Source of the DNA: Chryseobacterium gallinarum
GTDB lineage: Bacteria > Bacteroidota > Bacteroidia > Flavobacteriales > Weeksellaceae
Direction: 5' to 3'
Length of the DNA: 64,000 nucleotides
NCBI RefSeq assembly: GCF_001021975.1
Contig: NZ_CP009928.1
Span: 4,282,001-4,346,000, forward strand
Under the pieces are notes generated by a model. The model saw nothing but the letters and a program-made list of their open reading frames with translations. It had not been told where the DNA came from and did not search any database. Every line of letters begins with the position of its first letter. Position 1 is the stretch's first letter. Below are positions 1-64,000 of this stretch, piece by piece. Position numbers and translations under genes: made by a program.

Positions 1-408
1 AATACTAATACGTGCCCTGCCCCCAGATATAACCCGGTTACACGCAGCATATTTGATAATCTTTGAAGCTTCGATCTGTTCCTCGGTAGCTTCTACCTCT
101 ACACCATTTTGAATAAAAGTTGTTTTGAAACGGTCTGAATCTTCTATCAGATCAAAACCGTACTGAAATCGTAAAGCTTCAGACCTGTATTTTCTAAGGT
201 TAAAAACCTTCTGATTAGCAATTAAATCCTGTATTTCCTGTAAATGAAGCTGAGCTGCTAACTGAAAATTTAAAATAGTCCAGGCCACAACTTCCAAAAA
301 TTGTCTCCATACTGAAGTTTTTGAATTGGTATCCATACCATTTAAGGCAGGATTAGCATTCTTTGCGGCTAGCATTTCCGCTAAAATTTCTGCAAAAGTC
401 TTATTCAT
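1..408 (-). CDS. Phage baseplate protein (gp47/J-position), partial
   Basis: A reading frame starts with ATG at 408 (MNKTFAEILAEM...) and stays open for 136 codons to the window edge, so its C-terminus is missing. The visible part is mostly helical with no motif I can name. It follows the gp25-like wedge and LysM genes in the direction of transcription, the place where Mu-like phages carry the J/gp47 baseplate protein. The identity is therefore positional inference only. Its start lies 1 bp from the end of the LysM-like gene, so they are probably translationally linked. Confidence 0.55.
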   Translation of the reverse strand, partial: MNKTFAEILAEMLAAKNANPALNGMDTNSKTSVWRQFLEVVAWTILNFQLAAQLHLQEIQDLIANQKVFNLRKYRSEALRFQYGFDLIEDSDRFKTTFIQNGVEVEATEEQIEASKIIKYAACNRVISGGRARISI

Positions 409-409
409 T

Positions 410-706
410 TTAACTTACTTTAAAGGAGTTTCCAATCTGCATCCATCCGATGCCTTTTTCCGGTGGAATTACCGATGGATCGGTTATGCCTGTGGCAGGC
501 TCTATGCGCTTTAACACATATTCATTGAGTACAAACTTATCCTCCTGTACCGTATCCGGGATCGTCAGAGCACTACCCGTGGTAAGATCATCTGTAATGG
601 TCAGGTTATTGGCTACAGCAATAGCAAATGTATTGTATACACTGCCTGTATGCTGTACAGCAATATCCAGCAATGACTGATTAGGAAGTACTATTATTCT
701 TTTCAC
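410..706 (-). CDS. LysM-like phage baseplate/tail protein
   Basis: A 98-residue protein whose first half has the LysM pattern: a hydrophobic strand with NQSLLDIA, then YNTFAIAVANNL and SALTIPD, as in the small tail/baseplate proteins (P2 gpX and Mu-type equivalents) that bind glycan or the hub. The second half is unassigned. It overlaps the upstream wedge gene by 4 bp (ATGA type) and sits in the baseplate operon, which supports a structural role at the tail tip. The LysM call is by pattern recognition and is moderately secure. Confidence 0.65.
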   Translation of the reverse strand: MKRIIVLPNQSLLDIAVQHTGSVYNTFAIAVANNLTITDDLTTGSALTIPDTVQEDKFVLNEYVLKRIEPATGITDPSVIPPEKGIGWMQIGNSFKVS

Positions 707-996
707 TCTTGATATATAGCATCTATATTAATTTCTAAATCCTCTGCCACTCTTAATGCCCTTATGGTCATTCCATCTCTGACAAATTGCTGTCTTATCT
801 CCCGTGCCAGATCATCCACATTCGGGCTCTCCAGATACCTTCTTGAACCAACCCCAACGGTGGGAGCGGACTTGAACTGTCCTTTATCTGCCAAGAGGAG
901 TATCTTTTGATGCTGATAAGTGCTTTCACCTATAGCAAAATCTCCGTTCTTAATAATAATATTAAAGCTATCGTCTAAAAGGATGTCATTTGGCAT
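703..996 (-). CDS. gp25/GpW-like baseplate wedge protein
   Basis: A 97-residue protein at the gp25/Mu gp46 position, directly after the gpV-like spike region. It contains a stretch where a queried strand (GESTYQHQKILLLADKGQFK) precedes a glycine-rich turn and R-YLESPN, followed by helix EIRQQFVRDGM and a terminal strand, consistent with the small alpha/beta fold of gp25-like wedges. Such proteins connect the sheath to the baseplate. The assignment rests on size, order and overall pattern, not on a diagnostic motif. Confidence 0.55.
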   Translation of the reverse strand: MPNDILLDDSFNIIIKNGDFAIGESTYQHQKILLLADKGQFKSAPTVGVGSRRYLESPNVDDLAREIRQQFVRDGMTIRALRVAEDLEINIDAIYQE

Positions 997-997
997 T

Positions 998-1222
998 CTA
1001 TGTTATATTTCCGGTTCCTGTGCCTGTTTGAGCTGTAGCTGTTCCTGTTGTGGCTACGGTAACTTTTACCTCACCACTTCGTACGAATTTATCTATTGCA
1101 TCCGCAAGCTTATTAGCTATTCTCTGCCGGGATTCTTCCGGCTTCTCGGTTGCAGAAGCTTCCGAAGTGAATATCTCCAAAAGATCATTGAGTAATATTG
1201 GTTTTCCTGTATTTAAACTCAT
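998..1222 (-). CDS. Small phage protein of unknown function
   Basis: A 74-residue protein with a helical, charged N-terminal half and a low-complexity tail of repeated TGTATAQTGTGTG. It overlaps the stop of the upstream gpV-like gene by 4 bp and is separated by 1 bp from the downstream wedge gene, so it is part of the baseplate operon. I do not recognise a family. A Gly/Thr-rich C-terminus is common in small virion or phage-assembly proteins, but no function can be given. Confidence 0.7.
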   Translation of the reverse strand: MSLNTGKPILLNDLLEIFTSEASATEKPEESRQRIANKLADAIDKFVRSGEVKVTVATTGTATAQTGTGTGNIT

Positions 1223-1707
1223 TTTAAAAGCTTTTTAAAATCATCTTTTATATCTAAAAATTCATCCTGTAGAATCAATTGAATAGTTACCCCCATATTG
1301 GTCTGATATCCTCTCTCTATCACGGTAAAAAGCCGCTGTAAAAGGTTAAGCATGTTCTGATTATTTGCTTCCATACAGATTTTGTCCGTTAGTTCCAGTT
1401 TGGTATCTCCAACTACCCAGAGAAACTTATCCACCTGATCAGTGGCTACCACCATCCAGTCGTCATCATCTTCAACCCTAACAGCCAGTACATAGGTTCC
1501 GATTTTGGGAATCTGAAGGAAGCTTTTGTTATCAGAAATCACAGGCTTTAACCGGACATCTAAAAACTCCTGGTCATCTTCATCAATCAGAATACAGGTA
1601 GCCTGACTTTCGTTAACAGACTTTACCCTGGCTATATTGCTGACGGCAGGAGCAAGGCTTTTAGCCAAACTTTCAAACCCTGCCCGTAACTGTTCCGGTG
1701 TTGCCAT
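1219..1707 (-). CDS. gpV-like baseplate assembly/spike protein
   Basis: A 162-residue protein with a central OB-like segment (residues about 25-105: VSNIARVKSVNESQATCILI, then repeated short strands ending FLWVVGDTKLEL), followed by a helical C-terminus. Position immediately after the gpD-like hub and before gp25 matches P2 gpV/Mu gp45, the membrane-piercing spike or its assembly factor. It overlaps the 3' end of the gpD-like gene by 35 bp. No long beta-helix spike domain is visible, so this is the shorter form of the family. Confidence 0.6.
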   Translation of the reverse strand: MATPEQLRAGFESLAKSLAPAVSNIARVKSVNESQATCILIDEDDQEFLDVRLKPVISDNKSFLQIPKIGTYVLAVRVEDDDDWMVVATDQVDKFLWVVGDTKLELTDKICMEANNQNMLNLLQRLFTVIERGYQTNMGVTIQLILQDEFLDIKDDFKKLLK

Positions 1708-2779
1708 CCCAAATAAATCCTAATTGAACTGTTTGTCTACCTCCTCCCATTCCAAATTCGCCCGATACCGACTCAACAAAATAATCTCCTGTTTTTTCCG
1801 GATACATTCCACCATCGATCTCTAATACCATTCCTTTATTAATATAAGGCACCAGGAAAAGCTGAATATTTCCTTCATAGCCTTTGTAATTTTCTTTTAT
1901 TTGAAGCCTGTTTACTATCTCTTTTACATATTGGGAAGGTATACCCGCTTTTATTTTTACTTCTTTTTCGTCATCATATTTTTTCATAACCCGGTTAAGT
2001 GCCTTTTCTTGACGCTCTTTTTCTTTACGTTTTCGATCAGCTTCTTTTTGAATTTCTGTTTTTTTTAGGGTACTCTTAGTTTTGGTCACTTCACCTTTCT
2101 GGTCTTTTTCCCGGACTACTATTTTTACGTTTTTATCTACTTTCCTTTTTTGAAAATCATCATCTTTTACTGTATTCCATCCAATTTTTATTTTTGCACG
2201 CTTTTGAACTTTTCCGAAAAGTGTTCCTACATACAATTCACTGAAATTAAAATAAACAGCGAGCTGACATTCTTTCTTCAGATATTCCAATACCTGGATT
2301 CCGGTAGCATTTTTAAACCTTACATTTTTAAGTGGAATATCCGGCATTTCTGGAGAAAGCTTGATATCGGTTCCTGCTGTCACATCCTGTAGTAGCTGTC
2401 TGACTGTAACAGAGGCATACGTTTTATTAAAAATAATATCATAGAGCTGATAACCATAGCCTTCACACTCAAGCTCCACCGGAATTCCGAGCTTAACATT
2501 TCGGACAAAACCTTCAAACCTTTTTTCGTTTTTTTTATTATACCCCAAAAGAACACTTACTTTATCTCCTTCTTTGAATTGATATACCAGTTTTTTATCT
2601 TCAGGAAGGTTTAAATCTTTGGTTTCATCATTACTTTCATTTATCATGTGAATGATTCTTGGTAATGTAATATTACAAGTATCAATAAAGTTTCCTACAT
2701 CTGTCTTCCAAGACACTTTATTGGGTTTGATATTATTGTAATCTCCTATGCTGATCTTGCTGGTTAAGTAAAATGCCAT
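1673..2779 (-). CDS. Late control gpD-like baseplate hub protein
   Basis: A 368-residue protein resembling P2 gpD/Mu gp44 (phage late control D). The N-terminus describes a field of short strands with KVSVLLGYNKKNEKRFEGFV, typical of the hub fold's first barrel, then a Lys/Glu-rich central insertion (residues about 215-270, predicted helical/coiled), and a C-terminal part with a GMVLEIDGGMYPEKTGDYFV strand pair typical of the family. It forms the central hub below the tail tube. Start ATG at 2779 overlaps the upstream DUF6046 stop by 1 bp. Confidence 0.75.
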   Translation of the reverse strand: MAFYLTSKISIGDYNNIKPNKVSWKTDVGNFIDTCNITLPRIIHMINESNDETKDLNLPEDKKLVYQFKEGDKVSVLLGYNKKNEKRFEGFVRNVKLGIPVELECEGYGYQLYDIIFNKTYASVTVRQLLQDVTAGTDIKLSPEMPDIPLKNVRFKNATGIQVLEYLKKECQLAVYFNFSELYVGTLFGKVQKRAKIKIGWNTVKDDDFQKRKVDKNVKIVVREKDQKGEVTKTKSTLKKTEIQKEADRKRKEKERQEKALNRVMKKYDDEKEVKIKAGIPSQYVKEIVNRLQIKENYKGYEGNIQLFLVPYINKGMVLEIDGGMYPEKTGDYFVESVSGEFGMGGGRQTVQLGFIWDGNTGTVTGRV

Positions 2780-3420
2780 TACAAAAATTCTAAATCGGTT
2801 ATAAAATCACTTTTACAAGTCAATTGAAAGGGTCTAATCCAATGATTTTGTCCCTGAACTTCGGGAAATTCTAATTCAGAAATGACAATCCTGCAATCTC
2901 TTGGGAGAAATAATTCTGCATAACCTCCCTGAAGAGTTTTTACAAAAGTACTTTCCTTTAATGCTACTAAATCAAGAATCTGTTGTTCAGGAACAGTTCT
3001 GTTTTTCCCTATCAGGAAGCCCCGGATTGTAAATTTATAATCTTCAATATTGATTATTTCCGTTACCGTTCCTTTTCGCTCAACTACCGGAGTATTAACA
3101 ATTGTACTCATAAGATTAACCGAAACAGTACAGATGTCAATCGGTAATTCGATAGGCTCAATTTTACCACCTACCAATTTAGATCCGGTAAGCTTTATAG
3201 GAAACCATATATCCTGACCATATGCCCCCACCTTATTAAAAGATTGGCCAAACCTGGAACCATAATGTATCGTCCCCTTTGGTCTTTCATTCTGTGGAAT
3301 TCCTGAAAAACTTACATCAATGTTTAAAGGTTTAGATTCCGGCACATGATACGAATGCCTTCCAAATACTTCACCATAAAGTTTATATATATTAATTACG
3401 TTAGCTGTTGTTGGGGTCAT
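2779..3420 (-). CDS. DUF6046-like phage tail protein
   Basis: A 213-residue, beta-rich protein between the tape measure and the gpD hub, the position of the Mu gp43 / DNA-circulation-type protein. In Bacteroidota Mu-like phages this place is held by DUF6046 proteins; the segment with FTIRGFLIGKNRTVPEQQI followed by a C-terminal NHWIRPFQLTCKSD supports that. It probably joins tube tip and hub. The precise role is inferred from order. The start lies 2 bp after the tape-measure stop. Confidence 0.65.
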   Translation of the reverse strand: MTPTTANVINIYKLYGEVFGRHSYHVPESKPLNIDVSFSGIPQNERPKGTIHYGSRFGQSFNKVGAYGQDIWFPIKLTGSKLVGGKIEPIELPIDICTVSVNLMSTIVNTPVVERKGTVTEIINIEDYKFTIRGFLIGKNRTVPEQQILDLVALKESTFVKTLQGGYAELFLPRDCRIVISELEFPEVQGQNHWIRPFQLTCKSDFITDLEFL

Positions 3421-3421
3421 T

Positions 3422-5176
3422 TTACATATTTTTTGCTCCGTTGTACAATACTCTACCCATTAATTCCATAAGGATTCTCTCAATATCCTGCTCACTTTCT
3501 TTCATATTCATGGTGGTAAATTGGATATTATCAAAGAATTTTCCGAGGTTTATGGTAATATACTTTGTTCCACCTCCGGCGATCGTATCTCCGGTTTCTT
3601 TGGATTTCTTTTTATTTTTCTCTTTTTTGTCTTCACCAGCTCCGGCATTTTTAAATCGAGTAAGGTCTGAGAAGTAAGCCGTACTTTTAGGGTCAGTAGG
3701 TTTGTCCGTCTTGGTGGTTTTATCGACTTCAACCTTTAAAGTACTATCTGAAAGGCCCAGTATATCTTTAATCATCTTATAGGCCCCCTCCAGGTTATCC
3801 AGAAAAGGACGGAGAATATTATCCCAAACCCAACCAATTTTTTCACCAATCCAGCCGACAACCTCTAGAATACTGATCAGGACAAACTGCATTCCTTTAA
3901 AAATATCCCGTATCAGCTCACTTTTTGAAACCCAGTCAACGATTCCCGATATAATCTTCCATATCGTAGATAAAAGTCCTTTTACAACCCTCCAAAGTAC
4001 CTCGTAATACTCCATAAGGACAGCAACGTAATTCCCCCACATGCTGGTGCCATTTCCTAAGTTCAGAACATAATCAATAGCCTTTCCGAGCCCATTAGAT
4101 AACATATCAATATAAGGCTGTGCTTTTGCAAGCATTGGCTGAACCATTTCTGACATCGTGATTGCTACATCGAGAACCCTTACTATAATGGGACTGAAAG
4201 AATCCCCGATATCGGTAAGAGCATTGGTTGCTCTGTCTTTTACAGACTCCCATTTCCCGGACATCGTTTTATTCATTTTCTCCAAGGCCCCTTCATATAG
4301 ACCGCCTTCCATTCTGGCCATAGCCAGTGATTTTGCTAGGAGATCGTAAGAAACCTCCATTTTCTTTACATCTTCTACGCTCTTGCCTGTAGCTTTAGAA
4401 AGTAATCCGTAGATATTGATCCCGGCATATCCGAACTGTTTGATATCCGCTGCGGAAGCGACACCTAGCGATTTAATCTGCTGCATATTGATCGCCATCC
4501 GCTGAAGTTCATCATTTCCTCCTCCTGTGGCCGATATCGCATTAGCAAGGTTCATAATATCTTCTCTGGCTGCTGCTGCATTACCGTCTACACTTACCAG
4601 AGCCCTGTTTGCTTTGAGAAGGGTTCCTGTATCATAAGAAGAGATCTCTGCATCATGCCGGATATTCTGATAAGCAGCCTGGGCCCCTGCATCTCCTAAA
4701 AACGTGGAAAGCCCTACGACATCTTTCTCCTTTTGCATAGAGCCTGAAATTGCCGCTCCTATACCATCTTTTACTGCTCCCAGAAAAGCTGACGCAATGT
4801 TCATCCCTATATTACCGAGCATGGAGCCTATCGCCATACCTCCGATACTGAAACCTCCACCTCCGGAACCGGAAGAGCTGCTACCTCCTCCGATGTTTCC
4901 GGTGTGCCTTCCTGCTTGTCTCTGTAAAGAAGCCAGCTCACGTCTGGCGGCTGCAATCTGGCTTGTTATGGTAGAATTTTTAATGGTATTTTCTACCTCC
5001 CGGATTCTTCTTTGCAGCTCGTTGTAGCTCATTCCCAGTGTTCGGTTACGCTGAGTCATCCGGTCAGCATGTTGAGCCATTCTGTTAAATGCAGACTGAG
5101 AGGTGGAGCTCAATTTATTTAAGCCCCCACTCATCAAATCTTTCATTCTTACAACAAACTCAACAATATTACTCAC
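3422..5176 (-). CDS. Phage tail tape measure protein
   Basis: A 584-residue protein with the usual tape-measure layout: an N-terminal coiled coil (about 1-90), a Gly/Ser-rich linker with SSSSGSGGGG (about 97-108), a small hydrophobic stretch, a long helical body that includes KQFGYAGINIYGLLSKATGK (about 245-265, typical of lambda-type TMP_N domains), and several hydrophobic segments around 390-470 that could insert in the host membrane. It sets tail length and occupies the tube lumen. It lies directly after the tail chaperone frames, as in nearly all tailed phages. Confidence 0.9.
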   Translation of the reverse strand: MSNIVEFVVRMKDLMSGGLNKLSSTSQSAFNRMAQHADRMTQRNRTLGMSYNELQRRIREVENTIKNSTITSQIAAARRELASLQRQAGRHTGNIGGGSSSSGSGGGGFSIGGMAIGSMLGNIGMNIASAFLGAVKDGIGAAISGSMQKEKDVVGLSTFLGDAGAQAAYQNIRHDAEISSYDTGTLLKANRALVSVDGNAAAAREDIMNLANAISATGGGNDELQRMAINMQQIKSLGVASAADIKQFGYAGINIYGLLSKATGKSVEDVKKMEVSYDLLAKSLAMARMEGGLYEGALEKMNKTMSGKWESVKDRATNALTDIGDSFSPIIVRVLDVAITMSEMVQPMLAKAQPYIDMLSNGLGKAIDYVLNLGNGTSMWGNYVAVLMEYYEVLWRVVKGLLSTIWKIISGIVDWVSKSELIRDIFKGMQFVLISILEVVGWIGEKIGWVWDNILRPFLDNLEGAYKMIKDILGLSDSTLKVEVDKTTKTDKPTDPKSTAYFSDLTRFKNAGAGEDKKEKNKKKSKETGDTIAGGGTKYITINLGKFFDNIQFTTMNMKESEQDIERILMELMGRVLYNGAKNM

Positions 5177-5181
5177 GATAT

Positions 5182-5364
5182 CTACATTTTATTTTCATGC
5201 TGCTGTTTCCAGATTTCCAAGGCTATCCCGGTGCGGTAAAAGAACTTCTCATCTCCCCATTTTTCTAAGGCATCCGCACCAAACTGCATGGAACCGAAAA
5301 CAATCAGATATTCAATCCCAGAATCTCTTTTTTCAAAGTCCTGTTTTCCTTTTTCGTTAAGCAC
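5182..5364 (-). CDS. Tail assembly chaperone, downstream (T) frame
   Basis: A 60-codon frame (GTG at 5364) overlapping the end of the upstream chaperone gene by 8 bp in the +1 (equivalently -2) frame, and 5 bp before the tape measure. This is the G/G-T arrangement of tail chaperones, where the second frame is expressed as a C-terminal extension by ribosomal frameshifting. The GTG has no convincing initiation context, so a frameshift fusion is more likely than a free protein. The sequence includes FGSMQFGADALEKW and ends HENKM. Confidence 0.65.
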   Translation of the reverse strand: MLNEKGKQDFEKRDSGIEYLIVFGSMQFGADALEKWGDEKFFYRTGIALEIWKQQHENKM

Positions 5365-5794
5365 GAAAAAACTCGCCTTTCTTGCTTTCTAAGATGTTAT
5401 TCATCTGAAGGAATACAGCAATAAACAGGTCTTCATCCTCGATTAACTGATAATCTCCATCAAGCCATAACTGTTCGATAATCATGGCAACGGCTTTAGA
5501 CATTCCATTCATTCCGATAGCAGTCAGATAATCTCCTAAGTCTTCAGCCAATGGTGGACGTAGTACGGCCAGAAAATCATCTACTTTAAGGTAAATAAGA
5601 TCACGATTTCCGTATTCAACCTTCCATTGGTTCAATTGAGCCTCTGTAAACCTTTCAATAAAAGGAGTTTTGTCTTTTACCTCATTCTTTTTAGAATTGG
5701 CTTCTTTTTCTGCCTCTTTGGATTTTCTTTTAGCAAAAATGGACTGTAGTTTTTCGTTGGTATCATTTGATACTGTATTAATCGATTGTTTCAT
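5357..5794 (-). CDS. Tail assembly chaperone, upstream (G) frame
   Basis: A 145-residue protein between tube and tape measure. The first 50 residues are Lys/Glu-rich and probably disordered; the rest is helical and hydrophobic/acidic (FLAVLRPPLAEDLGDYLTAI, then IEDEDLFIAVFLQMNN). Size, position and the overlapping short downstream frame identify it as the G-type tail assembly chaperone that recruits tube subunits to the tape measure. It ends four codons after a T6C slippery run. Confidence 0.75.
   Translation of the reverse strand: MKQSINTVSNDTNEKLQSIFAKRKSKEAEKEANSKKNEVKDKTPFIERFTEAQLNQWKVEYGNRDLIYLKVDDFLAVLRPPLAEDLGDYLTAIGMNGMSKAVAMIIEQLWLDGDYQLIEDEDLFIAVFLQMNNILESKKGEFFRA
5364..5371 (-). 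promoter_or_regulatory. Candidate frameshift site in tail chaperone pair
   Basis: On the minus strand the zero frame reads GAG TTT TTT CGT GCT TAA. The T6C run would let Phe-tRNA on the second TTT re-pair in the +1 frame as TTC, or in the -2 frame as TTT, both of which enter the downstream chaperone frame. TTT CGT is the same pair used for +1 shifting in influenza PA-X, and Mu uses a -2 shift at this place in its own chaperone genes. Direction cannot be decided from sequence. Confidence 0.5.
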
Positions 5795-5813
5795 AGTTGT
5801 ATTTATTAAAGTA

Positions 5814-6251
5814 TTAATGTAATTGTTGCCTGCTCATGGCGATATACGGAAGGGTTATTTCCCTGTTTTTAGCTCCCTGATCCATAGAAACTCCATCCTC
5901 TAAAAACTGGACCCCTGTAGAGATGTAACTCTTTATTTTATCGGTAATCCTACGTTTAAAGGAAATAGAAATAACTATCAGCTCGTGCGGAACTTCGGTA
6001 ATATCATCATATCCGGCATCCTGGGCAGCTTTGTTCATCGCATCTGCCTCAAATCCTAATATTTTGATATTTCCCTCATATTTAATATTCCCTTTTGTGA
6101 TATCAATGGGCTCCATACCTGCTCCGTAAAGGTGTTCAGCATCTACCGTCTTTTTACTCTCAAAGCCACGCAGACCTTTAATGACACGGTTTAGTATTTT
6201 TACTTCAAAATGCGCCCATGCACACTCTGAGGTAGTGATATTAATGTTCAT
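5814..6251 (-). CDS. Phage tail tube protein
   Basis: A 145-residue, beta-rich protein directly after the sheath gene and before the chaperones, the fixed position of the tail tube subunit. The opening (SECAWAHFEVKILNRVIKGLRGF) and a middle with GNIKYEGNIKILGFEADAM alternate strands and a helix as in gp19/Hcp-type tubes. It would form the inner tube of the contractile tail. Start ATG at 6251, 3 bp after the sheath stop. Confidence 0.75.
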   Translation of the reverse strand: MNINITTSECAWAHFEVKILNRVIKGLRGFESKKTVDAEHLYGAGMEPIDITKGNIKYEGNIKILGFEADAMNKAAQDAGYDDITEVPHELIVISISFKRRITDKIKSYISTGVQFLEDGVSMDQGAKNREITLPYIAMSRQQLH

Positions 6252-6254
6252 CTT

Positions 6255-7415
6255 TTAAATAGTTTTTGTTAGCCCGAGGTTTAAAATAATCCAGGTTAGA
6301 TATCCTAAAGGTTGGATTTTCACCTGCATTTCGAGTGTGTTGGTATTAATCAGATCCTGATCTGTTGGGACCAGTACATCTGCATCGCTGATCTGTCCGG
6401 CCATCTGTAAAAGGAGTTGAGATTTAATATTCTGCTCCAGATAAGCGGCATCTGCATCGTTGATCTTTCCTTCTTTGGTCATTCGCACTGAACTTTCCAA
6501 AAATGGGATAGATGATGACGTCGCTACTCTTTGAGCTTTGTCGATCAGTCTTCCGTATACCAGGATTCTAAAGTCATCATTCCCTGACATTTTATCAACA
6601 CTGAAAAAATATCCAGATATCCCTTCTCTAGTGTGGTAATGAATGTATCCGGCATCGGTGAAGTTATTCAGTTCTACAGGGTCAAATTCATCTACAGACT
6701 TACTTCCGATAAATGCACTGGTAATACTTAAAACTCCGTTAGTACCGTCTCCGAGCTTAATGTGGGCCGGATATTTAACTGCTCTTGCCAAGGCAACTGC
6801 TACAGATGCCGAATTGTCATTTTTTGTCCCTCCCAGTACGATACCTGCAAAAGTATTCTCTGCTGAAACAGGCTTAAAAATAGGGATTACCGTTTCATCT
6901 TTAATTCTCCCTTCGATCAGGAATCTTACCGGACGGTTAATAGATTGCTGGTACTGTCCCAATACTTTTGAAGTAACCAAGGCATTTTGTACATCTATAT
7001 CCAGAAATCCGGTTCCGGCATCATAAGAGTCAGCAGGTTTTCTGCATATCCCTACCAGATTCACCCGGCCTTTTGAAATGGTTAATAATTTTCTCACCCC
7101 GTTTGGATTCGTAGAAGTGCAGGCACTTTCCATAGTCATGGTATCCTCAGTTCCCAAAATCCATAGCTCCTGGCTTCCGCCAAGCTCATTATAGAACTCC
7201 AGAATATGCCTGTGTAAAAAAGGTTCATCTGTCAAAGTATATCCTTTGCTTTCTGCATCTGACAAAGAATAAACAGTCACTACCTTTCCGATATTGGCCG
7301 CCAGTGCGGCGGTTCCTACAATTCCTGCAACGCCGTCAGTTACCAGCACCTGACGCTGCAAGTTGCCATTTGTTACCTTGGTAATAACATTAGGCGTTCC
7401 AGTTCCTTGTGACAT
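6255..7415 (-). CDS. DUF2586-like tail sheath protein
   Basis: A 386-residue protein of the DUF2586 type that serves as contractile sheath subunit in Mu-like phages of Bacteroidota. Landmarks are an N-terminal GTPNVITKVTNGN, a segment with LLTISKGRVNLVGICRKP, and a C-terminal LEMQVKIQPLGYLTWIILNL ending like other sheath C-terminal domains. The sheath indicates a contractile (myophage) tail. It is shorter than Mu gpL (495 residues), as usual for DUF2586 proteins. Confidence 0.8.
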   Translation of the reverse strand: MSQGTGTPNVITKVTNGNLQRQVLVTDGVAGIVGTAALAANIGKVVTVYSLSDAESKGYTLTDEPFLHRHILEFYNELGGSQELWILGTEDTMTMESACTSTNPNGVRKLLTISKGRVNLVGICRKPADSYDAGTGFLDIDVQNALVTSKVLGQYQQSINRPVRFLIEGRIKDETVIPIFKPVSAENTFAGIVLGGTKNDNSASVAVALARAVKYPAHIKLGDGTNGVLSITSAFIGSKSVDEFDPVELNNFTDAGYIHYHTREGISGYFFSVDKMSGNDDFRILVYGRLIDKAQRVATSSSIPFLESSVRMTKEGKINDADAAYLEQNIKSQLLLQMAGQISDADVLVPTDQDLINTNTLEMQVKIQPLGYLTWIILNLGLTKTI

Positions 7416-7420
7416 AATGG

Positions 7421-7798
7421 TTATGGATTAAGAGTTGTTTTGAATTCTGTTAATGCTGCGATCAGTGTCTCAGCCTTTTGATCTGCTGTTTCAATACCGA
7501 AGAATTTAACCAGTGGTTTCATCAGGTTGTAATTCGCTGAGCTCAGCTCTAAGGATTCCAGTTCTTTAATTTTAGCTGTTCTTTCAGCTTCAGAACCTGA
7601 AATTAAATCATTTGACCTCCCCTCTTTTTCCAACACTTTTTTATTGTAAGACTCGATCGTCTGATCATCCAGCGTTCCAGCAAATCCCTGGGCCGCTCCG
7701 GCGGTATGGAATACACGGCCATCTGAGGTAATATAACACTCCTCATTCAGCGGATGACGCTTAAAATAATCGAGTGCTTTATCTATATATTTTTTCAT
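7421..7798 (-). CDS. Conserved-position phage protein, unknown
   Basis: A 125-residue protein between the lysis genes and the sheath. The first third contains RHPLNEECYITSDGRVFHT, and the rest is helical and charged, ending in a predicted helix pair (SANYNLMKPLVKFF, then ETLIAALTEFKTTL). I recognise no domain. Its small size and its place between capsid/lysis and tail genes would fit a head-tail or structural accessory protein, but that is only context. Confidence 0.7.
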   Translation of the reverse strand: MKKYIDKALDYFKRHPLNEECYITSDGRVFHTAGAAQGFAGTLDDQTIESYNKKVLEKEGRSNDLISGSEAERTAKIKELESLELSSANYNLMKPLVKFFGIETADQKAETLIAALTEFKTTLNP

Positions 7799-7821
7799 TT
7801 TAAATAATTTTTAAATATTCT

Positions 7822-8343
7822 TTAAATAATCCTTTTCCATCTGAGAATAACGGCGAGGAGTATAGCGGTAATAAGTCCTAAAAATATTCTCCCGAGCCAA
7901 ATCTGTACATTTTGAAACCAGGTAAGAGGTTTGTCTCTATATACTGGTTTATCGATGTAAACAGGAGTCTGCTTGGTATCTTTGATATAGGTTTCTTTCC
8001 ACTGTTTGAATAATTTCTGCGCTTGCTTAGTACATTCGACACTCAATTTATTTCCTTTTATAGAGGCTTTAGGAATATTAATAATTTTACCAGGTTGGGA
8101 CTTTGATTGAGTTTCCTGTATCTCCCTGAGTATGGGTTTACCGTTAATACAGTCGATATAGGCTTCATAGTAGGAACTGTCAGCCTCTATTTTATATACT
8201 GTATCCCGGATGGTCTTAGTAACCTCTCTTGTGTTTTCAATAACCATCGGGGCAGGTGGTTTCACTACTTTGCAGGAAACCACGGTCCCCAATGGAATAA
8301 TAAATAATAAAACACAAAATATGAAGAAGAAAGTACGTTTCAT
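7822..8343 (-). CDS. Lipoprotein with C-terminal TM, candidate unimolecular spanin
   Basis: A 173-residue protein with an N-terminal hydrophobic signal ending in lipobox VVSC (Cys24), a charged, mostly helical periplasmic middle (about 25-145, with TKTIRDTVYKIEADSSYYEA), and one transmembrane segment near the C-terminus (about 147-168) followed by RWKRII. Outer-membrane lipid anchor plus inner-membrane C-terminal anchor is the topology of u-spanins such as T1 gp11, which fuse the two membranes after the wall is cut. It lies 15 bp after the amidase endolysin stop, which supports a lysis role. No holin was found beside it. Confidence 0.6.
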   Translation of the reverse strand: MKRTFFFIFCVLLFIIPLGTVVSCKVVKPPAPMVIENTREVTKTIRDTVYKIEADSSYYEAYIDCINGKPILREIQETQSKSQPGKIINIPKASIKGNKLSVECTKQAQKLFKQWKETYIKDTKQTPVYIDKPVYRDKPLTWFQNVQIWLGRIFLGLITAILLAVILRWKRII

Positions 8344-8358
8344 TAGGTTTTAAAGGTT

Positions 8359-8769
8359 TTAAAGGTTTTGGTATTCGGTTTTCGCATCAAAGGATGGACA
8401 TGCCTTGGCTACTTTCGGGAAATCCCGATGCCCCTGGATGATGGCTTTTGGAAACTCCTTTTTCAGAGTCTTTAAAATCTTTAATAAACTTTCCTTTTGT
8501 TCCGGGGTACGGGTGTCTTTGGGCTTTCCGTTTCCATCAATACCACCTATATAGCAAATATTGATACTTACAGAATTGTATCCCTTTACACCGTTGGACA
8601 CCTGATCGATAGGCAATAAATTAACGATCTCGCCATCCGCTTTGATGATATAATGATAGCCGGGCATTTTCCACCCTAATTCTTTTTTCCAGTAATTCTG
8701 GATGGCTGACACTGTCGCGGTCTGAGACGTAGCGGAACAATGCACGGCTATATATTGAATTTTTCTCAT
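8359..8769 (-). CDS. N-acetylmuramoyl-L-alanine amidase (endolysin)
   Basis: A 136-residue Amidase_2/T7-lysozyme-type enzyme that would cleave the bond between N-acetylmuramic acid and L-alanine in peptidoglycan. The zinc ligands are visible: His10 (VHCSATS), His114 (QGHRDFP) and Cys124 (KACPSFD). The family core YHYIIKADGEI is at about 38-48. There is no signal peptide, so release depends on a holin or similar. It lies between the major capsid gene and the spanin-like lipoprotein, forming a lysis pair. Confidence 0.93.
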   Translation of the reverse strand: MRKIQYIAVHCSATSQTATVSAIQNYWKKELGWKMPGYHYIIKADGEIVNLLPIDQVSNGVKGYNSVSINICYIGGIDGNGKPKDTRTPEQKESLLKILKTLKKEFPKAIIQGHRDFPKVAKACPSFDAKTEYQNL

Positions 8770-8781
8770 AATGGTTAAATT

Positions 8782-9744
8782 TTAAACAGCATCCTGAACA
8801 ATAGCCATAACTCCTTTCCAGTCTTCTCTACGGCATCTGCCACCTGTTTTAATTAGTCCTGAATGGACATCACCATAGTACAATGGATTTCTCATGTCCT
8901 GGAAAAGTTCTGTATCTCCGGTAGCCTTACTTACACTGTCTTTATGCCACAGTAAGCACCCCAGATTAGAATCCCCGGCTAAAGCTTCACCCGGTAAAAT
9001 AGGCTGATTAGTAGCCGGATCAAATGCCAATACTGAACTCCTTTCTAAGAAAGTGAATCCGGCAAATTTTCCGACAATTCCGTTCGCAAGGTCGGCAGTT
9101 GCCTGGAATGCTGCCATTTGATTGGCAGATAACGAATCAATGAATTCCTGATACATATTAGATTCAGTCATCGCATAACGCCCTTCTTTCGGAACGTTAT
9201 CCTTATTCATCATAGCCTGAGCCTTTTGGAACTCTTTGTGATGTAAACCTTTTCTTTGCCCAGTCTGGCCGTCCACACTGTTTACTGCTGTAGCAGGTCC
9301 GGTAGTTTTGATCTGTTTGCTTGCAGGCAGATATTCAACTACAGAACCTCCTCCTGCGATTGGCTTGAAACCTCTAACCCAATTATAGAGCATATCATCT
9401 CCCACTGTTTCTACAAGTGTATTGGTATGATCACCTAAAACAGAATCTGTTTTGGCGTAAGAAATTTCCATACCTTCTGTCCAGGTGATTACGGTCGGAT
9501 CGGTAGAATAGACGTCCAGCGGATAGAATACCACTGTATCACCCCTCTGAACGGCTACTGCCGGAATATTAGGCCTGTTTTTAACCACGTTAGGTTTTGC
9601 CCCTGCCTGTGGAACATAGACGATAGAACCGCCTTTTACGAACTTCGATTCATCGAAGCATAATTTTAGGTGTGGATTCGTTTTCCACAATTTCTCTATA
9701 ATGTATGAGACCCACAGTTCCTGTGGTACTTTTGGATTTGCCAT
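8782..9744 (-). CDS. Major capsid protein
   Basis: A 320-residue protein directly downstream of the protease/scaffold gene, the usual place of the major head subunit. It begins PKVPQELWVSYIIEKLWKTN and includes a long central region with strands and helices (VEYLPASKQ, then MYQEFIDSLSANQMAAFQ) compatible with an HK97-type fold in the Mu gpT position. No cleavage site is obvious. The assignment rests mainly on gene order and size. Confidence 0.8.
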   Translation of the reverse strand: MANPKVPQELWVSYIIEKLWKTNPHLKLCFDESKFVKGGSIVYVPQAGAKPNVVKNRPNIPAVAVQRGDTVVFYPLDVYSTDPTVITWTEGMEISYAKTDSVLGDHTNTLVETVGDDMLYNWVRGFKPIAGGGSVVEYLPASKQIKTTGPATAVNSVDGQTGQRKGLHHKEFQKAQAMMNKDNVPKEGRYAMTESNMYQEFIDSLSANQMAAFQATADLANGIVGKFAGFTFLERSSVLAFDPATNQPILPGEALAGDSNLGCLLWHKDSVSKATGDTELFQDMRNPLYYGDVHSGLIKTGGRCRREDWKGVMAIVQDAV

Positions 9745-9750
9745 AATATT

Positions 9751-10236
9751 TTAGTCTTTTAAGTCAGGGTATTTTTCGTTTTTTAATTTGGTATACAAGT
9801 CAGGATACTTCTGTCTTACCGTTTCCAATTCATTGGAGCTCCACAAATCATCCCATGATTTACCATTGTATTTCTCCAGTTCCTGGTCTCCGTCTTTGAT
9901 TTTCTCCGTCACGGAAACCTGGGCAGGTAAAGTGTCGATCAAATCTTTTAATCCGGAAGGGTTAGTGGCATAATCAGCGGAAAGTTTGGCAGCCAGTTCC
10001 TGGGTAAGCTTCTTATCATTCTTACCTTTGTCGATAAGGTCTTCCACCTGTTTTTTCACCGTTTCTGCTTTTAAATCTTTCAGCTCCGTTTCTTTAGTAT
10101 CTAAAGAGGTCTTGTATTCATCAGCTTTATTAGCTTTATCAACTAAATTATTGATCGCTGCTAAAACTTCCGGTTCGTCACCGTCTTTTAGATTTAAGGC
10201 TGCAAGAATCTTTGCAGCATCAAGGGTATTGCTCAT
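9751..10236 (-). CDS. Possible nested scaffold protein (internal start)
   Basis: Within the protease gene, in the same frame, an ATG at 10236 begins MSNTLDAAKILAALNLKDGD, exactly at the join between the protease-like part and the coiled scaffold part. Mu expresses its scaffold gpZ from such an internal start inside gene I. Translation from here would give a 161-residue scaffold. The region upstream is A-rich, typical of Bacteroidota starts. This is inference from the Mu precedent. Confidence 0.4.
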   Translation of the reverse strand: MSNTLDAAKILAALNLKDGDEPEVLAAINNLVDKANKADEYKTSLDTKETELKDLKAETVKKQVEDLIDKGKNDKKLTQELAAKLSADYATNPSGLKDLIDTLPAQVSVTEKIKDGDQELEKYNGKSWDDLWSSNELETVRQKYPDLYTKLKNEKYPDLKD

Positions 10237-10743
10237 AGTATTTTTGATTGTAAAATTTTCAAGATCAGAGAGATTTAATTCATTACCTTCCATGTCATAA
10301 AGGCTTGTTAATGCGCTGTAATTACCAGGTATATCGACTAATGATATTTCTCTGGGAAACCATTTTGTTACTGTAGGTCTTTCTTGACCTTCAAGCATTA
10401 AACTCTTATCATTAGATGCATTTAATACTGTAATTTTACCCACAGAGGCCGCATTTAAAAAGCCAGTTTCAATTTCGTTAACTGTTCTTTCACCACGGGG
10501 GTGCGATAGATTAATACAAGGTTTTGCATATACTTTATCACCCTCTGTCCTAAAGTCTTCCCATCTGACAAGAACACCCATTTCACGTGGGAATTCTTTA
10601 GTTCCATGTAAATAATATCCTATAGGGTTCTTTTTAATTTCATCAATTTGAAGTCCCTCTGTTAAGCATCTGTACTTATATACATTCACAGAATTATCTG
10701 TTAAACAGAACTCCTTATCAATCTTTTTAAACTTATCGCTCAT
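9751..10743 (-). CDS. Prohead protease with C-terminal scaffold (Mu gpI-like)
   Basis: The N-terminal part (about 1-165 from the ATG at 10743) fits a Mu gpI-type prohead protease: motif-like SLVDIPGNYSALTSLYDMEG and an HPRGERTVNEIETGFLNAAS stretch. The C-terminal part is highly charged and coiled (DKANKADEYKTSLDTKETEL), as expected for a scaffold. A longer reading frame exists to a TTG at 10818, but its extra 25 residues (MCNPCASIS...) are unlike a phage protein and overlap promoter-like DNA, so I chose ATG 10743. An internal ATG at 10236 may give free scaffold. Confidence 0.78.
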   Translation of the reverse strand: MSDKFKKIDKEFCLTDNSVNVYKYRCLTEGLQIDEIKKNPIGYYLHGTKEFPREMGVLVRWEDFRTEGDKVYAKPCINLSHPRGERTVNEIETGFLNAASVGKITVLNASNDKSLMLEGQERPTVTKWFPREISLVDIPGNYSALTSLYDMEGNELNLSDLENFTIKNTMSNTLDAAKILAALNLKDGDEPEVLAAINNLVDKANKADEYKTSLDTKETELKDLKAETVKKQVEDLIDKGKNDKKLTQELAAKLSADYATNPSGLKDLIDTLPAQVSVTEKIKDGDQELEKYNGKSWDDLWSSNELETVRQKYPDLYTKLKNEKYPDLKD

Positions 10744-10799
10744 AGGCTTTTGATTTTCTGAATACAAAGGTTTTGTTTTTTCAAAGCATACCGAAATAC

Positions 10800-10818
10800 T
10801 TGCGCAAGGATTGCACAA
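10800..10818. repeat. Two 8-bp near-palindromes in divergent intergenic region
   Basis: TTGCGCAA (10800-10807) and TTGCACAA (10811-10818) are 11 bp apart, about one helical turn, between the divergently transcribed capsid/tail operon and terminase operon. The first is a perfect palindrome. They could bind a dimeric activator or repressor that controls both late operons. No protein is assigned to them. Confidence 0.35.
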
Positions 10819-10872
10819 CTATTTTATTATCAGTCTGTTTAAGGTGAATTTTGTATCGAGAAATAGTATAAA

Positions 10873-11313
10873 ATGGCCGCAAGTAAACAGCAACAACGCG
10901 AACATGCAAAGCTTCTTTATGTAGGGGAAAGAATTACCTTAAAAGAAGTGGCAGAGCGTGTGAAGGTAACTGAGAAAACAGTTGGAAAATGGTGTAAAGA
11001 GGACGGGTGGGACGCCTTAAGAAAAAGTCTCTTAACAACGAGGCATACCCAATTAGCAAGATGGTATAATCAATTAGATACCATTTCCTCTAAAATTGAG
11101 GAGAGAGATAACATCCCTACCAATACGGAGGCTGACACCATGAGTAAAATTACTTCCAATATTCAAAAACTGGAAGTAGAAATCGGACTTGGTGAAATTA
11201 TAGAAACCGGGAAAAAGGTTATCACATTCATTCAGCAAATCAATCTTGACGATGCCAAACTATTCAAAAATTATTTTGACGAGTACATTAATAACCGGGT
11301 AAGAAATGGCTAA
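10873..11313 (+). CDS. Small terminase-like DNA-binding protein (DUF1804-type)
   Basis: A 146-residue protein with an N-terminal helix-turn-helix (about 20-48: ITLKEVAERVKVTEKTVGKW) and a long helical C-terminus, as in Mu gp27/DUF1804 small terminase subunits that recognise phage DNA ends. The stop overlaps the large terminase start by 8 bp, strengthening the pairing. It opens the + strand head operon, whose upstream region is shared with the divergent capsid operon. Confidence 0.8.
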   Translation: MAASKQQQREHAKLLYVGERITLKEVAERVKVTEKTVGKWCKEDGWDALRKSLLTTRHTQLARWYNQLDTISSKIEERDNIPTNTEADTMSKITSNIQKLEVEIGLGEIIETGKKVITFIQQINLDDAKLFKNYFDEYINNRVRNG

Positions 11314-12841
11314 GAGAAAAAAAACAGATAAAGAGTGGCTTTCGGAATGGAAGGAATTCGGTGATAATATTGACAACGCTACCCCTATTGATCTTACAGA
11401 ATCGTCTGTCGAAAAGCTTAAAAGAATTAAGAGGCTTGAAACTGACAACGAAGCGTGGTTTAAATTCTATTTCCCAAACTTCTATACCTCTGAACCTGCT
11501 GATTTTCACTTAGTGTCCACTAAAAAAGTCATGCAAAACTCTGAATTTGAATTAGTGCGGTCATGGGCCCGTGAGCTTTCCAAATCGGGACGAACAATGA
11601 TGGAAGTTTTAAAGCTTGCTTTAACCGGGAAAAAGAAAAATATCCTTTTAATTTCAAATTCTTACGATAATGCCGAAAGGCTACTAATGCCATATATGTT
11701 AATCCTTGAAAGGAATAACAGGATTATAAATGATTACGGGGCACAAAAGAAAATAGGCTCTTGGGAGGCCGGAGAGTTTACCACCCGAAAAGGAGTGGCT
11801 TTCCGGGCTCTGGGTGCCGGACAGTCACCAAGGGGTACACGTAATAATGAAATTCGTCCCGATGTAATTCTGATTGATGATATCGATACTGACGAAGATT
11901 GCAGAAACCCCGAAATCATAGAAAAGCGTGTCAAATGGATAGAAGAAGCATTAATACCTACCAGATCCATATCTAATGGGCTTTTATTGATTACCTGTGG
12001 AAATGTCATAGCAGATTATTGCTGTGTTACCGTAATGGGTGCCAGGGCTGACTCATGGGAAATTATCAACATCCGGGATGAGAATGGAAAATCTACATGG
12101 CCACAGAAAAACACAGAAAAGCTAATCGATATTGCTTTGCGTAATATGAGCTATGAAGCCATGCAAAAGGAATACTATAATAATCCTATGGATGGAGGGA
12201 AAGTATTTAAAAACCTGATTGATAAGTCACCGTTTAAATTAAAACAGTGTGATTATGTCATTATCTATGCTGACCCTGCTACCAGCAATAGCGAGAGTAA
12301 AAAATCTTCGAGCAAAGCTATTGGGATTATTTCTAATAAAGGAATGGATTATAATATCCATAAAGCATGGGTGGATCAAATGACGAATGCCAAATTTATC
12401 GAATATCTTTTTGAAGCCTATATCATATGTAAAAATGCAGGAGTAGATGTGATCTATGTATATATAGAAAACAATACACTCCAAAATCCCTTTTATGAGC
12501 AGGTCCTTTTACCGCTGATTTACGGAAAATCGAATGAACTCGGTATTATTCTGCCTATCCGTCCTGATGAGAGGAAGAAGCCAGAAAAATGGACCCGTAT
12601 TGAAGGTAATCTGGAGCCCATGATCCGACTGGAAAGATTAACCTTCAATGAAAAAGAAAGCGATAACCCTCATATGATGAGACTAAAGGCACAGTTTAAA
12701 AATGCCAATGCAAAAGCAAAGCTTCTGGATGGTCCCGACATGGTAGAAGGAGCAGTATCTATTATTGAGGAAAAAAGAGCTGCCGAGGCTTTGGGCGCTG
12801 TAGAAATGTGGGAACGTAAACCAAGCCGTCACAGGCTTTAA
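11306..12841 (+). CDS. Terminase large subunit
   Basis: A 511-residue packaging motor. The ATPase part has a degenerate P-loop-type segment around 89-101 (RELSKSGRTMMEV), a Walker B at 187-194 (VILIDDID) and a coupling-type LLLITCGN at about 226-233. The C-terminal RNase H-like nuclease begins with YADPAT (Asp323). It translocates DNA into proheads and cuts it; in Mu-like phages cutting is headful with host flanks. It precedes the DUF1320 and portal genes in one operon. Confidence 0.9.
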   Translation: MAKRKKTDKEWLSEWKEFGDNIDNATPIDLTESSVEKLKRIKRLETDNEAWFKFYFPNFYTSEPADFHLVSTKKVMQNSEFELVRSWARELSKSGRTMMEVLKLALTGKKKNILLISNSYDNAERLLMPYMLILERNNRIINDYGAQKKIGSWEAGEFTTRKGVAFRALGAGQSPRGTRNNEIRPDVILIDDIDTDEDCRNPEIIEKRVKWIEEALIPTRSISNGLLLITCGNVIADYCCVTVMGARADSWEIINIRDENGKSTWPQKNTEKLIDIALRNMSYEAMQKEYYNNPMDGGKVFKNLIDKSPFKLKQCDYVIIYADPATSNSESKKSSSKAIGIISNKGMDYNIHKAWVDQMTNAKFIEYLFEAYIICKNAGVDVIYVYIENNTLQNPFYEQVLLPLIYGKSNELGIILPIRPDERKKPEKWTRIEGNLEPMIRLERLTFNEKESDNPHMMRLKAQFKNANAKAKLLDGPDMVEGAVSIIEEKRAAEALGAVEMWERKPSRHRL

Positions 12842-12853
12842 AAATATTAAACT

Positions 12854-13315
12854 ATGTTAGTAACACCGGAAGATTTAGTCACAGAATTATATCCTGAGGT
12901 GGTTAATGAGATCACCAGAACATCAAAGGAAGAGCAGGAAGCCCAAATCAGAGCTGCGGAAGATTTTGCCAAAGGTTTTCTGTTTAAATACGATTTAAAA
13001 GCCCTTTTTGGAACTGTGGCCACTGCCCCGACAGTTAAAGACGAGGGCCTTAAAAAGTGTATCAAAATTATTGCTGCCTACTTTTTAGTAAGAAAGGCTA
13101 ACCCAGCAGTACAGCTCGATCTGTTTCGAGATGACTATATGATGATGATCGGAACCAAGGAAGAGCCGGGATGGCTGTATGAAATCAGAAACGGAGCCAT
13201 TAATCCGGAATGGCCGTATAAACCTGACGATCCTGATACACCCGATATTGATGAGAGTACCATGTATGATGATGTATACTGGACATCTACCAAAAAACGC
13301 ATAAACCGATTTTAG
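12854..13315 (+). CDS. DUF1320-like head protein (Mu gp36-like)
   Basis: A 153-residue protein opening with LVTPEDLVTELYPEVVNEIT, the family signature of DUF1320 proteins (Mu gp36), small head-completion or connector subunits. The middle has a helix rich in Lys/Ala and the C-terminus is acidic and Pro/Asp-rich (WPYKPDDPDTPDIDE). It lies between terminase and portal, 2 bp before the portal start. Confidence 0.75.
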   Translation: MLVTPEDLVTELYPEVVNEITRTSKEEQEAQIRAAEDFAKGFLFKYDLKALFGTVATAPTVKDEGLKKCIKIIAAYFLVRKANPAVQLDLFRDDYMMMIGTKEEPGWLYEIRNGAINPEWPYKPDDPDTPDIDESTMYDDVYWTSTKKRINRF

Positions 13316-13317
13316 CA

Positions 13318-14661
13318 ATGAAAAAGAAAAGAAACAAAATATCTGCTGAACAACCTCACGAAGTTTACCCACCATTTTTAATTCATGATCTAACCATAGT
13401 TTCTCCGGACCGAAGCCGGAAAGACATTGGTTCCCTTAGGGATGCTATAGTAAGTGCTGAGCAGGTTTATTTTCCAAACAGGGCTTTACTCTATGACCTG
13501 TATCATGATATCTATACTATGGATGGCTACTTATCCGGTATTATTGATAAAAGGATTGATTTTGTACTCAATAAAAAATTAAAGTTCTACGATAAGGACG
13601 GAAAAGATGTTGAGGAGATCTCAAATTTGATGCAGGGAGAAACAGGACGTGACCTGATTCGTAAAATTATGGAGTCTGTATTCTGGGGAATTTCAGGGGT
13701 TGAATTTAAAATCGGGGGAGAGTTTGCTTTTGATGAAATCCCAAGAAAACACATTAAGCCCGAAAAAGGGCTGATTACTAAAAGTCAATACGGCATTTCT
13801 GCTGATGCAGGATATAGAATAGATGAGCTTCCATTTGTCTGGGTTATTGGCAAAAAGGATGATTTAGGAAAGCTCCTGGCCTGTTCCATGTATGCTATTT
13901 ATAAACGTGGAAACTTTGGAGACTGGGCCCAATACGTCGAAATATTCGGGCAGCCAGTCCGTATTTTGGAATACGACGCCTACGATACAAAAACGAAACA
14001 GGAGCTTAAAGGAATGCTTGACAAAGCTGGCAATTCTCTTGCTATGATGATCCCTAAACAGGCAAAATTCCAGATGCTGGACGGAAAACAAAGCAACGGG
14101 GACGGAAAGCTTCAGCTTTCATTTAAAGATGCCTGTAATGAAGAAATGGCGATCCGTATTCTGGGTAATACACAAACTACATCAAGTACACGGGGCTCCG
14201 GTTATGCTCAGGCCAAAGAGCATGGAGAACAACAGGAACAGATTACTGCTTCGGATTTGACAATGGTAGAGAATTACCTGAATTCAGATCACTTTTTAAA
14301 TATCCTTAGATCCTATGGATACAATATTGAGGGCGGCTATTTCGGATATGAAAAAGAGTTGGATCCTGAAAGGCTAAAGCAACGATTGGAAATCGATCTT
14401 CAGGTATCGGAAAAAGTTCCCATTGCCGATGATTATTGGTATGATACCTACGGTCTGCCAAAACCCGACAATTACGATGAGCTTAGAAAAAAAATGGATG
14501 AAAAAGCCAATTTCAACCCTATGCCCCCGGAAAAACAGCCCGGAGAGAAAGAAGAAAAGAAGGACAAAGAAACCGAAAACCTTTCTGATTTTTCCAAATC
14601 TAAATTCCTGGATCCGTTTTTTAAAAAGCTTGCTGATTTTTTCGACCACGCCCGACTATAG
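13318..14661 (+). CDS. DUF935 portal protein (Mu gp29-like)
   Basis: A 447-residue portal of the DUF935 family. Recognisable parts are YLSGIIDKRIDFVLNKKL near 60-78, EFAFDEIPRKHI, FGQPVRILEYDAYDTKTK and RILGNTQTTSSTRGSGYAQA, the last being a family hallmark near 280-300. It forms the dodecameric ring for DNA entry and exit. The zero frame ends at TAG 14659-14661 inside a perfect hairpin, 15 bp after a T TTT TTC heptamer; a -1 shift there would fuse it to the minor head protein. Confidence 0.9.
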   Translation: MKKKRNKISAEQPHEVYPPFLIHDLTIVSPDRSRKDIGSLRDAIVSAEQVYFPNRALLYDLYHDIYTMDGYLSGIIDKRIDFVLNKKLKFYDKDGKDVEEISNLMQGETGRDLIRKIMESVFWGISGVEFKIGGEFAFDEIPRKHIKPEKGLITKSQYGISADAGYRIDELPFVWVIGKKDDLGKLLACSMYAIYKRGNFGDWAQYVEIFGQPVRILEYDAYDTKTKQELKGMLDKAGNSLAMMIPKQAKFQMLDGKQSNGDGKLQLSFKDACNEEMAIRILGNTQTTSSTRGSGYAQAKEHGEQQEQITASDLTMVENYLNSDHFLNILRSYGYNIEGGYFGYEKELDPERLKQRLEIDLQVSEKVPIADDYWYDTYGLPKPDNYDELRKKMDEKANFNPMPPEKQPGEKEEKKDKETENLSDFSKSKFLDPFFKKLADFFDHARL

Positions 14662-14667
14662 TCGGGC
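14637..14667 (+). promoter_or_regulatory. Predicted -1 ribosomal frameshift site and stimulatory hairpin
   Basis: The portal frame reads GAT TTT TTC GAC, containing a canonical X XXY YYZ heptamer T TTT TTC at 14637-14643. Six nucleotides later a perfect 18-bp palindrome GCCCGACTATAGTCGGGC (14650-14667) forms a 7-bp GC-rich stem with a TATA loop. The zero-frame TAG is inside it. A -1 shift enters the minor-head frame, which is open from 14637 and has no ATG, GTG or TTG before 14841. All elements of programmed -1 shifting are at textbook spacing. Confidence 0.7.
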
Positions 14668-15932
14668 AGCTTAACAATTTATATGCCCATCATTGTGAGG
14701 TATGTGGTGGGATCATAGAAGACCTCTCCGACGCAGAAGATAACTGGGATGATATCTACAATGAAATTGCTAAGGAGCTCCTTGAAAATAATGGTATTGC
14801 CATTAATGCAGGTTTACACCTAAAGACTGCCGGAAAACTTTTGGCTGCCATAGATAAAGGTATCGGAGATGATAATTTAACTGATGACCAAGCCAGAAAG
14901 AGGCTGACTGAAAAACTAAAGCAGAATATTTACGCCTTTTCCGCCGCTAAATCTTTCACCCAAATGCAGTATTATAGGGATATGATGATTGGGGAAGACG
15001 GCTCTATCCTGGGAAAAAGTTCCTATATCAAAAAAATAGCAGATACAGGAGAAATTTTTAATAAGAAATTTTTAGAGGCAGAATATGAAAATGCTTATTA
15101 TTCTGCGGTTATGGCAGACCAATGGGAGCGCTATGCAGAGGATGAAATTTTACAATACTCAACAGCTGGAGACAGCCATGTAAGGCCCTCACACGCTGCA
15201 TTAGACAAATATACCGCTCCAAAAAGCCATCCGTTCTGGATCAATAATTATCCACCTAACGGCTGGGGATGCAGATGTATAGCCACTCCCGGAAAAGCAG
15301 GGTATCAGAACCGTTTAACGGATAAGGAGGCCGGAAACCAGCTAAAAGCGGAAAATAAGGACACTCCATTTTATAATAATGTAGGACTGTCAAAAGTCAT
15401 ATTCAAGGATAACCATCCATATTTTGTGAACTCCAGGGGAAAGGAACTCAATCTGAGTTGGGAACAATACGGAATGCCTGATCTGGCTAAAATAAGATCA
15501 GAAGAGCTGCCTGCCTATAAGATAACCACAAAAGAAGATTATCTGAATTGGTGGGAGAAACAACCTAAAAGTAACGAAAATGATATTTCTATTAAAGATA
15601 TCCTGGGTAATGAAATTATTCTGGAGAGTGCTTCCGGCAAAAAAGGAAGGGAATCCGACTATTTTAAACATCATATTATCAGAAAGGAGGCTGACAAAAG
15701 ATATGAGTATGCTACCGAAGTAAAAAATGTTTTAAAAAACCCCGACGAAGTCTGGATGAACCATAAAGATAGTAATACCAAAATTTATCTAAAATATTAT
15801 GAAAATGGAACATTAAAGCTGGTAGTAAATGAAAACAACAAAGCCGAAACAATGTTCTTAATTGAAAAAGACGATAAATCGGAGCTCAATAAATTAGGAG
15901 AAGCCCGAAAAGGAATCCTGATGTACCGATAA
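14643..15932 (+). CDS. Minor head protein (SPP1 gp7/Mu gp30-like) with nuclease-like tail, read in -1 frame
   Basis: The frame continues from the slippery site as a linker with HHCEVCGG (a possible zinc knuckle), then the minor-head domain. The phage Mu F/gp7 core is visible: SAAKSFTQMQYYRDMM, TAGDSHVRPSHAALDKYTAP and NYPPNGWGCRCI (the hallmark). The last 110 residues (HHIIRKEADKRY, LKNPDEVWM, and GEARKGILMYR) match the phage-barnase-EndoU-colicin-RelE-like (PBECR) nuclease pattern. The first ordinary start codon, TTG at 14841, would delete conserved sequence, so expression as a C-terminal extension of the portal is preferred. Confidence 0.8.
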   Translation, partial: RPRPTIVGQLNNLYAHHCEVCGGIIEDLSDAEDNWDDIYNEIAKELLENNGIAINAGLHLKTAGKLLAAIDKGIGDDNLTDDQARKRLTEKLKQNIYAFSAAKSFTQMQYYRDMMIGEDGSILGKSSYIKKIADTGEIFNKKFLEAEYENAYYSAVMADQWERYAEDEILQYSTAGDSHVRPSHAALDKYTAPKSHPFWINNYPPNGWGCRCIATPGKAGYQNRLTDKEAGNQLKAENKDTPFYNNVGLSKVIFKDNHPYFVNSRGKELNLSWEQYGMPDLAKIRSEELPAYKITTKEDYLNWWEKQPKSNENDISIKDILGNEIILESASGKKGRESDYFKHHIIRKEADKRYEYATEVKNVLKNPDEVWMNHKDSNTKIYLKYYENGTLKLVVNENNKAETMFLIEKDDKSELNKLGEARKGILMYR

Positions 15933-15936
15933 AAAA

Positions 15937-15960
15937 AAACGAACCTCAAAAGGTCCGTTT
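15937..15960 (+). terminator. Weak terminator-like hairpin after minor head gene
   Basis: AAACGAACCT and AGGTCCGTTT pair around a CAAA loop with one mismatch, 5 bp after the stop of the minor head gene. The following T-run is short (TTTCT), so termination may be partial. It would reduce transcription into the gpG-like gene. Confidence 0.4.
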
Positions 15961-15965
15961 CTATA

Positions 15966-16023
15966 GGTATGCACAAGGAATTTAGCTCATCGGGTTAGGA
16001 AGCCTAAATCCGGCACTCATACC
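15966..16023 (+). ncRNA. Structured 58-nt element, unknown
   Basis: GGTATG (15966-15971) pairs with CATACC (16018-16023). Inside, GGAATTTAG (from 15978) pairs with CTAAATCC (16004-16011) with one bulge, giving a long bulged hairpin. The inner text TTTAGCTCATCGGGTTAGG resembles a tRNA D-arm, but no T-arm or complete cloverleaf is present. It lies between the nuclease-tailed minor head gene and gpG. It may be a 5' leader structure or a small RNA; function unknown. Confidence 0.3.
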
Positions 16024-16055
16024 AACAAGACAAATATACAAACTTTTTTTAATAT

Positions 16056-16613
16056 ATGAATCCTCAGGACTTTAGCGCAGCAATTAACAGAAAGGCCAAT
16101 GAACTAAAAAATTATGCAACAAACCGTTTTCCATCAAAAGCGGGTAATATTGCCCTACGGTTTGTTAATGGTAATTTTAGGGCTCAGGGCTTCCAGGGTA
16201 CTTCTTTTAAAAAATGGAAACCTAATAAAAGGGGTGGAACCGTTCTTGTAAAAACCGGAAAGCTGAGGGCAGCAACTTATTTCACTACACAACCGGGACA
16301 GGTTACCATTAAAAATACGATGCCATATGCCAAGGTTCACAATGAAGGATATAAGGGAGAAGTAAGTGTAAAAACCCATACCCGGAATAAATATTCCAAA
16401 ACAAAAGTAGGAACCGGAAAGTTTACAAAAACCGGAAAAGAACGCACCCGGACCATGACCATGAAAACAGGGCAAAACTCGGTTAAAGGACATACACGAA
16501 AAATTAACCTACCGCAAAGACAGTTTATTCCAACCACTAAAAGTCCGAGCCCTGTACTTAACAATGCGATATTAAGAGAAGTGGCGAGAGATATTAACCA
16601 AATAATGAAATAA
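16056..16613 (+). CDS. Phage virion morphogenesis protein (gpG/gpS-like)
   Basis: A 185-residue, basic protein of the phage virion morphogenesis family (Mu gpG, P2 gpS). Recognisable parts are FQGTSFKKWKPNKRGGTVLV, then LVKTGKLRAA and VHNEGYKG, typical for tail-completion proteins of this family, with a Thr/Lys-rich insertion (residues about 107-155) before a C-terminal RQFIPTTKSP. It is needed for head-tail joining. Start ATG at 16056 after a structured leader. Confidence 0.85.
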   Translation: MNPQDFSAAINRKANELKNYATNRFPSKAGNIALRFVNGNFRAQGFQGTSFKKWKPNKRGGTVLVKTGKLRAATYFTTQPGQVTIKNTMPYAKVHNEGYKGEVSVKTHTRNKYSKTKVGTGKFTKTGKERTRTMTMKTGQNSVKGHTRKINLPQRQFIPTTKSPSPVLNNAILREVARDINQIMK

Positions 16614-16614
16614 T

Positions 16615-17127
16615 ATGGATTATTTTTTTTCACAAATACTAATGGACCTTCAGGAAAGAATATCACAGGAGGTTCCAGAAATCACTTATATAGATCAGGA
16701 TTTAGGGCAGCTCGGACAGACCGGAGAGCATGAAAGGCCGCCTTTATCTTATCCTGCCTGTTTGATAGATTTTCCAAATTCCGATTATAGCAATTTATCC
16801 GGGGGAGCACAGCTCGGAGCAGTTCCTATTACCTTTCAGTTAATATTCGATACCTACAGCCAGACCTGGCATAAAGCCCCGAAACAGGTTATTATGAAAG
16901 GTCTGGAATATTTGGAGGTTGAACAGAAGCTGCATAAATGCCTGCAAAAATGGCATCTGGATTATTTTTCGCCGCTGATAAGGACGAATGTAAAAAGCCA
17001 GAATAATAATGATATTGGATTAAGAGTAAGACAGCTTACTTATAGCACGGAATATGAAGATTACACCCCAATTGATGAAGAGTATAAAGAGGTAGTATTC
17101 TCTTTTAAAGGAGAAATCAAAGATTAG
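16615..17127 (+). CDS. Tail terminator-like protein (Mu gp37-position)
   Basis: A 170-residue protein, last of the head operon, starting 1 bp after the gpG stop. It has the alpha/beta pattern of tail terminators: N-terminal helix (ILMDLQERISQEVP), strands with PACLIDFPNSDY and PITFQLIFDTYS, and a C-terminal strand TEYEDYTPIDEEYKEVVFSF. Position after gpG matches the Mu gp37/neck place. The role is inferred from order and fold pattern. Its 3' end overlaps that of the opposing minus-strand gene by 4 bp. Confidence 0.6.
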   Translation: MDYFFSQILMDLQERISQEVPEITYIDQDLGQLGQTGEHERPPLSYPACLIDFPNSDYSNLSGGAQLGAVPITFQLIFDTYSQTWHKAPKQVIMKGLEYLEVEQKLHKCLQKWHLDYFSPLIRTNVKSQNNNDIGLRVRQLTYSTEYEDYTPIDEEYKEVVFSFKGEIKD

Positions 17128-17336
17128 TTAAAGAGTGAGAGCTGTTGGGAAGTTTCCTGCGAAGGGAAAACCATTCCTTTAATATTCATCCATTGGCGAT
17201 AAGACAGATAAATATTGTGCTGCGGAAAGTAATTATTGAGAATTCTGGTATCGGGTACATCGGCGTGCTTATATTGGTTGTAAACCGATATAATATATTT
17301 TGCCCGCTTTATATAATTTCTACGATTGTACGCCAT
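17124..17336 (-). CDS. Small basic phage protein, unknown
   Basis: A 70-residue protein starting at ATG 17336 (MAYNRRNYIKRAKYIISVYN). A reading frame to TTG 17345 exists, but that TTG is part of the -7 promoter element, so it is rejected. The protein is basic, helical and ends SQQLSLFN. Convergent with the head operon and overlapping it by 4 bp. I recognise no family; a DNA-binding role would fit charge and size but is not shown. Confidence 0.65.
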   Translation of the reverse strand: MAYNRRNYIKRAKYIISVYNQYKHADVPDTRILNNYFPQHNIYLSYRQWMNIKGMVFPSQETSQQLSLFN

Positions 17337-17342
17337 TTGAGA

Positions 17343-17373
17343 CAAAAGTACAATCCATAAATATACAAGTCAA
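17343..17373 (-). promoter_or_regulatory. Bacteroidota-type promoter
   Basis: TTG (complement of 17371-17373), 20 nt, then TACTTTTG (complement of 17343-17350) matches the -33/-7 pattern TTTG...TAnnTTTG. The expected start of transcription falls at about the ATG of the small gene (17336), so the mRNA would be leaderless or nearly so. Confidence 0.6.
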
Positions 17374-17392
17374 GTCGGCGTTATAATGCATT

Positions 17393-17418
17393 AAAAAACC
17401 CGCTAAATTGCGGGTTTA
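17393..17418 (-). terminator. Terminator of the moron-like gene
   Basis: On the minus strand AAACCCGC, loop AATTTA, GCGGGTTT, then a T-run: a strong rho-independent terminator beginning at the stop codon of the secreted-protein gene (17416). Confidence 0.85.
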
Positions 17419-17889
17419 TTCTATAAATAACTTTTTGTTTGTAATAGAGCATGTATTTTCTCCATTATGTGTAAAATAATAATATATTTTATTCTCTTTA
17501 TTTTCATAAGTAAATCCAAGTCTAATATCTTCATATTCTTGTTTGGGATTTATTTCTTTTTTCCATAAACTCAGAATTATATTACAATTTGCCTTAATAG
17601 ACCTAAAAACATAGGTTGTATCATAATCTTGAAATGTTGTTTCTATCCGCTTGTCTATCGCTCCGTTCTTATGATATTCTATTAAATCATTCTCTGTACT
17701 GGTATCCGGTAAATATTCATAAAAAACAGTAGGCTCAGCTTTATAATTTCCAACCAACTTATAACCAGGAAATAATTCATTTGCCACTAAATCAGGAAGT
17801 GTTTTATCTCCGTGATGTATTTTTTTTAAAAGCTCAATATTCTGCCCAAATGCTATACATGATAATAGTAAAAAAAATAGTTTTTTCAT
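17416..17889 (-). CDS. Secreted protein of unknown function, moron-like
   Basis: A 157-residue protein from ATG 17889; the 11 codons upstream in frame are not part of a good signal peptide, whereas MKKLFFLLLSCIAFGQ is a typical flavobacterial one. The mature part is rich in charged and Tyr residues and contains EYHKNGAIDKRIETTF, reminiscent of MORN/toxin-antitoxin-like repeats but not diagnostic. It has its own promoter element and terminator within the phage early region, which marks it as cargo that could be expressed in the lysogen. Confidence 0.7.
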   Translation of the reverse strand: MKKLFFLLLSCIAFGQNIELLKKIHHGDKTLPDLVANELFPGYKLVGNYKAEPTVFYEYLPDTSTENDLIEYHKNGAIDKRIETTFQDYDTTYVFRSIKANCNIILSLWKKEINPKQEYEDIRLGFTYENKENKIYYYFTHNGENTCSITNKKLFIE

Positions 17890-17909
17890 TTTGGAAATTA
17901 TTTTTTTCA

Positions 17910-17917
17910 CAAATATA
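17910..17917 (-). promoter_or_regulatory. -7 element for moron-like gene
   Basis: TATATTTG on the minus strand is a perfect TAnnTTTG, about 20 bp upstream of ATG 17889. No clear -33 TTTG is found at the expected distance. Confidence 0.45.
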
Positions 17918-17933
17918 ATCAATTAACTTTTTG

Positions 17934-18137
17934 TTAGGATATAATTATTACATCAAAAAACAATTCAGAAGTGCTGTTTATCTCTGTTTCTTTAATGATC
18001 AATCTATCTTCGTTTAAAGCTTCTTTAAGTACATCTAAAAGGCTATACTCGAGCTCGGTTTTATCATTACTCCTTACTAATTTATTATCAATCTCAAATT
18101 CAATAGTAAGAGTAATTTTTCGTTTTAATTTTGACAT
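17934..18137 (-). CDS. Small acidic phage protein, unknown
   Basis: A 67-residue protein (MSKLKRKITLTIEFEIDNKL) with alternating strands, then a helix (ELEYSLLDVLKEALNEDR) and a final strand. The fold pattern resembles small ferredoxin-like proteins but I can name no family. It overlaps the upstream 103-residue gene by 13 bp, so the two are probably co-translated. Confidence 0.6.
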   Translation of the reverse strand: MSKLKRKITLTIEFEIDNKLVRSNDKTELEYSLLDVLKEALNEDRLIIKETEINSTSELFFDVIIIS

Positions 18138-18436
18138 TTATTTTGTTTTTTTGATTTGATTTTTTTTAATACAGCTATTTTTTTTGTCTTACATTTTTCA
18201 CATTCTTTTTCTTCAAAATCTCTTCCTACAAAATAGCCGAACCAAAAAAAGTCCGAATGTTTAAATTCTTTTTCGCTCTTATTTGTTAATACTATAGTAG
18301 AAGAGTAATCTCCTCTTAATATTTCAATATCGCATAGAGCTGAAATTCCAATACCTATGGATAATTCTTTAAATGCTAATAAAATCAGTTCAACTGTATC
18401 ATTCTGTGAATTTATTCTATACTCTACCTGTCTCAT
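18125..18436 (-). CDS. Phage early-region protein, unknown
   Basis: A 103-residue protein with a helical N-terminal half (VELILLAFKELSIGIGISAL) and a C-terminal Cys-containing basic tail (ECEKCKTKKIAVLKK). The two Cys form a CxxC pair, but a second pair is lacking, so zinc binding is not assured. Unknown family. Very AT-rich codon use like its neighbours. Confidence 0.6.
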   Translation of the reverse strand: MRQVEYRINSQNDTVELILLAFKELSIGIGISALCDIEILRGDYSSTIVLTNKSEKEFKHSDFFWFGYFVGRDFEEKECEKCKTKKIAVLKKIKSKKQNKCQN

Positions 18437-18486
18437 GAAACAAATTTATTGTATCATTTTTTTTTCCGGAAACGGTTTTCCGTAAT

Positions 18487-18765
18487 CTATTTAAATTCTT
18501 TTAAAGTATTTTTCAACTCTTTTTCAAAGACATGTAGATAATGATTATTTTCACTCTGCTTTTCACCGGGTTTGGTTGCTGTAATAGTGTAATGTCTATA
18601 AGCAGGTTCGCTTACCAGCATTTCTTCTACAGCTGGGAAAAACATTGTAAACCCTTTAATTTCATAGCCTTTCTTTTGTAAAAAATTAACTATTTCTATC
18701 TGTACAAAGTTCATTTTAATTTCAAGGTCTATAATTTCTTTACCTTTTTCAGTCAGACGAATCAT
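18487..18765 (-). CDS. Phage early-region protein, unknown
   Basis: A 92-residue protein starting 1 bp after the restored stop (18767-18769) of the frameshifted gene upstream, as in an intact operon. It begins IRLTEKGKEIIDLEIK, has a hydrophobic middle, and ends in a charged helix (HVFEKELKNTLKEF). No domain recognised. Confidence 0.6.
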   Translation of the reverse strand: MIRLTEKGKEIIDLEIKMNFVQIEIVNFLQKKGYEIKGFTMFFPAVEEMLVSEPAYRHYTITATKPGEKQSENNHYLHVFEKELKNTLKEFK

Positions 18766-18766
18766 T

Positions 18767-19140
18767 TTATTTCCAATATTTTTTATTCAGGTAAGTTGCA
18801 GGATATGGGAATGCTGTCCCGTCATTTTTTAATCTGATCAATTCTGAAACAAAAAGGATTGCTTCCATTTGGTCCGCCTCTGATAATTTATTCCATGCCT
18901 TTTGTGTATCTTCTTTTCTTCCGACCTTTTTTGGGTATCTTTATAAAAAGCCTCAAAAGAAACCTCCGTAAGCTCTGCAAATATCCATTTGCTATCCTGT
19001 TTCTGGTTCTGCATCTCGGTAAGCATTTTCTCCGTGCTGGATGGAAATATCATCTTTACTCTTTCTATTCCTTCCACCAGCCAATCACCGTCAAACTCCA
19101 TAGACTTTAAAACACTATTTAAACCATATTTAAACGTCAT
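18767..19140 (-). pseudogene. Frameshifted replication-protein-like gene
   Basis: The frame from ATG 19140 reads MTFKYGLNSVLKSMEF... to FEAFYK. Near 18940 it should continue RYPKKVGRKEDTQKAWNKL, but that sequence is in another frame; the annotated frame instead runs into a basic nonsense tail ending at 18838. Adding one A to the AAA at 18940-18942 restores a protein of about 124 residues ending TAFPYPATYLNKKYW at 18767. YPKK...KAWNKL and P.PATYLN..KW are hallmarks of the C-terminal domain of phage replication/primosome-loading proteins. A deletion or a sequencing error at an A run explains it. Confidence 0.7.
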
Positions 19141-19178
19141 TTTAAGCCCTTATTTCTGATGTTTTGCTACAAATATTC

Positions 19179-19496
19179 TCATAGTAATTTTTGATGTAAT
19201 TGATTAATAATTATCAGTCCGGCATTAGCATCAAATGGCGATAAATTTCCTTTGAAATTACTTAGGTAATGCAGTAAGTGTTCCGCCAAATAATAAGGAA
19301 TTGATATTTTAAAAGGTTTATGATTATGTTGCTGTTTTATGCTTTTTTGTAAAAATTTATGTCTCAGTTCAACACAAGCAGCAAGATTAGATTTTCCGGA
19401 TCTAGGAAGCGATTGAAAATTAATCACATCCAACGGAGCCATTATCGTATTAATAGCATTAAGCTGATCTCTATTAATTTTTAGTTCTATTTTCAT
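19179..19496 (-). CDS. Phage early-region protein, unknown
   Basis: A 105-residue protein from ATG 19496 (MKIELKINRDQLNAIN); a start 21 bp further upstream is also in frame but less likely. It has a hydrophobic N-terminal helix and a basic middle with many His/Gln, followed by a hydrophobic end. The start overlaps the DnaA-domain gene stop by 23 bp, suggesting coupled translation. No family recognised. Confidence 0.6.
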   Translation of the reverse strand: MKIELKINRDQLNAINTIMAPLDVINFQSLPRSGKSNLAACVELRHKFLQKSIKQQHNHKPFKISIPYYLAEHLLHYLSNFKGNLSPFDANAGLIIINQLHQKLL

Positions 19497-20040
19497 TTTC
19501 CAATAATTTATTAACAACAGATACTTTATGTTTAAATTCTCGATTGCAGTTGATCATCAGATCATATTCATTCAAATTGTAAATTACAGTACTGTGATCA
19601 CGATTTAAAATCCTACCTATATGTTCATAGGTTAGGCCTTTGGATTTCAATATGTAGCAAATAATTTTCCTGGCATCACAAAAATCTTGTCTTCTATTGC
19701 TTGATCGCAGCTGCTTTGTTGAAATATCTAAAACTTTACATATCATCACGACAAGTCTAGGAATATGAAATTTACTTTTCATGTGTATTATTTTCTCCTG
19801 ATTTTCAATTGCCTTTGGTATATCGAAAGGAGACACCTCGTAAAGCCCTAATTTTAGCATTAAAATGTTTAATTTTGGATCGTTAATCTCCGTTGCCCTC
19901 TGTGCTGTCTGCGCTAATAAATTTTTAAAAATATTAAGCGGAATTTTCAACACACCCATTGATTGAGGAATTGCACAATCAGCAATCTCATTTAAAAACT
20001 GATTTGTATCTATTCTAAAATCTAAATTTCCTTTATCCAT
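19474..20040 (-). CDS. Phage protein with DnaA domain IV-like DNA-binding region
   Basis: A 188-residue protein whose C-terminal half (about 95-175) matches DnaA domain IV: VMICKVLDIS, then RRQDFCDARKIICYILK and a HTH ending in the signature RDHSTV (147-152), which in DnaA reads the DnaA box. There is no AAA+ ATPase domain. The N-terminal half is of unknown fold. It could bind DnaA-box-like sites and influence phage or host replication. It is next to the broken replication-protein-like gene, suggesting a small replication module. Confidence 0.8.
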   Translation of the reverse strand: MDKGNLDFRIDTNQFLNEIADCAIPQSMGVLKIPLNIFKNLLAQTAQRATEINDPKLNILMLKLGLYEVSPFDIPKAIENQEKIIHMKSKFHIPRLVVMICKVLDISTKQLRSSNRRQDFCDARKIICYILKSKGLTYEHIGRILNRDHSTVIYNLNEYDLMINCNREFKHKVSVVNKLLENENRTKN

Positions 20041-20042
20041 AC

Positions 20043-20621
20043 TTAATATTTAAAATCTGTCCAGTGAATAATTTTTCCTTTAAAATCTTTATCAAAATAT
20101 TTAAAAAATTCTTCAAGACTTTCAAATCCATCGTTTATAGCCAAATTTTCTAAATCAACATTGTAGCCTTCAAGAGTTTTAAAATCATCAAAAAAAGCGT
20201 CTCCGTACCATTCGCCATCAATAGAAACCATTGCAGAATTTGAATAATATTGTATCTCGAAATCCTGTACAGATACAACGGGAATTTTTGGAGCAAATCG
20301 AAACATATTAGGTTTTCGGGAGTTGATAAAGAAATCAATCATTACTCCTGACTTCCATCGGTTTGTCTTATCTTCTCTTATTGTATGGATTTTTTCACGA
20401 TGATAAATTGTATTGTCAAATTCAATTTTATGAATTGTCGCAAAATTCACCTTGTCGGCTTCCTGATATTCTTCCGGGATAATCTTTTCAAAAATTTGCG
20501 GATTAAATAATTCAAACGCTTTATCTTTAGATATTAGATTATTTACCCAAAGCCCTAAAATTATTCTTTCAGGGAAGTATGTCGGTTTTCCGTTTAACTG
20601 TGTAGAAAAAGGTAATATCAT
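20043..20621 (-). CDS. ASCH-like domain protein
   Basis: A 192-residue protein beginning ILPFSTQLNGKPTYFPERI, with a core KIHTIREDKTNRWKSG at about 76-91 that resembles ASCH-like/PUA-type RNA-binding proteins common in Bacteroidota phages, then strands (MIDFFINSRKPN) and a helical C-terminus. ASCH domains are thought to bind RNA or nucleotides. Its stop is 2 bp before the DnaA-domain gene start, so it is in the same operon. The family call is moderately secure. Confidence 0.6.
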   Translation of the reverse strand: MILPFSTQLNGKPTYFPERIILGLWVNNLISKDKAFELFNPQIFEKIIPEEYQEADKVNFATIHKIEFDNTIYHREKIHTIREDKTNRWKSGVMIDFFINSRKPNMFRFAPKIPVVSVQDFEIQYYSNSAMVSIDGEWYGDAFFDDFKTLEGYNVDLENLAINDGFESLEEFFKYFDKDFKGKIIHWTDFKY

Positions 20622-20887
20622 AGCTCTTCAAAATCAAATCCTAATTTTTTTATTTTTTCTTTCAATTCTTTAACTTTCTTTTTCCAACCACGACGATCAC
20701 CTTTCATGTATTCAGTGTGATTTTCTAAATCACACTGAATGTCTTCTATTTCTTCTTTATAATCATTTACTTGATCTTCAACAGAAAAACATTCGTCGCA
20801 AAGTAATTCTTCCGTCAATGGTGATTTTCTTGTAGAATGAAGTTCTATCCATTCATCACATCTAGGGCACGGTACAGGCATTTCCAT
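20618..20887 (-). CDS. Small zinc-ribbon protein
   Basis: An 89-residue protein with four Cys in two CxxC pairs (Cys7/Cys10 in CPRC and Cys30/Cys33 in CDEC), a typical zinc ribbon, followed by an acidic coiled region. Overlaps the ASCH-like gene start by 4 bp. Such ribbons occur in phage proteins binding nucleic acid or transcription complexes; the target is unknown. Confidence 0.7.
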   Translation of the reverse strand: MEMPVPCPRCDEWIELHSTRKSPLTEELLCDECFSVEDQVNDYKEEIEDIQCDLENHTEYMKGDRRGWKKKVKELKEKIKKLGFDFEEL

Positions 20888-20898
20888 TTTTATAAAAT

Positions 20899-21315
20899 TT
20901 AGTTATAGTTAGTTTGTTCAAAAATATATCCCTCTACAAGTCTTTTGGAATATTCCAAATCCTTTTTGGCGGTGAGAAAGGCATTATATAGGCTGTCTAA
21001 TCGTGTAGATGATATTTTATTAAAACTATCTACTTTTGCGGCTCTGCACGCAATACCTTTCACATATTCTATTGTAGCCGGTTTATTCATTTTATTGAAT
21101 AGACCGAAAATAGCTGCAATTACACGTTTACGTTTTTTGTCTAATGTTTCCTGACTGTCTTTTTCCAGGACAAAACACATAGCTGTAATTTCTGCCGGAG
21201 TAAGTTCTTTTGCAGACGTGGTACGTCCGCAAGTCCATTCTTTAATAATATCTGCTCTTTGCTCGAGCAGACCTTCTTTGGAAAGAAGTGTCATTAATTT
21301 TTTAAGTGTTGCCAT
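20899..21315 (-). CDS. Phage early protein, unknown
   Basis: A 138-residue helical protein from ATG 21315 (MATLKKLMTLLSKEGLLEQR). A longer frame to 21411 overlaps the preceding methyltransferase-like gene and is rejected. Contains KELTPAEITAMCFVLEKD and a basic helix KKRKRVIAAIFGLFNKM. The place and helical character recall GemA-type regulatory proteins of Mu-like phages, but I see no firm motif. It is 11 bp from the restored end of the methyltransferase-like gene. Confidence 0.65.
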   Translation of the reverse strand: MATLKKLMTLLSKEGLLEQRADIIKEWTCGRTTSAKELTPAEITAMCFVLEKDSQETLDKKRKRVIAAIFGLFNKMNKPATIEYVKGIACRAAKVDSFNKISSTRLDSLYNAFLTAKKDLEYSKRLVEGYIFEQTNYN

Positions 21316-21326
21316 ATTTATGATTT

Positions 21327-21965
21327 TTATTTGTTTAAATAATATTCTGTCCATTGATCTGCCATTGCATCCGCAATTCCCTGATGAAATTTTGAGCGTT
21401 GTTTTCCGCATCCTTTCCCTAGCTTCCCAAAAACACTATGTTTGCTTTTACCTGATTTAGTTTTACTACTATTGTACTCGATGTATTAAGGTTCAACCGC
21501 AGTTTTCGTTTCAAATAAATTATCCTGTAAAGAATATTTTAACAGAGGCAAATTTTTAAGCCAAAGACAGGTTTTCTTTGGAATGTTGTCTCCAAAATAA
21601 TAAGGATGTATGATCTGATCCGGCTTTCTTATATAGGTCGAAATAACACCTATAGGGTTTTCAATAGCAATATGATTAATGTCTACATTCATTAGATCAT
21701 AAACAAATTTTAAAGCGTCTGTCTGATTCTGCCAACGCTCAGGGTTATTTGGGATATGCCTGTTTGCAGCTACGGTTAGGTAAGTACACGGAGGAAAGGC
21801 AATCATCAAATCCCATCCGTCATTAATTATGTCAAAAACATTTCCCTGATAATGCTTTCCTGAAATTTCGGTAGGAAGTATATCACAACTGGTTGCATCC
21901 CAACCTTTGGCTTTAAATGCTTCCCTTACGATTCCTGAGTATTCACAAGCGATTAATGCTTTCAT
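21327..21965 (-). pseudogene. C5-methyltransferase-like gene with in-frame stop
   Basis: From ATG 21965 the frame reads MKALIACEYSGIVREAFKAKG (motif I-like), then FPPCTYLTVAA (motif IV, PPC) and IENPIGV (motif VI-like), as in small Dcm-like phage DNA C5-methyltransferases. A TAA at 21486-21488 stops it at residue 159. The same frame continues without interruption for 53 more codons (YIEYNSSKTKSGKSKHSVFG, GIADAMADQWT) to a TAA at 21327, and this tail matches the family's usual end. A single GAA to TAA change would explain it. The truncated protein might keep activity. Confidence 0.75.
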
Positions 21966-21977
21966 AATTTTCTTTTT

Positions 21978-22023
21978 GCTCCCATCGGCGGAATCGAACC
22001 GCCGATAAAAACCGTTTGGGAAG
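21978..22023 (-). ncRNA. tRNA T-arm/acceptor minihelix-like element
   Basis: On the minus strand TTCCCA (22017-22022) faces TGGGAG (21979-21984), and between them is ATCGGCGG, TTCGATT, CCGCCGAT, a perfect 8-bp stem with a T-loop. GGTTCGATTCC matches the universal tRNA T-arm (B-box) consensus. D-arm and anticodon arm are absent. It fills the 60-bp gap between two early genes. It could be a remnant of a tRNA or a tRNA-like decoy. Confidence 0.5.
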
Positions 22024-22025
22024 TT

Positions 22026-22391
22026 TTAAAGTGAATCTTTCCAGTTTGCCAAATCTGAATGGTGCACCCTGCCGCGATTTTCTCTCTGACTGATATATTG
22101 ATCCCTTTCTTCAGAAAGAACAAAGTTCCCGAATGAGATTAAATCTTTTTCGTTTTCGGAACCATCCGTTACAGCTTTTACGGCTATTTCAGCCGCTTTT
22201 TCTATTTCTGTTTGAGCAATAGCAATTAATCTAGCGTTTTCGATGTTTTCGTTATTACGGGGATCGATTTTGAACGCTTCTAAAACATTGATTATTTCGG
22301 CCGCATTTCTTTTGATGTAATAAGTATTACCTGGTTTTTGTGAAGAAAAATTGATGCGCATCCTCTTTTCTCCTAATGATAAATTTTTCAT
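22026..22391 (-). CDS. Phage early protein, unknown
   Basis: A 121-residue protein (MKNLSLGEKRMRINFSSQKP) with an IDPRNNENIENARLIAIAQT centre followed by helix EKAAEIAVKAVTDG and a charged C-terminus. I recognise no firm family; a loose resemblance to helical anti-defence proteins was considered and rejected. It is followed directly by the tRNA-like element. Confidence 0.6.
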   Translation of the reverse strand: MKNLSLGEKRMRINFSSQKPGNTYYIKRNAAEIINVLEAFKIDPRNNENIENARLIAIAQTEIEKAAEIAVKAVTDGSENEKDLISFGNFVLSEERDQYISQRENRGRVHHSDLANWKDSL

Positions 22392-22402
22392 AAATGATAA
22401 TT

Positions 22403-22630
22403 TTAATTGTTGTTTAAATCGTTTTTATATTCGTTGTACTTTAGTTTTACGGTCTTATACTCTAATTCTAAGACCTTATTTAGCAGATTTCCGTTTTTTA
22501 TTTCGATCTTTTCATACTGTATTTTATAGTATTCATGAGTGATCATGAGAGCAAAAAATGCAATAATGAAGACTGAAATTATTACTACTGAAATTGCAAT
22601 TGTTTTTTCGACAGTTTCCTTTGTTTTCAT
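22403..22630 (-). CDS. Small single-pass membrane protein
   Basis: A 75-residue protein with one clear transmembrane helix (about 11-31: IAISVVIISVFIIAFFALMI) and a charged, coiled C-terminal tail rich in Glu and Lys. Unknown family. Such proteins in phage early regions can be superinfection-exclusion or membrane-associated regulators, but nothing in the sequence decides that. Confidence 0.65.
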   Translation of the reverse strand: MKTKETVEKTIAISVVIISVFIIAFFALMITHEYYKIQYEKIEIKNGNLLNKVLELEYKTVKLKYNEYKNDLNNN

Positions 22631-22689
22631 TTGTTATAAATATTTATCGAGTTTCCAAAGTAATACGGAGGTTGCTTCAGCTATCATGG

Positions 22690-23355
22690 CTAGTCGATTG
22701 AGAAATTAAAATTTACACGTTTACTGATACCATCTCCGAAATCCACCATCTTAAAACCTCTTACATATCGGGAGGTTTTGATATCGATCTGCGCCTCATC
22801 TATGATATCCATACCTTCATTGAATAATTCGCTATTAGCTTTTTCCCTCATTTTATTTAGCTCTCTTACTTTCTTCGGGTCATAATTACCTTGGGCATCG
22901 GTTTTTAGAGCTATGTTTAAGAAATCCATAAGGATTTTTTCATTTTCGCTGTGGCCAGTTAGAGAAGCCATATATTGCCTTATTTTCACGATTCCCTCCG
23001 CTTCTGTACCATTGAATGACGGACGTACATTCCAGCCTATTTTTATGCTTGCTGTACCATCATCGAGAGTAAAAGTATGGCTGTCCTGATTGCGTTTTTC
23101 ATTTCCGTAAACCTCTGCCCGTAGTCCTATAACCGGATCAATATTTTCAAATAACTTGGTAATCCTGTTTTCGATATCATCTCGTTTGTCTACGAAATAA
23201 TCAATCTGGCCAAGGACTACCTCATTTTCCATAGATTTTAGTAGCTTCTTATCCTGGGCTTTTTTGGCTTTCTTCTCTTTTTCTTCTTGGGCGATCTGTG
23301 CTGCTATTTGTTTTTTCTGATCAGCAGTCAGGTTATTTAAGTCTATTGTTGTCAT
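22690..23355 (-). CDS. DUF3164 family protein
   Basis: A 221-residue protein typical of Mu-like phage early regions: a helical, Lys/Glu-rich N-terminus (QEEKEKKAKKAQDKK), a central segment with HTFTLDDGTASIKIGWNVRP and a C-terminal YVRGFKMVDFGDGISKRVNF. DUF3164 proteins are found near the transposition genes and may act in host takeover or DNA handling; the function is not established. The start ATG overlaps the stop of the small upstream gene by 3 bp. Confidence 0.8.
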   Translation of the reverse strand: MTTIDLNNLTADQKKQIAAQIAQEEKEKKAKKAQDKKLLKSMENEVVLGQIDYFVDKRDDIENRITKLFENIDPVIGLRAEVYGNEKRNQDSHTFTLDDGTASIKIGWNVRPSFNGTEAEGIVKIRQYMASLTGHSENEKILMDFLNIALKTDAQGNYDPKKVRELNKMREKANSELFNEGMDIIDEAQIDIKTSRYVRGFKMVDFGDGISKRVNFNFSID

Positions 23356-23525
23356 AAAGTTTCGTTTTGTATTGTTAAATCTTTTAATTGTTGCTCTCTG
23401 AACATCAGCTCATCATGGATTTTAACCCATTCTTCCTGAAAACTATCATCCTCTAATCTGACCTTTAATCCTTTAATGATCTCTTCCAGCTCTTCAATTG
23501 TCAGTGGGAAAAATTCTAAGCTCAT
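23352..23525 (-). CDS. Small phage protein, 57 residues
   Basis: A short frame MSLEFFPLTIEELEEIIKGL... ending KDLTIQNETL, with ATGA overlaps at both ends: its start overlaps the stop of the upstream gene (23522) and its stop overlaps the start of DUF3164 (23355). The tight coupling on both sides argues that it is real. Acidic, helical, function unknown. Confidence 0.7.
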   Translation of the reverse strand: MSLEFFPLTIEELEEIIKGLKVRLEDDSFQEEWVKIHDELMFREQQLKDLTIQNETL

Positions 23526-23725
23526 ATTTCATTATTTATTCTAGTATACACCTCTTCATATTCATTTATAAGTCGCTTAATTTTAGGATTACGCTCTTTC
23601 ATACTTAATAATTCTAAATTGCTGTTAGATTTTAACTTCGCTGCTACAAGACGAGTAGTATTTTCATAATTTTTTGAAGCTTCGAGTAATTCTGTTAACG
23701 CTTCAATTACTTCATTTTCTGTCAT
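23522..23725 (-). CDS. Small helical phage protein
   Basis: A 67-residue helical protein (MTENEVIEALTELLEASKNY) with a basic middle, overlapping both neighbours by a few bases. Unknown function. Lies in the run of small genes between the ATPase and DUF3164. Confidence 0.65.
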   Translation of the reverse strand: MTENEVIEALTELLEASKNYENTTRLVAAKLKSNSNLELLSMKERNPKIKRLINEYEEVYTRINNEI

Positions 23726-24020
23726 AATATTTTAATTGTGTTAGTTCTTCTTTGTATTCTTGGTATATTTTGAGATAGTCTTCATCTAAAAACCATATTT
23801 CAGAATCAGGATCATACCAATATAAAAGCCTGTCCTGTCCATAATTCATTTCAGGGGGTTCCCAGTTTTCTTTTAAAATCCACATAAAAGCTGCCAAAAC
23901 TTTTTTAGATGTTATAGTGTCATTATCATTATAAAGGTGGATTTGGACCCGTTCCTGCCAGCTTAAAAAGCCTATCAGACTGTCAAGCTGTAAAACCTTT
24001 TTTAAAATTTCTTTTTCCAT
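23712..24020 (-). CDS. Small phage protein, unknown
   Basis: A 102-residue protein with an N-terminal leucine-rich helix (MEKEILKKVLQLDSLIGFLS), a central tryptophan-rich part (ENWEPPEMNYG, LLYWYDPDSEIWFL) and a charged C-terminus. Starts 2 bp after the ATPase stop. No domain recognised. Confidence 0.6.
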   Translation of the reverse strand: MEKEILKKVLQLDSLIGFLSWQERVQIHLYNDNDTITSKKVLAAFMWILKENWEPPEMNYGQDRLLYWYDPDSEIWFLDEDYLKIYQEYKEELTQLKYYDRK

Positions 24021-24022
24021 GA

Positions 24023-24646
24023 TTATCCCGTTTCAGACCAGTATTTTTTAGCTCCTTCTTCCCAGATGGTAAATCCATCCGCATAATATTTTCCCAGGTA
24101 TCGTCCTTTTGAAAAAGCCTTGAAACCCTCAACCCATATTTTCAAATCTGCATCAAATTGAATTCTGATTGCTGTCTTCCCGAGAGGTTTATTTCCGTCC
24201 ATTTGAGAATTCCATATGAAAAGTTTATCCGGGAACTCTTCTTTTAAGGCTAAATATTGAGCGAAAGTCATTTCCGCATATTGCCAACTATCTGTAATAA
24301 TGAAGCGGGGGCTTTTGCGTCTTCTGAGCCTTGCTCTAAGCTCTTCGTATTTTTCTTTGATGAGTTGTATTTGCCGTCCGCAATCTGATACATTATGTCT
24401 TTTCCACGCCTGCTGCATAGTTCGGGACGTTCCCTCTTCCAGAGAGTTGAAAAGTACCCGGTCAAATTTCGATAAGGCTTTTGCCAGTTCCAGCATAAAA
24501 GATGTTTTACCATTACCAGACTGACCACTGATAAACCAGGAACCCGAGGCCTCAGGCTCATCGAAATTGTCATACCATTCACCATCCCATGTAATCAGAT
24601 CATATTTTTTTGCTAACAGGTCTGTTGATGAAATGGCTTTTCTCAT
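24023..24646 (-). CDS. P-loop ATPase next to the MuB-like gene
   Basis: A 207-residue RecA/DnaB-type ATPase with Walker A GQSGNGKT at 41-48, a following helix TSFMLELAKAL, a Walker B-like RFIITDSWQ, and a later FIWNSQMDG. It overlaps the MuB-like gene by 4 bp. It may be a partner in target selection, DNA transport or replication; no fused nuclease or helicase domain is seen. It is distinct from MuB in sequence, so this phage carries two ATPases in its transposition operon. Confidence 0.75.
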   Translation of the reverse strand: MRKAISSTDLLAKKYDLITWDGEWYDNFDEPEASGSWFISGQSGNGKTSFMLELAKALSKFDRVLFNSLEEGTSRTMQQAWKRHNVSDCGRQIQLIKEKYEELRARLRRRKSPRFIITDSWQYAEMTFAQYLALKEEFPDKLFIWNSQMDGNKPLGKTAIRIQFDADLKIWVEGFKAFSKGRYLGKYYADGFTIWEEGAKKYWSETG

Positions 24647-25593
24647 ATTGTCGCAAGTTTAGGGAGGTCAAGTACTTTTCTCACCAAATTCTCTGTCAAT
24701 GGTTCATTCAGGCGTTCAGCTTCACGCATTGCGGGAAGTAAAGCATCGTGAAGCTCCCCGTAATTCTCGCACTCAGTTTGTAAAAACCGTTTCAATTCCC
24801 GGTCTGCAATGCTGGTTAAAAACTCTTTAAACCTTGTATCAATAGGTTTTAATTCACGAATTCCATATTTTACACGGCGGTAGAACTGTGGCATTCCGGC
24901 TGCATTCTTATTTTTCAGCTTTTCAATTTTTGCGATGAGTTGATTTGTTCCGATAAGGATTAAGGCACATTTACCGTAAAGGTTATCGTGAAGCTCTTTG
25001 ATATTACACAAGGTTGCCTGCTTTAAATATTCGGACTCATCCCAGATAATCATCGGGTTTCTGCCGTCTAATTTTAATTTCAAAATTTCCTTTGTAATAG
25101 TTCTAAGCTTTTTGGAAGGTGATCCGGCTAAAGGCAACCTCATGGCAATACCTATTTTGTCTAACAGATCGGTAATAGTGTCCAGTGATCCAACAGTGAT
25201 TTTAAATACATCTTTAGGATTCTGTTTGATAAATATATCTGTGCAGTAAGTTTTACCGCTTCCGGTTCCTCCAATAATTATATTTGTATAACCGAAGTTT
25301 TTAGCATCTGTAAGATAAGAGATCATCTGCATGAATTGCGGAGTCTGTCTTGGTGTCCATGCCACTTTATTGTCTGGGTCAAAATCTATGGTATCACAGA
25401 TCATTCTGAAATACTTATCGTCGATCTCTACATCCTTTCCGCTTGCATTGATGAAATAAATATTTCTTCGCATATAAGAAAGGTAATTGCTCGGTACTCC
25501 AGATTTTGCAGCAAATTCATTCGCTGAATATTCGTTTTCTTTCATCCACTCTTCAAGAGCAGTTATTATTTGGTCTTTGGTAGTATTATTCAT
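24643..25593 (-). CDS. MuB-like ATP-dependent transposition protein
   Basis: A 316-residue protein directly after the MuA-like transposase. The N-terminus (about 5-50) has a helix-turn-helix (YSANEFAAKSGVPSNYLSYM), as in MuB. The AAA+ part has Walker A GGTGSGKT at 108-115 and Walker B IIWDESEYL around 182-190. MuB-type proteins bind target DNA and activate the transposase. The start overlaps the transposase stop by 8 bp. Confidence 0.9.
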   Translation of the reverse strand: MNNTTKDQIITALEEWMKENEYSANEFAAKSGVPSNYLSYMRRNIYFINASGKDVEIDDKYFRMICDTIDFDPDNKVAWTPRQTPQFMQMISYLTDAKNFGYTNIIIGGTGSGKTYCTDIFIKQNPKDVFKITVGSLDTITDLLDKIGIAMRLPLAGSPSKKLRTITKEILKLKLDGRNPMIIWDESEYLKQATLCNIKELHDNLYGKCALILIGTNQLIAKIEKLKNKNAAGMPQFYRRVKYGIRELKPIDTRFKEFLTSIADRELKRFLQTECENYGELHDALLPAMREAERLNEPLTENLVRKVLDLPKLATI

Positions 25594-27643
25594 CGGTATT
25601 GGTTAAATATTTTGAAAAGTCTATTTCTTTATTTTTTAAGTAATCCATTTGCTCCTCATCCCAGCTGCGTTGCTCAATGGTCTGCTGTTTTTTGTTTTGT
25701 TTCTCAACAATCTTTTTAGCATTCTCCATCCGTTTGGAGTTCCTTTGGTCCTTATGCTGTCCTTTGCTGTCTACAATCAGCATCTTAGCCAATGTTTGGT
25801 CTAATTCTGGGTTTTGAGTGAACATTTGATTGACGATCTTACTGTCCTCTGCCACACTCTCCACAATCATCTGTTTTGTTTCCTTATTGAAGTTTAGAAC
25901 CTTTTGAAGCTCTTCATTGTCTCCTTCTTTTCGGTCATACAGTGCCATCGGCTGGACGTATTTCTGGGTAAGCATAAAGCTGATCTGCTTTTCTTCGCTG
26001 TATGCTAATACCTCCTGTAGGTTATCACTGTCATATTTTATAGTCCAGTCAAGATGGGCGTTCATTCTAAAGTTGACATCAAAACTGTCATATTCCATTT
26101 TTCTACCGTTGATCGCTACATGTAAACCGTTATGGCTTAATTTATTGGTGAATCCGGTAGTTTCCCCGAAATGCAGTAAGAATTCTTTATCAGAAACCAC
26201 TTTTTTAGCTTTTTCCGGCATATTCGCATAAGCCTGTATATATTGATCCCTTAATTTTTCACGGTCCATTTCAATCATTCTAACGAGCTGCATCATACAT
26301 CCCTCTTCGTTAGGGAAAGAATGTCGTATTTTGTTCAGGTATTCATCGTTAGGCTGTGTTTTTGATTTTATACCTTCACCACTCCAGTTCGGAGCTAATT
26401 GGCAGTATGTTTTGTTAAAATATTTAAACCAAGGCTCAATCACTTTTGATTTTGAGTTCTTTACTTTTGCCGGAGTAAATTTTGTGGAAACCATCTCATA
26501 AAAAGGAGTCATTTCCTTAATAGAATATCGGTCAGACTGTATTTGTAAAACTTTATGCTTAGCCCCGAATAGTTCCTCGGTATGCTTTACAGCGTTTCTT
26601 AATGCTTTTTTAATAAGGTCTGAGTTTTCATGAGTACCGATAGCATATCCGACAGGGTATTTACTGAACGGATCCAGAACCACCACAATCGTCAATCGGT
26701 TATGATACGTTGTTTCCTTGTTGCCTTTCAGATTTACGGTAGACTTTTGATACAATAATTCTGCATCCCAGCCGTCTACTGTCCAGTAAGCCATCGGAAT
26801 AGATGGAGCTTTCCTCTTAACATGCATGGCCAGTTCATTATCAAAGCCTTTTTCTCCTTTTGTTCCCGCCATAACTTGCAGATTCCATTTTTTACGATAA
26901 TTACCAATGGTTGAAGCAGTAAGCTCCGGGAACTGCTGTAATTTTGCTACAGCATTATATATCATTGCTATTTGCTCATTATCTAATGACCTGTGATCTC
27001 TTAGTAAAGTTCTGAGCAAAGCTTCCTGTTCAGAGTCTTTTACCTTGGAGGCTTTTTTGTTCCCGAAATTCTCTGAAACAAGTACAGAGTAACCTCCTTT
27101 CTTAAAATCCTCTAGCTTTTCTTTTAATCTTCTGGCTGATTTTGGCAGTGTGTGCCCTATTTCATCCTTTACCTCCGCTACAGCAGCAGCTGTATCATTC
27201 CAGATATCGGTTAACCCTCTGCGTCCATTTCTACTCTTTATAAAAGACAAAGTTTCTTTTACAAATTGGTCCACTGCCTGAAGCATCTGAGCATTTTTTA
27301 CATATTCGTCCTGCTTTTCTGTTGATAAGGTTCTGTATTCATCCAGCAAATAGTAAGAGAAAAAGTCTACAGCCTCGTAATCATCCTTGTAATAGTTAAG
27401 AATTAAATTTTGAGTGTTTTTCTTTGGTGGGTAACCTAGTTTTTTAACAATCTGAACACGAAAACGCTCAGGAATGCTGTTAAATTCTACTAAGGCATAA
27501 TTATCAAGTCCTTTACCCATTCTAACACGATTAATTTTTCCCTCACGGCAATGCTTCTTATAGTTAGGTTCTGTCATTACAGACAGGTCTTCATATAAAG
27601 CCTTTGCAGGAATGGTTAAAGTATTATGATAGAATTGATACAT
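25586..27643 (-). CDS. MuA-like DDE transposase
   Basis: A 685-residue transposase/integrase with a Mu-type N-terminal DNA-binding part and an RNase H-like core. Catalytic DDE residues are seen at Asp290 (YWTVDGWDAE), Asp371 (QSDRYSIKEM) and Glu403 (VIEPWFKYFN). The C-terminal part is beta-rich, then charged with many Lys/Gln and ends KEIDFSKYLTNTDE, as in the MuB/ClpX-contacting tails of MuA. It carries out strand transfer during integration and replicative transposition. The length is close to MuA (663). Confidence 0.93.
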   Translation of the reverse strand: MYQFYHNTLTIPAKALYEDLSVMTEPNYKKHCREGKINRVRMGKGLDNYALVEFNSIPERFRVQIVKKLGYPPKKNTQNLILNYYKDDYEAVDFFSYYLLDEYRTLSTEKQDEYVKNAQMLQAVDQFVKETLSFIKSRNGRRGLTDIWNDTAAAVAEVKDEIGHTLPKSARRLKEKLEDFKKGGYSVLVSENFGNKKASKVKDSEQEALLRTLLRDHRSLDNEQIAMIYNAVAKLQQFPELTASTIGNYRKKWNLQVMAGTKGEKGFDNELAMHVKRKAPSIPMAYWTVDGWDAELLYQKSTVNLKGNKETTYHNRLTIVVVLDPFSKYPVGYAIGTHENSDLIKKALRNAVKHTEELFGAKHKVLQIQSDRYSIKEMTPFYEMVSTKFTPAKVKNSKSKVIEPWFKYFNKTYCQLAPNWSGEGIKSKTQPNDEYLNKIRHSFPNEEGCMMQLVRMIEMDREKLRDQYIQAYANMPEKAKKVVSDKEFLLHFGETTGFTNKLSHNGLHVAINGRKMEYDSFDVNFRMNAHLDWTIKYDSDNLQEVLAYSEEKQISFMLTQKYVQPMALYDRKEGDNEELQKVLNFNKETKQMIVESVAEDSKIVNQMFTQNPELDQTLAKMLIVDSKGQHKDQRNSKRMENAKKIVEKQNKKQQTIEQRSWDEEQMDYLKNKEIDFSKYLTNTDE

Positions 27644-27664
27644 TTTGTTTTAAACTGTGTTTAT

Positions 27665-27802
27665 TTAATCGATAGATTTATAAATTACATTTAGTAGAAG
27701 GCCAAAAAGCATTATATAAGTTGCTTTTTGCTGTTTACCTGTCACAGCATCTATTACATCAATAGTCTTGTGACAAAAAATTGTTTGAAATAGCTTTTTC
27801 AT
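27665..27802 (-). CDS. Small phage protein, 45 residues
   Basis: A short frame MKKLFQTIFCHKTIDVIDAV ending NVIYKSID between the Ner-position gene and the transposase. The ATG overlaps the upstream stop (ATGA), and the stop is 22 bp before the transposase start. A hydrophobic C-terminal half (YIMLFGLLLNVIY) could sit in the membrane. Function unknown; coupling supports it being a gene. Confidence 0.6.
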   Translation of the reverse strand: MKKLFQTIFCHKTIDVIDAVTGKQQKATYIMLFGLLLNVIYKSID

Positions 27803-28017
27803 TTTATAGATTTTAGTGAGTCTGACTTTTCTTTAATTGCTTTTTTTGCTTCGTTTTCCAATACTGTATATTCTTTTTTAAGAACATCAGCCATTTCTCC
27901 GGGACGGTCACCTCGTAGGCATTTTCTTATGTAGTCAAAAGAGTATCCGTATTTTTCCTTTAGAATAATGAGGATACCCTCATTGTAGTTCTTTCTTTTT
28001 TTTGTACGTTTGTCCAT
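27799..28017 (-). CDS. Ner-position early regulator, unknown
   Basis: A 72-residue basic protein, first gene of the early operon and divergent from the repressor, the place held by ner/cro in Mu. It contains a helix pair EGILIILKEKYGYSFDYIRK and CLRGDRPGEMADVLKKEY that could be a helix-turn-helix. A Ner-like regulatory role follows from position; the motif alone is weak. Confidence 0.6.
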   Translation of the reverse strand: MDKRTKKRKNYNEGILIILKEKYGYSFDYIRKCLRGDRPGEMADVLKKEYTVLENEAKKAIKEKSDSLKSIK

Positions 28018-28042
28018 TGCTTATTTTGTATTTTCAATGAGA

Positions 28043-28074
28043 CAAAGTAAACACTTTTATTTATAATAAACAAA
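28043..28074 (-). promoter_or_regulatory. Early operon promoter
   Basis: On the minus strand TTTG (complement of 28071-28074), 20 nt, then TTACTTTG (complement of 28043-28050) matches 7 of 8 positions of TAnnTTTG. It lies 26 bp upstream of the Ner-position gene and in the 67-bp region shared with the divergent repressor. The AT-rich TTTATTTATAATAAAC between the elements is a plausible repressor operator. Confidence 0.55.
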
Positions 28075-28084
28075 TTTATTTATT

Positions 28085-28858
28085 GTGAACGGCGAATTTT
28101 TACGAAAAAAAATAGAATCAACAGGTTTTCAATTAGTTGAAATTGCAGAAAAATTAGGTATAACACCACAAGATTTGCAAAGCAAACTTAAAAGTAAAGA
28201 TATTAAAACATCTTTTTTGATAAGAATCGCAGAAGCTATAAACAAAAATGTTTATTTCTTTTTTGATGATTATTATAGAGAACATCCTATAAACAGTTTT
28301 ACATCAAATAAGACAAAAGAGACTATTTTACAACCACAAATTGTGACCGTCGATTCTCACAACAATGATAATATTGTTCTAGTTCCTCATAAACTAAAAG
28401 CTGGATATTTGACAGGTTATAATAATCCTGATTTTATAAAGAAATTACCCTCTTATAGGATGCCGGGGTTAAACAATGGAATATTTAGAATGTTTGAGAT
28501 CGAAGGTAACTCTATGTTTCCAACATTACCCAATAAAAGCTATGTTGTAGGACAGTTTGTTGAAAATTGGGAAGCAGGGATAAAAGACAATCAAGTTTAT
28601 GCTATTATTTCAAATGAGATAGAGGACGGACTAGTAAAGAGATGTATTAATCGTATTAACAAGTATAATAATCTAATTTGCAAATCCGACAATAGAAGGA
28701 GCTATCCCACACAAAACATCGACCCAGCAACAATAAAAGAAGTTTGGGAAGTCAAACTTCATCTCAATTTTCAATTACCTGATCCAGCAGATATTTATGA
28801 TAGAATGAATGATTTGGAAGCTGAATTACAGGAAATAAAACGAAAAACTTTAAAATAG
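28085..28858 (+). CDS. Phage repressor, HTH plus S24 self-cleaving domain
   Basis: A 257-residue CI/LexA-like repressor starting at GTG 28085. The N-terminal HTH (about 18-50: VEIAEKLGITPQDLQSKL) binds DNA; the S24 domain has the cleavage site Ala106-Gly107 (KAGYLTG), nucleophile Ser143 (EGNSMFPT) and general base Lys185 (LVKRC). Self-cleavage when stimulated by RecA would induce the prophage. A C-terminal coiled helix (DRMNDLEAELQEIKRK) may aid oligomerisation. It is divergent from the early operon it should control. Confidence 0.93.
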   Translation: MNGEFLRKKIESTGFQLVEIAEKLGITPQDLQSKLKSKDIKTSFLIRIAEAINKNVYFFFDDYYREHPINSFTSNKTKETILQPQIVTVDSHNNDNIVLVPHKLKAGYLTGYNNPDFIKKLPSYRMPGLNNGIFRMFEIEGNSMFPTLPNKSYVVGQFVENWEAGIKDNQVYAIISNEIEDGLVKRCINRINKYNNLICKSDNRRSYPTQNIDPATIKEVWEVKLHLNFQLPDPADIYDRMNDLEAELQEIKRKTLK

Positions 28859-29394
28859 CCCCCCTACAATACATCAAGCAAGCGTAAATTGCTCATTTTG
28901 AATATTTTACACATGATCTATATTGAAAAATAGGGTATCAAAACGCTATTTTTACAACACTTAAAACTGATTTAAGGTATAAATACATAGTAATATAATG
29001 GTTTTTATGTACTGATATAGTATCCCTAAAGGTATCCCTAATAGTATCTTTTAACCATTTCTATGCATAAGATTAAATAGACATTAGCTCATAAAATAAT
29101 TGTCTTTTTACATACTCTAAAAGCTGGCGTCATTATTATAAAAATCTTATTTTAAGCTATTTTAAAGCTATTTTAAAGTATAAATAAAGAAAACATCCCA
29201 TAAGGATGTTTAAATAGTATTGAAATCAGGTTTAAATGGTAGTAAAATGGTAGCAAATGACATTCAGTTTCACTAACTATTATGGCCGCCTTTTGGACGG
29301 AATCCTTTTGTTTATCGGCTTTTTTGGGCTTTTTTGATATTGTTTAGTTTTAGACATTCAGTATTAAGCCCTATAAGATTATGTAATTTTTTAC
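28859..29394. other. Non-coding prophage end / host junction
   Basis: 536 bp with no credible gene. It holds repeated short sequences: TTTAAGGTATAAATA (28971-28985) and TTTAAAGTATAAATA (29172-29186); AAGCTATTTTA twice in tandem before the second of these; TATCCCTAA twice at 29022-29042; and AAATGGTAGTA/AAATGGTAGCA in tandem at 29235-29257. Repeats of this kind are expected of transposase end-binding sites. AAACATCC/GGATGTTT (about 29192-29212) forms a hairpin. The exact prophage terminus is not visible. Confidence 0.5.
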
Positions 29395-29395
29395 A

Positions 29396-29431
29396 AAAAA
29401 AGAGAAACCAAAAACTGATTTCTCTTTTTAT
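29396..29431 (-). terminator. lpdA terminator
   Basis: On the minus strand AAAAAGAGAAA pairs with TTTCTCTTTTT and is followed by a T-run, about 25 bp after the lpdA stop. It marks host sequence and gives an outer limit for the prophage end. Confidence 0.8.
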
Positions 29432-29454
29432 ATGTATGATTATTTAATCAAATC

Positions 29455-30858
29455 CTATATGTGGATAGGCCTTTTTCCTGTAGCATCCAATGCTGCTTCT
29501 TTAATTGCTTCAGCATATGTTGGGTGTGCATGGGAACTTCTTGCAATATCTTCGGCACTAGCACGGAACTCCATAGCAATCACGCCTTCTGCAATAAGAT
29601 CGGCAGCTCTTGCTCCTATGATATGCATTCCTAAGACCTCATCTGTTTTTTCATCTGCAATAATCTTAACAAGTCCATCAACATCACCACTTGCACGGCT
29701 TCTTCCCAATGCTCTCATTGGGAAAGAACCTACCTTGTAAGCAACTCCTTCTTCTTTCAGCTGTTCTTCAGTTTTACCTACACCTGCTACTTCAGGCCAT
29801 GTATAAACAACACCAGGGATTAAGTTATAGTTAATATGTGGTTTTTGGCCTGCCAATATTTCAGCAACCAATGTTCCTTCTTCACTTGCCTTGTGAGCAA
29901 GCATTGCTCCTTTGATTACATCTCCGATAGCATAGATGTTGGCTACGTTAGTCTGTAAATGATCATTTACTTTTACTCTTCCTCTTTCATCAAGTTCCAC
30001 GCCTGCTTTTTCAAGGCCCAGACCTTCTGTATAAGGTCTTCTTCCTACAGAAACCAAACAATAATCTCCTTCTACAACTACCTCTTCTCCTTTTTTATCT
30101 TTAGCTGTAACTTTTACTGTATCCCCATTTCTTTCAACTGCAGATACTGCTGTAGAAAGCATGAACTTCATTCCTTGTTTTTTAAGAACTTTAGTCAATT
30201 CTTTGCTTAAAGCTCCATCCATTCCCGGAATAATTTTATCCATGAATTCAACAATGGTTACCTGAGCTCCTAATCTTAAGTAAACAGATCCCAGTTCAAG
30301 ACCGATTACTCCTCCTCCGATCACTACTAAATGCTTAGGGATTTCTTTAAGATTTAAAGCTTCCGTAGAAGTAATGATTCTTTCTTTATCCAAAGAGATG
30401 AAAGGTAAGCTGGATGGCTTGGAACCTGTTGCAATAATGGTATATGTAGATTCAATCGTTTCAGAAGAACCGTCTTTTTTAGTGATTTTGATCTGGGTAG
30501 CAGATTCAAAGCTTCCCACCCCTTCAAAAACAGTAATTTTATTTTTGTCCATCAGGAAGTTAATCCCTTTGGTTGTCTGATCCACTACTTCATTTTTACG
30601 CTCAATTATTCTTGCAATATCTGCCTGAGGTTCATTAATAATAATCCCGTGGCTTGCAAAATTATGCTTTGCATTCTCGAAATGCTCAGAGCTGTCAAGA
30701 AGCGCTTTTGACGGAATACATCCAACGTTAAGACAAGTTCCGCCTAAAGTTGAATATTTTTCAATAATTGCTGTTTTGAAACCTAACTGTGCTGCACGGA
30801 TTGCAGCTACATAACCACCAGGACCAGAACCTATTACGGTAACATCGAATTGACTCAT
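29455..30858 (-). CDS. lpdA: Dihydrolipoyl dehydrogenase
   Basis: A 467-residue E3 enzyme that reoxidises dihydrolipoyl groups of 2-oxoacid dehydrogenase and glycine cleavage complexes using FAD and NAD. FAD-binding GSGPGGYVAA at 10-19, redox disulfide GGTCLNVGCIPSK with Cys42/Cys47, an NAD-binding GGGVIGLELGS near 180, and the C-terminal active-site His445-Pro with Glu450 (HAHPTYAEA) are all present. It is a single gene with its own promoter and terminator. The gene is intact beside the prophage. Confidence 0.97.
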   Translation of the reverse strand: MSQFDVTVIGSGPGGYVAAIRAAQLGFKTAIIEKYSTLGGTCLNVGCIPSKALLDSSEHFENAKHNFASHGIIINEPQADIARIIERKNEVVDQTTKGINFLMDKNKITVFEGVGSFESATQIKITKKDGSSETIESTYTIIATGSKPSSLPFISLDKERIITSTEALNLKEIPKHLVVIGGGVIGLELGSVYLRLGAQVTIVEFMDKIIPGMDGALSKELTKVLKKQGMKFMLSTAVSAVERNGDTVKVTAKDKKGEEVVVEGDYCLVSVGRRPYTEGLGLEKAGVELDERGRVKVNDHLQTNVANIYAIGDVIKGAMLAHKASEEGTLVAEILAGQKPHINYNLIPGVVYTWPEVAGVGKTEEQLKEEGVAYKVGSFPMRALGRSRASGDVDGLVKIIADEKTDEVLGMHIIGARAADLIAEGVIAMEFRASAEDIARSSHAHPTYAEAIKEAALDATGKRPIHI

Positions 30859-30901
30859 GTTATTTTATGAATTTGTTTATTATTATCTTACTTAAGTCTC
30901 A

Positions 30902-30932
30902 CAAATTTACATATAAATTACCAAGCACCAAA
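30902..30932 (-). promoter_or_regulatory. lpdA promoter
   Basis: On the minus strand TTTG, 19 nt, TAAATTTG: a perfect Bacteroidota -33/-7 promoter. The ATG of lpdA follows about 44 bp after the -7 element. Confidence 0.8.
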
Positions 30933-30985
30933 GTGAGTTTTATCAATTTTGAGATCAAAAAAATTTAAATACCTTAACGCGGTGA

Positions 30986-31333
30986 TCAATCTACCCGTAC
31001 TCTGCCTTGTCCGATAGTTCCCGTACTATCAAAAAATGAACCTCCATAAACATACCATTCAAGGCTTTCAAGATATTCTACTGCATTTTCCGGAGTGATC
31101 TGTGAACGTTTTTTTTTGGAGACAATTCCTTTGTACCATCTTCCTGATTTGGAATAATGCTCATATTCAACAAAATAATGGACCCATATTCTCTGGCATA
31201 ATTTGCATTGCTGAATTGTTACTTCTCCATGTCTTCCGTTAGTATGATCAATACCTAGTTCAGAGCTTCTAAATTCAGTATAATTATGGTCTGGTTTTTC
31301 ACAAGCGCACCCTATTTTAGGAATCATATTCAT
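30986..31333 (-). CDS. Conserved hypothetical protein
   Basis: A 115-residue protein from ATG 31333 (MNMIPKIGCACEKPDHNYTE), preceded by a -7 element TATTTTTG. In-frame GTG at 31354 is less likely. Cys pairs CAC (near the start) and CKLC (about 46-49) with nearby His may bind zinc. The central HYFVEYEHYSKSGRWYKGIV is typical of a small conserved flavobacterial family without known function. Stands alone between lpdA and a membrane protein gene. Confidence 0.7.
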   Translation of the reverse strand: MNMIPKIGCACEKPDHNYTEFRSSELGIDHTNGRHGEVTIQQCKLCQRIWVHYFVEYEHYSKSGRWYKGIVSKKKRSQITPENAVEYLESLEWYVYGGSFFDSTGTIGQGRVRVD

Positions 31334-31448
31334 TGTATTTCTTATTTGAGGCACAAAAATACTAAAAACCCATCAACCTGAAATTACAATCAACAGTATA
31401 CCTCAAGTAAATGGTTCTTTTACATACAAAACATCTAATTACTCGGTC

Positions 31449-32093
31449 TTACATCTTGTTTTTCAATCGGATGTAAATTTTAATGTTGAAAAAAATCATA
31501 ATCAAAATCATAACCAAAGACGGTAAAATCTGGCTATAGGGTTTATAATCCGGCAAAAGAGTTCCTACAAAAGCAGATAAAAGCGCTCCCATTGCACTGA
31601 TCATTTTACTGGAATGCTCATAGCGCCACAAATTGCCATATCGGGATGCCGGAATACAATACCGAAAAACATCATAAGAAACCACCAACAGCAAATATCC
31701 TACTCCGGAGTAAATGACTACAGGGTTCCAATAAAAGCCTATGAATTTAAGATAATACACAAACACCAAAGCAATGGTTAAAGCACCCAACATGGCCAAA
31801 AGGTCTTTTAAATAAAAACGGTTTGATTTTTCTTTTAAAACCCGGAATCCGGAATACGTATTATAGGCTGCCAATACAGTAATTAATAACAGGAACAGGT
31901 TTCTTTTAAATACAATGACTCCGAAAGCTCCAGTCGTTACCACAACAATCATACAATAGATAAAAAGGGTTCCGAGTTTTACATGCAGAGGTGTTCCTTT
32001 TGTTTTAAACAGAATCAAAAATCCGACAATGAGTGCGATGGTTCCACTGATAACATGCACAACAATATTACTTAAATGAAGAGGTGTGTCCAT
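31449..32093 (-). CDS. Seven-helix membrane protein (DUF2306-like)
   Basis: A 214-residue integral membrane protein with about seven transmembrane segments beginning LSNIVVHVISGTIALIVGFL, where His13 resembles haem or DUF2306/Cyt-b-like helices (a second conserved GTPLHVKLG follows). Function unknown; families of this type include predicted redox membrane proteins. It lies downstream of the AraC-type regulator, on the same strand but after a 57-bp gap. Confidence 0.65.
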   Translation of the reverse strand: MDTPLHLSNIVVHVISGTIALIVGFLILFKTKGTPLHVKLGTLFIYCMIVVVTTGAFGVIVFKRNLFLLLITVLAAYNTYSGFRVLKEKSNRFYLKDLLAMLGALTIALVFVYYLKFIGFYWNPVVIYSGVGYLLLVVSYDVFRYCIPASRYGNLWRYEHSSKMISAMGALLSAFVGTLLPDYKPYSQILPSLVMILIMIFFNIKIYIRLKNKM

Positions 32094-32150
32094 AATTTTT
32101 TGATGGCAAAACTCCTATAAAACACAGGTTTGATCGTCCTAAATGATCGG

Positions 32151-33287
32151 TTAGGACTCTTTTTTGACAGATCCGGACTTCTTAAACTCAGAAGGCGTCA
32201 TCCCTGTTTCTTCTTTAAAGATCTTATTGAAAGTAGATTTTGAATTAAAGCCTGACTCAAATGCAATGCCTAAGATTGAATATTTTTCAAATTCAGGATC
32301 TTTCAGTTTTTCCTTTACCTCTTCTATTCTGTAAGCATTCACAAACTTGTAAAAATTCGTATTGAGTCCTTGATTTATAGTCTGCGAAAGCTGATGGGTG
32401 GAAATATTCATTAATGAAGACAGTTTCTGCAGACTCAGCTCTTCATCCAGATAAGGTTTAGCTGTTTCCATGAATTCTAAAAGCTTTTGAGAAATACCAT
32501 CGGAACTGTTTTTATTCATAACGTCGGATTTCTCTTCCTGTTTCAGGATGATCTCTTCAGTAAGAGTTGTCTGCTGATGGAACACAATACTCTGTCTTAA
32601 GCTAAAGAATACAATACAGAATAAATATCCGCTTTGTACTACAGCAACAATTTGAAAAATCTTATCAAAAGGAATCACATCCGTTCGTGTTCCTAATGCA
32701 ATCATGCAGAAAACTCCAATAAAAAGGATAATTAAGGAAATAATAATATACTTCAGCCAGTTAAGATTGATCTTTTCAAGTGCTGAATAATATTCAGGGA
32801 GCATTTTCTGATATTTTTTCAAAGCAAGAAAACATAAAACAATATAAACCACCGGCACAACAGCCATTGGAAATGTTATCAGATTCAATAATCCGTTTTG
32901 ATCCTTTTCAGTAAAATAAGGAATACTATTTTTAAACCCTATACGGCTGTAGAATATTGAAATCCCGATAAAAAACAAACTGTACCCCAGAAAGAACAAA
33001 GAATGCCTGATCAGATAGTCTGAACGAAACGGAATATTAAAAGTAATTGAAATAACGTAAAGATAAAGCATTCCCATACTTAATACCGGAAGCGCAAACC
33101 CGAAAGCCTGAACTTTCTCAGGAAGTAAAGATGGAAATAAATAATAGGCAAGATTAGCGGCCCCTACCAACAGCCAAACCATAAGGTAATAATCTGAAGA
33201 AACATTTTTCTTTTTGGAAAACAGCAATGCTATGCACATGAATGCAATAATGATCCCCGAAAAAGCAACGCTTCCCAATATCAACAT
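32151..33287 (-). CDS. AraC-type regulator with membrane sensor
   Basis: A 378-residue protein with about seven transmembrane helices in the first 230 residues and an AraC HTH at the C-terminus (about 265-365; LSSLMNISTHQLSQTINQGL and IAFESGFNSKSTFNKIFKEE, then MTPSEFKKSG). This architecture, common in flavobacteria, couples a membrane signal directly to DNA binding. Its start overlaps the upstream gene's stop by 1 bp. Ligand unknown. Confidence 0.9.
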   Translation of the reverse strand: MLILGSVAFSGIIIAFMCIALLFSKKKNVSSDYYLMVWLLVGAANLAYYLFPSLLPEKVQAFGFALPVLSMGMLYLYVISITFNIPFRSDYLIRHSLFFLGYSLFFIGISIFYSRIGFKNSIPYFTEKDQNGLLNLITFPMAVVPVVYIVLCFLALKKYQKMLPEYYSALEKINLNWLKYIIISLIILFIGVFCMIALGTRTDVIPFDKIFQIVAVVQSGYLFCIVFFSLRQSIVFHQQTTLTEEIILKQEEKSDVMNKNSSDGISQKLLEFMETAKPYLDEELSLQKLSSLMNISTHQLSQTINQGLNTNFYKFVNAYRIEEVKEKLKDPEFEKYSILGIAFESGFNSKSTFNKIFKEETGMTPSEFKKSGSVKKES

Positions 33288-33643
33288 TAGATAATCGTTT
33301 TGATATACTGCAGTTTATTAATAAGTTCTTCACATTTCTGTACTACCCGATCATAGTATTGATCTGTAATTGCTGATAATCTGGCATCCAGTTTAGATAA
33401 ATATTCCTGATTATAAACCTCCCGTTCTTTGGATAAAGGGAAAAAGCTGGTTTTTGAAGAAAACTCTTCGAAAATATCAATATCAACTCCTTCCAGAGAC
33501 TGAATATATTCAATCTGATCATAAAAATATTCCATCTTCAAACATCCTTCCCGGAGGTCAATCTGCCTGGTAGACATCGCGATGGCATTGGAATGCATCT
33601 TTTTGATATATCGGTTCCGTTTCAGTTCTTCAAATTTATTCAT
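33287..33643 (-). CDS. Hypothetical protein between glycosyltransferase and AraC regulator
   Basis: A 118-residue, mostly helical protein (NKFEELKRNRYIKKMHSNAI...KTSFFPLSKEREVYNQEY...LINKLQYIKTII). It lies 1 bp after the glycosyltransferase stop and overlaps the regulator's start by 1 bp, so the three genes form one transcript. I recognise no family. Confidence 0.75.
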   Translation of the reverse strand: MNKFEELKRNRYIKKMHSNAIAMSTRQIDLREGCLKMEYFYDQIEYIQSLEGVDIDIFEEFSSKTSFFPLSKEREVYNQEYLSKLDARLSAITDQYYDRVVQKCEELINKLQYIKTII

Positions 33644-33644
33644 A

Positions 33645-34724
33645 TTATTTGATAAGGTCCAGTAGTACTTTTTCGTATTTATCCAGAATAATATTTTTTG
33701 AAAACCTAGATTTAATCGAGTTTTTTATAGCATCACGATTATTATCCTGGTGCATCACGTTGATTATCTTTTGGGCAAAGCTTTCATAATCTTCAATATT
33801 GGCAATTTCACCATTCACATTGTGCTGGATGATTTCGTTAATTCCTCCCGGACAGTTATTGGCCAGCGAGTAAGTTCCACAAGCACCCGCTTCCAAAAGT
33901 ACATTGGGAAATCCTTCATATCTTGAAGAAAGGATAAACAGATCCGCATACTTTAGAAACTGATACGGATTCTCCTGTCTGCCATGGAAAATGACATTTT
34001 TCAAGCCCAAAAATTCCTTCATCTGAAGTAAGACTTCCCTGTCTTTTCCATCCCCCAGAATATGGAGAAGGATATTTTCATTTTTAAGCCTTGAAAAAAC
34101 TTTCAACAGGTTATCAAAGCCCTTCCTGGCTGATAAATTACCAATAGCCACTACATGTTTATAGTTGTATTTATAGCTTTCCGGCTTAATGGATAATGCC
34201 AATTTATCATCTATAAATTCAAAATCGACAGGGTTATTGATCTTGATGATTTTCTTTTTTTTAATATTAAAATTATCAATCAGATCTTTCATCATATCAT
34301 CACTTTGAGCAATAATTCTTTGATAATTATTGTAAAAATTATAAAAGAATTTTATTTCCTTCCTTGTCACATGTTGTGAAACTACATTGGTTTCCCTGGC
34401 AATAAATTTCGTTCTGGGAAAAAGCTTGATAAACAACGCCAGGTAAGCATTCACTTCTCCAAAACCGGAAAATACAACATCAGGTTTCCTTCTGTAAATT
34501 TCTCCTAAAATCGGTTTTAATGAATGTCTGATTCTTTCGGTATTGATGTCTATAATTTCAACATCTTTTTTCAGGAAATTGAGATATCCGCCCTGTTTAC
34601 GCAACAGCAAGATCTTAGGATCAAACCGATCCCTGGAAAGATGATTCGCTATAGTAGTAACAATTCTTTCTGCACCTCCGGTTTCTAAGTCCGGCAGAAT
34701 AAATATGACAGATATTTTTTTCAT
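33645..34724 (-). CDS. GT4-type glycosyltransferase
   Basis: A 359-residue GT-B glycosyltransferase: N-terminal ILPDLETGGAERIVTTIANHL, a central VAIGNLSARKGFDNLLKVFS (donor domain), and the EX7E-type RYEGFPNVLLEAGACG at about 272-287. It transfers a sugar from an NDP-sugar in cell-surface polysaccharide or glycolipid synthesis; substrate unknown. No other glycan genes are nearby, so it is an isolated transferase. Confidence 0.92.
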   Translation of the reverse strand: MKKISVIFILPDLETGGAERIVTTIANHLSRDRFDPKILLLRKQGGYLNFLKKDVEIIDINTERIRHSLKPILGEIYRRKPDVVFSGFGEVNAYLALFIKLFPRTKFIARETNVVSQHVTRKEIKFFYNFYNNYQRIIAQSDDMMKDLIDNFNIKKKKIIKINNPVDFEFIDDKLALSIKPESYKYNYKHVVAIGNLSARKGFDNLLKVFSRLKNENILLHILGDGKDREVLLQMKEFLGLKNVIFHGRQENPYQFLKYADLFILSSRYEGFPNVLLEAGACGTYSLANNCPGGINEIIQHNVNGEIANIEDYESFAQKIINVMHQDNNRDAIKNSIKSRFSKNIILDKYEKVLLDLIK

Positions 34725-34933
34725 CAGTTAAAGTTACTAAAAAGTTTCATTACGTGTCAAATATTGATGAAACGAAGATTTTTTAATCAACTACGGTCAG
34801 CTCTACAATCCGACCGATAATTCACAAAAATACTTATTCCGGGTTAAAAAGCTAGGCTCTGATCAAGTGTAAAAGTTGCTCATTCCCAACTTTTTGAAAA
34901 TAGCCTCTATTCTTGATGACCCTGTAATAAATA

Positions 34934-34963
34934 AGCAGAGCTGAAGAAAATTTCAGCTCTGCT
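34934..34963 (-). terminator. Hairpin after recQ
   Basis: AGCAGAGCTGAA pairs perfectly with TTCAGCTCTGCT across a short loop, downstream of recQ on the minus strand. The T-run is weak (TTATTTATT), so termination strength is uncertain. The rest of 34725-35016 shows no gene. Confidence 0.6.
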
Positions 34964-35016
34964 CAATATTTTATTATTCTTTCTAAAAAACAGTTTAAAT
35001 AAATGATATTTCCTCT

Positions 35017-37221
35017 TTAGTTGGCAACATCACTAATGAATTTAATTCTCAGCATCCTTACCTCTTCATCGGAAAGCTCATCCCCGAATTCATCCAGCAG
35101 TACCTTCATGCTATCACTTTCGGATTCATTCATAAACTCCATGAAACCATCTACAATGTCTTCATCAAAATTATCTTCAATATAATAATCAATATTGAGC
35201 TTGGTTCCCTGGTAAACAATTCTTTCCATTTCTTTCAAAAGCTCATCCATGGAAAGATTCTTAGCTCTCGCAATATCCTCAAGGTCGATTTTCTTATCAG
35301 TACTCTGGATGATGAAAACTTTATGGCTGGATTTATTAGCCACCTGTTTCAATACCATATCCTGGGTACGTTCTATATTGTGATCTTCTACATAGGTTTT
35401 TATGAAATCTGCGAATTCCTTACCGTATTTTTTAGCTTTTCCTTCTCCTACCCCGTAAATTTTCATAATTTCTTCCACAGTGATAGGATACTGAACCGTC
35501 ATATCCTCTAAACTCGGATCCATAAATACCGTATAAGGAGGGATCCCGTGTTTTTTGGCAACTTTTTTCCTCAGCTCTTTTAATTGATTAAAGAGATTCT
35601 GATCCAGACCTCCTCCCGCCTGCATCTGTATCTGATCGCTATCGGCTTTAGCCTGAGTAAGGTCAAATTCCCGGTCTTCAGCAATTAAAAAGACTTCTTT
35701 GGATTTGCCTTCCAGCATTTTTTTGCCTTTTTCTGCAATCTTTAAAACCCCATAGGTTTCAATATCTTTCTGTAAAAAATTCTGAACAGTTGCCTGTCTC
35801 AGGATCGTTTTCCAATAATTGTCTTTCTCTTCTTTTCCAAAGCCGAAATAAGGATTTTGTTCCAGCTTGTAAGACTTGGTTACCGCTGTTTCTTTTCCTG
35901 CAATAACAGAAATCAGATCTTTGGCTTTAAACTTTTCTCCGGTGTTGCTGATAAGTTCCAAAACTTTTTTCAAATCGGAAGTAGCGTCCTTCAATTTTGG
36001 GGGATTAGACGAATTATCACACATTTTTGCACCTTCTCCATTCACAGGATCAAAGCTCTCTCCGAAATAATAAAGGATATATTGTCTTCTGCTCATTGAA
36101 GTTTCGGCATACCCTACCACTTCATTCAGAAGCTGCAATCCTATTTCTCTTTCTGAAACAGGTTTTTGGGCTAAAAATTTCTCCAGTTTTTCAATATCCT
36201 TAGGATCGTAGAAAGCCAGGCAGTGTCCTTCACCTCCGTCTCTTCCTGCTCTTCCGGTTTCCTGGTAATAACTTTCCAGCGATTTTGGGAAGTCGTAATG
36301 GATCACAAAACGTACGTCCGGTTTATCAATTCCCATTCCGAAAGCAATGGTTGCCACAATGACATCTACTTCCTCCATCAGGAATTTATCCTGATTGGCA
36401 ACTCTTATCTTTTGATCAAGTCCTGCATGATAAGGGAGTGCATTGATTCCGTTTACCTGCAATAGCTGAGCAAACTCTTCTACTTTTCTCCGGCTCAGGC
36501 AATATACAATTCCTGATTTTCCTTTATGCTGGTTGATAAATTTAACAATTTCCTTATCTACATTAATTTTAGGACATACTTCATAATACAGATTCGGACG
36601 GTTGAAGCTCTCTTTAAAAACCATTGCATTAGTCATTCCCAAAGTTTTCTGGATATCATCCTGGACCTTGGGAGTGGCAGTAGCCGTTAAAGCAATCACC
36701 GGTACATTTGCGATTTTATCAATGATCATTTTCAAATTTCTGTACTCCGGTCTGAAGTCGTGCCCCCACTCTGAAATACAGTGCGCCTCGTCAATCGCGA
36801 AGAAAGAAATTTTAACTTCTTTCAAAAAGTCCAGATAATCATCTTTAATCAATGATTCCGGAGCTACGTACAAAAGCTTGGTCTTCCCGCTTTTTATGTC
36901 ATCAAAAACCTGTTTTGTCTGTGTCTTATTCAATGATGAATTTAATACATGTGCTACCCCATCATCAGATGAAAGGCCATTCACTGCATCTACCTGATTC
37001 TTCATTAATGCTATTAAGGGCGAAACGACGATTGCCGTACCTTCGGAAATCAGTGCCGGAAGTTGATAACATAATGATTTCCCACCTCCTGTGGGCATCA
37101 GTACAAAAATATCTTTCCCGTTTAAAAGGTTTTCAATGATTTGTTCCTGCTGTCCTTTAAATGTAGAAAATCCAAAATACTTTTTCAATTCGCCTGATAA
37201 ATTGGCTTTTTTTGCGCTCAT
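35017..37221 (-). CDS. recQ: ATP-dependent DNA helicase RecQ
   Basis: A 734-residue 3'-5' helicase of DNA repair. Visible are the Walker [15 protein letters not shown] (about 40-53), DEAH motif II ([12 protein letters not shown]), motif [13 protein letters not shown], and motif [12 protein letters not shown]. The RQC follows and an HRDC-like domain ([17 protein letters not shown]) is near 525-600. The RQC zinc site has lost most Cys: the usual C at the start is Ser ([12 protein letters not shown]) and only one Cys remains in [12 protein letters not shown] long acidic C-terminal region follows. Confidence 0.95.
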
Positions 37222-37253
37222 CTAATTTTCTATTGCTAAATTTGCATATAACC

Positions 37254-37261
37254 CAAAGTTA
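37254..37261 (-). promoter_or_regulatory. -7 element upstream of recQ
   Basis: TAACTTTG on the minus strand matches TAnnTTTG, 32 bp upstream of the recQ ATG. No clear -33 TTTG is present. Confidence 0.4.
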
Positions 37262-37379
37262 TAAAATTTCTGCTTAAAATAAAAGCGAACGAATTTATAA
37301 AAAATAAAATTTATATTAAATATTCTTTTTAAAATATAACGTTTTTTAAGAACTTTTTTGTATACATTATCTTCATAAA

Positions 37380-38339
37380 ATGGATAGAACCAACATTATA
37401 ACAATTGCTAAAAGTACTTTAGAAATTGAGATTTCAGAATTAGAAAAATTAAAAAACAGAATAAATGACGATTTTGCCCGCGCTGTGGAGATCATTCATT
37501 CAGCAAAAGGGAAACTGATTGTAGTAGGAATAGGAAAATCTGCCCATGTAGGAAACAAAATTGTAGCTACTCTCAACTCTACCGGAACTCCTTCACAGTT
37601 CCTTCATGCTTCAGAAGCTATCCACGGAGATCTGGGGGTGATACAGAAACAGGATGTAGTACTGTGCATTTCCAATTCCGGGAATTCTCCGGAAATAGCC
37701 AACCTGGTTCCCTACTTAAAAGATTACTCTTCTGCCCTGATCGGAATGACAGGAAATAAAAACAGTAAGCTGGCTGAATTTTCTGAAGTTATTCTGGATA
37801 CTCATGTTGATGTGGAAGCTTGCCCTAATAAACTGGCTCCCACAAGTTCTACTACTATCCAGATGGCATTGGGAGATGCGTTGGCTGTAGCGCTAATGGA
37901 GCTCAATGAGTTCAAAGCTAATGATTTTGCCAAATTTCATCCGGGTGGAAGCCTCGGGAAAAATCTTACTTCCAAGGTAGAGCAATTTCTGTCCTCTCAA
38001 AAGCCACAGGTGACTGAAAATGCACCCATCAGGGATGTTATTATTTCTATCAGTGCTTCCAGCCATGGTATTACAGTAGTTACCAATGGTGATCGGATTA
38101 TCGGGGTGATTACAGACGGAGATCTGAGAAGAATGCTCATGAAGGAAGAAGACATCAGTAAAGTTCTTGCTAAAGACATCATGTCTGCAAATCCCAGAAC
38201 CATTGAAAAAGATGCGCTTGCTAAAGAAGCTATGAAAGTATTAAAAGAAAACAATATCGGGCAGCTTGTTGTCACTGAAAACGGGAAGTATTTTGGTATT
38301 ATCGATCTGCATAAGCTGCTTGATGAAGGAATAAATTAA
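37380..38339 (+). CDS. Arabinose-5-phosphate isomerase (KpsF/GutQ type)
   Basis: A 319-residue enzyme with an N-terminal SIS domain (GIGKSAHVGNKIVATLNSTG, then HGDLGVIQ and SNSGNSPEIANLV) and two CBS domains in the last 120 residues (TVVTNGDRIIGVITDGDLRR; VTENGKYFGIIDLHKLLDEG). It converts ribulose-5-phosphate to arabinose-5-phosphate for KDO in lipid A/LPS synthesis. The size and domain order match KdsD. Followed 9 bp later by a Crp/Fnr regulator. Confidence 0.95.
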   Translation: MDRTNIITIAKSTLEIEISELEKLKNRINDDFARAVEIIHSAKGKLIVVGIGKSAHVGNKIVATLNSTGTPSQFLHASEAIHGDLGVIQKQDVVLCISNSGNSPEIANLVPYLKDYSSALIGMTGNKNSKLAEFSEVILDTHVDVEACPNKLAPTSSTTIQMALGDALAVALMELNEFKANDFAKFHPGGSLGKNLTSKVEQFLSSQKPQVTENAPIRDVIISISASSHGITVVTNGDRIIGVITDGDLRRMLMKEEDISKVLAKDIMSANPRTIEKDALAKEAMKVLKENNIGQLVVTENGKYFGIIDLHKLLDEGIN

Positions 38340-38348
38340 TCCATTCTC

Positions 38349-38912
38349 ATGAGCCAGTTTTTGAAAAACCATATCAGGCAGGTAACAGACCTTAGTGATG
38401 AAGAGTTTGAAACCGTACGGACTTTTTTTACCCAAAAGAAATTCCGGAAAAGACAATTCCTGATTCAGGAAAATCAACCCGTTCATGAGATATACCTGAT
38501 TGAAAAAGGCTTTCTCAAAAGCAGTGTGATAGATGATTCAGGTAAAGAACATATTCTGCAGTTTGCGGCGCCTAACTGGTGGATTTCAGATTTTGCAGGA
38601 TTTTTTAAACAAGAAATCTCCTCTTTAGCTGTGGATTGTATTGAAGATTCAGAGGTTTATGCCCTATCTTATACCAGTCTTACTCTTCTTTGCTCAGAAG
38701 TTCCCTTGATGGAGCGTTTTTTCAGGGTAAAATCGAACTTTGGATATGTGGCTCTGCAGCAGAGGATTCTTTCGTTAATGAGTAAATCTGCCAAAGAACG
38801 TTATGAAGATTTTATCAGACAATACCCCGGTTTTATAGATCACATTCCCAAACAGCTCATTGCCAGTTATCTGGGAGTTTCAAGAGAAACATTAAGCCGG
38901 CTATATTCATAA
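38349..38912 (+). CDS. Crp/Fnr-family transcriptional regulator
   Basis: A 187-residue regulator with an N-terminal cyclic-nucleotide-binding-like beta barrel (LIQENQPVHEIYLIEKGFLK) and a C-terminal winged HTH (IASYLGVSRETLSRLYS). The cAMP-binding Arg/Glu motif is not seen. Likely co-transcribed with the isomerase gene upstream. Ends before a strong terminator. Confidence 0.9.
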   Translation: MSQFLKNHIRQVTDLSDEEFETVRTFFTQKKFRKRQFLIQENQPVHEIYLIEKGFLKSSVIDDSGKEHILQFAAPNWWISDFAGFFKQEISSLAVDCIEDSEVYALSYTSLTLLCSEVPLMERFFRVKSNFGYVALQQRILSLMSKSAKERYEDFIRQYPGFIDHIPKQLIASYLGVSRETLSRLYS

Positions 38913-38941
38913 AGATGTGACATGGATCACATCTTTTTTTT
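38913..38941 (+). terminator. Terminator after the Crp/Fnr gene
   Basis: AGATGTGA, short loop CATGGA, TCACATCT followed by a T-run, directly after the stop codon. Confidence 0.9.
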
Positions 38942-39008
38942 GAGGTATGTCCTTATACTAATCCTCAGAAAATGACAATCTTTGTGTATAATTTTTAATG
39001 ATAAATCC

Positions 39009-39695
39009 ATGAAAAAGAAAGCATTAATTGTTGTAACAAGCGTAGAAAAATATCCCGGTATGGACAGGGCAACCGGTTTATGGCTGGGAGAAGCTGTTCA
39101 TTTTTATGAAAAGCTGCATGAAAAAGGCTATGAAATTGATTTTGTAAGCCCTAAAGGAGGATATACCCCACTTGATCCTGTTTCCCTGCAGATGTTTGTA
39201 CAGCCGGTTGACTGGAAATATTATGCTGATCCCACTTTCAGAGAAAAACTGGGCAATACACTGAAACCGGAAGAGATCAAGCCTGAAGATTACAGTGTTA
39301 TTTATTATACCGGAGGGCACGGTGTGATATGGGATTTCCCTGATAACGGAGCTATTCAGGAAATAGCCCGTACAATTTATGAAAACGGAGGGATTATCTC
39401 TTCGGTATGTCACGGAGCTGCCGGGCTTTTCAACATTCAATTATCTGATGGAGAACTGCTGATTAAAGGAAAAACGGTAACAGGGTTTTCAAATTCCGAA
39501 GAGATTGCTGCAGAACTCGCAGATCATGTGCCTTACCTTACAGAAGATGTATTGAAAAGCAAAGGAGCTCACTATGTAAAAGCAGATCAGGACTTTGCAC
39601 CTTTCGCCGTATCAGATGAGAGATTGGTTACAGGTCAGAATCCGCAATCCGGGGGAGCAGTAGGTGAAAAGGTTCTTGAAATCCTGGAAAAATAA
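39009..39695 (+). CDS. DJ-1/PfpI family protein (Hsp31-like)
   Basis: A 228-residue protein of the type 1 glutamine amidotransferase-like superfamily. The nucleophile elbow SSVCHGAAGL has Cys134-His135, and TGGHGVIWDFP at about 101-111 and a Glu near 27-28 fit the Hsp31/PfpI catalytic set. These act as glyoxalases/deglycases or chaperones. An in-frame TTG at 38982 was not used because ATG 39009 begins the normal MKKKALIVVTS strand. Single gene, with a terminator after it. Confidence 0.85.
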   Translation: MKKKALIVVTSVEKYPGMDRATGLWLGEAVHFYEKLHEKGYEIDFVSPKGGYTPLDPVSLQMFVQPVDWKYYADPTFREKLGNTLKPEEIKPEDYSVIYYTGGHGVIWDFPDNGAIQEIARTIYENGGIISSVCHGAAGLFNIQLSDGELLIKGKTVTGFSNSEEIAAELADHVPYLTEDVLKSKGAHYVKADQDFAPFAVSDERLVTGQNPQSGGAVGEKVLEILEK

Positions 39696-39717
39696 GGAAT
39701 ACAATCATTTTTTTAAC

Positions 39718-39752
39718 AACAGATAATAGCTTTTATTATCTGTTTTTTTATA
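39718..39752 (+). terminator. Terminator after the Hsp31-like gene
   Basis: AACAGATAATAG and TATTATCTGTT form a hairpin followed by seven T. Confidence 0.9.
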
Positions 39753-39897
39753 TGAAAACAACAGTGTAGGTATTTCGCCGGAAAGTGCTTTGTAAACTTG
39801 AACAAAATCATGACCAATAAATTCTAAATACTGATTATTATTTCATAATTTCGCAGACTTAAACCAGCTTACCTTTTACAGGTGTAGATTTTACGAT

Positions 39898-40725
39898 ATG
39901 GAGGATAAAAAAGACATGTCCTTTCTTGGGCACATTGGAGAGCTAAGAGGTCATCTCGTCCGCTCGATTATTGCTATTATAATTGCTGCTTTTGCTGTTG
40001 GTTTCAATATCAACTGGATTATGGACCATATCTTTTTTGGCCCTACTAGGAATGATTTTCCTACTTTCAGGATTGTTAACCATTTTTCCAGATTGCTTTT
40101 GGGGGAAGACAGCATTCACCTCCCCAAAGATTTTCCTGTACGTGTACAGAGACTTTACCAGCAATTTAATGTGATGATGGCTGTTTCTATTTTTGGAGGA
40201 ATGGTAGCGGCTTTCCCTTATATTGTCTGGGAATTGTGGCGTTTCATCAGTCCCGCTTTACATCCGAGGGAGAAAAAGAATTCTATCTATATCATCAATG
40301 CTGTATGGATTCTTTTTATGACAGGAGTTTTATGTGGCTATTTTTTAATCCTGCCTTTCGCTGTTAACTTTGGAGTGATTTTTAAAATTTCGGATATTAT
40401 TGTTCCGCTTTATGATCTGAGTGATTATACTACCCTGTTTTTACAGGTGGTTTTAGGTATGGGAGTTATTTTTCTTTTTCCCATTCTGATTTATTTCCTT
40501 ACCAGCATTGGAATTCTCACTCCAATGTTTATGAAAACCTATCGCCGTCATGCCATTGTTCTGATTATGGTGGTAGCGGCCATTATTACTCCGGCAGATG
40601 TTTTGAGTATGCTTATGGCAGCTTTCCCACTGCTTGTATTATATGAATTCAGTATTATGATGTGTAGTATCACGTACAAAAAAATTCAGAAGAGCAACAG
40701 TAATCTTCCTGCAGTGCAAGAATAA
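39898..40725 (+). CDS. tatC: Sec-independent protein translocase TatC
   Basis: A 275-residue protein with six transmembrane helices. The N-terminal FLGHIGELRGHLVRSI is the conserved cytoplasmic motif that recognises twin-arginine signal peptides. The helix PYIVWELWRFISPALHPREK is the second signature. TatC is the receptor of the Tat export pathway for folded proteins; no tatA/B gene is in this window. Followed by a strong terminator. Confidence 0.96.
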   Translation: MEDKKDMSFLGHIGELRGHLVRSIIAIIIAAFAVGFNINWIMDHIFFGPTRNDFPTFRIVNHFSRLLLGEDSIHLPKDFPVRVQRLYQQFNVMMAVSIFGGMVAAFPYIVWELWRFISPALHPREKKNSIYIINAVWILFMTGVLCGYFLILPFAVNFGVIFKISDIIVPLYDLSDYTTLFLQVVLGMGVIFLFPILIYFLTSIGILTPMFMKTYRRHAIVLIMVVAAIITPADVLSMLMAAFPLLVLYEFSIMMCSITYKKIQKSNSNLPAVQE

Positions 40726-40764
40726 TCAGGATACAAAAGATTATTAAGACAGAAAATATACTTT

Positions 40765-40804
40765 AAAAATAGCCGGGGTTTAGTTTTGAACCCCGGCTAT
40801 TTTG
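40765..40804 (+). terminator. tatC terminator
   Basis: AAAATAGCCGGGGTT pairs with AACCCCGGCTATTTT and is followed by TTG; a strong GC-rich hairpin about 40 bp after the stop. Confidence 0.85.
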
Positions 40805-40905
40805 TTGTATCCCATGATTTCTTATGTGCATTTTTTAAAGTTTAAGACTAATCATTATAGCTCGTCTTTTTACTTTATTTATTCACATTTTTACATTTTC
40901 ACAAT

Positions 40906-40934
40906 TTTGCTGTTAATTAAATTTTCTATTTTTG
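40906..40934 (+). promoter_or_regulatory. Promoter of M1 peptidase gene
   Basis: TTTG (40906-40909), 17 nt, TATTTTTG (40927-40934) fits TTTG...TAnnTTTG, 25 bp before the ATG at 40960. Confidence 0.65.
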
Positions 40935-40959
40935 AAAAGATTATTAATTAGATTTCAAA

Positions 40960-42591
40960 ATGAAAAAATTATCATATACCCTTATTCTTGCATCAGGACT
41001 TGCTTTTGGACAATTTTTTGAAAAAGATAAGGTTTTCACCAGGCAGGACACTTTAAAAGGCAGTAATACCCAGTTCAGAAATTTTTGGGATGTTAAAAAA
41101 TACGATCTTTCCGTAGAGCCTGATTTTGCCCAAAAAAGTATCAGGGGAAACAACAAAATAAGTTTTGAAATCATCAAAGACATTACCAATCCGGTATTCC
41201 AGATTGATCTTCAGCAGCCCATGAAAGCTGATAAGGTAGAAGGAAATTTTTCTATTAAAGACTGGAAACAAGAAGGTGACTTTATTTTTATTACTGCCAA
41301 TAAAAAATTTAAAAAAGGGGAAAAATACACCATTGATGTTACCTACTCAGGGAATCCTCTTATTGCTAAAAATGCGCCGTGGGACGGAGGCTGGGTTTTC
41401 ACCAAAGATGAGAAAGGAAATCCATGGATGAGCGTTGCTGACGAAGGCATCGGAGCTTCTATCTGGCTTCCTACCAAAGATATCTGGAGCGATGAGCCTG
41501 ATAATGGGATTATCATGAAAATCATTACCCCGAATGACCTTGTGGGAGTCGGAAACGGAAGGCTTATTGATAAAAAAACCGACGGTAATAAAACAACCTA
41601 CACGTGGCAGGTTAAAAACCCGATCAATGCTTATTCTATTATTCCTAACATTGGAAAGTACGTCAATTTTAAAGATACATTCAACGGGGAAAAGGGAAAA
41701 CTGGATTTAGATTACTGGGTGCTGGATTATAATCTGGATAAGGCACAAAAACAATTCCAGCAGGTAAAACCTATGATTTCGGCTTTCGAATACTGGTTCG
41801 GTCCTTACCCATTTTATGAAGACTCTTATAAACTGGTAGATTCTCCGTACCTGGGAATGGAGCATCAAAGTAATGTTGCATATGGAAACGGATACCAGAA
41901 CGGCTATCGTGGAAAAGATCTTTCTGGAACAGGTATCGGGCTAAAGTGGGATTATATTATCATCCATGAAAGCGGCCATGAATGGTTTGCCAATAACATT
42001 ACTGCCAAAGATCAGGCGGATATGTGGATCCATGAAAGTTTTACGATGTATTCCGAGGTTCTTTTTACAGAGAAATTTTTAGACAAAAAATCGGCTGACG
42101 TTTATATGATCGGCCTCAGAAATGTTATCCAGAATGATGTTCCTATTATTGGACAATATGGGGTAAGAAACGAAGGAAGTGGTGATATGTATCCGAAAGG
42201 AGCCAATATGCTCCATACGATAAGGCAGGTCATCAATAACGATGAAAAATTCAGGCAGATCTTAAGAGGCCTAAGCAAAGAGTTTTATCATCAGACCGTT
42301 ACTACAAAACAGATTGAAGATTACATTTCAGCAAAATCAGGAATTGATTTTTCAAGTGTTTTTAATCAATACCTGAGAACGATAAAAATTCCAACCCTGG
42401 AGTATTCTCAAAACGGAGACAGTTTAAAATTCCGGTATACAGATGTAGTTGAAAACCTGAAATTGCCTGTAATCATTAACGGAGATCAAACCATTACTCC
42501 GACGGAAAGCTGGCAAACAGTCAAGTTGAAGAAAAATACTCCTGTTGAGCTTAATCCAAACTATTATATTCATTATAAAAACGTTCAGTAA
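40960..42591 (+). CDS. M1-family metallopeptidase, secreted
   Basis: A 543-residue M1 (aminopeptidase N-type) enzyme with an N-terminal signal peptide (MKKLSYTLILASGLAFGQ). The zinc site is HEXXH at 336-340 (HESGH) with Glu359 eighteen residues later (WIHES), and the substrate motif at about 298-303 (GMEHQS) stands for the usual GxMEN. The family's leukotriene-like C-terminal domain is short, so this is a compact form. Probably periplasmic peptide digestion. It is followed by a hairpin and a second peptidase gene. Confidence 0.95.
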   Translation: MKKLSYTLILASGLAFGQFFEKDKVFTRQDTLKGSNTQFRNFWDVKKYDLSVEPDFAQKSIRGNNKISFEIIKDITNPVFQIDLQQPMKADKVEGNFSIKDWKQEGDFIFITANKKFKKGEKYTIDVTYSGNPLIAKNAPWDGGWVFTKDEKGNPWMSVADEGIGASIWLPTKDIWSDEPDNGIIMKIITPNDLVGVGNGRLIDKKTDGNKTTYTWQVKNPINAYSIIPNIGKYVNFKDTFNGEKGKLDLDYWVLDYNLDKAQKQFQQVKPMISAFEYWFGPYPFYEDSYKLVDSPYLGMEHQSNVAYGNGYQNGYRGKDLSGTGIGLKWDYIIIHESGHEWFANNITAKDQADMWIHESFTMYSEVLFTEKFLDKKSADVYMIGLRNVIQNDVPIIGQYGVRNEGSGDMYPKGANMLHTIRQVINNDEKFRQILRGLSKEFYHQTVTTKQIEDYISAKSGIDFSSVFNQYLRTIKIPTLEYSQNGDSLKFRYTDVVENLKLPVIINGDQTITPTESWQTVKLKKNTPVELNPNYYIHYKNVQ

Positions 42592-42596
42592 AGTAT

Positions 42597-42635
42597 AAAA
42601 AGGCAAATTTGCAAACCGCAGATTTGCCTTTCGTT
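42597..42635 (+). terminator. Terminator after the M1 peptidase gene
   Basis: AAAGGCAAAT and ATTTGCCTTT form a hairpin around GTTTGCGG-type loop DNA, followed by a T-rich run, a few bp after the stop. Confidence 0.85.
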
Positions 42636-42718
42636 TATAAATTTTAAGAAAAGTTTAATATTCATTTTCGTAACAAAATGAGCAAAAAAACAACTACTTC
42701 ATTATAAATATAAATTCA

Positions 42719-44575
42719 ATGAGAAAAACAGCACTTAGCTTAGGCCTTTTTGCCGCTTTTTTAGCGAATGCCCAATCTATAAAAACAACGATTGACCTTG
42801 TCAACGTAAAAGATGATAAAGTAGCCGTTACCATGGAGTTCCCGAAAATGAAATCAGGGGATATAAAATTTCATTTCCCTAAAACGGTTCCGGGTACCTA
42901 TTCTGAAGATGATTACGGAAGGTTTATAGAGGGGATCAAATTTTATGATAACAAAGGAAAGGAACTGACATATACGAAAGTGAATGACAATACTTATTCG
43001 TTGAAAAATGCTCAAAATTTAAATAAAATCACCTACCTGGTGAACGACAGCTTTGATGATGAGATGGACACCTCAAAACATAAAGCCGTGTTTTCTCCAT
43101 CCGGAACTGATATCGAACAGGGTAAAGTGTATTTACTTAACACCCATGGCTTTATCGGATATATTGATAATATGCAGGATGTACCCTATCAGCTTATCAT
43201 TCAGAAACCAACCGATTTCTATGGAACCACGGCTCTCGTAGACCAGGATAAGTCTGAATCTACCGATACGTTTACATTGGCTAATTATGCAAAAGTAACC
43301 GATTCTCCGCTGATGTACACCAAACCGGACTATATTACCTTCAATGCCGGTGGTATGGAACTTGTATTGGGCGTTTATTCTCCTACAGGAAAATACAAGG
43401 CTTCCGATTTTAAAGATAATCTTGAAAAAATGGTCATTGCCCAGAAGAAATTTTTAGGGGATATGAACACCAATAAGAAGTATGCAATCATGCTTTATCT
43501 TTCCGGTGGAGACGGTCCTCAGATCAAAGGTTTCGGGGCATTGGAACATCATGAATCCACAAGTGTTGTTCTTCCGGAAGCGATGCCTAAAGATGCAATC
43601 GACAAAACAATCACCGATGTGGTTTCACACGAGTTTTTCCATACGGTAAATCCTTTGAAAACACATTCTGAAGAAATTCATTACTTCGATTATGCAGATC
43701 CTAAAATGTCTCAGCATCTGTGGATGTATGAAGGAGGAACCGAATATTTTGCTAACCTGTTCCAGATTCAGGAAGGGCTGATCAATAAAAATGAGTTTTT
43801 ACAAAGAATGAACGAAAAAATCGCCAATTCAAAAAACTATGATGACACCATGCCATTTACGGTAATGAGTAAAAACATTCTGAAGGAACCTTACAAAGAC
43901 CAATACAGAAATGTATATGAAAAAGGAGCTCTTCTGGCCATGTGTCTGGATATTGAGCTGAGAAAACTTTCCAACGGAGAAATGGGATATCGCGATATGA
44001 TCAGAAAATTGTCTCAGAGATTTGGCGAAAATAAGCCTTTCAAGGATGATAAACTGATTGATGAGCTGGTAGCAGTAACAGGTTATTCCCAGGTAAAAGA
44101 CTTTTACAACAAATATATTGCGGGCAACCAGCCTACTCCTTATGCAGAATACCTGAACATGGTAGGAGTAGAGATCAAGAAACAGGAAAGCCAGCCTATT
44201 TTCTGGTTTATTAAAGATCCGAATCAGACCGGTTTTGATGAAAAGACCAAAGCATTTGCTTTTGACGAAAACTCAGCGTTGTCGCCATTTGCCAAAAGCA
44301 TCGGATTCAAAATCACCGATCAGGTACTTGCCCTGGACGGAAAAACAGTGGATATTCAAAAGATTCAGGATTTCATCAACTATACGAGAACCATCAAGGA
44401 TGGTCAGGAAGTGAGTGTTACTATTTTAAGGGATAATGCGGGAAAGAAAGAAAAAATGACCTTAAAGGGAAAAGCTATCCTGGACAAGATGACGATGGAA
44501 ATCCTCAGCTATAAAACGAATCCAAGCCCGGCAGAACAGAAACTGCAAGATCAGTGGCTTACTGGTAAAAAATAA
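42719..44575 (+). CDS. M61-family metallopeptidase with PDZ domain
   Basis: A 618-residue secreted peptidase with signal peptide MRKTALSLGLFAAFLANAQ. The zinc motif HEXXH is at 304-308 (HEFFH) after the family marker GFGALEHHESTS (271-282). A C-terminal PDZ-like domain (about 525-600: SALSPFAKSIGFKITDQVLA, then VDIQKIQDFINYTR) matches M61 glycyl aminopeptidases. Like the upstream M1 enzyme it would degrade peptides in the periplasm. Followed by a terminator. Confidence 0.93.
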   Translation: MRKTALSLGLFAAFLANAQSIKTTIDLVNVKDDKVAVTMEFPKMKSGDIKFHFPKTVPGTYSEDDYGRFIEGIKFYDNKGKELTYTKVNDNTYSLKNAQNLNKITYLVNDSFDDEMDTSKHKAVFSPSGTDIEQGKVYLLNTHGFIGYIDNMQDVPYQLIIQKPTDFYGTTALVDQDKSESTDTFTLANYAKVTDSPLMYTKPDYITFNAGGMELVLGVYSPTGKYKASDFKDNLEKMVIAQKKFLGDMNTNKKYAIMLYLSGGDGPQIKGFGALEHHESTSVVLPEAMPKDAIDKTITDVVSHEFFHTVNPLKTHSEEIHYFDYADPKMSQHLWMYEGGTEYFANLFQIQEGLINKNEFLQRMNEKIANSKNYDDTMPFTVMSKNILKEPYKDQYRNVYEKGALLAMCLDIELRKLSNGEMGYRDMIRKLSQRFGENKPFKDDKLIDELVAVTGYSQVKDFYNKYIAGNQPTPYAEYLNMVGVEIKKQESQPIFWFIKDPNQTGFDEKTKAFAFDENSALSPFAKSIGFKITDQVLALDGKTVDIQKIQDFINYTRTIKDGQEVSVTILRDNAGKKEKMTLKGKAILDKMTMEILSYKTNPSPAEQKLQDQWLTGKK

Positions 44576-44579
44576 GAAG

Positions 44580-44609
44580 AAAGCGGGGAATATTTCTCCG
44601 CTTTTTTTG
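44580..44609 (+). terminator. Terminator after the M61 peptidase gene
   Basis: AAGCGGGGA pairs with TCTCCGCTT, followed by seven T. Confidence 0.9.
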
Positions 44610-44712
44610 GCACCTACCATTTTTTTACATTAAAAAATTTCTTTGAATTTCTTTTCCTCAGAGATAAAAACAACATCATCCCATTGACCAGCCTAAAGTC
44701 GTAAAGACCACA

Positions 44713-44826
44713 ATGTTTACAGGCTATGCAGGTAATCCTTGTACTTATGGAAAATGGTTCCAAAGATGGTATAGCGATGGGACTGTAAAAACTTATTCTA
44801 TTCTTGGCGTAGAAGTAGAGGGATAA
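44713..44826 (+). CDS. Short orphan frame, possible gene remnant
   Basis: A 37-codon frame MFTGYAGNPCTYGKWFQRWY...ILGVEVEG with plausible codon use but no start context and no upstream promoter. The 301-bp gap 44576-44876 contains nothing else beside a terminator. It may be the end of a lost gene; I do not treat it as a firm gene. Confidence 0.25.
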   Translation: MFTGYAGNPCTYGKWFQRWYSDGTVKTYSILGVEVEG

Positions 44827-44876
44827 AATTTATCACTAAACAAAATTGCCCGTATTAATTTATGTTAATATGGGTA

Positions 44877-46043
44877 TTATTGTTTTTTAATGATAATTCT
44901 AAAGATAGTTCCTTTCGCCACTTCTGTTTGGGCGATTTTAATATCTCCATTATGATATTCCTGAATTACTCTTTTAGCCAGAGACAAGCCTAAACCCCAA
45001 CCTCTTTTTTTTGTAGAATATCCGGGTTTAAAAGCATTTCTTGCCTGTTGCTTTGTCATACCACTTCCATTATCTTTTACTTCTATCAGAATATTTTTGT
45101 TTCTTTCAAAAACCGACATTACTATGGTTCCTTCCCCTTTCATAGCATCTACCGCATTTTTAACCAGGTTTTCAATCACCCAGCTCATCAGAATCCTATT
45201 ATGAGGCACTAAAAGCATATAAGTAGGAAGATGCAGGGTAAAATTGATTTTCTTTGAAATTCTCGTTTTTAAGTAATCGTAATTTTCCTGAATGGTCTGA
45301 TTTAAGTTCATATCATTCAATTCAGGAATAGAACCTATTTTTGAAAACCTTTCAGAAATAGTTCTCAATCTTTCAATATCTTTTTCAATTTCGTATACCC
45401 CTTCGGAATCCGGGTGTTCCAATTTCATAATTTCCATCCATCCGATCATGGATGATAAAGGAGTTCCGATCTGGTGGGCAGTTTCTTTAGCAAGCCCCGC
45501 CCAGAGGTATCCTTCATCCGTTTTTTTTATGGTTTTAAAAAACCAAAAAGAGAATCCGAAATACAATAGAATAAATAAGCCTAAGATATAAGGAGAATAA
45601 CGTAAATTATTAAGCAAACGAGAATTATCGTAATAGACGAACTGATTATTTCCATCAGGTACCTTAATCTCAATAGGATCATAATTTTTTTCCATATTCC
45701 TCATAAGCTGTTCCAGCTTCACAGGGTTTTTAATGATACTCTCAGGAATATTCCTATAATATCCTATATCAATTATAGGGTTTCTGTATTTATCTGTTAC
45801 AATGAACGGAATGGTATTATTTATATTAAGAATTTCAGGTAATAGATCTAAAACATCAGTATCCGGAGATTTAACTTCCTGCTGAATTCTTATAGCTTTA
45901 GAAAGAAGATTGATTCTTTTAATCTCTTCTTTTCTAAGAAAATTAATAAGTGATGTAGAAGCTACCACAATGGCGATCACCAGGGTAGTCATTATAACAA
46001 AAATTATCCAGTTATTCAGTCTGGCCAGTATGGATTTTCTCAA
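44877..46043 (-). CDS. Sensor histidine kinase
   Basis: A 388-residue membrane kinase with two transmembrane helices (about 11-33 and 150-169) flanking a periplasmic sensor region. The DHp phosphorylation site is His190 in LAKETAHQIGTPLSSM. The HATPase part has the N box ENLVKNAVDAM and G boxes DNGSGM and WGLGLSLAKRV. No response regulator is adjacent, so it is an orphan. It starts 6 bp after the DacB-type gene stop and is probably co-transcribed. Confidence 0.93.
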   Translation of the reverse strand: MRKSILARLNNWIIFVIMTTLVIAIVVASTSLINFLRKEEIKRINLLSKAIRIQQEVKSPDTDVLDLLPEILNINNTIPFIVTDKYRNPIIDIGYYRNIPESIIKNPVKLEQLMRNMEKNYDPIEIKVPDGNNQFVYYDNSRLLNNLRYSPYILGLFILLYFGFSFWFFKTIKKTDEGYLWAGLAKETAHQIGTPLSSMIGWMEIMKLEHPDSEGVYEIEKDIERLRTISERFSKIGSIPELNDMNLNQTIQENYDYLKTRISKKINFTLHLPTYMLLVPHNRILMSWVIENLVKNAVDAMKGEGTIVMSVFERNKNILIEVKDNGSGMTKQQARNAFKPGYSTKKRGWGLGLSLAKRVIQEYHNGDIKIAQTEVAKGTIFRIIIKKQ

Positions 46044-46049
46044 AGCTAT

Positions 46050-47423
46050 TTATTTTAAAACATTCAGAATTTTCTGCAGCTCTGCACTTCCGTTTCCCTG
46101 ATAGTTGTTGATAATAATTGAAAACACATATTTCTTTCCGTCTTTTGCTGTCTGGTACCCTGCAAAAGATTTGGTATCTCTCATAGTACCGCTCTTCATC
46201 TTCATTCCGTTTTCCTGAACCGGGAAACCATCGTAATACGCCTCGAACCATGGTTGTTTTTTTGCATATAACAAGGCCTGCACTTCCGCTTTGGCTGCAA
46301 CATAGTTTTGAGGTGAAAGTCCACTTCCATCGGCAAAATTGATCATATTCGGATTGATTCCTTTTGATTTCCAAAATTCCTTCAGGAAAGCAACCCCGCT
46401 TTTAAAGCTTGAATTCCCTTTCTTTTCTTTCCCCAGGGTCTTAATAAAGGTTTCACCATACAGGTTCACACTTTTTCTTAAAAACCAGTACACTATTTTG
46501 TCTAAGGTAGGTGATTGATAAGTAAGAATCACATTATCTTTAGGAGCTTCCAAAACCGGTTTTCCATCCAGCTCAAGCTGGGAATTGGTAACCACCTTTC
46601 CTGAAATTTCAATTCCGGACTCTTTCAGCCATTGCTTTACTTCTGCAGCCAATTGTAAAGGAGGATTCGGGGCAGAACCTGAAACAGTTACCGTCTTTCC
46701 TGTGGGAAGCATTCCGTTGATCAACGCTGTATTGGAATGAGGAGCTGTAAAAATCAGGCTTTGGTCAGAGCTTCCTCCTGTGCTAAGATCATTAAGCCAT
46801 TTTACCCCTTCCAGAGGATAAGAAAAGCTTTTAAATTCCGTCCCATTAATGTTAATATCAAATTGATTTTCCCGCCAGTTGACTCCCCATACACCTGCTC
46901 CGTAATAATTCCCCAGGTCATCCCATGGCCATCCCCCCGGAATGGTCTGATGATCAAAATAAGAATCGTCAATGACCACATCCCCCGATATTTTGGTAAT
47001 TCCGGCGGTCTTAATGGCTTCCATCAGTTTCTTTTTAAAACTTTCCGGTTTATAAGCTTCATACCTCCAGCTGCCCAATGTGGGATCTCCATTTGAACTG
47101 ATAAAAAGATTTCCGTTTAAAATGCCACCGGACAAACTTCCGGAATAGCTTGAAGTCGTTTTGTAGGTATAGCTTTTCCCCAATGTTTCCAACGCTGCAC
47201 CGGCAGTAAATATTTTCTGTGTGGAAGCAGTAGATAATCCCTTGCTTCCCTGATACTCGTATATGAAATTTCCATTTTCGTCTGATACATAAAATGACAG
47301 GTTAGAAGCAATGGCGCCGGAAGAATCCATGAGGTCCTTGGTTACCTTATCCAGTCTCTGAGCGATATTCTGGGCAGAAAAAAACTGTACGGAGAAGATG
47401 AGAACAGTAAGTGTTTTTTTCAT
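46050..47423 (-). CDS. dacB: D-Ala-D-Ala carboxypeptidase/endopeptidase, PBP4 type
   Basis: A 457-residue S13-family penicillin-binding protein with signal peptide (KKTLTVLIFSVQFFSAQN). The SxxK motif is at 67-70 (STQK), SxN is in SGLSPQN and KTG is represented by KSGTMRD. The insertion of PBP4 proteins is present. It trims or cleaves peptidoglycan peptides in the periplasm. The gene precedes an orphan histidine kinase in the same operon. Confidence 0.93.
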   Translation of the reverse strand: MKKTLTVLIFSVQFFSAQNIAQRLDKVTKDLMDSSGAIASNLSFYVSDENGNFIYEYQGSKGLSTASTQKIFTAGAALETLGKSYTYKTTSSYSGSLSGGILNGNLFISSNGDPTLGSWRYEAYKPESFKKKLMEAIKTAGITKISGDVVIDDSYFDHQTIPGGWPWDDLGNYYGAGVWGVNWRENQFDININGTEFKSFSYPLEGVKWLNDLSTGGSSDQSLIFTAPHSNTALINGMLPTGKTVTVSGSAPNPPLQLAAEVKQWLKESGIEISGKVVTNSQLELDGKPVLEAPKDNVILTYQSPTLDKIVYWFLRKSVNLYGETFIKTLGKEKKGNSSFKSGVAFLKEFWKSKGINPNMINFADGSGLSPQNYVAAKAEVQALLYAKKQPWFEAYYDGFPVQENGMKMKSGTMRDTKSFAGYQTAKDGKKYVFSIIINNYQGNGSAELQKILNVLK

Positions 47424-47539
47424 TGATTGTGATTTAAGACAGGTTGTACTACAGTTGCCCTGTAAAGTGTTTATTCTTCAAATGTCGTTCACAGAGCACT
47501 TATAGTTTTAATTTTAATCAAATATAAACAAAATAAGAG

Positions 47540-48238
47540 TTATTCAGACAGGAAACTGCCGGGCTCTATTTCATAAGGTTCACGATCCTTTTCAAAAATT
47601 CTTGTCAGCTCACTTCCTTCCACCGTAATAGAATCCCCTGTTCTTCTGATCCAGTTACCTTCTCTTAAGCCTATTACTTTGACATCATTCTGGGTCAGAA
47701 ATTCTTTTATACGGGTTTCTCTTGTTTCTCCATTATGTTTTAAGTCAGGATTCGGGTCAAGATAGTGAGGATTGATATTGAACGGAACCAATCCCATGCA
47801 ATCGAAGCTCGGTGGATAAACGATAGGCATATCATTTGTCGTTTTCATATTCAGGCCTCCGATATTACTTCCTGCACTGCACCCCAGATACGGTTTTCCG
47901 AGGAACACATTTTCTTTTAAAACAGACATCAACCCTTCTTCATGGAGGGTTTTTACCAATAAAAAGGTATTTCCGCCTCCTGTAAAATATCCTTCTGCTT
48001 TGTCTAGAGCTTCTTTTTTGTCTTTAAATTCGTGAAGACCCTTTACTTTGATATTCATCGTTTCAAAGAAAGAACGCGCCTTTGCCGTATAATCATCATG
48101 AGAAATTCCACCCGGTCTTGCGAAAGGGATAAAAATAATTTCGTCAGTTCCTGCATATAATGTAATAAGTTCTTCTCTCAGGTATTCCAGATATTCTCCT
48201 CCGAAAAGTGTGGAGGTTGAAGCAAGTATGATGTTCAT
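47540..48238 (-). CDS. pepE: Alpha-aspartyl dipeptidase PepE
   Basis: A 232-residue S51 serine peptidase hydrolysing N-terminal aspartyl dipeptides. The nucleophile is Ser121 in LGCSAGSNIGG, with the conserved GYFTGGGNTFLL around 83-94 and a His in NINPHYLDPN. No signal peptide, so cytoplasmic. Stands alone, with a normal length for the family. Confidence 0.95.
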   Translation of the reverse strand: MNIILASTSTLFGGEYLEYLREELITLYAGTDEIIFIPFARPGGISHDDYTAKARSFFETMNIKVKGLHEFKDKKEALDKAEGYFTGGGNTFLLVKTLHEEGLMSVLKENVFLGKPYLGCSAGSNIGGLNMKTTNDMPIVYPPSFDCMGLVPFNINPHYLDPNPDLKHNGETRETRIKEFLTQNDVKVIGLREGNWIRRTGDSITVEGSELTRIFEKDREPYEIEPGSFLSE

Positions 48239-48414
48239 ATAATGAAATTAAAGTTGGGTTACAAAGATAACCTCAATCAGGAAGAATCAAAAATTAAACT
48301 AAAAAAAACAGTAATCCCGTTAATATTTTCTAAAAAAACCTAAAGCTTCTAAAATTTAGATTTTTCTGGAATTATTATTGAATTTGAGAAAACAGAATTA
48401 TAAAATATAAGATT

Positions 48415-48981
48415 ATGAAAATGTCGAAAGTTAATAGTAAAAGTTTATTTTTAGGTTTAATTCTTACAGGAGCTGTAAGTCTGGTAAATGCACAAACTAC
48501 GAAGACAGACAGCACTAATAATACAGCGAACACCACGAATACTGCTGCTGCACAATCAAGCAACCCAACAATTGAAGGACTTAAAAAACAGGTTGAGGCT
48601 AATCCAAAAGATACTGATGCACTGGCAAAGCTGGCAACAGCCTATCAGGAAGCCTCAGATTGGACTAACGCCATTGACACCTGGAAAAAGATATCTGTTT
48701 TATTACCGGACTGGGCTCCATCATATTACAGCCAGGCCTATGCCTATCAGGCTGCTAAAGATGATGCCAACGCAAAACTTGCTTACGAAAAATATATTGC
48801 AACTGTAAAACCTGAAGAAGTGGAACAGAATAAGAAAAATCTGGCCTACGCATATTTTTATCTGGCCTTTACAGAACAGCAGACTGATCGGAATAAAGCA
48901 AAAGAGCATATTGCTAAATCTCTTCAATACGATCCTACCAATCAGGATGCTATAAAACTTAGCAAAGCTTTAAATTCATAG
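48415..48981 (+). CDS. TPR-repeat protein, secreted
   Basis: A 188-residue protein with a signal peptide (LFLGLILTGAVSLVNAQ), a Thr/Asn-rich linker and then TPR-like helices (LAKLATAYQEASDWTNAID; YSQAYAYQAAKDDANAKLAY; AKEHIAKSLQYDPTNQDA). TPRs mediate protein-protein contacts; partner unknown. ATG 48415 is preferred over the in-frame downstream ATG 48421. Followed by a strong terminator. Confidence 0.88.
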   Translation: MKMSKVNSKSLFLGLILTGAVSLVNAQTTKTDSTNNTANTTNTAAAQSSNPTIEGLKKQVEANPKDTDALAKLATAYQEASDWTNAIDTWKKISVLLPDWAPSYYSQAYAYQAAKDDANAKLAYEKYIATVKPEEVEQNKKNLAYAYFYLAFTEQQTDRNKAKEHIAKSLQYDPTNQDAIKLSKALNS

Positions 48982-48984
48982 CAT

Positions 48985-49018
48985 AAAATCCGGAAAATTT
49001 CCGGATTTTATTTTTTTT
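48985..49018 (+). terminator. Terminator after the TPR gene
   Basis: AAAATCCGGAAA and TTTCCGGATTTT form a hairpin with a T-run; it may also serve the convergent gene at 49030. Confidence 0.88.
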
Positions 49019-49029
49019 GCCTACGGATT

Positions 49030-49518
49030 CTATTCAATTTTCTTTCCGAAAAAATCCGTTTCACCATGCAAATGACGGATGATTTTTTCAATATTTCGCT
49101 GGATACCGGCTTCTGTTTTCAGGTTATTGATATACCGGATCAGCTCATGCCTTCTGGATGGAATCAGTTTATCAAAGTTTGCACTGGCAACAGCACTTTT
49201 TTTAATGGCTTCTTCTAATTGAGGATGTATGGAAATAATCCGGTCAGAATTATCATATGCTAAAGTTACTTCAATGACCTCACCTACTCTCTGAGGAGAG
49301 TTTTTCAGCATTGTTAAATTAATATACAGTCTCCATTCTCCAAGATATTTCATCAGATTTTGGGTAAATTCCTTCCCGTTCACTGTCCCTTTCACCGGAA
49401 TCGGGCTTTTATTCCTTCCGGATTGGGTGAAAATAAAGGCCAGAACTTCCTCGGGAACAAAAACAAAAGGATTGATTCCAATAATATCAAGGCGAGCTGT
49501 AAAACTATGACTTTCCAT
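49030..49518 (-). CDS. YdeI/OmpD-associated and DUF1905-like protein
   Basis: A 162-residue protein from ATG 49518 (MESHSFTARLDIIGINPFVF). The first part is DUF1905 (FTARL, KGTVNGKEF) and the second is a YdeI/OmdA-type helical domain (AIKKSAVASANFDKLIPSRRHELIRYIN). Such proteins are linked with bacteriocin protection in enterobacteria; here the role is not known. The in-frame extension to 49554 lacks support. Confidence 0.82.
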   Translation of the reverse strand: MESHSFTARLDIIGINPFVFVPEEVLAFIFTQSGRNKSPIPVKGTVNGKEFTQNLMKYLGEWRLYINLTMLKNSPQRVGEVIEVTLAYDNSDRIISIHPQLEEAIKKSAVASANFDKLIPSRRHELIRYINNLKTEAGIQRNIEKIIRHLHGETDFFGKKIE

Positions 49519-49731
49519 GAGAAACAAATTTAAATGGATTTTCCAAATGTACAATGTGGCTAGAAGCTAGAAGCAAAATTAACTGTTTAGTTTAGAATTA
49601 AATAAAAAAATATTTTTTCCCTGACTCCGCCACTCTTCAGCTCACATTAAACCCATCAGTTCTGGCCTTTGCATGCCTCAAAGTAGAACCCTGTAACTTA
49701 AAATTCATGTCTCAAAACTGAATTAATTCGC

Positions 49732-49739
49732 TATCTTTG
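49732..49739 (+). promoter_or_regulatory. -7 element before the transaldolase-like gene
   Basis: TATCTTTG matches TAnnTTTG, 23 bp upstream of ATG 49763. No clear -33 element. Confidence 0.5.
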
Positions 49740-49762
49740 CACCAATAAATCTATTTAACGAA

Positions 49763-50416
49763 ATGAAATTTTTTATTGACACAGCTAATTTAGAGCAAAT
49801 CAAAGAAGCAAGAGACCTTGGAATTTTAGATGGTGTTACTACCAACCCTTCATTAATGGCTAAGGAAGGAATTCAGGGAGCTGAAGCAATCAAAAACCAT
49901 TATAAAACGATCTGCGAACTTGTAGACGGGGATATTTCTGCAGAAGTACTTTCTACTACTTATGAAGAAATGATCAAAGAAGGAGATGAATTGGCTGCCA
50001 TTCACGAAAATATCGTTGTGAAGATTCCAATGATTAAAGACGGGATCAAAGCTTTAAAATATTTTTCTGATAAAGGAATCAAAACTAATTGTACTCTGAT
50101 TTTCTCTCCGGGGCAGGCTCTTTTAGCAGCAAAAGCCGGAGCTACCTATGTTTCTCCTTTCTTGGGAAGGTTAGATGATATTTCTACTGATGGATTAAAC
50201 CTTATCCAGGAGATAAGATTGATTTTCGACAACTATATGTTTGAAACCGAAATTCTGGCAGCTTCTATCCGTCATTCAATGCATATTATTGACTGTGCTA
50301 AAATCGGTGCGGATGTAATCACTTCTCCACTGCCTCCGATCCTGAGCTTATTAAAGCATCCGCTAACGGACAGCGGACTTGCTCAGTTTGTTTCAGATTC
50401 TCAAAAACTGGCTTAA
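49763..50416 (+). CDS. fsa: Transaldolase/fructose-6-phosphate aldolase-like
   Basis: A 217-residue protein of the small transaldolase (TalC/FSA) group with Schiff-base Lys87 in [12 protein letters not shown] and start [22 protein letters not shown] at 24-31 and a C-terminal phosphate-binding region are as in the family. It belongs to the pentose phosphate pathway or is an FSA; the length fits the short form. The symbol is a provisional choice. Single gene with its own terminator. Confidence 0.88.
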
Positions 50417-50440
50417 TAATAAGCCATCATTAAGAATATA

Positions 50441-50474
50441 AAATCCCGGACATTGTTCCGGGATTTATTTATGA
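50441..50474 (+). terminator. Terminator after the aldolase gene
   Basis: AAATCCCGGA and TCCGGGATTT form a hairpin followed by ATTTAT; shared with the convergent GLPGLI gene. Confidence 0.85.
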
Positions 50475-50483
50475 TAGCAGCTG

Positions 50484-51350
50484 TTATTTCAATAAATCCA
50501 GTTCAAGGATATTATTTTGTTTTTTCAGGTCATTCAACATTTTTATTTCTTTGTCTTTTCTTCCTTTTTCAGAGTCTACCAGCTTTCCTGATGCATCTAT
50601 TTCCTGAAGGATAAAACCTCTGGCCAGCATCTCTTTTTCACTTTTCATCGGATCGGCACGATATTCTTTAAACGCTTTCCTGTACTTTTCCTCACTTATC
50701 GTAACAAGAGCATTAAATCTTTCTTTTTCCTTTGTACTCTGCCATTTGTAATCTACCGGAAGCTTTTTATTCCCCTTTAATTCATATAAATGACTATGGG
50801 TGGCGTCTTCAAGTTTTACTATCAATCCGGGAAGACCATAGAATTTGTAAGGACCATCCTGAATAGGAAGATCCGTGGTAAACCAGGCCGTCCATTTCCT
50901 GCCGGCAAAATTACAGATGGCTTTCTGAGCGGTAAACTCTCCTATCTTTTCTTTCTCCGGAAGAATTTTCCATTCCTGTCTTCTTTTATCCTGCACCATA
51001 TATTCATCAGCAGACAGGTTCGTAAAAAAATTAACTGAATAATCAGGATAACTCTTTTCGACACTATAGGCGATTTTTCCTTTCAATTTGATTCCCGAAA
51101 AATTTATTTCAGAGCTTCCGGCCTTCAATTGTTTTTCCATAGAAGCTGTCATCAGAGAATCCGATTCGAAGGAGTCTTTACTGTAGAATTTTGATCCCGC
51201 CGGGATAACATCCAAAAGCATAATTTCGGTTTCCGGTTTATCCTTTGCTGTAGAATCTATAATATATTTATATTCATACATAAACCGTTGATTCTGTCCG
51301 TTCACTATTAATCCTGATAGCAGAGTAAATGTGATAATTAGTTTTTTCAT
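50484..51350 (-). CDS. GLPGLI family protein
   Basis: A 288-residue secreted protein from ATG 51350 with signal peptide MKKLIITFTLLSGLIVNGQ. The naming motif is YGLPGLIVKLEDATHS near 190-205, with WTAWFTTDLPIQDGPYKFYG just before. GLPGLI proteins are flavobacterial, of unknown function, often in clusters. In-frame upstream sequence to 51407 overlaps the acetyltransferase stop and was rejected. The C-terminal half is charged. Confidence 0.88.
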   Translation of the reverse strand: MKKLIITFTLLSGLIVNGQNQRFMYEYKYIIDSTAKDKPETEIMLLDVIPAGSKFYSKDSFESDSLMTASMEKQLKAGSSEINFSGIKLKGKIAYSVEKSYPDYSVNFFTNLSADEYMVQDKRRQEWKILPEKEKIGEFTAQKAICNFAGRKWTAWFTTDLPIQDGPYKFYGLPGLIVKLEDATHSHLYELKGNKKLPVDYKWQSTKEKERFNALVTISEEKYRKAFKEYRADPMKSEKEMLARGFILQEIDASGKLVDSEKGRKDKEIKMLNDLKKQNNILELDLLK

Positions 51351-51370
51351 TATTATTTTAATTGGGAGTT

Positions 51371-51937
51371 TTAATTTTCCTGAATGATACTTTTTACAAC
51401 TGTACAAGGATTTCCTACTGCTACCACATTATCCGGAATATCTTTAGTGACTACGCTTCCTGCGCCGATCACTGAGTTATTTCCTATAGAGACTCCCGGA
51501 AGCACCACCACATTACCGCCGAGCCATACGTTATCGCCAACTTTAATCGGGCGGGCATATTCCAGACCCTCATTTCTTTGTTTGACATCCAATGGATGCC
51601 CGGCTGTATAAAAGCTACAGTTTGGGCCAATAAATACATTGTCACCGAATTCTACCCTGGCACAATCTAAAATAACGAGGTTATGATTGGCATAGAAATT
51701 CTCCCCCGTTTTGATATTATAACCGTAATCGCACCAGAAAGCAGGCTCTATACAGATATTTTCTTTTATATTTCCGATAATTCTTTTGAGAAGCCTGTAC
51801 CTGTTTTCAGAGTCTGAATTTTTCAGCCCGTTATATTCCTGGCACAGATCTTTGCAGGCTATCCGCTCCCGAATCAGTTCTTTATCATAATTGGCGTTGT
51901 ATAACAGCCCGGCTGCACATTTTTCTTTTTCTGTCAT
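51371..51937 (-). CDS. Maa/NodL-type sugar O-acetyltransferase
   Basis: A 188-residue hexapeptide acyltransferase. The catalytic His is in YTAGHPLDVKQRN, followed by left-handed beta-helix turns (VGDNVWLGGNVVVLPGVSIG, then NSVIGAGSVVTKDIPDN). It transfers acetyl from acetyl-CoA to sugars. Its stop is close to the start of the GLPGLI gene, same strand, so they may be co-transcribed. Confidence 0.93.
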   Translation of the reverse strand: MTEKEKCAAGLLYNANYDKELIRERIACKDLCQEYNGLKNSDSENRYRLLKRIIGNIKENICIEPAFWCDYGYNIKTGENFYANHNLVILDCARVEFGDNVFIGPNCSFYTAGHPLDVKQRNEGLEYARPIKVGDNVWLGGNVVVLPGVSIGNNSVIGAGSVVTKDIPDNVVAVGNPCTVVKSIIQEN

Positions 51938-52031
51938 AGGGATAATATCGATTGTGGTTACGTATTGAAAGATAAGAAATGTTATAATAAAGTAATTATA
52001 TTTTTGTCACCTTATTCGTTGCTATTAAAAC

Positions 52032-52066
52032 AAAAACAGAACACTTCCAAAGCATTCTGTTTTTAT
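52032..52066 (-). terminator. Terminator after the second GLPGLI gene
   Basis: AAAACAGAATGCTTTGG and its imperfect complement form a hairpin on the minus strand, followed by TTTTTGTTTT. Confidence 0.6.
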
Positions 52067-52082
52067 ATAAAAATGAATAATT

Positions 52083-52988
52083 TTAATTCACCAGATCCGG
52101 TTCAATCGGGTTATTATCTTTCAGGAGACTTTCCTTGGTCCTTTTTTCCATTTCCCTGAAAACCTGATTGGGATCTGAAATTTCTTTTCCGTCTGAAGTT
52201 TTCACTTTAAAAGCTACTTTCATATTGGAATTTCCCCCGCTATTCATCATCAGCTCCCGCATATTCTTTGTTGGGTCGTTTACATAAGCTTTCCAGGCTT
52301 TTTTAAACTGTTCTTTTGTAACTTCAATTTCCTTTCCTCCTACACCCAGTATTTTTACATTTTCAGGAAGCTGTATATCCTTTTCTGCATTGGGCGTATT
52401 TATGGTTTTATTTCCTACAAGTGTCATGCTGTGGGAACCGGTGGCATCTTCAATCTTTACAATAAGCCCCGGAAGTCCGTAAAATTTATATGGCCCATCC
52501 TGAAAAGGAATATCCTGGGTAAACCAGGCGGTCCATTCTCTTCCTCCAAAATTGGTGACAGCTTTTTGAGCATTATAATTTCCAATCTTTTCTTTGTCCG
52601 GTAATATTTTCCATTCCGGTTTTTTGTCTTCCCGGATTTTATAGCGGTCCATAGAGATGCTTCTGAAAAGATAGGTCTTAAACTCAGGGTATTGTTTGGT
52701 TACTTTATAAGATACCTGTCCGGGATTTTCTCTTTTGTTTACACTTATACTTCCTCCTCCGGATTTGATCTGTTTTTCTATTTCAGCCCTTCCGATAGAA
52801 TCGGCTACAAATTTATCATGACTATAATAATTTGATCCGTTTTTATCTATATCCAGAAGCATCATTTCTTTTTTCACATCTTCTTTATTGCCGGAATCCG
52901 GGATAAATTTATACTCATAAAAGAACCTGTTGACCTGTGCCTGGACCAGGATCCCCAAAAACATACAAAATAGAATTTTATTTTTCAT
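52083..52988 (-). CDS. GLPGLI family protein
   Basis: A 301-residue secreted protein with signal peptide MKNKILFCMFLGILVQAQ and motif YGLPGLIVKIEDATGS. It shares with the 50484 gene the block REWTAWFTQDIPFQDGPYKF, so the two are paralogues. An insertion rich in NMRELMMNSGGNSN distinguishes it. It lies 57 bp downstream of the M56 gene on the same strand, so it may be read through from the BlaI-controlled operon. Confidence 0.9.
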   Translation of the reverse strand: MKNKILFCMFLGILVQAQVNRFFYEYKFIPDSGNKEDVKKEMMLLDIDKNGSNYYSHDKFVADSIGRAEIEKQIKSGGGSISVNKRENPGQVSYKVTKQYPEFKTYLFRSISMDRYKIREDKKPEWKILPDKEKIGNYNAQKAVTNFGGREWTAWFTQDIPFQDGPYKFYGLPGLIVKIEDATGSHSMTLVGNKTINTPNAEKDIQLPENVKILGVGGKEIEVTKEQFKKAWKAYVNDPTKNMRELMMNSGGNSNMKVAFKVKTSDGKEISDPNQVFREMEKRTKESLLKDNNPIEPDLVN

Positions 52989-53045
52989 AATATATTGTCA
53001 ATAAAAAGCTTTGCCAATTTATCATTGTCAAAGCTTAATGGAACT

Positions 53046-54905
53046 TTATTTCTTTGTCTGAATTCTGACTTCGCTTTTTGTGCCTTTTACCAGACTTTCT
53101 TTATTGATATTAATACTTGCAATACTTTTAGGATCCACAGACATGGCTTCTTTTTTAGATACCTCGGTTCCGTCCACATAGTATCTTGCATCGTCCATGC
53201 CATTTACATTAAATTTTTTCACACCATTCATGGCAATGTTTCCATTTCCGTCTTTTTTAATATAATCGGCCTGCATTACGATTACCTTAGGAGGATTATG
53301 GGTTGTGATAAAATTGAATTTTTTGAATTCCTTTGCTGTTTCCGCCGCTATTTGTTGAGCTTCCGCTCTGGCCTTATCAGCTTCTATTCTCATTTTATCA
53401 GCCTGAAGCCTCATTTTCTGACTTTCATGTCTTGCTTTATCCGCTTCTTTCCTCATCTTATCGCTCTCCTTTCTTGCCCTGTCAGCCTGGCGCCTTGCTT
53501 TATCGGCCTCTTTCATAGCTTTACGGATATCCTCTTTTTCTTCCTTGCTTAAGCCTTCATAATATGCCGTTTTACCTGATTTAAAAATACTGATTTTGGG
53601 GGCTTTAGGAGCTCCCGGAGCTCCCGGAGCTACAGGTGGCTGAGGCGGATCAGGGAAAGAAACATCGATATCAATATCGGAAAGTTCCGGCATATCAATC
53701 TCCATTTTTTCAAGAGACTGCATTTTGTTTGTCCATTCAGGAGATTTAAAATAGTCAGTCAGCCTTTTATCTGCTTTTTCTGCGGCAATATCCCCTATTT
53801 CCAAAGCAAGCTCGTTTATTTCTTCGATTTTTTTATTAAAGGCGGCTGTCTCAGGTTTCAGTAGATTCAGTTCCTTTTCCTTCTCCTTCATCTTTTTTTC
53901 TATTTCTGCTAACCTTTTTTCGTTACCAGATGGTTTAGATGAAGGCTCATTGATATTTGTCTGTACATTTCTTTCAGACCTTACCGTATCTTTTATAATC
54001 CGGGAAACTGCTTTTTGGATTGAAATATTTTTTTCTTCAATTTCTTTATTCTTTGCATTTACCATATAGACGAACGCAACTGTAAATAAAACCGGCAAGG
54101 CAAAAATTCTTCGCGCATATCCGAATCTGGTTTTGGGTTTTTGTAACATCTTAAGTCTTTTTTTAAGGTTTGAACTTAGAAACGGACTGGTGGCAGGCAA
54201 CTGTGTTCCGGAAAAGTGGCTTGCTAAAAGCATCTGCGCAAATGCTTTGGTGTCCGAATTTTTTACGGCCTTTTTATCAGCCAGGTATTCATGGATGAGA
54301 TTAATTTCTTTTTTGATGATATGAAAGAACGGATTGAACCAGAAAACAGAAGTAATCACTTCGATAAAAATTTTATCAAATGAATGTTTCTGTTCAATGT
54401 GTACCATTTCATGCTTTAAAATTTGTTTTCCGATATCAGAATTCAAGGTGATGGTATTCTTCCAGAAAAGATTTTTAAAGTAGGAAAACGGAGCTTCGGT
54501 TAAGTCTGTACGGTAAAAATTAATACCGTCAAAACTTTCTCTTTTGAATTGTTTCTTAAACTGCTCGATTTTAAAAATCCCGTACAGCAGTTTTCCTAAA
54601 AAATAGAAAGAAACCAGTCCCAGAGCTGAAAAAATAATGTTAAAATAAAAGTTACCATTGTCTAATTTTTTTTCTGTATTAAAATTTTGAATTTTATCAA
54701 GAAGCATATACATATCATTATTCACTTCTATCGTAAAATAATCTACTTCGATAAGCGGCAGCAGCAGCGATATCAGCATAGCAGACAACAGATAAAATCT
54801 GTTATAATGATGAAACGTCTTGTCTTTTAAAGACAACTGATAGTACAAAAACGTTACACCTGAACATACAATCACTTTTCCAAAGTACAGAAGCAGGGTT
54901 TCCAT
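53046..54905 (-). CDS. M56/BlaR1-type membrane metallopeptidase with coiled C-terminus
   Basis: A 619-residue protein with four transmembrane helices (about 7-25, 35-52, 87-110 and near 270-290). The zinc motif is HEMVH at 165-169. In BlaR1/MecR1 relatives this cleaves the BlaI repressor. The last third is unusual: about 60 residues of a heptad-like pattern (EADKARRQADRARKESDKMR) form a long coiled coil, ending in a segment ISININKESLVKGTKSE. It starts 5 bp after BlaI and is co-transcribed. Confidence 0.9.
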   Translation of the reverse strand: METLLLYFGKVIVCSGVTFLYYQLSLKDKTFHHYNRFYLLSAMLISLLLPLIEVDYFTIEVNNDMYMLLDKIQNFNTEKKLDNGNFYFNIIFSALGLVSFYFLGKLLYGIFKIEQFKKQFKRESFDGINFYRTDLTEAPFSYFKNLFWKNTITLNSDIGKQILKHEMVHIEQKHSFDKIFIEVITSVFWFNPFFHIIKKEINLIHEYLADKKAVKNSDTKAFAQMLLASHFSGTQLPATSPFLSSNLKKRLKMLQKPKTRFGYARRIFALPVLFTVAFVYMVNAKNKEIEEKNISIQKAVSRIIKDTVRSERNVQTNINEPSSKPSGNEKRLAEIEKKMKEKEKELNLLKPETAAFNKKIEEINELALEIGDIAAEKADKRLTDYFKSPEWTNKMQSLEKMEIDMPELSDIDIDVSFPDPPQPPVAPGAPGAPKAPKISIFKSGKTAYYEGLSKEEKEDIRKAMKEADKARRQADRARKESDKMRKEADKARHESQKMRLQADKMRIEADKARAEAQQIAAETAKEFKKFNFITTHNPPKVIVMQADYIKKDGNGNIAMNGVKKFNVNGMDDARYYVDGTEVSKKEAMSVDPKSIASININKESLVKGTKSEVRIQTKK

Positions 54906-54910
54906 AGGTA

Positions 54911-55276
54911 TTAGTTTTTCTTTTTAAGTTCGTCTAACAGCATTTCCAGATCTTCTACTGTCATTTCATTTTTTTCTACCAAAAATGAAACGGCACTTTT
55001 ATAAGATCCTTTAAAATAATTTTTTACAAGGCTTTTCATTGTTTTTCCTGAATACTGTTCTTTTGAAACCAGTGGAAAATACTCATGCTGCCTTCCGTAA
55101 ACACGATAGTCTACGAATTCTTTATCCTTCAATACTTTTAAAATAGTAGAAACAGTATTGGTATGAGGTTTCGGTTCCGGAAAAAGATCTAAAATATCTT
55201 TAAGGAACCCTTTTTCCAATTTCCATAAATACTGCATTACCTGCTCTTCTGCCTTTGTTAAAGTCTGAATTTTCAT
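54911..55276 (-). CDS. BlaI/MecI/CopY-family repressor
   Basis: A 121-residue winged-HTH repressor with LTKAEEQVMQYLWKLEKGFL, PKPHTNTVSTILKVLKDKEF (recognition helix and wing) and a C-terminal dimerisation helix. It binds TACAnnTGTA-type operators; one lies upstream of its own gene. The M56 peptidase gene follows 5 bp later, a standard sensor-repressor pair. The signal is unknown (beta-lactam or other envelope stress). Confidence 0.93.
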   Translation of the reverse strand: MKIQTLTKAEEQVMQYLWKLEKGFLKDILDLFPEPKPHTNTVSTILKVLKDKEFVDYRVYGRQHEYFPLVSKEQYSGKTMKSLVKNYFKGSYKSAVSFLVEKNEMTVEDLEMLLDELKKKN

Positions 55277-55344
55277 ATCCTGTTCATTTTATCATTATTG
55301 TGATATAAAACCAATATATTTTCATATCACTAAGAAATTAGTTA

Positions 55345-55376
55345 TACAAATGTAGAAATAAATCTGATTCAAACAA
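55345..55376 (-). promoter_or_regulatory. blaI promoter and overlapping BlaI-type operator
   Basis: On the minus strand TTG (complement of 55374-55376), 19 nt, TACATTTG (complement of 55347-55354) is a good promoter. TACAAATGTA at 55345-55354 is a perfect TACAnnTGTA palindrome covering the -7 element, so bound repressor would block RNA polymerase. It is 69 bp upstream of the repressor ATG. A wider GTGATAT...ATATCAC pair (about 55300-55330) lies downstream of it. The rest of the 337-bp gap shows no gene. Confidence 0.6.
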
Positions 55377-55613
55377 CTATTTTTTTAGTGATAACAACTT
55401 AATAATATATAAATTACTGAAAATCAAATACATAAATTTAAATACAATATATTAAATTTTCAACATACTTATTCTTATGCCTATATAATCAATAGAAAAA
55501 TAAAAGTTTCAAATGAAATTTCTTAAAACTTGTTAATTTTTATTAAACAAAAATTAAAATGAATTTGTTTTAACCGGGAAATTATATTTATTTTAGTGCT
55601 TTAAAAATTTCTC

Positions 55614-56195
55614 ATGAAAAGATATAATTTATTGATTGTACTATTACTGCTTATTTTTAATGTTACTACAGCACAAAAGAAGAATTCTCCGGCTGCTGAT
55701 CTCAGCATATTAAAGCAAACAAAATCAAAAATTGAAGCGACTGTTCCGTTGGTGATTCAACACCTTCAGACTATTGCCACTAAAGAAGGAGACAATAACA
55801 TTGTCATTAATGGCAAGATTGCCGTAGGTAAACAATATGGCATCCTGGAATCTGAATGGTATTTATACAGGAATAATATGAAAAACTGCATTCTCAATAA
55901 TTCTTCCAAAAAAGCAAAAAAATGTATGGAATATCACACCCAGTATCTGAGAAATACATTTATTAATTACAGCAACTATATTACCAACCTTACGAGAAAG
56001 AACGGATATCTTGGAGTGGAAGGTGATACTAAGTTTGATTTCAAACCGGCAGAAATTGCAACAAAACTCAGCGAAGCTTATTTTAATGCCAATGATGCTG
56101 CAGGAAGAATGAAAGCCGATCAGAAAAGGGAATTCCTGGGACAGACTATGTCTGATGACAATAAACTGGCTCCTTATGCTCAACTGGCACCATAA
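55614..56195 (+). CDS. Secreted protein of unknown function
   Basis: A 193-residue protein with signal peptide (KRYNLLIVLLLLIFNVTTAQ). The mature part is helical and contains two Cys (Cys92 and Cys103 region, NCILNNSSKKAKKCMEYH) that might form a disulfide. I recognise no family. Single gene in a long AT-rich upstream region and followed by a strong terminator. Confidence 0.8.
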   Translation: MKRYNLLIVLLLLIFNVTTAQKKNSPAADLSILKQTKSKIEATVPLVIQHLQTIATKEGDNNIVINGKIAVGKQYGILESEWYLYRNNMKNCILNNSSKKAKKCMEYHTQYLRNTFINYSNYITNLTRKNGYLGVEGDTKFDFKPAEIATKLSEAYFNANDAAGRMKADQKREFLGQTMSDDNKLAPYAQLAP

Positions 56196-56221
56196 TATAA
56201 ATATCGTATATACTATAGAAC

Positions 56222-56258
56222 AAAAAGAGAACGGCATATAATTGCCGTTCTCTTTTTG
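56222..56258 (+). terminator. Terminator after the secreted-protein gene
   Basis: AAAAAGAGAACGGCA pairs with TGCCGTTCTCTTTTT, with a T-rich end. Confidence 0.9.
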
Positions 56259-56624
56259 TTTGCTGCCAGCAAAAATATCTCCGCCAAAAAGCAGTTTTGT
56301 GGTACTAATCATAAAACTTGTTGAAAAAGTAGAAAATGAGGCGGAGATTATTTTGCATCTGCTCTATAAGGTCAACTGTCCTACCCTGATCTATAAGAGC
56401 CTCACAAAAATAAGGCTATGTCTTTTACTTCTGAAAAAATCCCTGTAGAAATAAATTTCAGAAATTGTAGAAGTAATACTACCTGACAGAGAAAAACTTA
56501 GATGGAAAGGCATACAATTGAATTAATTATTGCCCTTTATTTAACTTACAATTCCTAAATACCACACGTTTTGGATTTTATACCTGGTCAGGACATCGGA
56601 TCTTTGTCATACATTAAAAAAAAA
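56259..56624. other. Intergenic region without a clear gene
   Basis: 366 bp. Short frames exist but none has a start context or known match. ATCTCCGCC (from 56277) and GGCGGAGAT (to about 56349) form a widely spaced 9-bp inverted repeat, perhaps the ends of a small lost element. The run of A just before 56625 is typical of Bacteroidota starts. Confidence 0.4.
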
Positions 56625-57338
56625 ATGACAGACATAATCCCAAAAATCGAAAATGTTGATTGGACAGCAATCACCGAAGAAATGCATCAAAACGGGTACG
56701 CCCTCATTTCAGGTATGGTACCGGATGACGAATGTGAACTTTTAAAATCCGGTTATGATCATTCTGCTTTATACCGTAAAACAGTTGTAATGGCCCGGCA
56801 TCGTTTTGGCCTGGGTGAATACAAATATTTTAATTACCCTCTTCCTGCATTAATAAATACCTTAAGAAACCGGTTTTATCCTTATCTCGCTCCTATTGCC
56901 AATTCATGGTTTAATGCGTTACATATTGACACTCATTTTCCACAGGAACATGATGAGTTCTTAAAGCAATGTCATCATAATGGCCAGCTAAAAGCGACTC
57001 CGCTAATCCTGAAATATGAAGAAGGAGGCTTTAATACCTTGCACCAGGATTTATATGGTGAGGTATATTTTCCTATTCAGATGGTATTGATGCTGAGTGA
57101 GCCTGAAAAGGATTTCACAGGAGGAGAATTTGTTCTTACCCAACAGGTTCCCAGAGCCCAATCAAAAGCTATTGTCCTACAGCCACGCAAAGGTGATATT
57201 CTTATCTTTACCACTCATTTTAAGCCTGAAAAAGGGACAAAAGGATATTACAGGGTCAATATGAAGCATGGAGTAAGTAAAGTTAGAAAAGGAACCCGTT
57301 ATGCTTTGGGCATCATTTTTCATGATGCAGCAAGCTAG
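56625..57338 (+). CDS. 2OG-Fe(II) oxygenase
   Basis: A 237-residue protein from ATG 56625 (MTDIIPKIENVDWTAI); a TTG 54 bp upstream is in frame but poor. The metal site appears as His-x-Asp in FNTLHQDLYGEVYFPI and a distal His in YRVNMKHGVSKV, with Arg nearby for 2-oxoglutarate. It resembles bacterial prolyl/peptidyl hydroxylase-type dioxygenases (family ending KKGTRYALGIIFHDAA). Substrate unknown. The next gene starts 37 bp after its stop. Confidence 0.85.
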   Translation: MTDIIPKIENVDWTAITEEMHQNGYALISGMVPDDECELLKSGYDHSALYRKTVVMARHRFGLGEYKYFNYPLPALINTLRNRFYPYLAPIANSWFNALHIDTHFPQEHDEFLKQCHHNGQLKATPLILKYEEGGFNTLHQDLYGEVYFPIQMVLMLSEPEKDFTGGEFVLTQQVPRAQSKAIVLQPRKGDILIFTTHFKPEKGTKGYYRVNMKHGVSKVRKGTRYALGIIFHDAAS

Positions 57339-57375
57339 AACTTCCTGGTTTTTTATTTCACTTAGCAATAAAGAT

Positions 57376-57705
57376 ATGATATACCATACCCAGCTTTCAG
57401 ACTCGTTACTCAGAAATATGATCCGACGCAAGGAAATCCGTTTGGGTGGAAACAAAAAATTAAAAATTTACGGAACCTTGAGATGTACTTCAGGTAAAAG
57501 GATGAAAAAGGAAAACCGCGTTTTCTTTCTGAATGAACAGCAGGCTTTACAGCATCACTACCGTCCTTGTGCGCACTGTATGAGAGAGGAGTATAAAAAA
57601 ATGGAAAAACGGATCAGGAGCAAAAGTTGGGGACATAATAAATTGGGTCTGAATATAAAAAATTCTGTTCATTATCCTGGCTTTTTAAGAGCAAGCATTC
57701 CTTAA
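57376..57705 (+). CDS. Ada-type zinc-binding domain protein
   Basis: A 109-residue protein starting at ATG 57376 (MIYHTQLSDSLLRNMIRRKE). The region IYGTLRCTSGKRM...RVFFLNEQQALQHHYRPCAHC resembles the metal-binding N-terminal domain of Ada (GYRPCKRC). Cys of LRC and CAHC could bind zinc; the full four-Cys set is not clear. The longer frame upstream overlaps the oxygenase and was rejected. Likely co-transcribed with the oxygenase, suggesting a link with alkylation or DNA repair, as in AlkB-Ada pairs. Confidence 0.7.
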   Translation: MIYHTQLSDSLLRNMIRRKEIRLGGNKKLKIYGTLRCTSGKRMKKENRVFFLNEQQALQHHYRPCAHCMREEYKKMEKRIRSKSWGHNKLGLNIKNSVHYPGFLRASIP

Positions 57706-57900
57706 TAAATTCTTTCATTTTTTTATTTGTAAAAATATTAAGCAATAAACATCTATCAATACGAAATTCCGTAAGGTAAGCAACGTAATGTACTGTAATT
57801 TTACTTCATGGATGAATTGGAAAAGTTAATTATTAAATACCTTTCTGAAGGTTTAAGTCAGCAAGATATATCGGAACTATTAATTTTTAAAAATTACATT

Positions 57901-58065
57901 ATGAAAAAATTAAAAAAACTTTCGCGAAATGATTTAAAAGAAGTACAAGGTGGTATAATTAAGGATTCATATGGTGACATGTGTACTATGGGGCCAAATG
58001 ACAGCTGTGCACAATACGGTGTAGAGTACGGTCTTTATATGGGGACACTACAACGCCGTAGGTAA
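57901..58065 (+). CDS. GG-leader bacteriocin-like peptide
   Basis: From ATG 57901 the frame encodes MKKLKKLSRNDLKEVQGG, a typical double-glycine leader of flavobacterial bacteriocin-like peptides, followed by a 36-residue tail with three Cys-containing groups (DMCTMGPNDSCAQYG) and Tyr/Gly-rich sequence. C39-type transporters would cleave after GG. The frame is open 31 codons further upstream (57808), where MDELEKLIIKYLSEGLSQQD resembles the start of a small HTH regulator; this may be a remnant. No transporter is in the window. Confidence 0.65.
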   Translation: MKKLKKLSRNDLKEVQGGIIKDSYGDMCTMGPNDSCAQYGVEYGLYMGTLQRRR

Positions 58066-58113
58066 CTGGAATGCATTAAGATGTATGTAATCATTTCATA
58101 ATTTAAAAAACAA

Positions 58114-58145
58114 GCTCCCTCTCGCTGAGGGAGTTTTTATTTTAT
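58114..58145 (+). terminator. Terminator after the GG-leader gene
   Basis: CTCCCTC, loop TCGC, TGAGGGAG followed by a T-run. Confidence 0.85.
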
Positions 58146-58173
58146 ATTTGTAATAGTTCAAAATATTATTGCT

Positions 58174-58992
58174 ATGGTAAAAAAATATAGTGCCCTAATC
58201 TTTCTTATAGTATTTATTATTACTTCGGCACAAAATTTAACGATAGCTTACGAACTTACATATAAGCCCTCTACTAGTAGAAAAGATTCGAGTAGGTCTA
58301 AATTATATTTTTTAGATATTATAAACAATGAATCTATTTTTAGAGATGCAATGAGAAGACAGTCTGATTCTTTAATTTTTTATGGCAATGGCTATGGATT
58401 GGGATACCCTAATAATATAAATGACCAACTTTATTTAAAAAAGGATTTAAAAACAAATACCCTTCTTAAGTATATGGTTCTGCCATTAAGTAGAGATGTT
58501 TTCTATGTTGGTGTAAACGAAGCCCTGACTTGGAAGCTTTTTCCTGAAACTAAAATTATTGATGAAATAAAATGTCAGAAAGCAGAAGTTAATTACGGTG
58601 GAAGGAGTTGGACCGCATGGTTCTCCGAAAATATCAAGCCTTCAGAAGGACCATATGTTTTTAATGGCCTTCCTGGGCTTGTAGTCGAAATTTATGATAG
58701 TAATAATGATTATTTATTTAAATTAGTTAAAATTAGAAAATCTAATCACAAGAATTTGTTTTCAATGAAAGGCGGAAAAAAAGTAAGTTGGGAAGAATTG
58801 ACAAAACTTCAACAAGATTATTACAAAGACCCTTTTTCATTTACAAAAACACAAAGTATTAAAGTAATGACAGATGATGGAAGTGGAGGACTCAAAAAGG
58901 TAAATCTTCGGGAAAGTACACTTTCAATCCAAAGCGATCTTAAAGAATACAATAATGTCATTGAATTAAATAAAAAAATAGATTATAAGTAA
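58174..58992 (+). CDS. GLPGLI family protein
   Basis: A 272-residue secreted protein with signal peptide (VKKYSALIFLIVFIITSAQ) and motif NGLPGLVVEIYDSNND; the block RSWTAWFSENIKPSEGPYVF matches the other two copies. More AT-rich codon use than the paralogues at 50484 and 52083, suggesting a separate origin. It is 109 bp after the GG-leader gene with a terminator between. Confidence 0.88.
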   Translation: MVKKYSALIFLIVFIITSAQNLTIAYELTYKPSTSRKDSSRSKLYFLDIINNESIFRDAMRRQSDSLIFYGNGYGLGYPNNINDQLYLKKDLKTNTLLKYMVLPLSRDVFYVGVNEALTWKLFPETKIIDEIKCQKAEVNYGGRSWTAWFSENIKPSEGPYVFNGLPGLVVEIYDSNNDYLFKLVKIRKSNHKNLFSMKGGKKVSWEELTKLQQDYYKDPFSFTKTQSIKVMTDDGSGGLKKVNLRESTLSIQSDLKEYNNVIELNKKIDYK

Positions 58993-59125
58993 GACACCTA
59001 AGTGTTATCAAAGGATTCCTCTAAATACACTAAAAACTGACTAATCCTGCGAAAAACCGGTAATAAAAAAATTAGTCGCAACAGTTGAAAATTAAGCAGA
59101 ACTGAGTTTTGGACTAGGTTTGTAT

Positions 59126-59161
59126 AAAATAAAAAGAGAAGCAATATTGTATTGCTTCTCT
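59126..59161 (-). terminator. Terminator of the tRNA array
   Basis: On the minus strand AGAGAAGCAATA, loop CAA, TATTGCTTCTCT, then TTTTTATTTT; it follows the last tRNA of the array by 8 bp. Confidence 0.9.
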
Positions 59162-59168
59162 GGTTTAG

Positions 59169-59241
<73 letters not shown>

Positions 59242-59279
59242 GTGTATTTTTAGAGCGTTTACCGACAACGCTTGCTTAG

Positions 59280-59352
<73 letters not shown>

Positions 59353-59390
59353 GTGTATTTTTAGAGTGTTTACCGACAACACTTGCTTAG

Positions 59391-59463
<73 letters not shown>

Positions 59464-59500
59464 GTATATTTTCAGAATGTTACCACAAACATTCATTTAG

Positions 59501-59573
<73 letters not shown>

Positions 59574-59611
59574 GTGTATTTTTAGAGCGTTTACCGACAA
59601 CGCTTGCTTAG

Positions 59612-59684
<73 letters not shown>

Positions 59685-59695
59685 ATATTGGACTG

Positions 59696-59703
59696 CAAAT
59701 GTA
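59696..59703 (-). promoter_or_regulatory. -7 element of the tRNA array
   Basis: TACATTTG on the minus strand is a perfect TAnnTTTG, 12 bp upstream of tRNA copy 5. A -33 TTTG is not clear. Confidence 0.6.
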
Positions 59704-59773
59704 CGATTTTTTATTTAAAATCCTAATTTTTCTTTTAAATAAAGGTGTTTTATAAAAACTATTTTATTATTTG

Positions 59774-59781
59774 TATCTTTG
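59774..59781 (+). promoter_or_regulatory. -7 element directly before the Sua5-type gene
   Basis: TATCTTTG matches TAnnTTTG and ends only 4 bp before ATG 59786, so the mRNA would be leaderless or nearly so. The element rules out the upstream TTG as the start. Confidence 0.55.
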
Positions 59782-59785
59782 TTCT

Positions 59786-60397
59786 ATGGCAAAAATATTG
59801 AAAATTTATCCGGAAAACCCTCAGGAAAATCTTGTGAACGAGGTGATTAAAACATTGAATAATGGAGGCTTGATTATTTATCCATCAGATACAATATATG
59901 CCTTGGGTTGTAATATTTTTGATATCAAAGCCATGGAGAAACTGGCTCAGCTGAAGAAAATCAGGCTGGATAAGGCAAAATTTTCGATAATCTGTAATGA
60001 CCTCAGCCATCTTTCCGACTTTACAAGGCCTATTGAAACTTCCGTATTCAGGTTTCTGAAGAGCCATCTTCCCGGTCCTTTTACTTTTATTCTGGAAGCT
60101 AATAAAAGCCTGCCTTTAGCTTATAAAGGTCATAAAACCATCGGTATCCGTGTTCCGGACCACTCCATTCCACAACTTATCGTTGAAAAACTGGGGCATC
60201 CTATTGCTTCCACTTCCATCAGAGATGATGATGAAATTATTGAATATTCCACAGATCCTGAACTGATCGCGGAAAAATACGATCATCTTGTAGATATCGT
60301 CATTGATTCCGGATATGGAGACAATGTAGCTTCAACTATTGTGGACCTTACTTCCGGGGAACCTGAGATTATCCGTCAGGGAAAAGGAATTATTTAA
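59786..60397 (+). CDS. tsaC: L-threonylcarbamoyladenylate synthase (Sua5/YrdC/TsaC)
   Basis: A 203-residue enzyme that makes threonylcarbamoyl-AMP from Thr, bicarbonate and ATP for the t6A modification of tRNAs reading ANN codons. YrdC motifs are visible: LIIYPSDTIYALGCNIFD near the start, KFSIICNDLSHLSDF, and GPFTFILEANKSLP, then GIRVPDHSI. No extra Sua5 domain, so it is the short TsaC form. ATG 59786 was chosen over TTG 59771. The fit of a t6A gene beside a tRNA array may be chance. Confidence 0.93.
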   Translation: MAKILKIYPENPQENLVNEVIKTLNNGGLIIYPSDTIYALGCNIFDIKAMEKLAQLKKIRLDKAKFSIICNDLSHLSDFTRPIETSVFRFLKSHLPGPFTFILEANKSLPLAYKGHKTIGIRVPDHSIPQLIVEKLGHPIASTSIRDDDEIIEYSTDPELIAEKYDHLVDIVIDSGYGDNVASTIVDLTSGEPEIIRQGKGII

Positions 60398-60418
60398 AAT
60401 TCAAGGTTTAGCAGACGG

Positions 60419-61126
60419 ATGGCGATAGGACTTCATGGGAAATATTCTATAGGTGTTTTACTTACATTTATACTGTTAGCAGCAGCAATGCTGTATGTCT
60501 TTCCTGTTATTTCTATGATTACGGGAGTAAAGGGGATTACAGCATTCAGTTTTTCTCTCAGCAGAATAGTACTCTGGGCCATTTTACTGATGCTGTTTCT
60601 GTACAGTCATTTTGTGGAAAAAGGCTCTTTTTTGTTAAAAGGAGAAAAAAAATATTCCCTGGCATTCCGGGTAAAAGCAATGATCAGCCTTTACTTGATC
60701 TGTGCTATCGGCGGAGCATTTCTGAATGTGGTTCTGCAGCTTCTGGTACAGGAGAAGATGAGCGAAAAACTTTTTGATCTCACTTCAATTTTTAGACATA
60801 ATTATTTTTTAATTATTTTTACATGCTTTACGGCGGGTGCTGTAGAGGAATTCCTGATGCGGGGGTACGTACAGCCCCGGATTGAGAAGATTTATAACAG
60901 TCCTGTTTTAGGAATTTTTATTTCAGCCCTTTTGTTTGGCCTCCTGCACAGTACTTACGGAACAATAAGCCAGGTGATCATCCCTTTCTTTATTGGAGTC
61001 GTTTTTGCTGTTTTTTATAAAAAATATTCAAATATCACTATTCTGATCAGCTGTCATTTTATGATAGACTTTGTGTCTCTGATGATTATGAATAGTTTTG
61101 ATAGTAAGCACTTATCTGTATTTTAA
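60419..61126 (+). CDS. CPBP-family intramembrane protease
   Basis: A 235-residue protein with about seven transmembrane helices. The glutamate motif EEFLMRG (in AVEEFLMRGYVQPR, about 141-154) and later His in LLHSTYGTIS and ISCHFMIDF match CPBP/Rce1-type proteases. Such enzymes process or protect against peptides, sometimes bacteriocins. Starts 21 bp after tsaC. Confidence 0.9.
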   Translation: MAIGLHGKYSIGVLLTFILLAAAMLYVFPVISMITGVKGITAFSFSLSRIVLWAILLMLFLYSHFVEKGSFLLKGEKKYSLAFRVKAMISLYLICAIGGAFLNVVLQLLVQEKMSEKLFDLTSIFRHNYFLIIFTCFTAGAVEEFLMRGYVQPRIEKIYNSPVLGIFISALLFGLLHSTYGTISQVIIPFFIGVVFAVFYKKYSNITILISCHFMIDFVSLMIMNSFDSKHLSVF

Positions 61127-61131
61127 ACATT

Positions 61132-61890
61132 ATGAAAATTATAACATCCCCTGCCAAATTAATGAATGTAGAAAACTCAACAGATTTTCTGAGATCTACC
61201 ACACCAAAATTTATTGAGGAGGCAGCATTTATACAATCTTATTTAAAAGAAAAATCGCCCAAATATCTTTCCGAATTGATGGAGATATCTTCTAAACTGG
61301 CTGATGAAAACTGGGAAAGAAACCAAAAATGGAAATCCAGACCCACTGCAAAAGAGTCTGCACCTGCTTTATTTGCCTTTACAGGAGAAGTATACCGGGG
61401 ATTGGACGCCAAAACTCTTGATAAAGATGCTGTAGATTACCTGCAAAAGAATCACCGGATGCTTTCCGGATTATATGGATTACTGAAACCTTCTGATAAA
61501 GTTATGTTGTACAGGCTGGAAATGGGACGCCCTTTCCAATTTGACCAGTATAAAAACCTGTATGAATTCTGGAGAGAAAAAATAACCGGACAGCTGAATA
61601 CTGAGATGAAAAAAGGGGAAATTCTCCTGCATCTGGCCAGTAATGAGTACGGAAAGGTTATTGACAGGAAAAAGCTAAATCATAAGGTTATTGATTTTGA
61701 TTTTTATGAATTAAAAGACGGAAAATTAAAGACTATCGTAGTGTATACCAAACATGCAAGAGGTCTTGTCGTAAGATTTTGCGCAGAAACTCAGGCCCAA
61801 ACCCTGGATGATGTGAAAGCTTTTAATTATGAAGGTTATAGAATAGATGAAGAGAAATCTACAGATACGAAACTGGTTTTTACAAGATAA
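61132..61890 (+). CDS. yaaA: Peroxide stress protein YaaA
   Basis: A 252-residue protein of the YaaA/DUF328 family: KIITSPAKLMN at the start, FTGEVYRGLDAKTLDKDAVD, LSGLYGLLKPSDKVMLYRLE, and LHLASNEYGKVID. YaaA lowers intracellular iron and protects DNA during peroxide stress. The start is 5 bp after the CPBP stop, and prmC follows without a gap. Confidence 0.95.
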   Translation: MKIITSPAKLMNVENSTDFLRSTTPKFIEEAAFIQSYLKEKSPKYLSELMEISSKLADENWERNQKWKSRPTAKESAPALFAFTGEVYRGLDAKTLDKDAVDYLQKNHRMLSGLYGLLKPSDKVMLYRLEMGRPFQFDQYKNLYEFWREKITGQLNTEMKKGEILLHLASNEYGKVIDRKKLNHKVIDFDFYELKDGKLKTIVVYTKHARGLVVRFCAETQAQTLDDVKAFNYEGYRIDEEKSTDTKLVFTR

Positions 61891-62739
61891 ATGACAATTT
61901 CAGCATTTAAAAAACACTTCAGTTCCTCCCTTTCGGATCTTTATACAGCATCGGAAAGTGCTTTTTTATCTTCACTTTTCATCCATAAGATTACAGGATT
62001 TGACCATTTTCAGCAACGGAGGTTTTCTGACCAGCAGTTGCTGACAGATGATGAGAAACAACTGAATGATATGATTTCCGTTCTGAGAACGGGAAAACCC
62101 TACCAACAGCTTTTAGGAGAAACCGAATTTTACGGAATGAAATTTTTTGTAGATGATAACGTACTGATCCCCCGCCCCGAAACTGAGGAACTACTGGAAA
62201 TGGCAATCCGGGAAATACAATGTTCGGAATTAGAAATCCCGGGATTAAAAATCCTGGATATCGGAACAGGGAGCGGTGTGATTCCGCTGGTTTTAAAAAA
62301 ACATTTTCCAGACGCTGAGATTTCATCGATTGATTTTTCAGAAAAAGCACTGGAAACCGCAAAACGGAATGCTGATTTTCATCAGCTGAATATTGAATTC
62401 ATTCATGCGGATTATCTTACTTTTAAACTGGAGGAACATTATGATATCATTATTTCCAATCCTCCTTATATAGGCAGAGAAGAAGAAACTGAAATAGCAG
62501 ACTCCGTAAAAGAGTTTGAACCTAAAATAGCCCTTTTTTCCCCTACTTCCGATGCATTGGTTTTCTACAGGAAAATTGCAGAAGATGCCAGGAAGCACTT
62601 GAAAGATCATGGGCTTTTGTTTTTAGAAATCAATCAGAAACTGGGTATTGAAACACTTGAGTTGTACAAAGACCTGTCAAAAGCTGAATTATTAAAAGAT
62701 TTATCCGACAATGACAGGTTCATTTATGGAATCAAATAA
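61891..62739 (+). CDS. prmC: Release factor glutamine methyltransferase PrmC
   Basis: A 282-residue enzyme that methylates the GGQ glutamine of release factors. SAM motif ILDIGTGSGVIPLVLKKH and catalytic NPPY in IIISNPPYIG are present, with the N-terminal helical domain usual for PrmC. It begins at the base after the yaaA stop (TAAATG), so the genes are translationally coupled. Confidence 0.96.
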   Translation: MTISAFKKHFSSSLSDLYTASESAFLSSLFIHKITGFDHFQQRRFSDQQLLTDDEKQLNDMISVLRTGKPYQQLLGETEFYGMKFFVDDNVLIPRPETEELLEMAIREIQCSELEIPGLKILDIGTGSGVIPLVLKKHFPDAEISSIDFSEKALETAKRNADFHQLNIEFIHADYLTFKLEEHYDIIISNPPYIGREEETEIADSVKEFEPKIALFSPTSDALVFYRKIAEDARKHLKDHGLLFLEINQKLGIETLELYKDLSKAELLKDLSDNDRFIYGIK

Positions 62740-62754
62740 CCAATCAATAAAAGT

Positions 62755-63114
62755 ATGATCATCAAATCACATACGGTAAATGGTGTTAAAATTGCCGAAG
62801 TAATTTCTGACAAAATAGTTATTGAATCAGTACAGGACGGTCTGGATCTGATGGGTGATATTTATTATCAGGGGTTTGATAAAGTTATTGTATATGAAAA
62901 AAACATCACTCCCGATTTTTTCGATCTGAAAACAAAACTGGCAGGCGAAATTTTGCAAAAATTTTCCAACTACCGTATCGGGCTAGCTATTGTGGGTGAC
63001 TTCAGCAAACATGAAAGTAAGAGTTTACAGGATTTTATTTTTGAAAGCAATAAGACCCGGCATGTCAACTTTGTTACCATGCTTGAAGAAGCGCTTGAAA
63101 ATTTTTCGAAATAG
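62755..63114 (+). CDS. DUF4180 domain protein
   Basis: A 119-residue protein with the DUF4180 pattern: IKSHTVNGVKIAEVISDKIV, then DLMGDIYYQGFDKVIVYEKN, ITPDFFDLKTKLAGEILQKF and a C-terminal SKHESKSLQDFIFES. STAS-like fold is likely. Function unknown; lies 15 bp after prmC. Confidence 0.88.
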   Translation: MIIKSHTVNGVKIAEVISDKIVIESVQDGLDLMGDIYYQGFDKVIVYEKNITPDFFDLKTKLAGEILQKFSNYRIGLAIVGDFSKHESKSLQDFIFESNKTRHVNFVTMLEEALENFSK

Positions 63115-63144
63115 CGACAAATAATCCTGTTGCTTAATCAAAGA

Positions 63145-63205
63145 CCTTTATCCTTTATCCTTTATCCTTTATCCTTTATCCTTTATTCTTTATTCTTTAT
63201 TCTTA
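63145..63205. repeat. Heptanucleotide tandem repeat
   Basis: Six copies of CCTTTAT followed by two and a part of TCTTTAT between two convergent genes. The repeat's end contains the stop codon of the epimerase gene. It is a simple-sequence repeat, probably prone to slippage, with no coding effect beyond the stop. Confidence 0.9.
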
Positions 63206-64000
63206 AAATATTCAATAGCTTCTTCTATCGCTTGATCTACCGGCCTGTAATGAAGTCCGAGCTCTTCCATGGATTTCTGATTAGAATAATAATTCCGGAT
63301 CCGAAGGGCTTTCATATTCGGAGTGCTTACATTCGTCTTCACATTCAGCTTTCGCAAAACGTCTCCTATCCGTCCCAAAACAGATAATACGGTATCCGGT
63401 ATAGGAATCATAACGGGATGCTGGCCTGTTATTTTATTTACTTTTCTGAAAAAGTTTCTATAGCTCAGATTTTCATTGGCCAACAGATATTTTTCACCAT
63501 CTTTTCCCTTTTCTATTGCCCTGATGATTCCTTCTGCTGCATCTTCAGCGTGAACGAAATTTTTTCCACCCTTCGGATAAAAGATAAGCTTCTTTTTCCA
63601 GGCCCAGAATATAATTTTTCCTGAGCTTGGCTTGCTGTCGTACGCTCCGATCATAAAGGCAGGATTCAGAATAATGATATCTATGTTTTTCCGGTTTTGC
63701 AAAAGAAAATTTTCTGCCTCCAATTTACTCTGGGCATATAAAGATTTTGTAAAAGGATATTTCTGGGCAGCTTTTTCATTCCCGGGCTCATCTTCGCTTC
63801 CAAATCCCATTGTATTGGCTGAACTGACGAATAAAAATTTCTTTATCCCTTTGGCTTTGGCATGAACCAACAGATTCAAAGTGATATCATAATTCACCTT
63901 TCTGTATTCATCATATGTAAGTAGGTTTTGTCTTGTTTCTGCAGCAATGTGAATTATATAATCCACTCCTTCCAGACAGGGCGATACATCGGCTGACAAA
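63190..64000 (-). CDS. NAD-dependent epimerase/dehydratase (extended SDR), N-terminus missing
   Basis: A C-terminal part of about 269 residues; the first part with the GxxGxxG site lies beyond the right edge. Catalytic YxxxK is seen in LYAQSKLEAENFLL, a Ser in FVSSANTMGFGS, and later ILNPAFMIGAYDS and FVHAEDAAEGII as in extended SDR sugar epimerases and dihydroflavonol reductase-like enzymes. The first residues in the window are read through, so no start is given. It is convergent with DUF4180. Confidence 0.9.
   Translation of the reverse strand, partial: LSADVSPCLEGVDYIIHIAAETRQNLLTYDEYRKVNYDITLNLLVHAKAKGIKKFLFVSSANTMGFGSEDEPGNEKAAQKYPFTKSLYAQSKLEAENFLLQNRKNIDIIILNPAFMIGAYDSKPSSGKIIFWAWKKKLIFYPKGGKNFVHAEDAAEGIIRAIEKGKDGEKYLLANENLSYRNFFRKVNKITGQHPVMIPIPDTVLSVLGRIGDVLRKLNVKTNVSTPNMKALRIRNYYSNQKSMEELGLHYRPVDQAIEEAIEYFKNKE

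Follow-up and report, generated by a model that had tools for sequence, protein, structure and literature searches.

The portal gene of a Mu-like prophage in Chryseobacterium gallinarum very probably carries a programmed -1 ribosomal frameshift signal that joins it to the minor head gene. A sequence-only reading of the window, the whole stretch of 64,000 nucleotides that was analysed, had proposed that such a slip fuses the two proteins, and comparative genomics strongly supports the proposal. The case is built on the signal, its conservation, covariation within its stem, purifying selection on a -1 frame that lacks a standard start, and natural in-frame fusions among the relatives. The junction and its 7-bp hairpin belong to the head module of the prophage, and the features relevant to the argument are the following.

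5357 to 5794: likely tail chaperone.
10873 to 11313: DUF1804/terminase small subunit.
11306 to 12841: large-terminase-sized ORF without a Pfam match, assigned from position only.
12854 to 13315: adaptor-sized ORF without a Pfam match.
13318 to 14661, + strand: portal gene (Mu gp29-like), an ORF of 447 aa ending in ...LADFFDHARL, matching Pfam Portal_Mu.
14637 to 14643, + strand: slippery heptamer T TTT TTC, read from the sequence in portal-frame phase and kept in relatives.
14644 to 14649, + strand: 6-nt spacer, read from the sequence.
14650 to 14667, + strand: putative stimulatory hairpin GCCCGAC-TATA-GTCGGGC, from sequence and fold, with covariation in relatives.
14659 to 14661, + strand: zero-frame TAG, inside the hairpin.
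14637 to 15932, + strand: -1 frame ORF, from Pfam and an AlphaFold2 model.
14841 to 14843, + strand: TTG, the first possible start of the -1 frame, read from the sequence.
From 16056: Phage_tail_S protein.

The portal is recognized by Portal_Mu (PF06074) at 7.8e-62 and 210 bits vs a cut-off of 23.9. The -1 frame encodes, in order, a linker (FFRPRPTIVGQLNNLYAHHCEVCGG), a MuF minor-head domain (Phage_Mu_F, PF04233; 4.7e-11, 43.9 bits vs a cut-off of 29.6) and a C-terminal nuclease-like PBECR2 domain (PF18810; 1.7e-11, 44.8 bits vs a cut-off of 27.1). Two PHROG profiles (phrog_35074 and phrog_220) cover both the portal and the head protein. The closest named relative is a Chryseobacterium ureilyticum prophage with 74% portal identity, and the same genome holds two further Mu-like prophages in which the frames are fused, at 810 and 849 codons.

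The elements of the signal are as the sequence-only reading had described them. The portal frame runs GAT TTT TTC GAC, placing the heptamer in the X XXY YYZ phase; the perfect 7-bp stem begins 6 nt past it, and the zero-frame stop falls within the hairpin. The -1 frame stays open for 431 codons (14637 to 15929), with no ATG, GTG or TTG before the TTG at 14841, and the fused product would reach the predicted length of about 871 residues (442 + 429). The 91-nt junction region folds at z = -2.98, and one of 200 shuffles folds equally well; an Rfam search of the junction returned no family. The exact palindrome also occurs in three IMG/VR stretches. The window combines the canonical features of -1 frameshifting, namely heptamer phase, a structure at 5–8 nt downstream (here 6), a coding -1 frame past the zero-frame stop and compensatory conservation. 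The gene that would slip is the portal, rather than the gene preceding the tape measure as expected of a tail chaperone.

Relatives were collected as four sets found by protein similarity, together 140 loci (numbered with L): 38 viral loci from an IMG/VR search with the portal, 80 from genome contigs, 14 kin (11 of the same genus, one of the same order and the two other prophages of the window's genome) and eight named phage records. The genome set comes from a profile of 15 portals that yielded 109 relatives, 80 of which were kept; a search of the genome contigs with the head protein alone gave no match, where the portal profile succeeded. Junctions were classified by script with portal and head profiles, any XXXYYYZ counting as a heptamer. 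Instead of a normal head start with neither heptamer nor hairpin, the case set beforehand against the proposal, 103 of the 140 loci show a -1 head frame overlapping the portal end together with an in-phase heptamer (hereafter configuration A), which favours frameshifting. The heptamer is T TTT TTC in 92 of the 103, and the rest are mainly A AAA AAG, G GGA AAG, A AAA AAA and T TTT TTT. Under this loose definition, none of the 140 loci has the -1 overlap without an in-phase heptamer. The sets overlap (L002 and L180 look like one phage), leaving 92 distinct junctions, the window included. Hosts include Chryseobacterium, Flavobacterium, Prevotella and Bacteroides.

The pattern recurs in each set. 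Among the 38 viral loci, 29 have the -1 overlap with a heptamer (28 TTTTTTC), three are fused in frame, one meets a contig end, and five, the distant L035–L039 (best identity 23–27%), have the head in the +1 frame. A separate script reading of 33 of the IMG/VR loci (L002–L034) gave T TTT TTC with the head in the -1 frame in 28, their zero-frame stop lying 0–5 codons past the matched portal end; four others are in frame through the junction and one, L029, was less straightforward to read. The genome set comprises 62 loci with overlap and heptamer (57 TTTTTTC), seven fused, seven with no head found, three in +1 and one broken. Of the seven loci without a detectable head gene, two end inside the portal; a few loci are decayed, and in L202 the heptamer is retained although the adjoining head frame is broken. 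L227 also has its head in the +1 frame, and L225, counted as +1, has T TTT TTC ahead of the stop and GCCCCG..CGGGGC behind it. The 14 kin divide into seven with overlap and heptamer (four TTTTTTC, two AAAAAAG, one GGGAAAG), six fused and one other; the eight named records into five with a heptamer (three TTTTTTC, two AAAAAAA), one fused and two with separate genes. A scan for the DNA pattern, biased by a pattern that prescribes both the surroundings of the heptamer and how the 5' arm begins, gave 116 stretches; of 80 sites read, 56 coincide with a portal end. A -1 head frame is recognizable at 53 of the 56, and the other three are the in-frame fusions L072 and L126 and L083, which is cut by a contig end.

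Signals of different sequence occupy the same place in more distant phages. Within the genus, the distant prophages L045 and L046 carry CCA AAA AAG and L054 carries CCG GGA AAG, each with a long-loop stem recognized by eye (GCCTGCTCAAAT...ATTTGAGCAGGC in L046), and L047, L048 and L052 carry AGT/AAT TTT TTC; L048 and L052 also have a GGGCTAAAAAA..TTTTTTAGCCC stem. The heptamer is an A-run in Winogradskyella phage Peternella_1 and in Flavobacterium phage fF4, where the head again lies in the -1 frame; the Peternella_1 record has a 98-nt annotation gap at the junction. The Bacteroides phages p00 (hankyphage), jmh79_hp and BKO1-TP1 share CGT TTT TTC followed by a GCCCCG..CGGGGC hairpin, and their head is annotated as a separate gene or a hypothetical protein. 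In none of the eight annotated Bacteroidota phage records examined is the portal CDS marked as a join.

Conservation at the junction extends to the nucleotide level. Of 85 distinct configuration A junctions with Phe-Phe, 80 use TTT TTC and 84 have T as the last base of the codon before the pair, a codon that can specify D, S, R, G, N, P or Y. The background T-ending fraction in the same portals is 0.51 for D, 0.28 for S, 0.22 for R, 0.26 for G and 0.48 for N; no p-value is attached to this bias because the loci are related. Elsewhere in those portals, FF is written TTTTTC in 10 of 31 cases. The 14 distinct fused loci with FF comprise eight TTTTTC and six TTTTTT, and nine loci have no FF at this place. 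Stems scoring at least 15 accompany 78 of 79 configuration A TTTTTTC sites in the protein-found loci, as against 7 of 39 in-phase TTTTTTC sites taken from other long ORFs as controls. The spacer of the best-scoring stem is most commonly 6 nt (52 of 79).

Covariation was counted on the 7-bp stem in 34 distinct rows, from a set of 36 sites chosen among 65 non-redundant ones for a loop of at most 8 nt and a stem of at least 6 bp. Stem cells pair in 86.6% vs 78.3% in shuffles, changes on both sides number 22 vs 7.3, and the covariation score is 0.249 vs 0.103, none of these values being reached in 500 shuffles; stem pair 20-29 occurs as GC, AU, CG, UA and UG. The remaining two of five measures give weak results, namely the number of pairs with a both-sided change (reached by 300 of 500 shuffles) and that of further pair types (29 of 500). 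Only 33 of 65 hairpins outscore every one of their 100 shuffles, a test from which six of 74 sites had been dropped (upstream frames of 97–134 codons, none matching the portal profile). Part of the pairing reflects an arm common by descent (GCCC/GGGC). This shared arm weakens the arm-swap controls, in which the observed mean is 20.6 and the swapped mean 15.1, with 11% of swaps reaching the observed median; for fused-locus hairpins the values are 99.7% vs 79%, with observed arms preselected as best stems.

Could the minor head be translated separately, either by reinitiation past the portal stop or from an internal start, be it the TTG at 14841 or some non-standard codon? We regard this as improbable. 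Separate initiation has precedents outside Bacteroidota: in Mu, D3112, FP_Mushu and martha, F is a gene of its own whose ATG overlaps or adjoins the upstream stop, and no heptamer occurs in the last 120 nt of the ORF preceding F (in martha, the annotated hypothetical protein preceding F). Salinibacter phage M8CC-19 lacks a heptamer as well, the head identity of its next gene being only putative. Two phages with separate genes, lotta8-1 and FPSV-S1, place an ATG right after the stop, and in hankyphage-type records the annotated ATG lies over or just after the TGA. Some start codon (ATG, GTG or TTG) lies within 20 codons past the heptamer in 42 of 92 distinct configuration A loci (ATG in 11 of 92), so separate initiation is possible at those loci. 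In the window, however, some 60 conserved codons precede the first start, and L004 has no ATG, GTG or TTG until codon 107. Codons 9–68 of the -1 frame, from the stop to the TTG, have pN of 0.19–0.32 vs pS of 0.68–0.93 in eight comparisons (11 relatives were named, of which L044, L183 and L184 are apparently duplicates), with synonymous sites saturated and dS undefined in six of the eight. The -1 frame upstream of its first possible start is under purifying selection by this sequence comparison. Separate translation would also leave the heptamer, the spacer and the covarying hairpin unexplained.

The predicted structure of the -1 product agrees with a beginning upstream of the TTG. Its AlphaFold2 model (33 sequences; mean pLDDT 86.6) has low confidence to about residue 33 and confident helices at 38–50 and 58–76. 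The TTG at 14841 is probably not used as a start, since it lies inside the second of these helices, after the conserved codons. Residues F1, F2, R3, P6 and G10 are invariant in 33 aligned heads, the invariance of F1 and F2 being built in because the aligned rows were cut at the heptamer. The best BFVD matches of the MuF head model are head-morphogenesis proteins (E 1.9e-15); in the PDB the -1 product has no match, the thresholds being E <= 0.001 for fold and E <= 1 for profile searches. The C-terminal part gives weak fold matches to colicin D-type tRNase domains (E 0.035–0.11). Head frames of about 260 to 530 codons retain the slip signal, so that a general role in linking portal and head is more probable than one for the nuclease alone.

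Transcriptional slippage on the T run could produce a fusion message instead, a route that we consider even less probable than separate translation. The site is indeed a T6 run, and L194, L199 and L206 have about nine or ten T. Six T, however, is short for transcriptional slippage, and the GGGAAAG junctions lack a long homopolymer. Frameshift stimulators generally start 5–8 nt downstream (PMC4066793), so that the phase of the heptamer and a hairpin at about 6 nt constitute a ribosomal layout; together with the stem and the mixed-letter heptamers of the relatives, phase and spacing argue for ribosomal over transcriptional slippage. That an older single gene was split by sequencing error, decay or an inserted palindrome, the last having been suggested by the sequence-only reading, is scarcely credible: in-frame fused relatives do exist, including the two in the same genome, but the same junction recurs in dozens of separate contigs and named genomes, the palindrome is single-copy in the 4.63-Mb genome (two mismatches allowed), and nine fused junctions retain heptamer and hairpin.

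These nine distinct junctions, fused in frame, retain TTTTTTC, followed after exactly 6 nt by a GC stem (configuration B: L031, L033, L072, L172 from a Porphyromonas phage, L217 from Pedobacter zeae, L220, L226, L234 from Rikenella, and L235); the portal frame of L220 has an upstream stop. Neither they nor the alternative heptamers figured in the earlier reading. All eight configuration B TTTTTTC sites among the protein-found loci have a stem score of at least 15, with the best stem at a spacer of 6 nt. The -1 frame stops 8–38 codons past the heptamer, so that a slip would give a portal without the head. The shortness of this distance was set aside as evidence, being by estimate no shorter than chance. 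The signal could be retained as a relic; its arms differ yet match (GCCCGG/CCGGGC, GCCCCGG/CCGGGGC, CCCCTCC/GGAGGGG and others), which argues for present use. AAATTTT in the fused L049, L050, L051 and L056 was rejected as a further class, its hairpin spacers being uneven by eye (3–12 nt), the A-runs of the fused L053 and L057 were not counted, and the fused L194 and L199 have T runs with weak folds. A quick tree built from 118 portals, with 90 A and 13 B rows and three rows on long branches, implies at least four changes between configurations when only hairpin-bearing B rows are counted and at least seven when fused rows without the TTTTTTC hairpin are included; L217 and L226 group with the configuration A locus L223 (SH-aLRT 99). 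In dnaX (tau/gamma), too, the long product comes from the zero frame and the short one from the slip. The protein and host are different there, and here one signal would serve both polarities within one family. The ratio of the dnaX products is 1:1 (PMC5009743).

Other known systems resemble the junction in part. In lambda G/GT and SPP1 17.5/17.5*, ribosomes slip by -1 close to the 3' end of a gene for virion assembly and so make a minority C-terminally extended product (PMC5009743), and the putative SPP1 slip uses the same heptamer, UUUUUUC (PMC6316719). In contrast to these tail chaperones, the products here would be a portal and a minor head protein, expected in the virion, and the extension is no chaperone but a large folded domain that ends in a nuclease-like part. 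Two structural proteins with a shared N terminus likewise come from one gene in the cases of T7/T3 gene 10, Lactobacillus phage A2 and Listeria phage PSA, although in the available text it is major capsid or tail proteins that are extended, rather than a portal (PMC5009743; PMC3185693). Frameshifting as such is well known, and the literature searched, lying mostly outside the subscription journals, yielded no description of the portal as its target or of a frameshift at a portal-minor head junction. In the available text of the Atkins 2016 review the word 'portal' is absent, and its phage coverage concerns tail chaperones and capsid or tail extensions (PMC5009743).

What could be the role of such a fusion? 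In SPP1 the portal gp6 brings the MuF-family protein gp7 into the procapsid interior in few copies, and of the virions that lack gp7 only about 25% are infectious (PMC6316719). In SPP1 and in Mu (gp29/gp30, the latter being F) portal and MuF are separate genes, whereas here some copies would form one slip-made chain. Effector domains also occur on MuF proteins, and fusions of PBECR with MuF and portal domains have been reported (PMC5512222). Combining SPP1 recruitment and MuF effectors with the anatomy observed here, we propose that slipping may set the stoichiometry of head-bearing portal subunits. We infer the slip itself, as well as its efficiency. Most ribosomes would halt at the TAG in the hairpin and release the plain 447-aa portal, and a fraction, aided by the hairpin 6 nt downstream, would slip back one base on T TTT TTC and enter the MuF frame to make the 871-aa portal-head fusion. 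The slip rate would determine how many ring subunits bear the head domain and its C-terminal effector, with the result that the ring fits and a few head-domain copies stay in the head interior, to be delivered together with the DNA.

We lean towards a broader reading, in which a conserved -1 frameshift across Bacteroidota transposable phages enforces a fixed proportion of plain to head-bearing subunits within a single portal ring. The default frame would have been repeatedly swapped, the slip giving the fusion in configuration A and, in Porphyromonas, Pedobacter, Rikenella and others, the short portal from the same heptamer and hairpin, and the device would break the symmetry of the ring and load counted, injected effectors. 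Known portals have 12 subunits and are usually treated as uniform rings. If the proposal is true, translation would set the ratio of the two protein forms that make up the ring, and a MuF/effector protein would be covalently tied to the DNA gateway. The phages concerned include gut-relevant ones, the hankyphage p00 and its kin and Prevotella prophages, and the named records of configuration A that were examined have the head gene annotated separately or after a gap. Phages of configurations A and B form a natural set for testing the effect of recoding on virion stoichiometry.

In L031 and L033, two of the nine relative loci in which portal and head are fused in frame and TTTTTTC and the hairpin are kept, the short product predicted from a -1 slip (2579 onward and 5268 onward, respectively) would end in ...ELSRQ(V/I)(D/N)ELY...HQH. 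This end is similar to the LNxLYxxHC helix that starts the extension where the head lies in the -1 frame, and the change of frame in both loci seems to fall just past the LNxLYxxHC-like helix.

Four other fused portals, L049, L050, L051 and L056, have AAATTTTAA in common near the junction, and one of them belongs to the window's own genome:

C1:453909-454883, fused portal locus L056

A -1 slip at AAATTTTAA would meet a stop immediately in each of the four, with hairpins close by at uneven spacing. The junctions of L194, L199 and L206 carry runs of about nine or ten T in place of TTTTTTC, and may depend on transcriptional slippage. Downstream of the portal genes L211, L212 and L213, no MuF (minor-head) partner was detectable.

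The window also holds five tandem tRNA-Met (CAT) genes spaced 110-111 bp apart (59168-59684, - strand).

The prophage with the portal-head junction also has this gene:

window 5357-5794, - strand, likely tail-assembly chaperone

Its 3' end reads GAG TTT TTT CGT GCT TAA, and what appears to be its extension (...WGDEKFFYRTGIALEIW...) is found in the +1/-2 frame; a -2 shift is reported for phage Mu (PMC5009743). The end of this gene is likely a second recoding site within one prophage.
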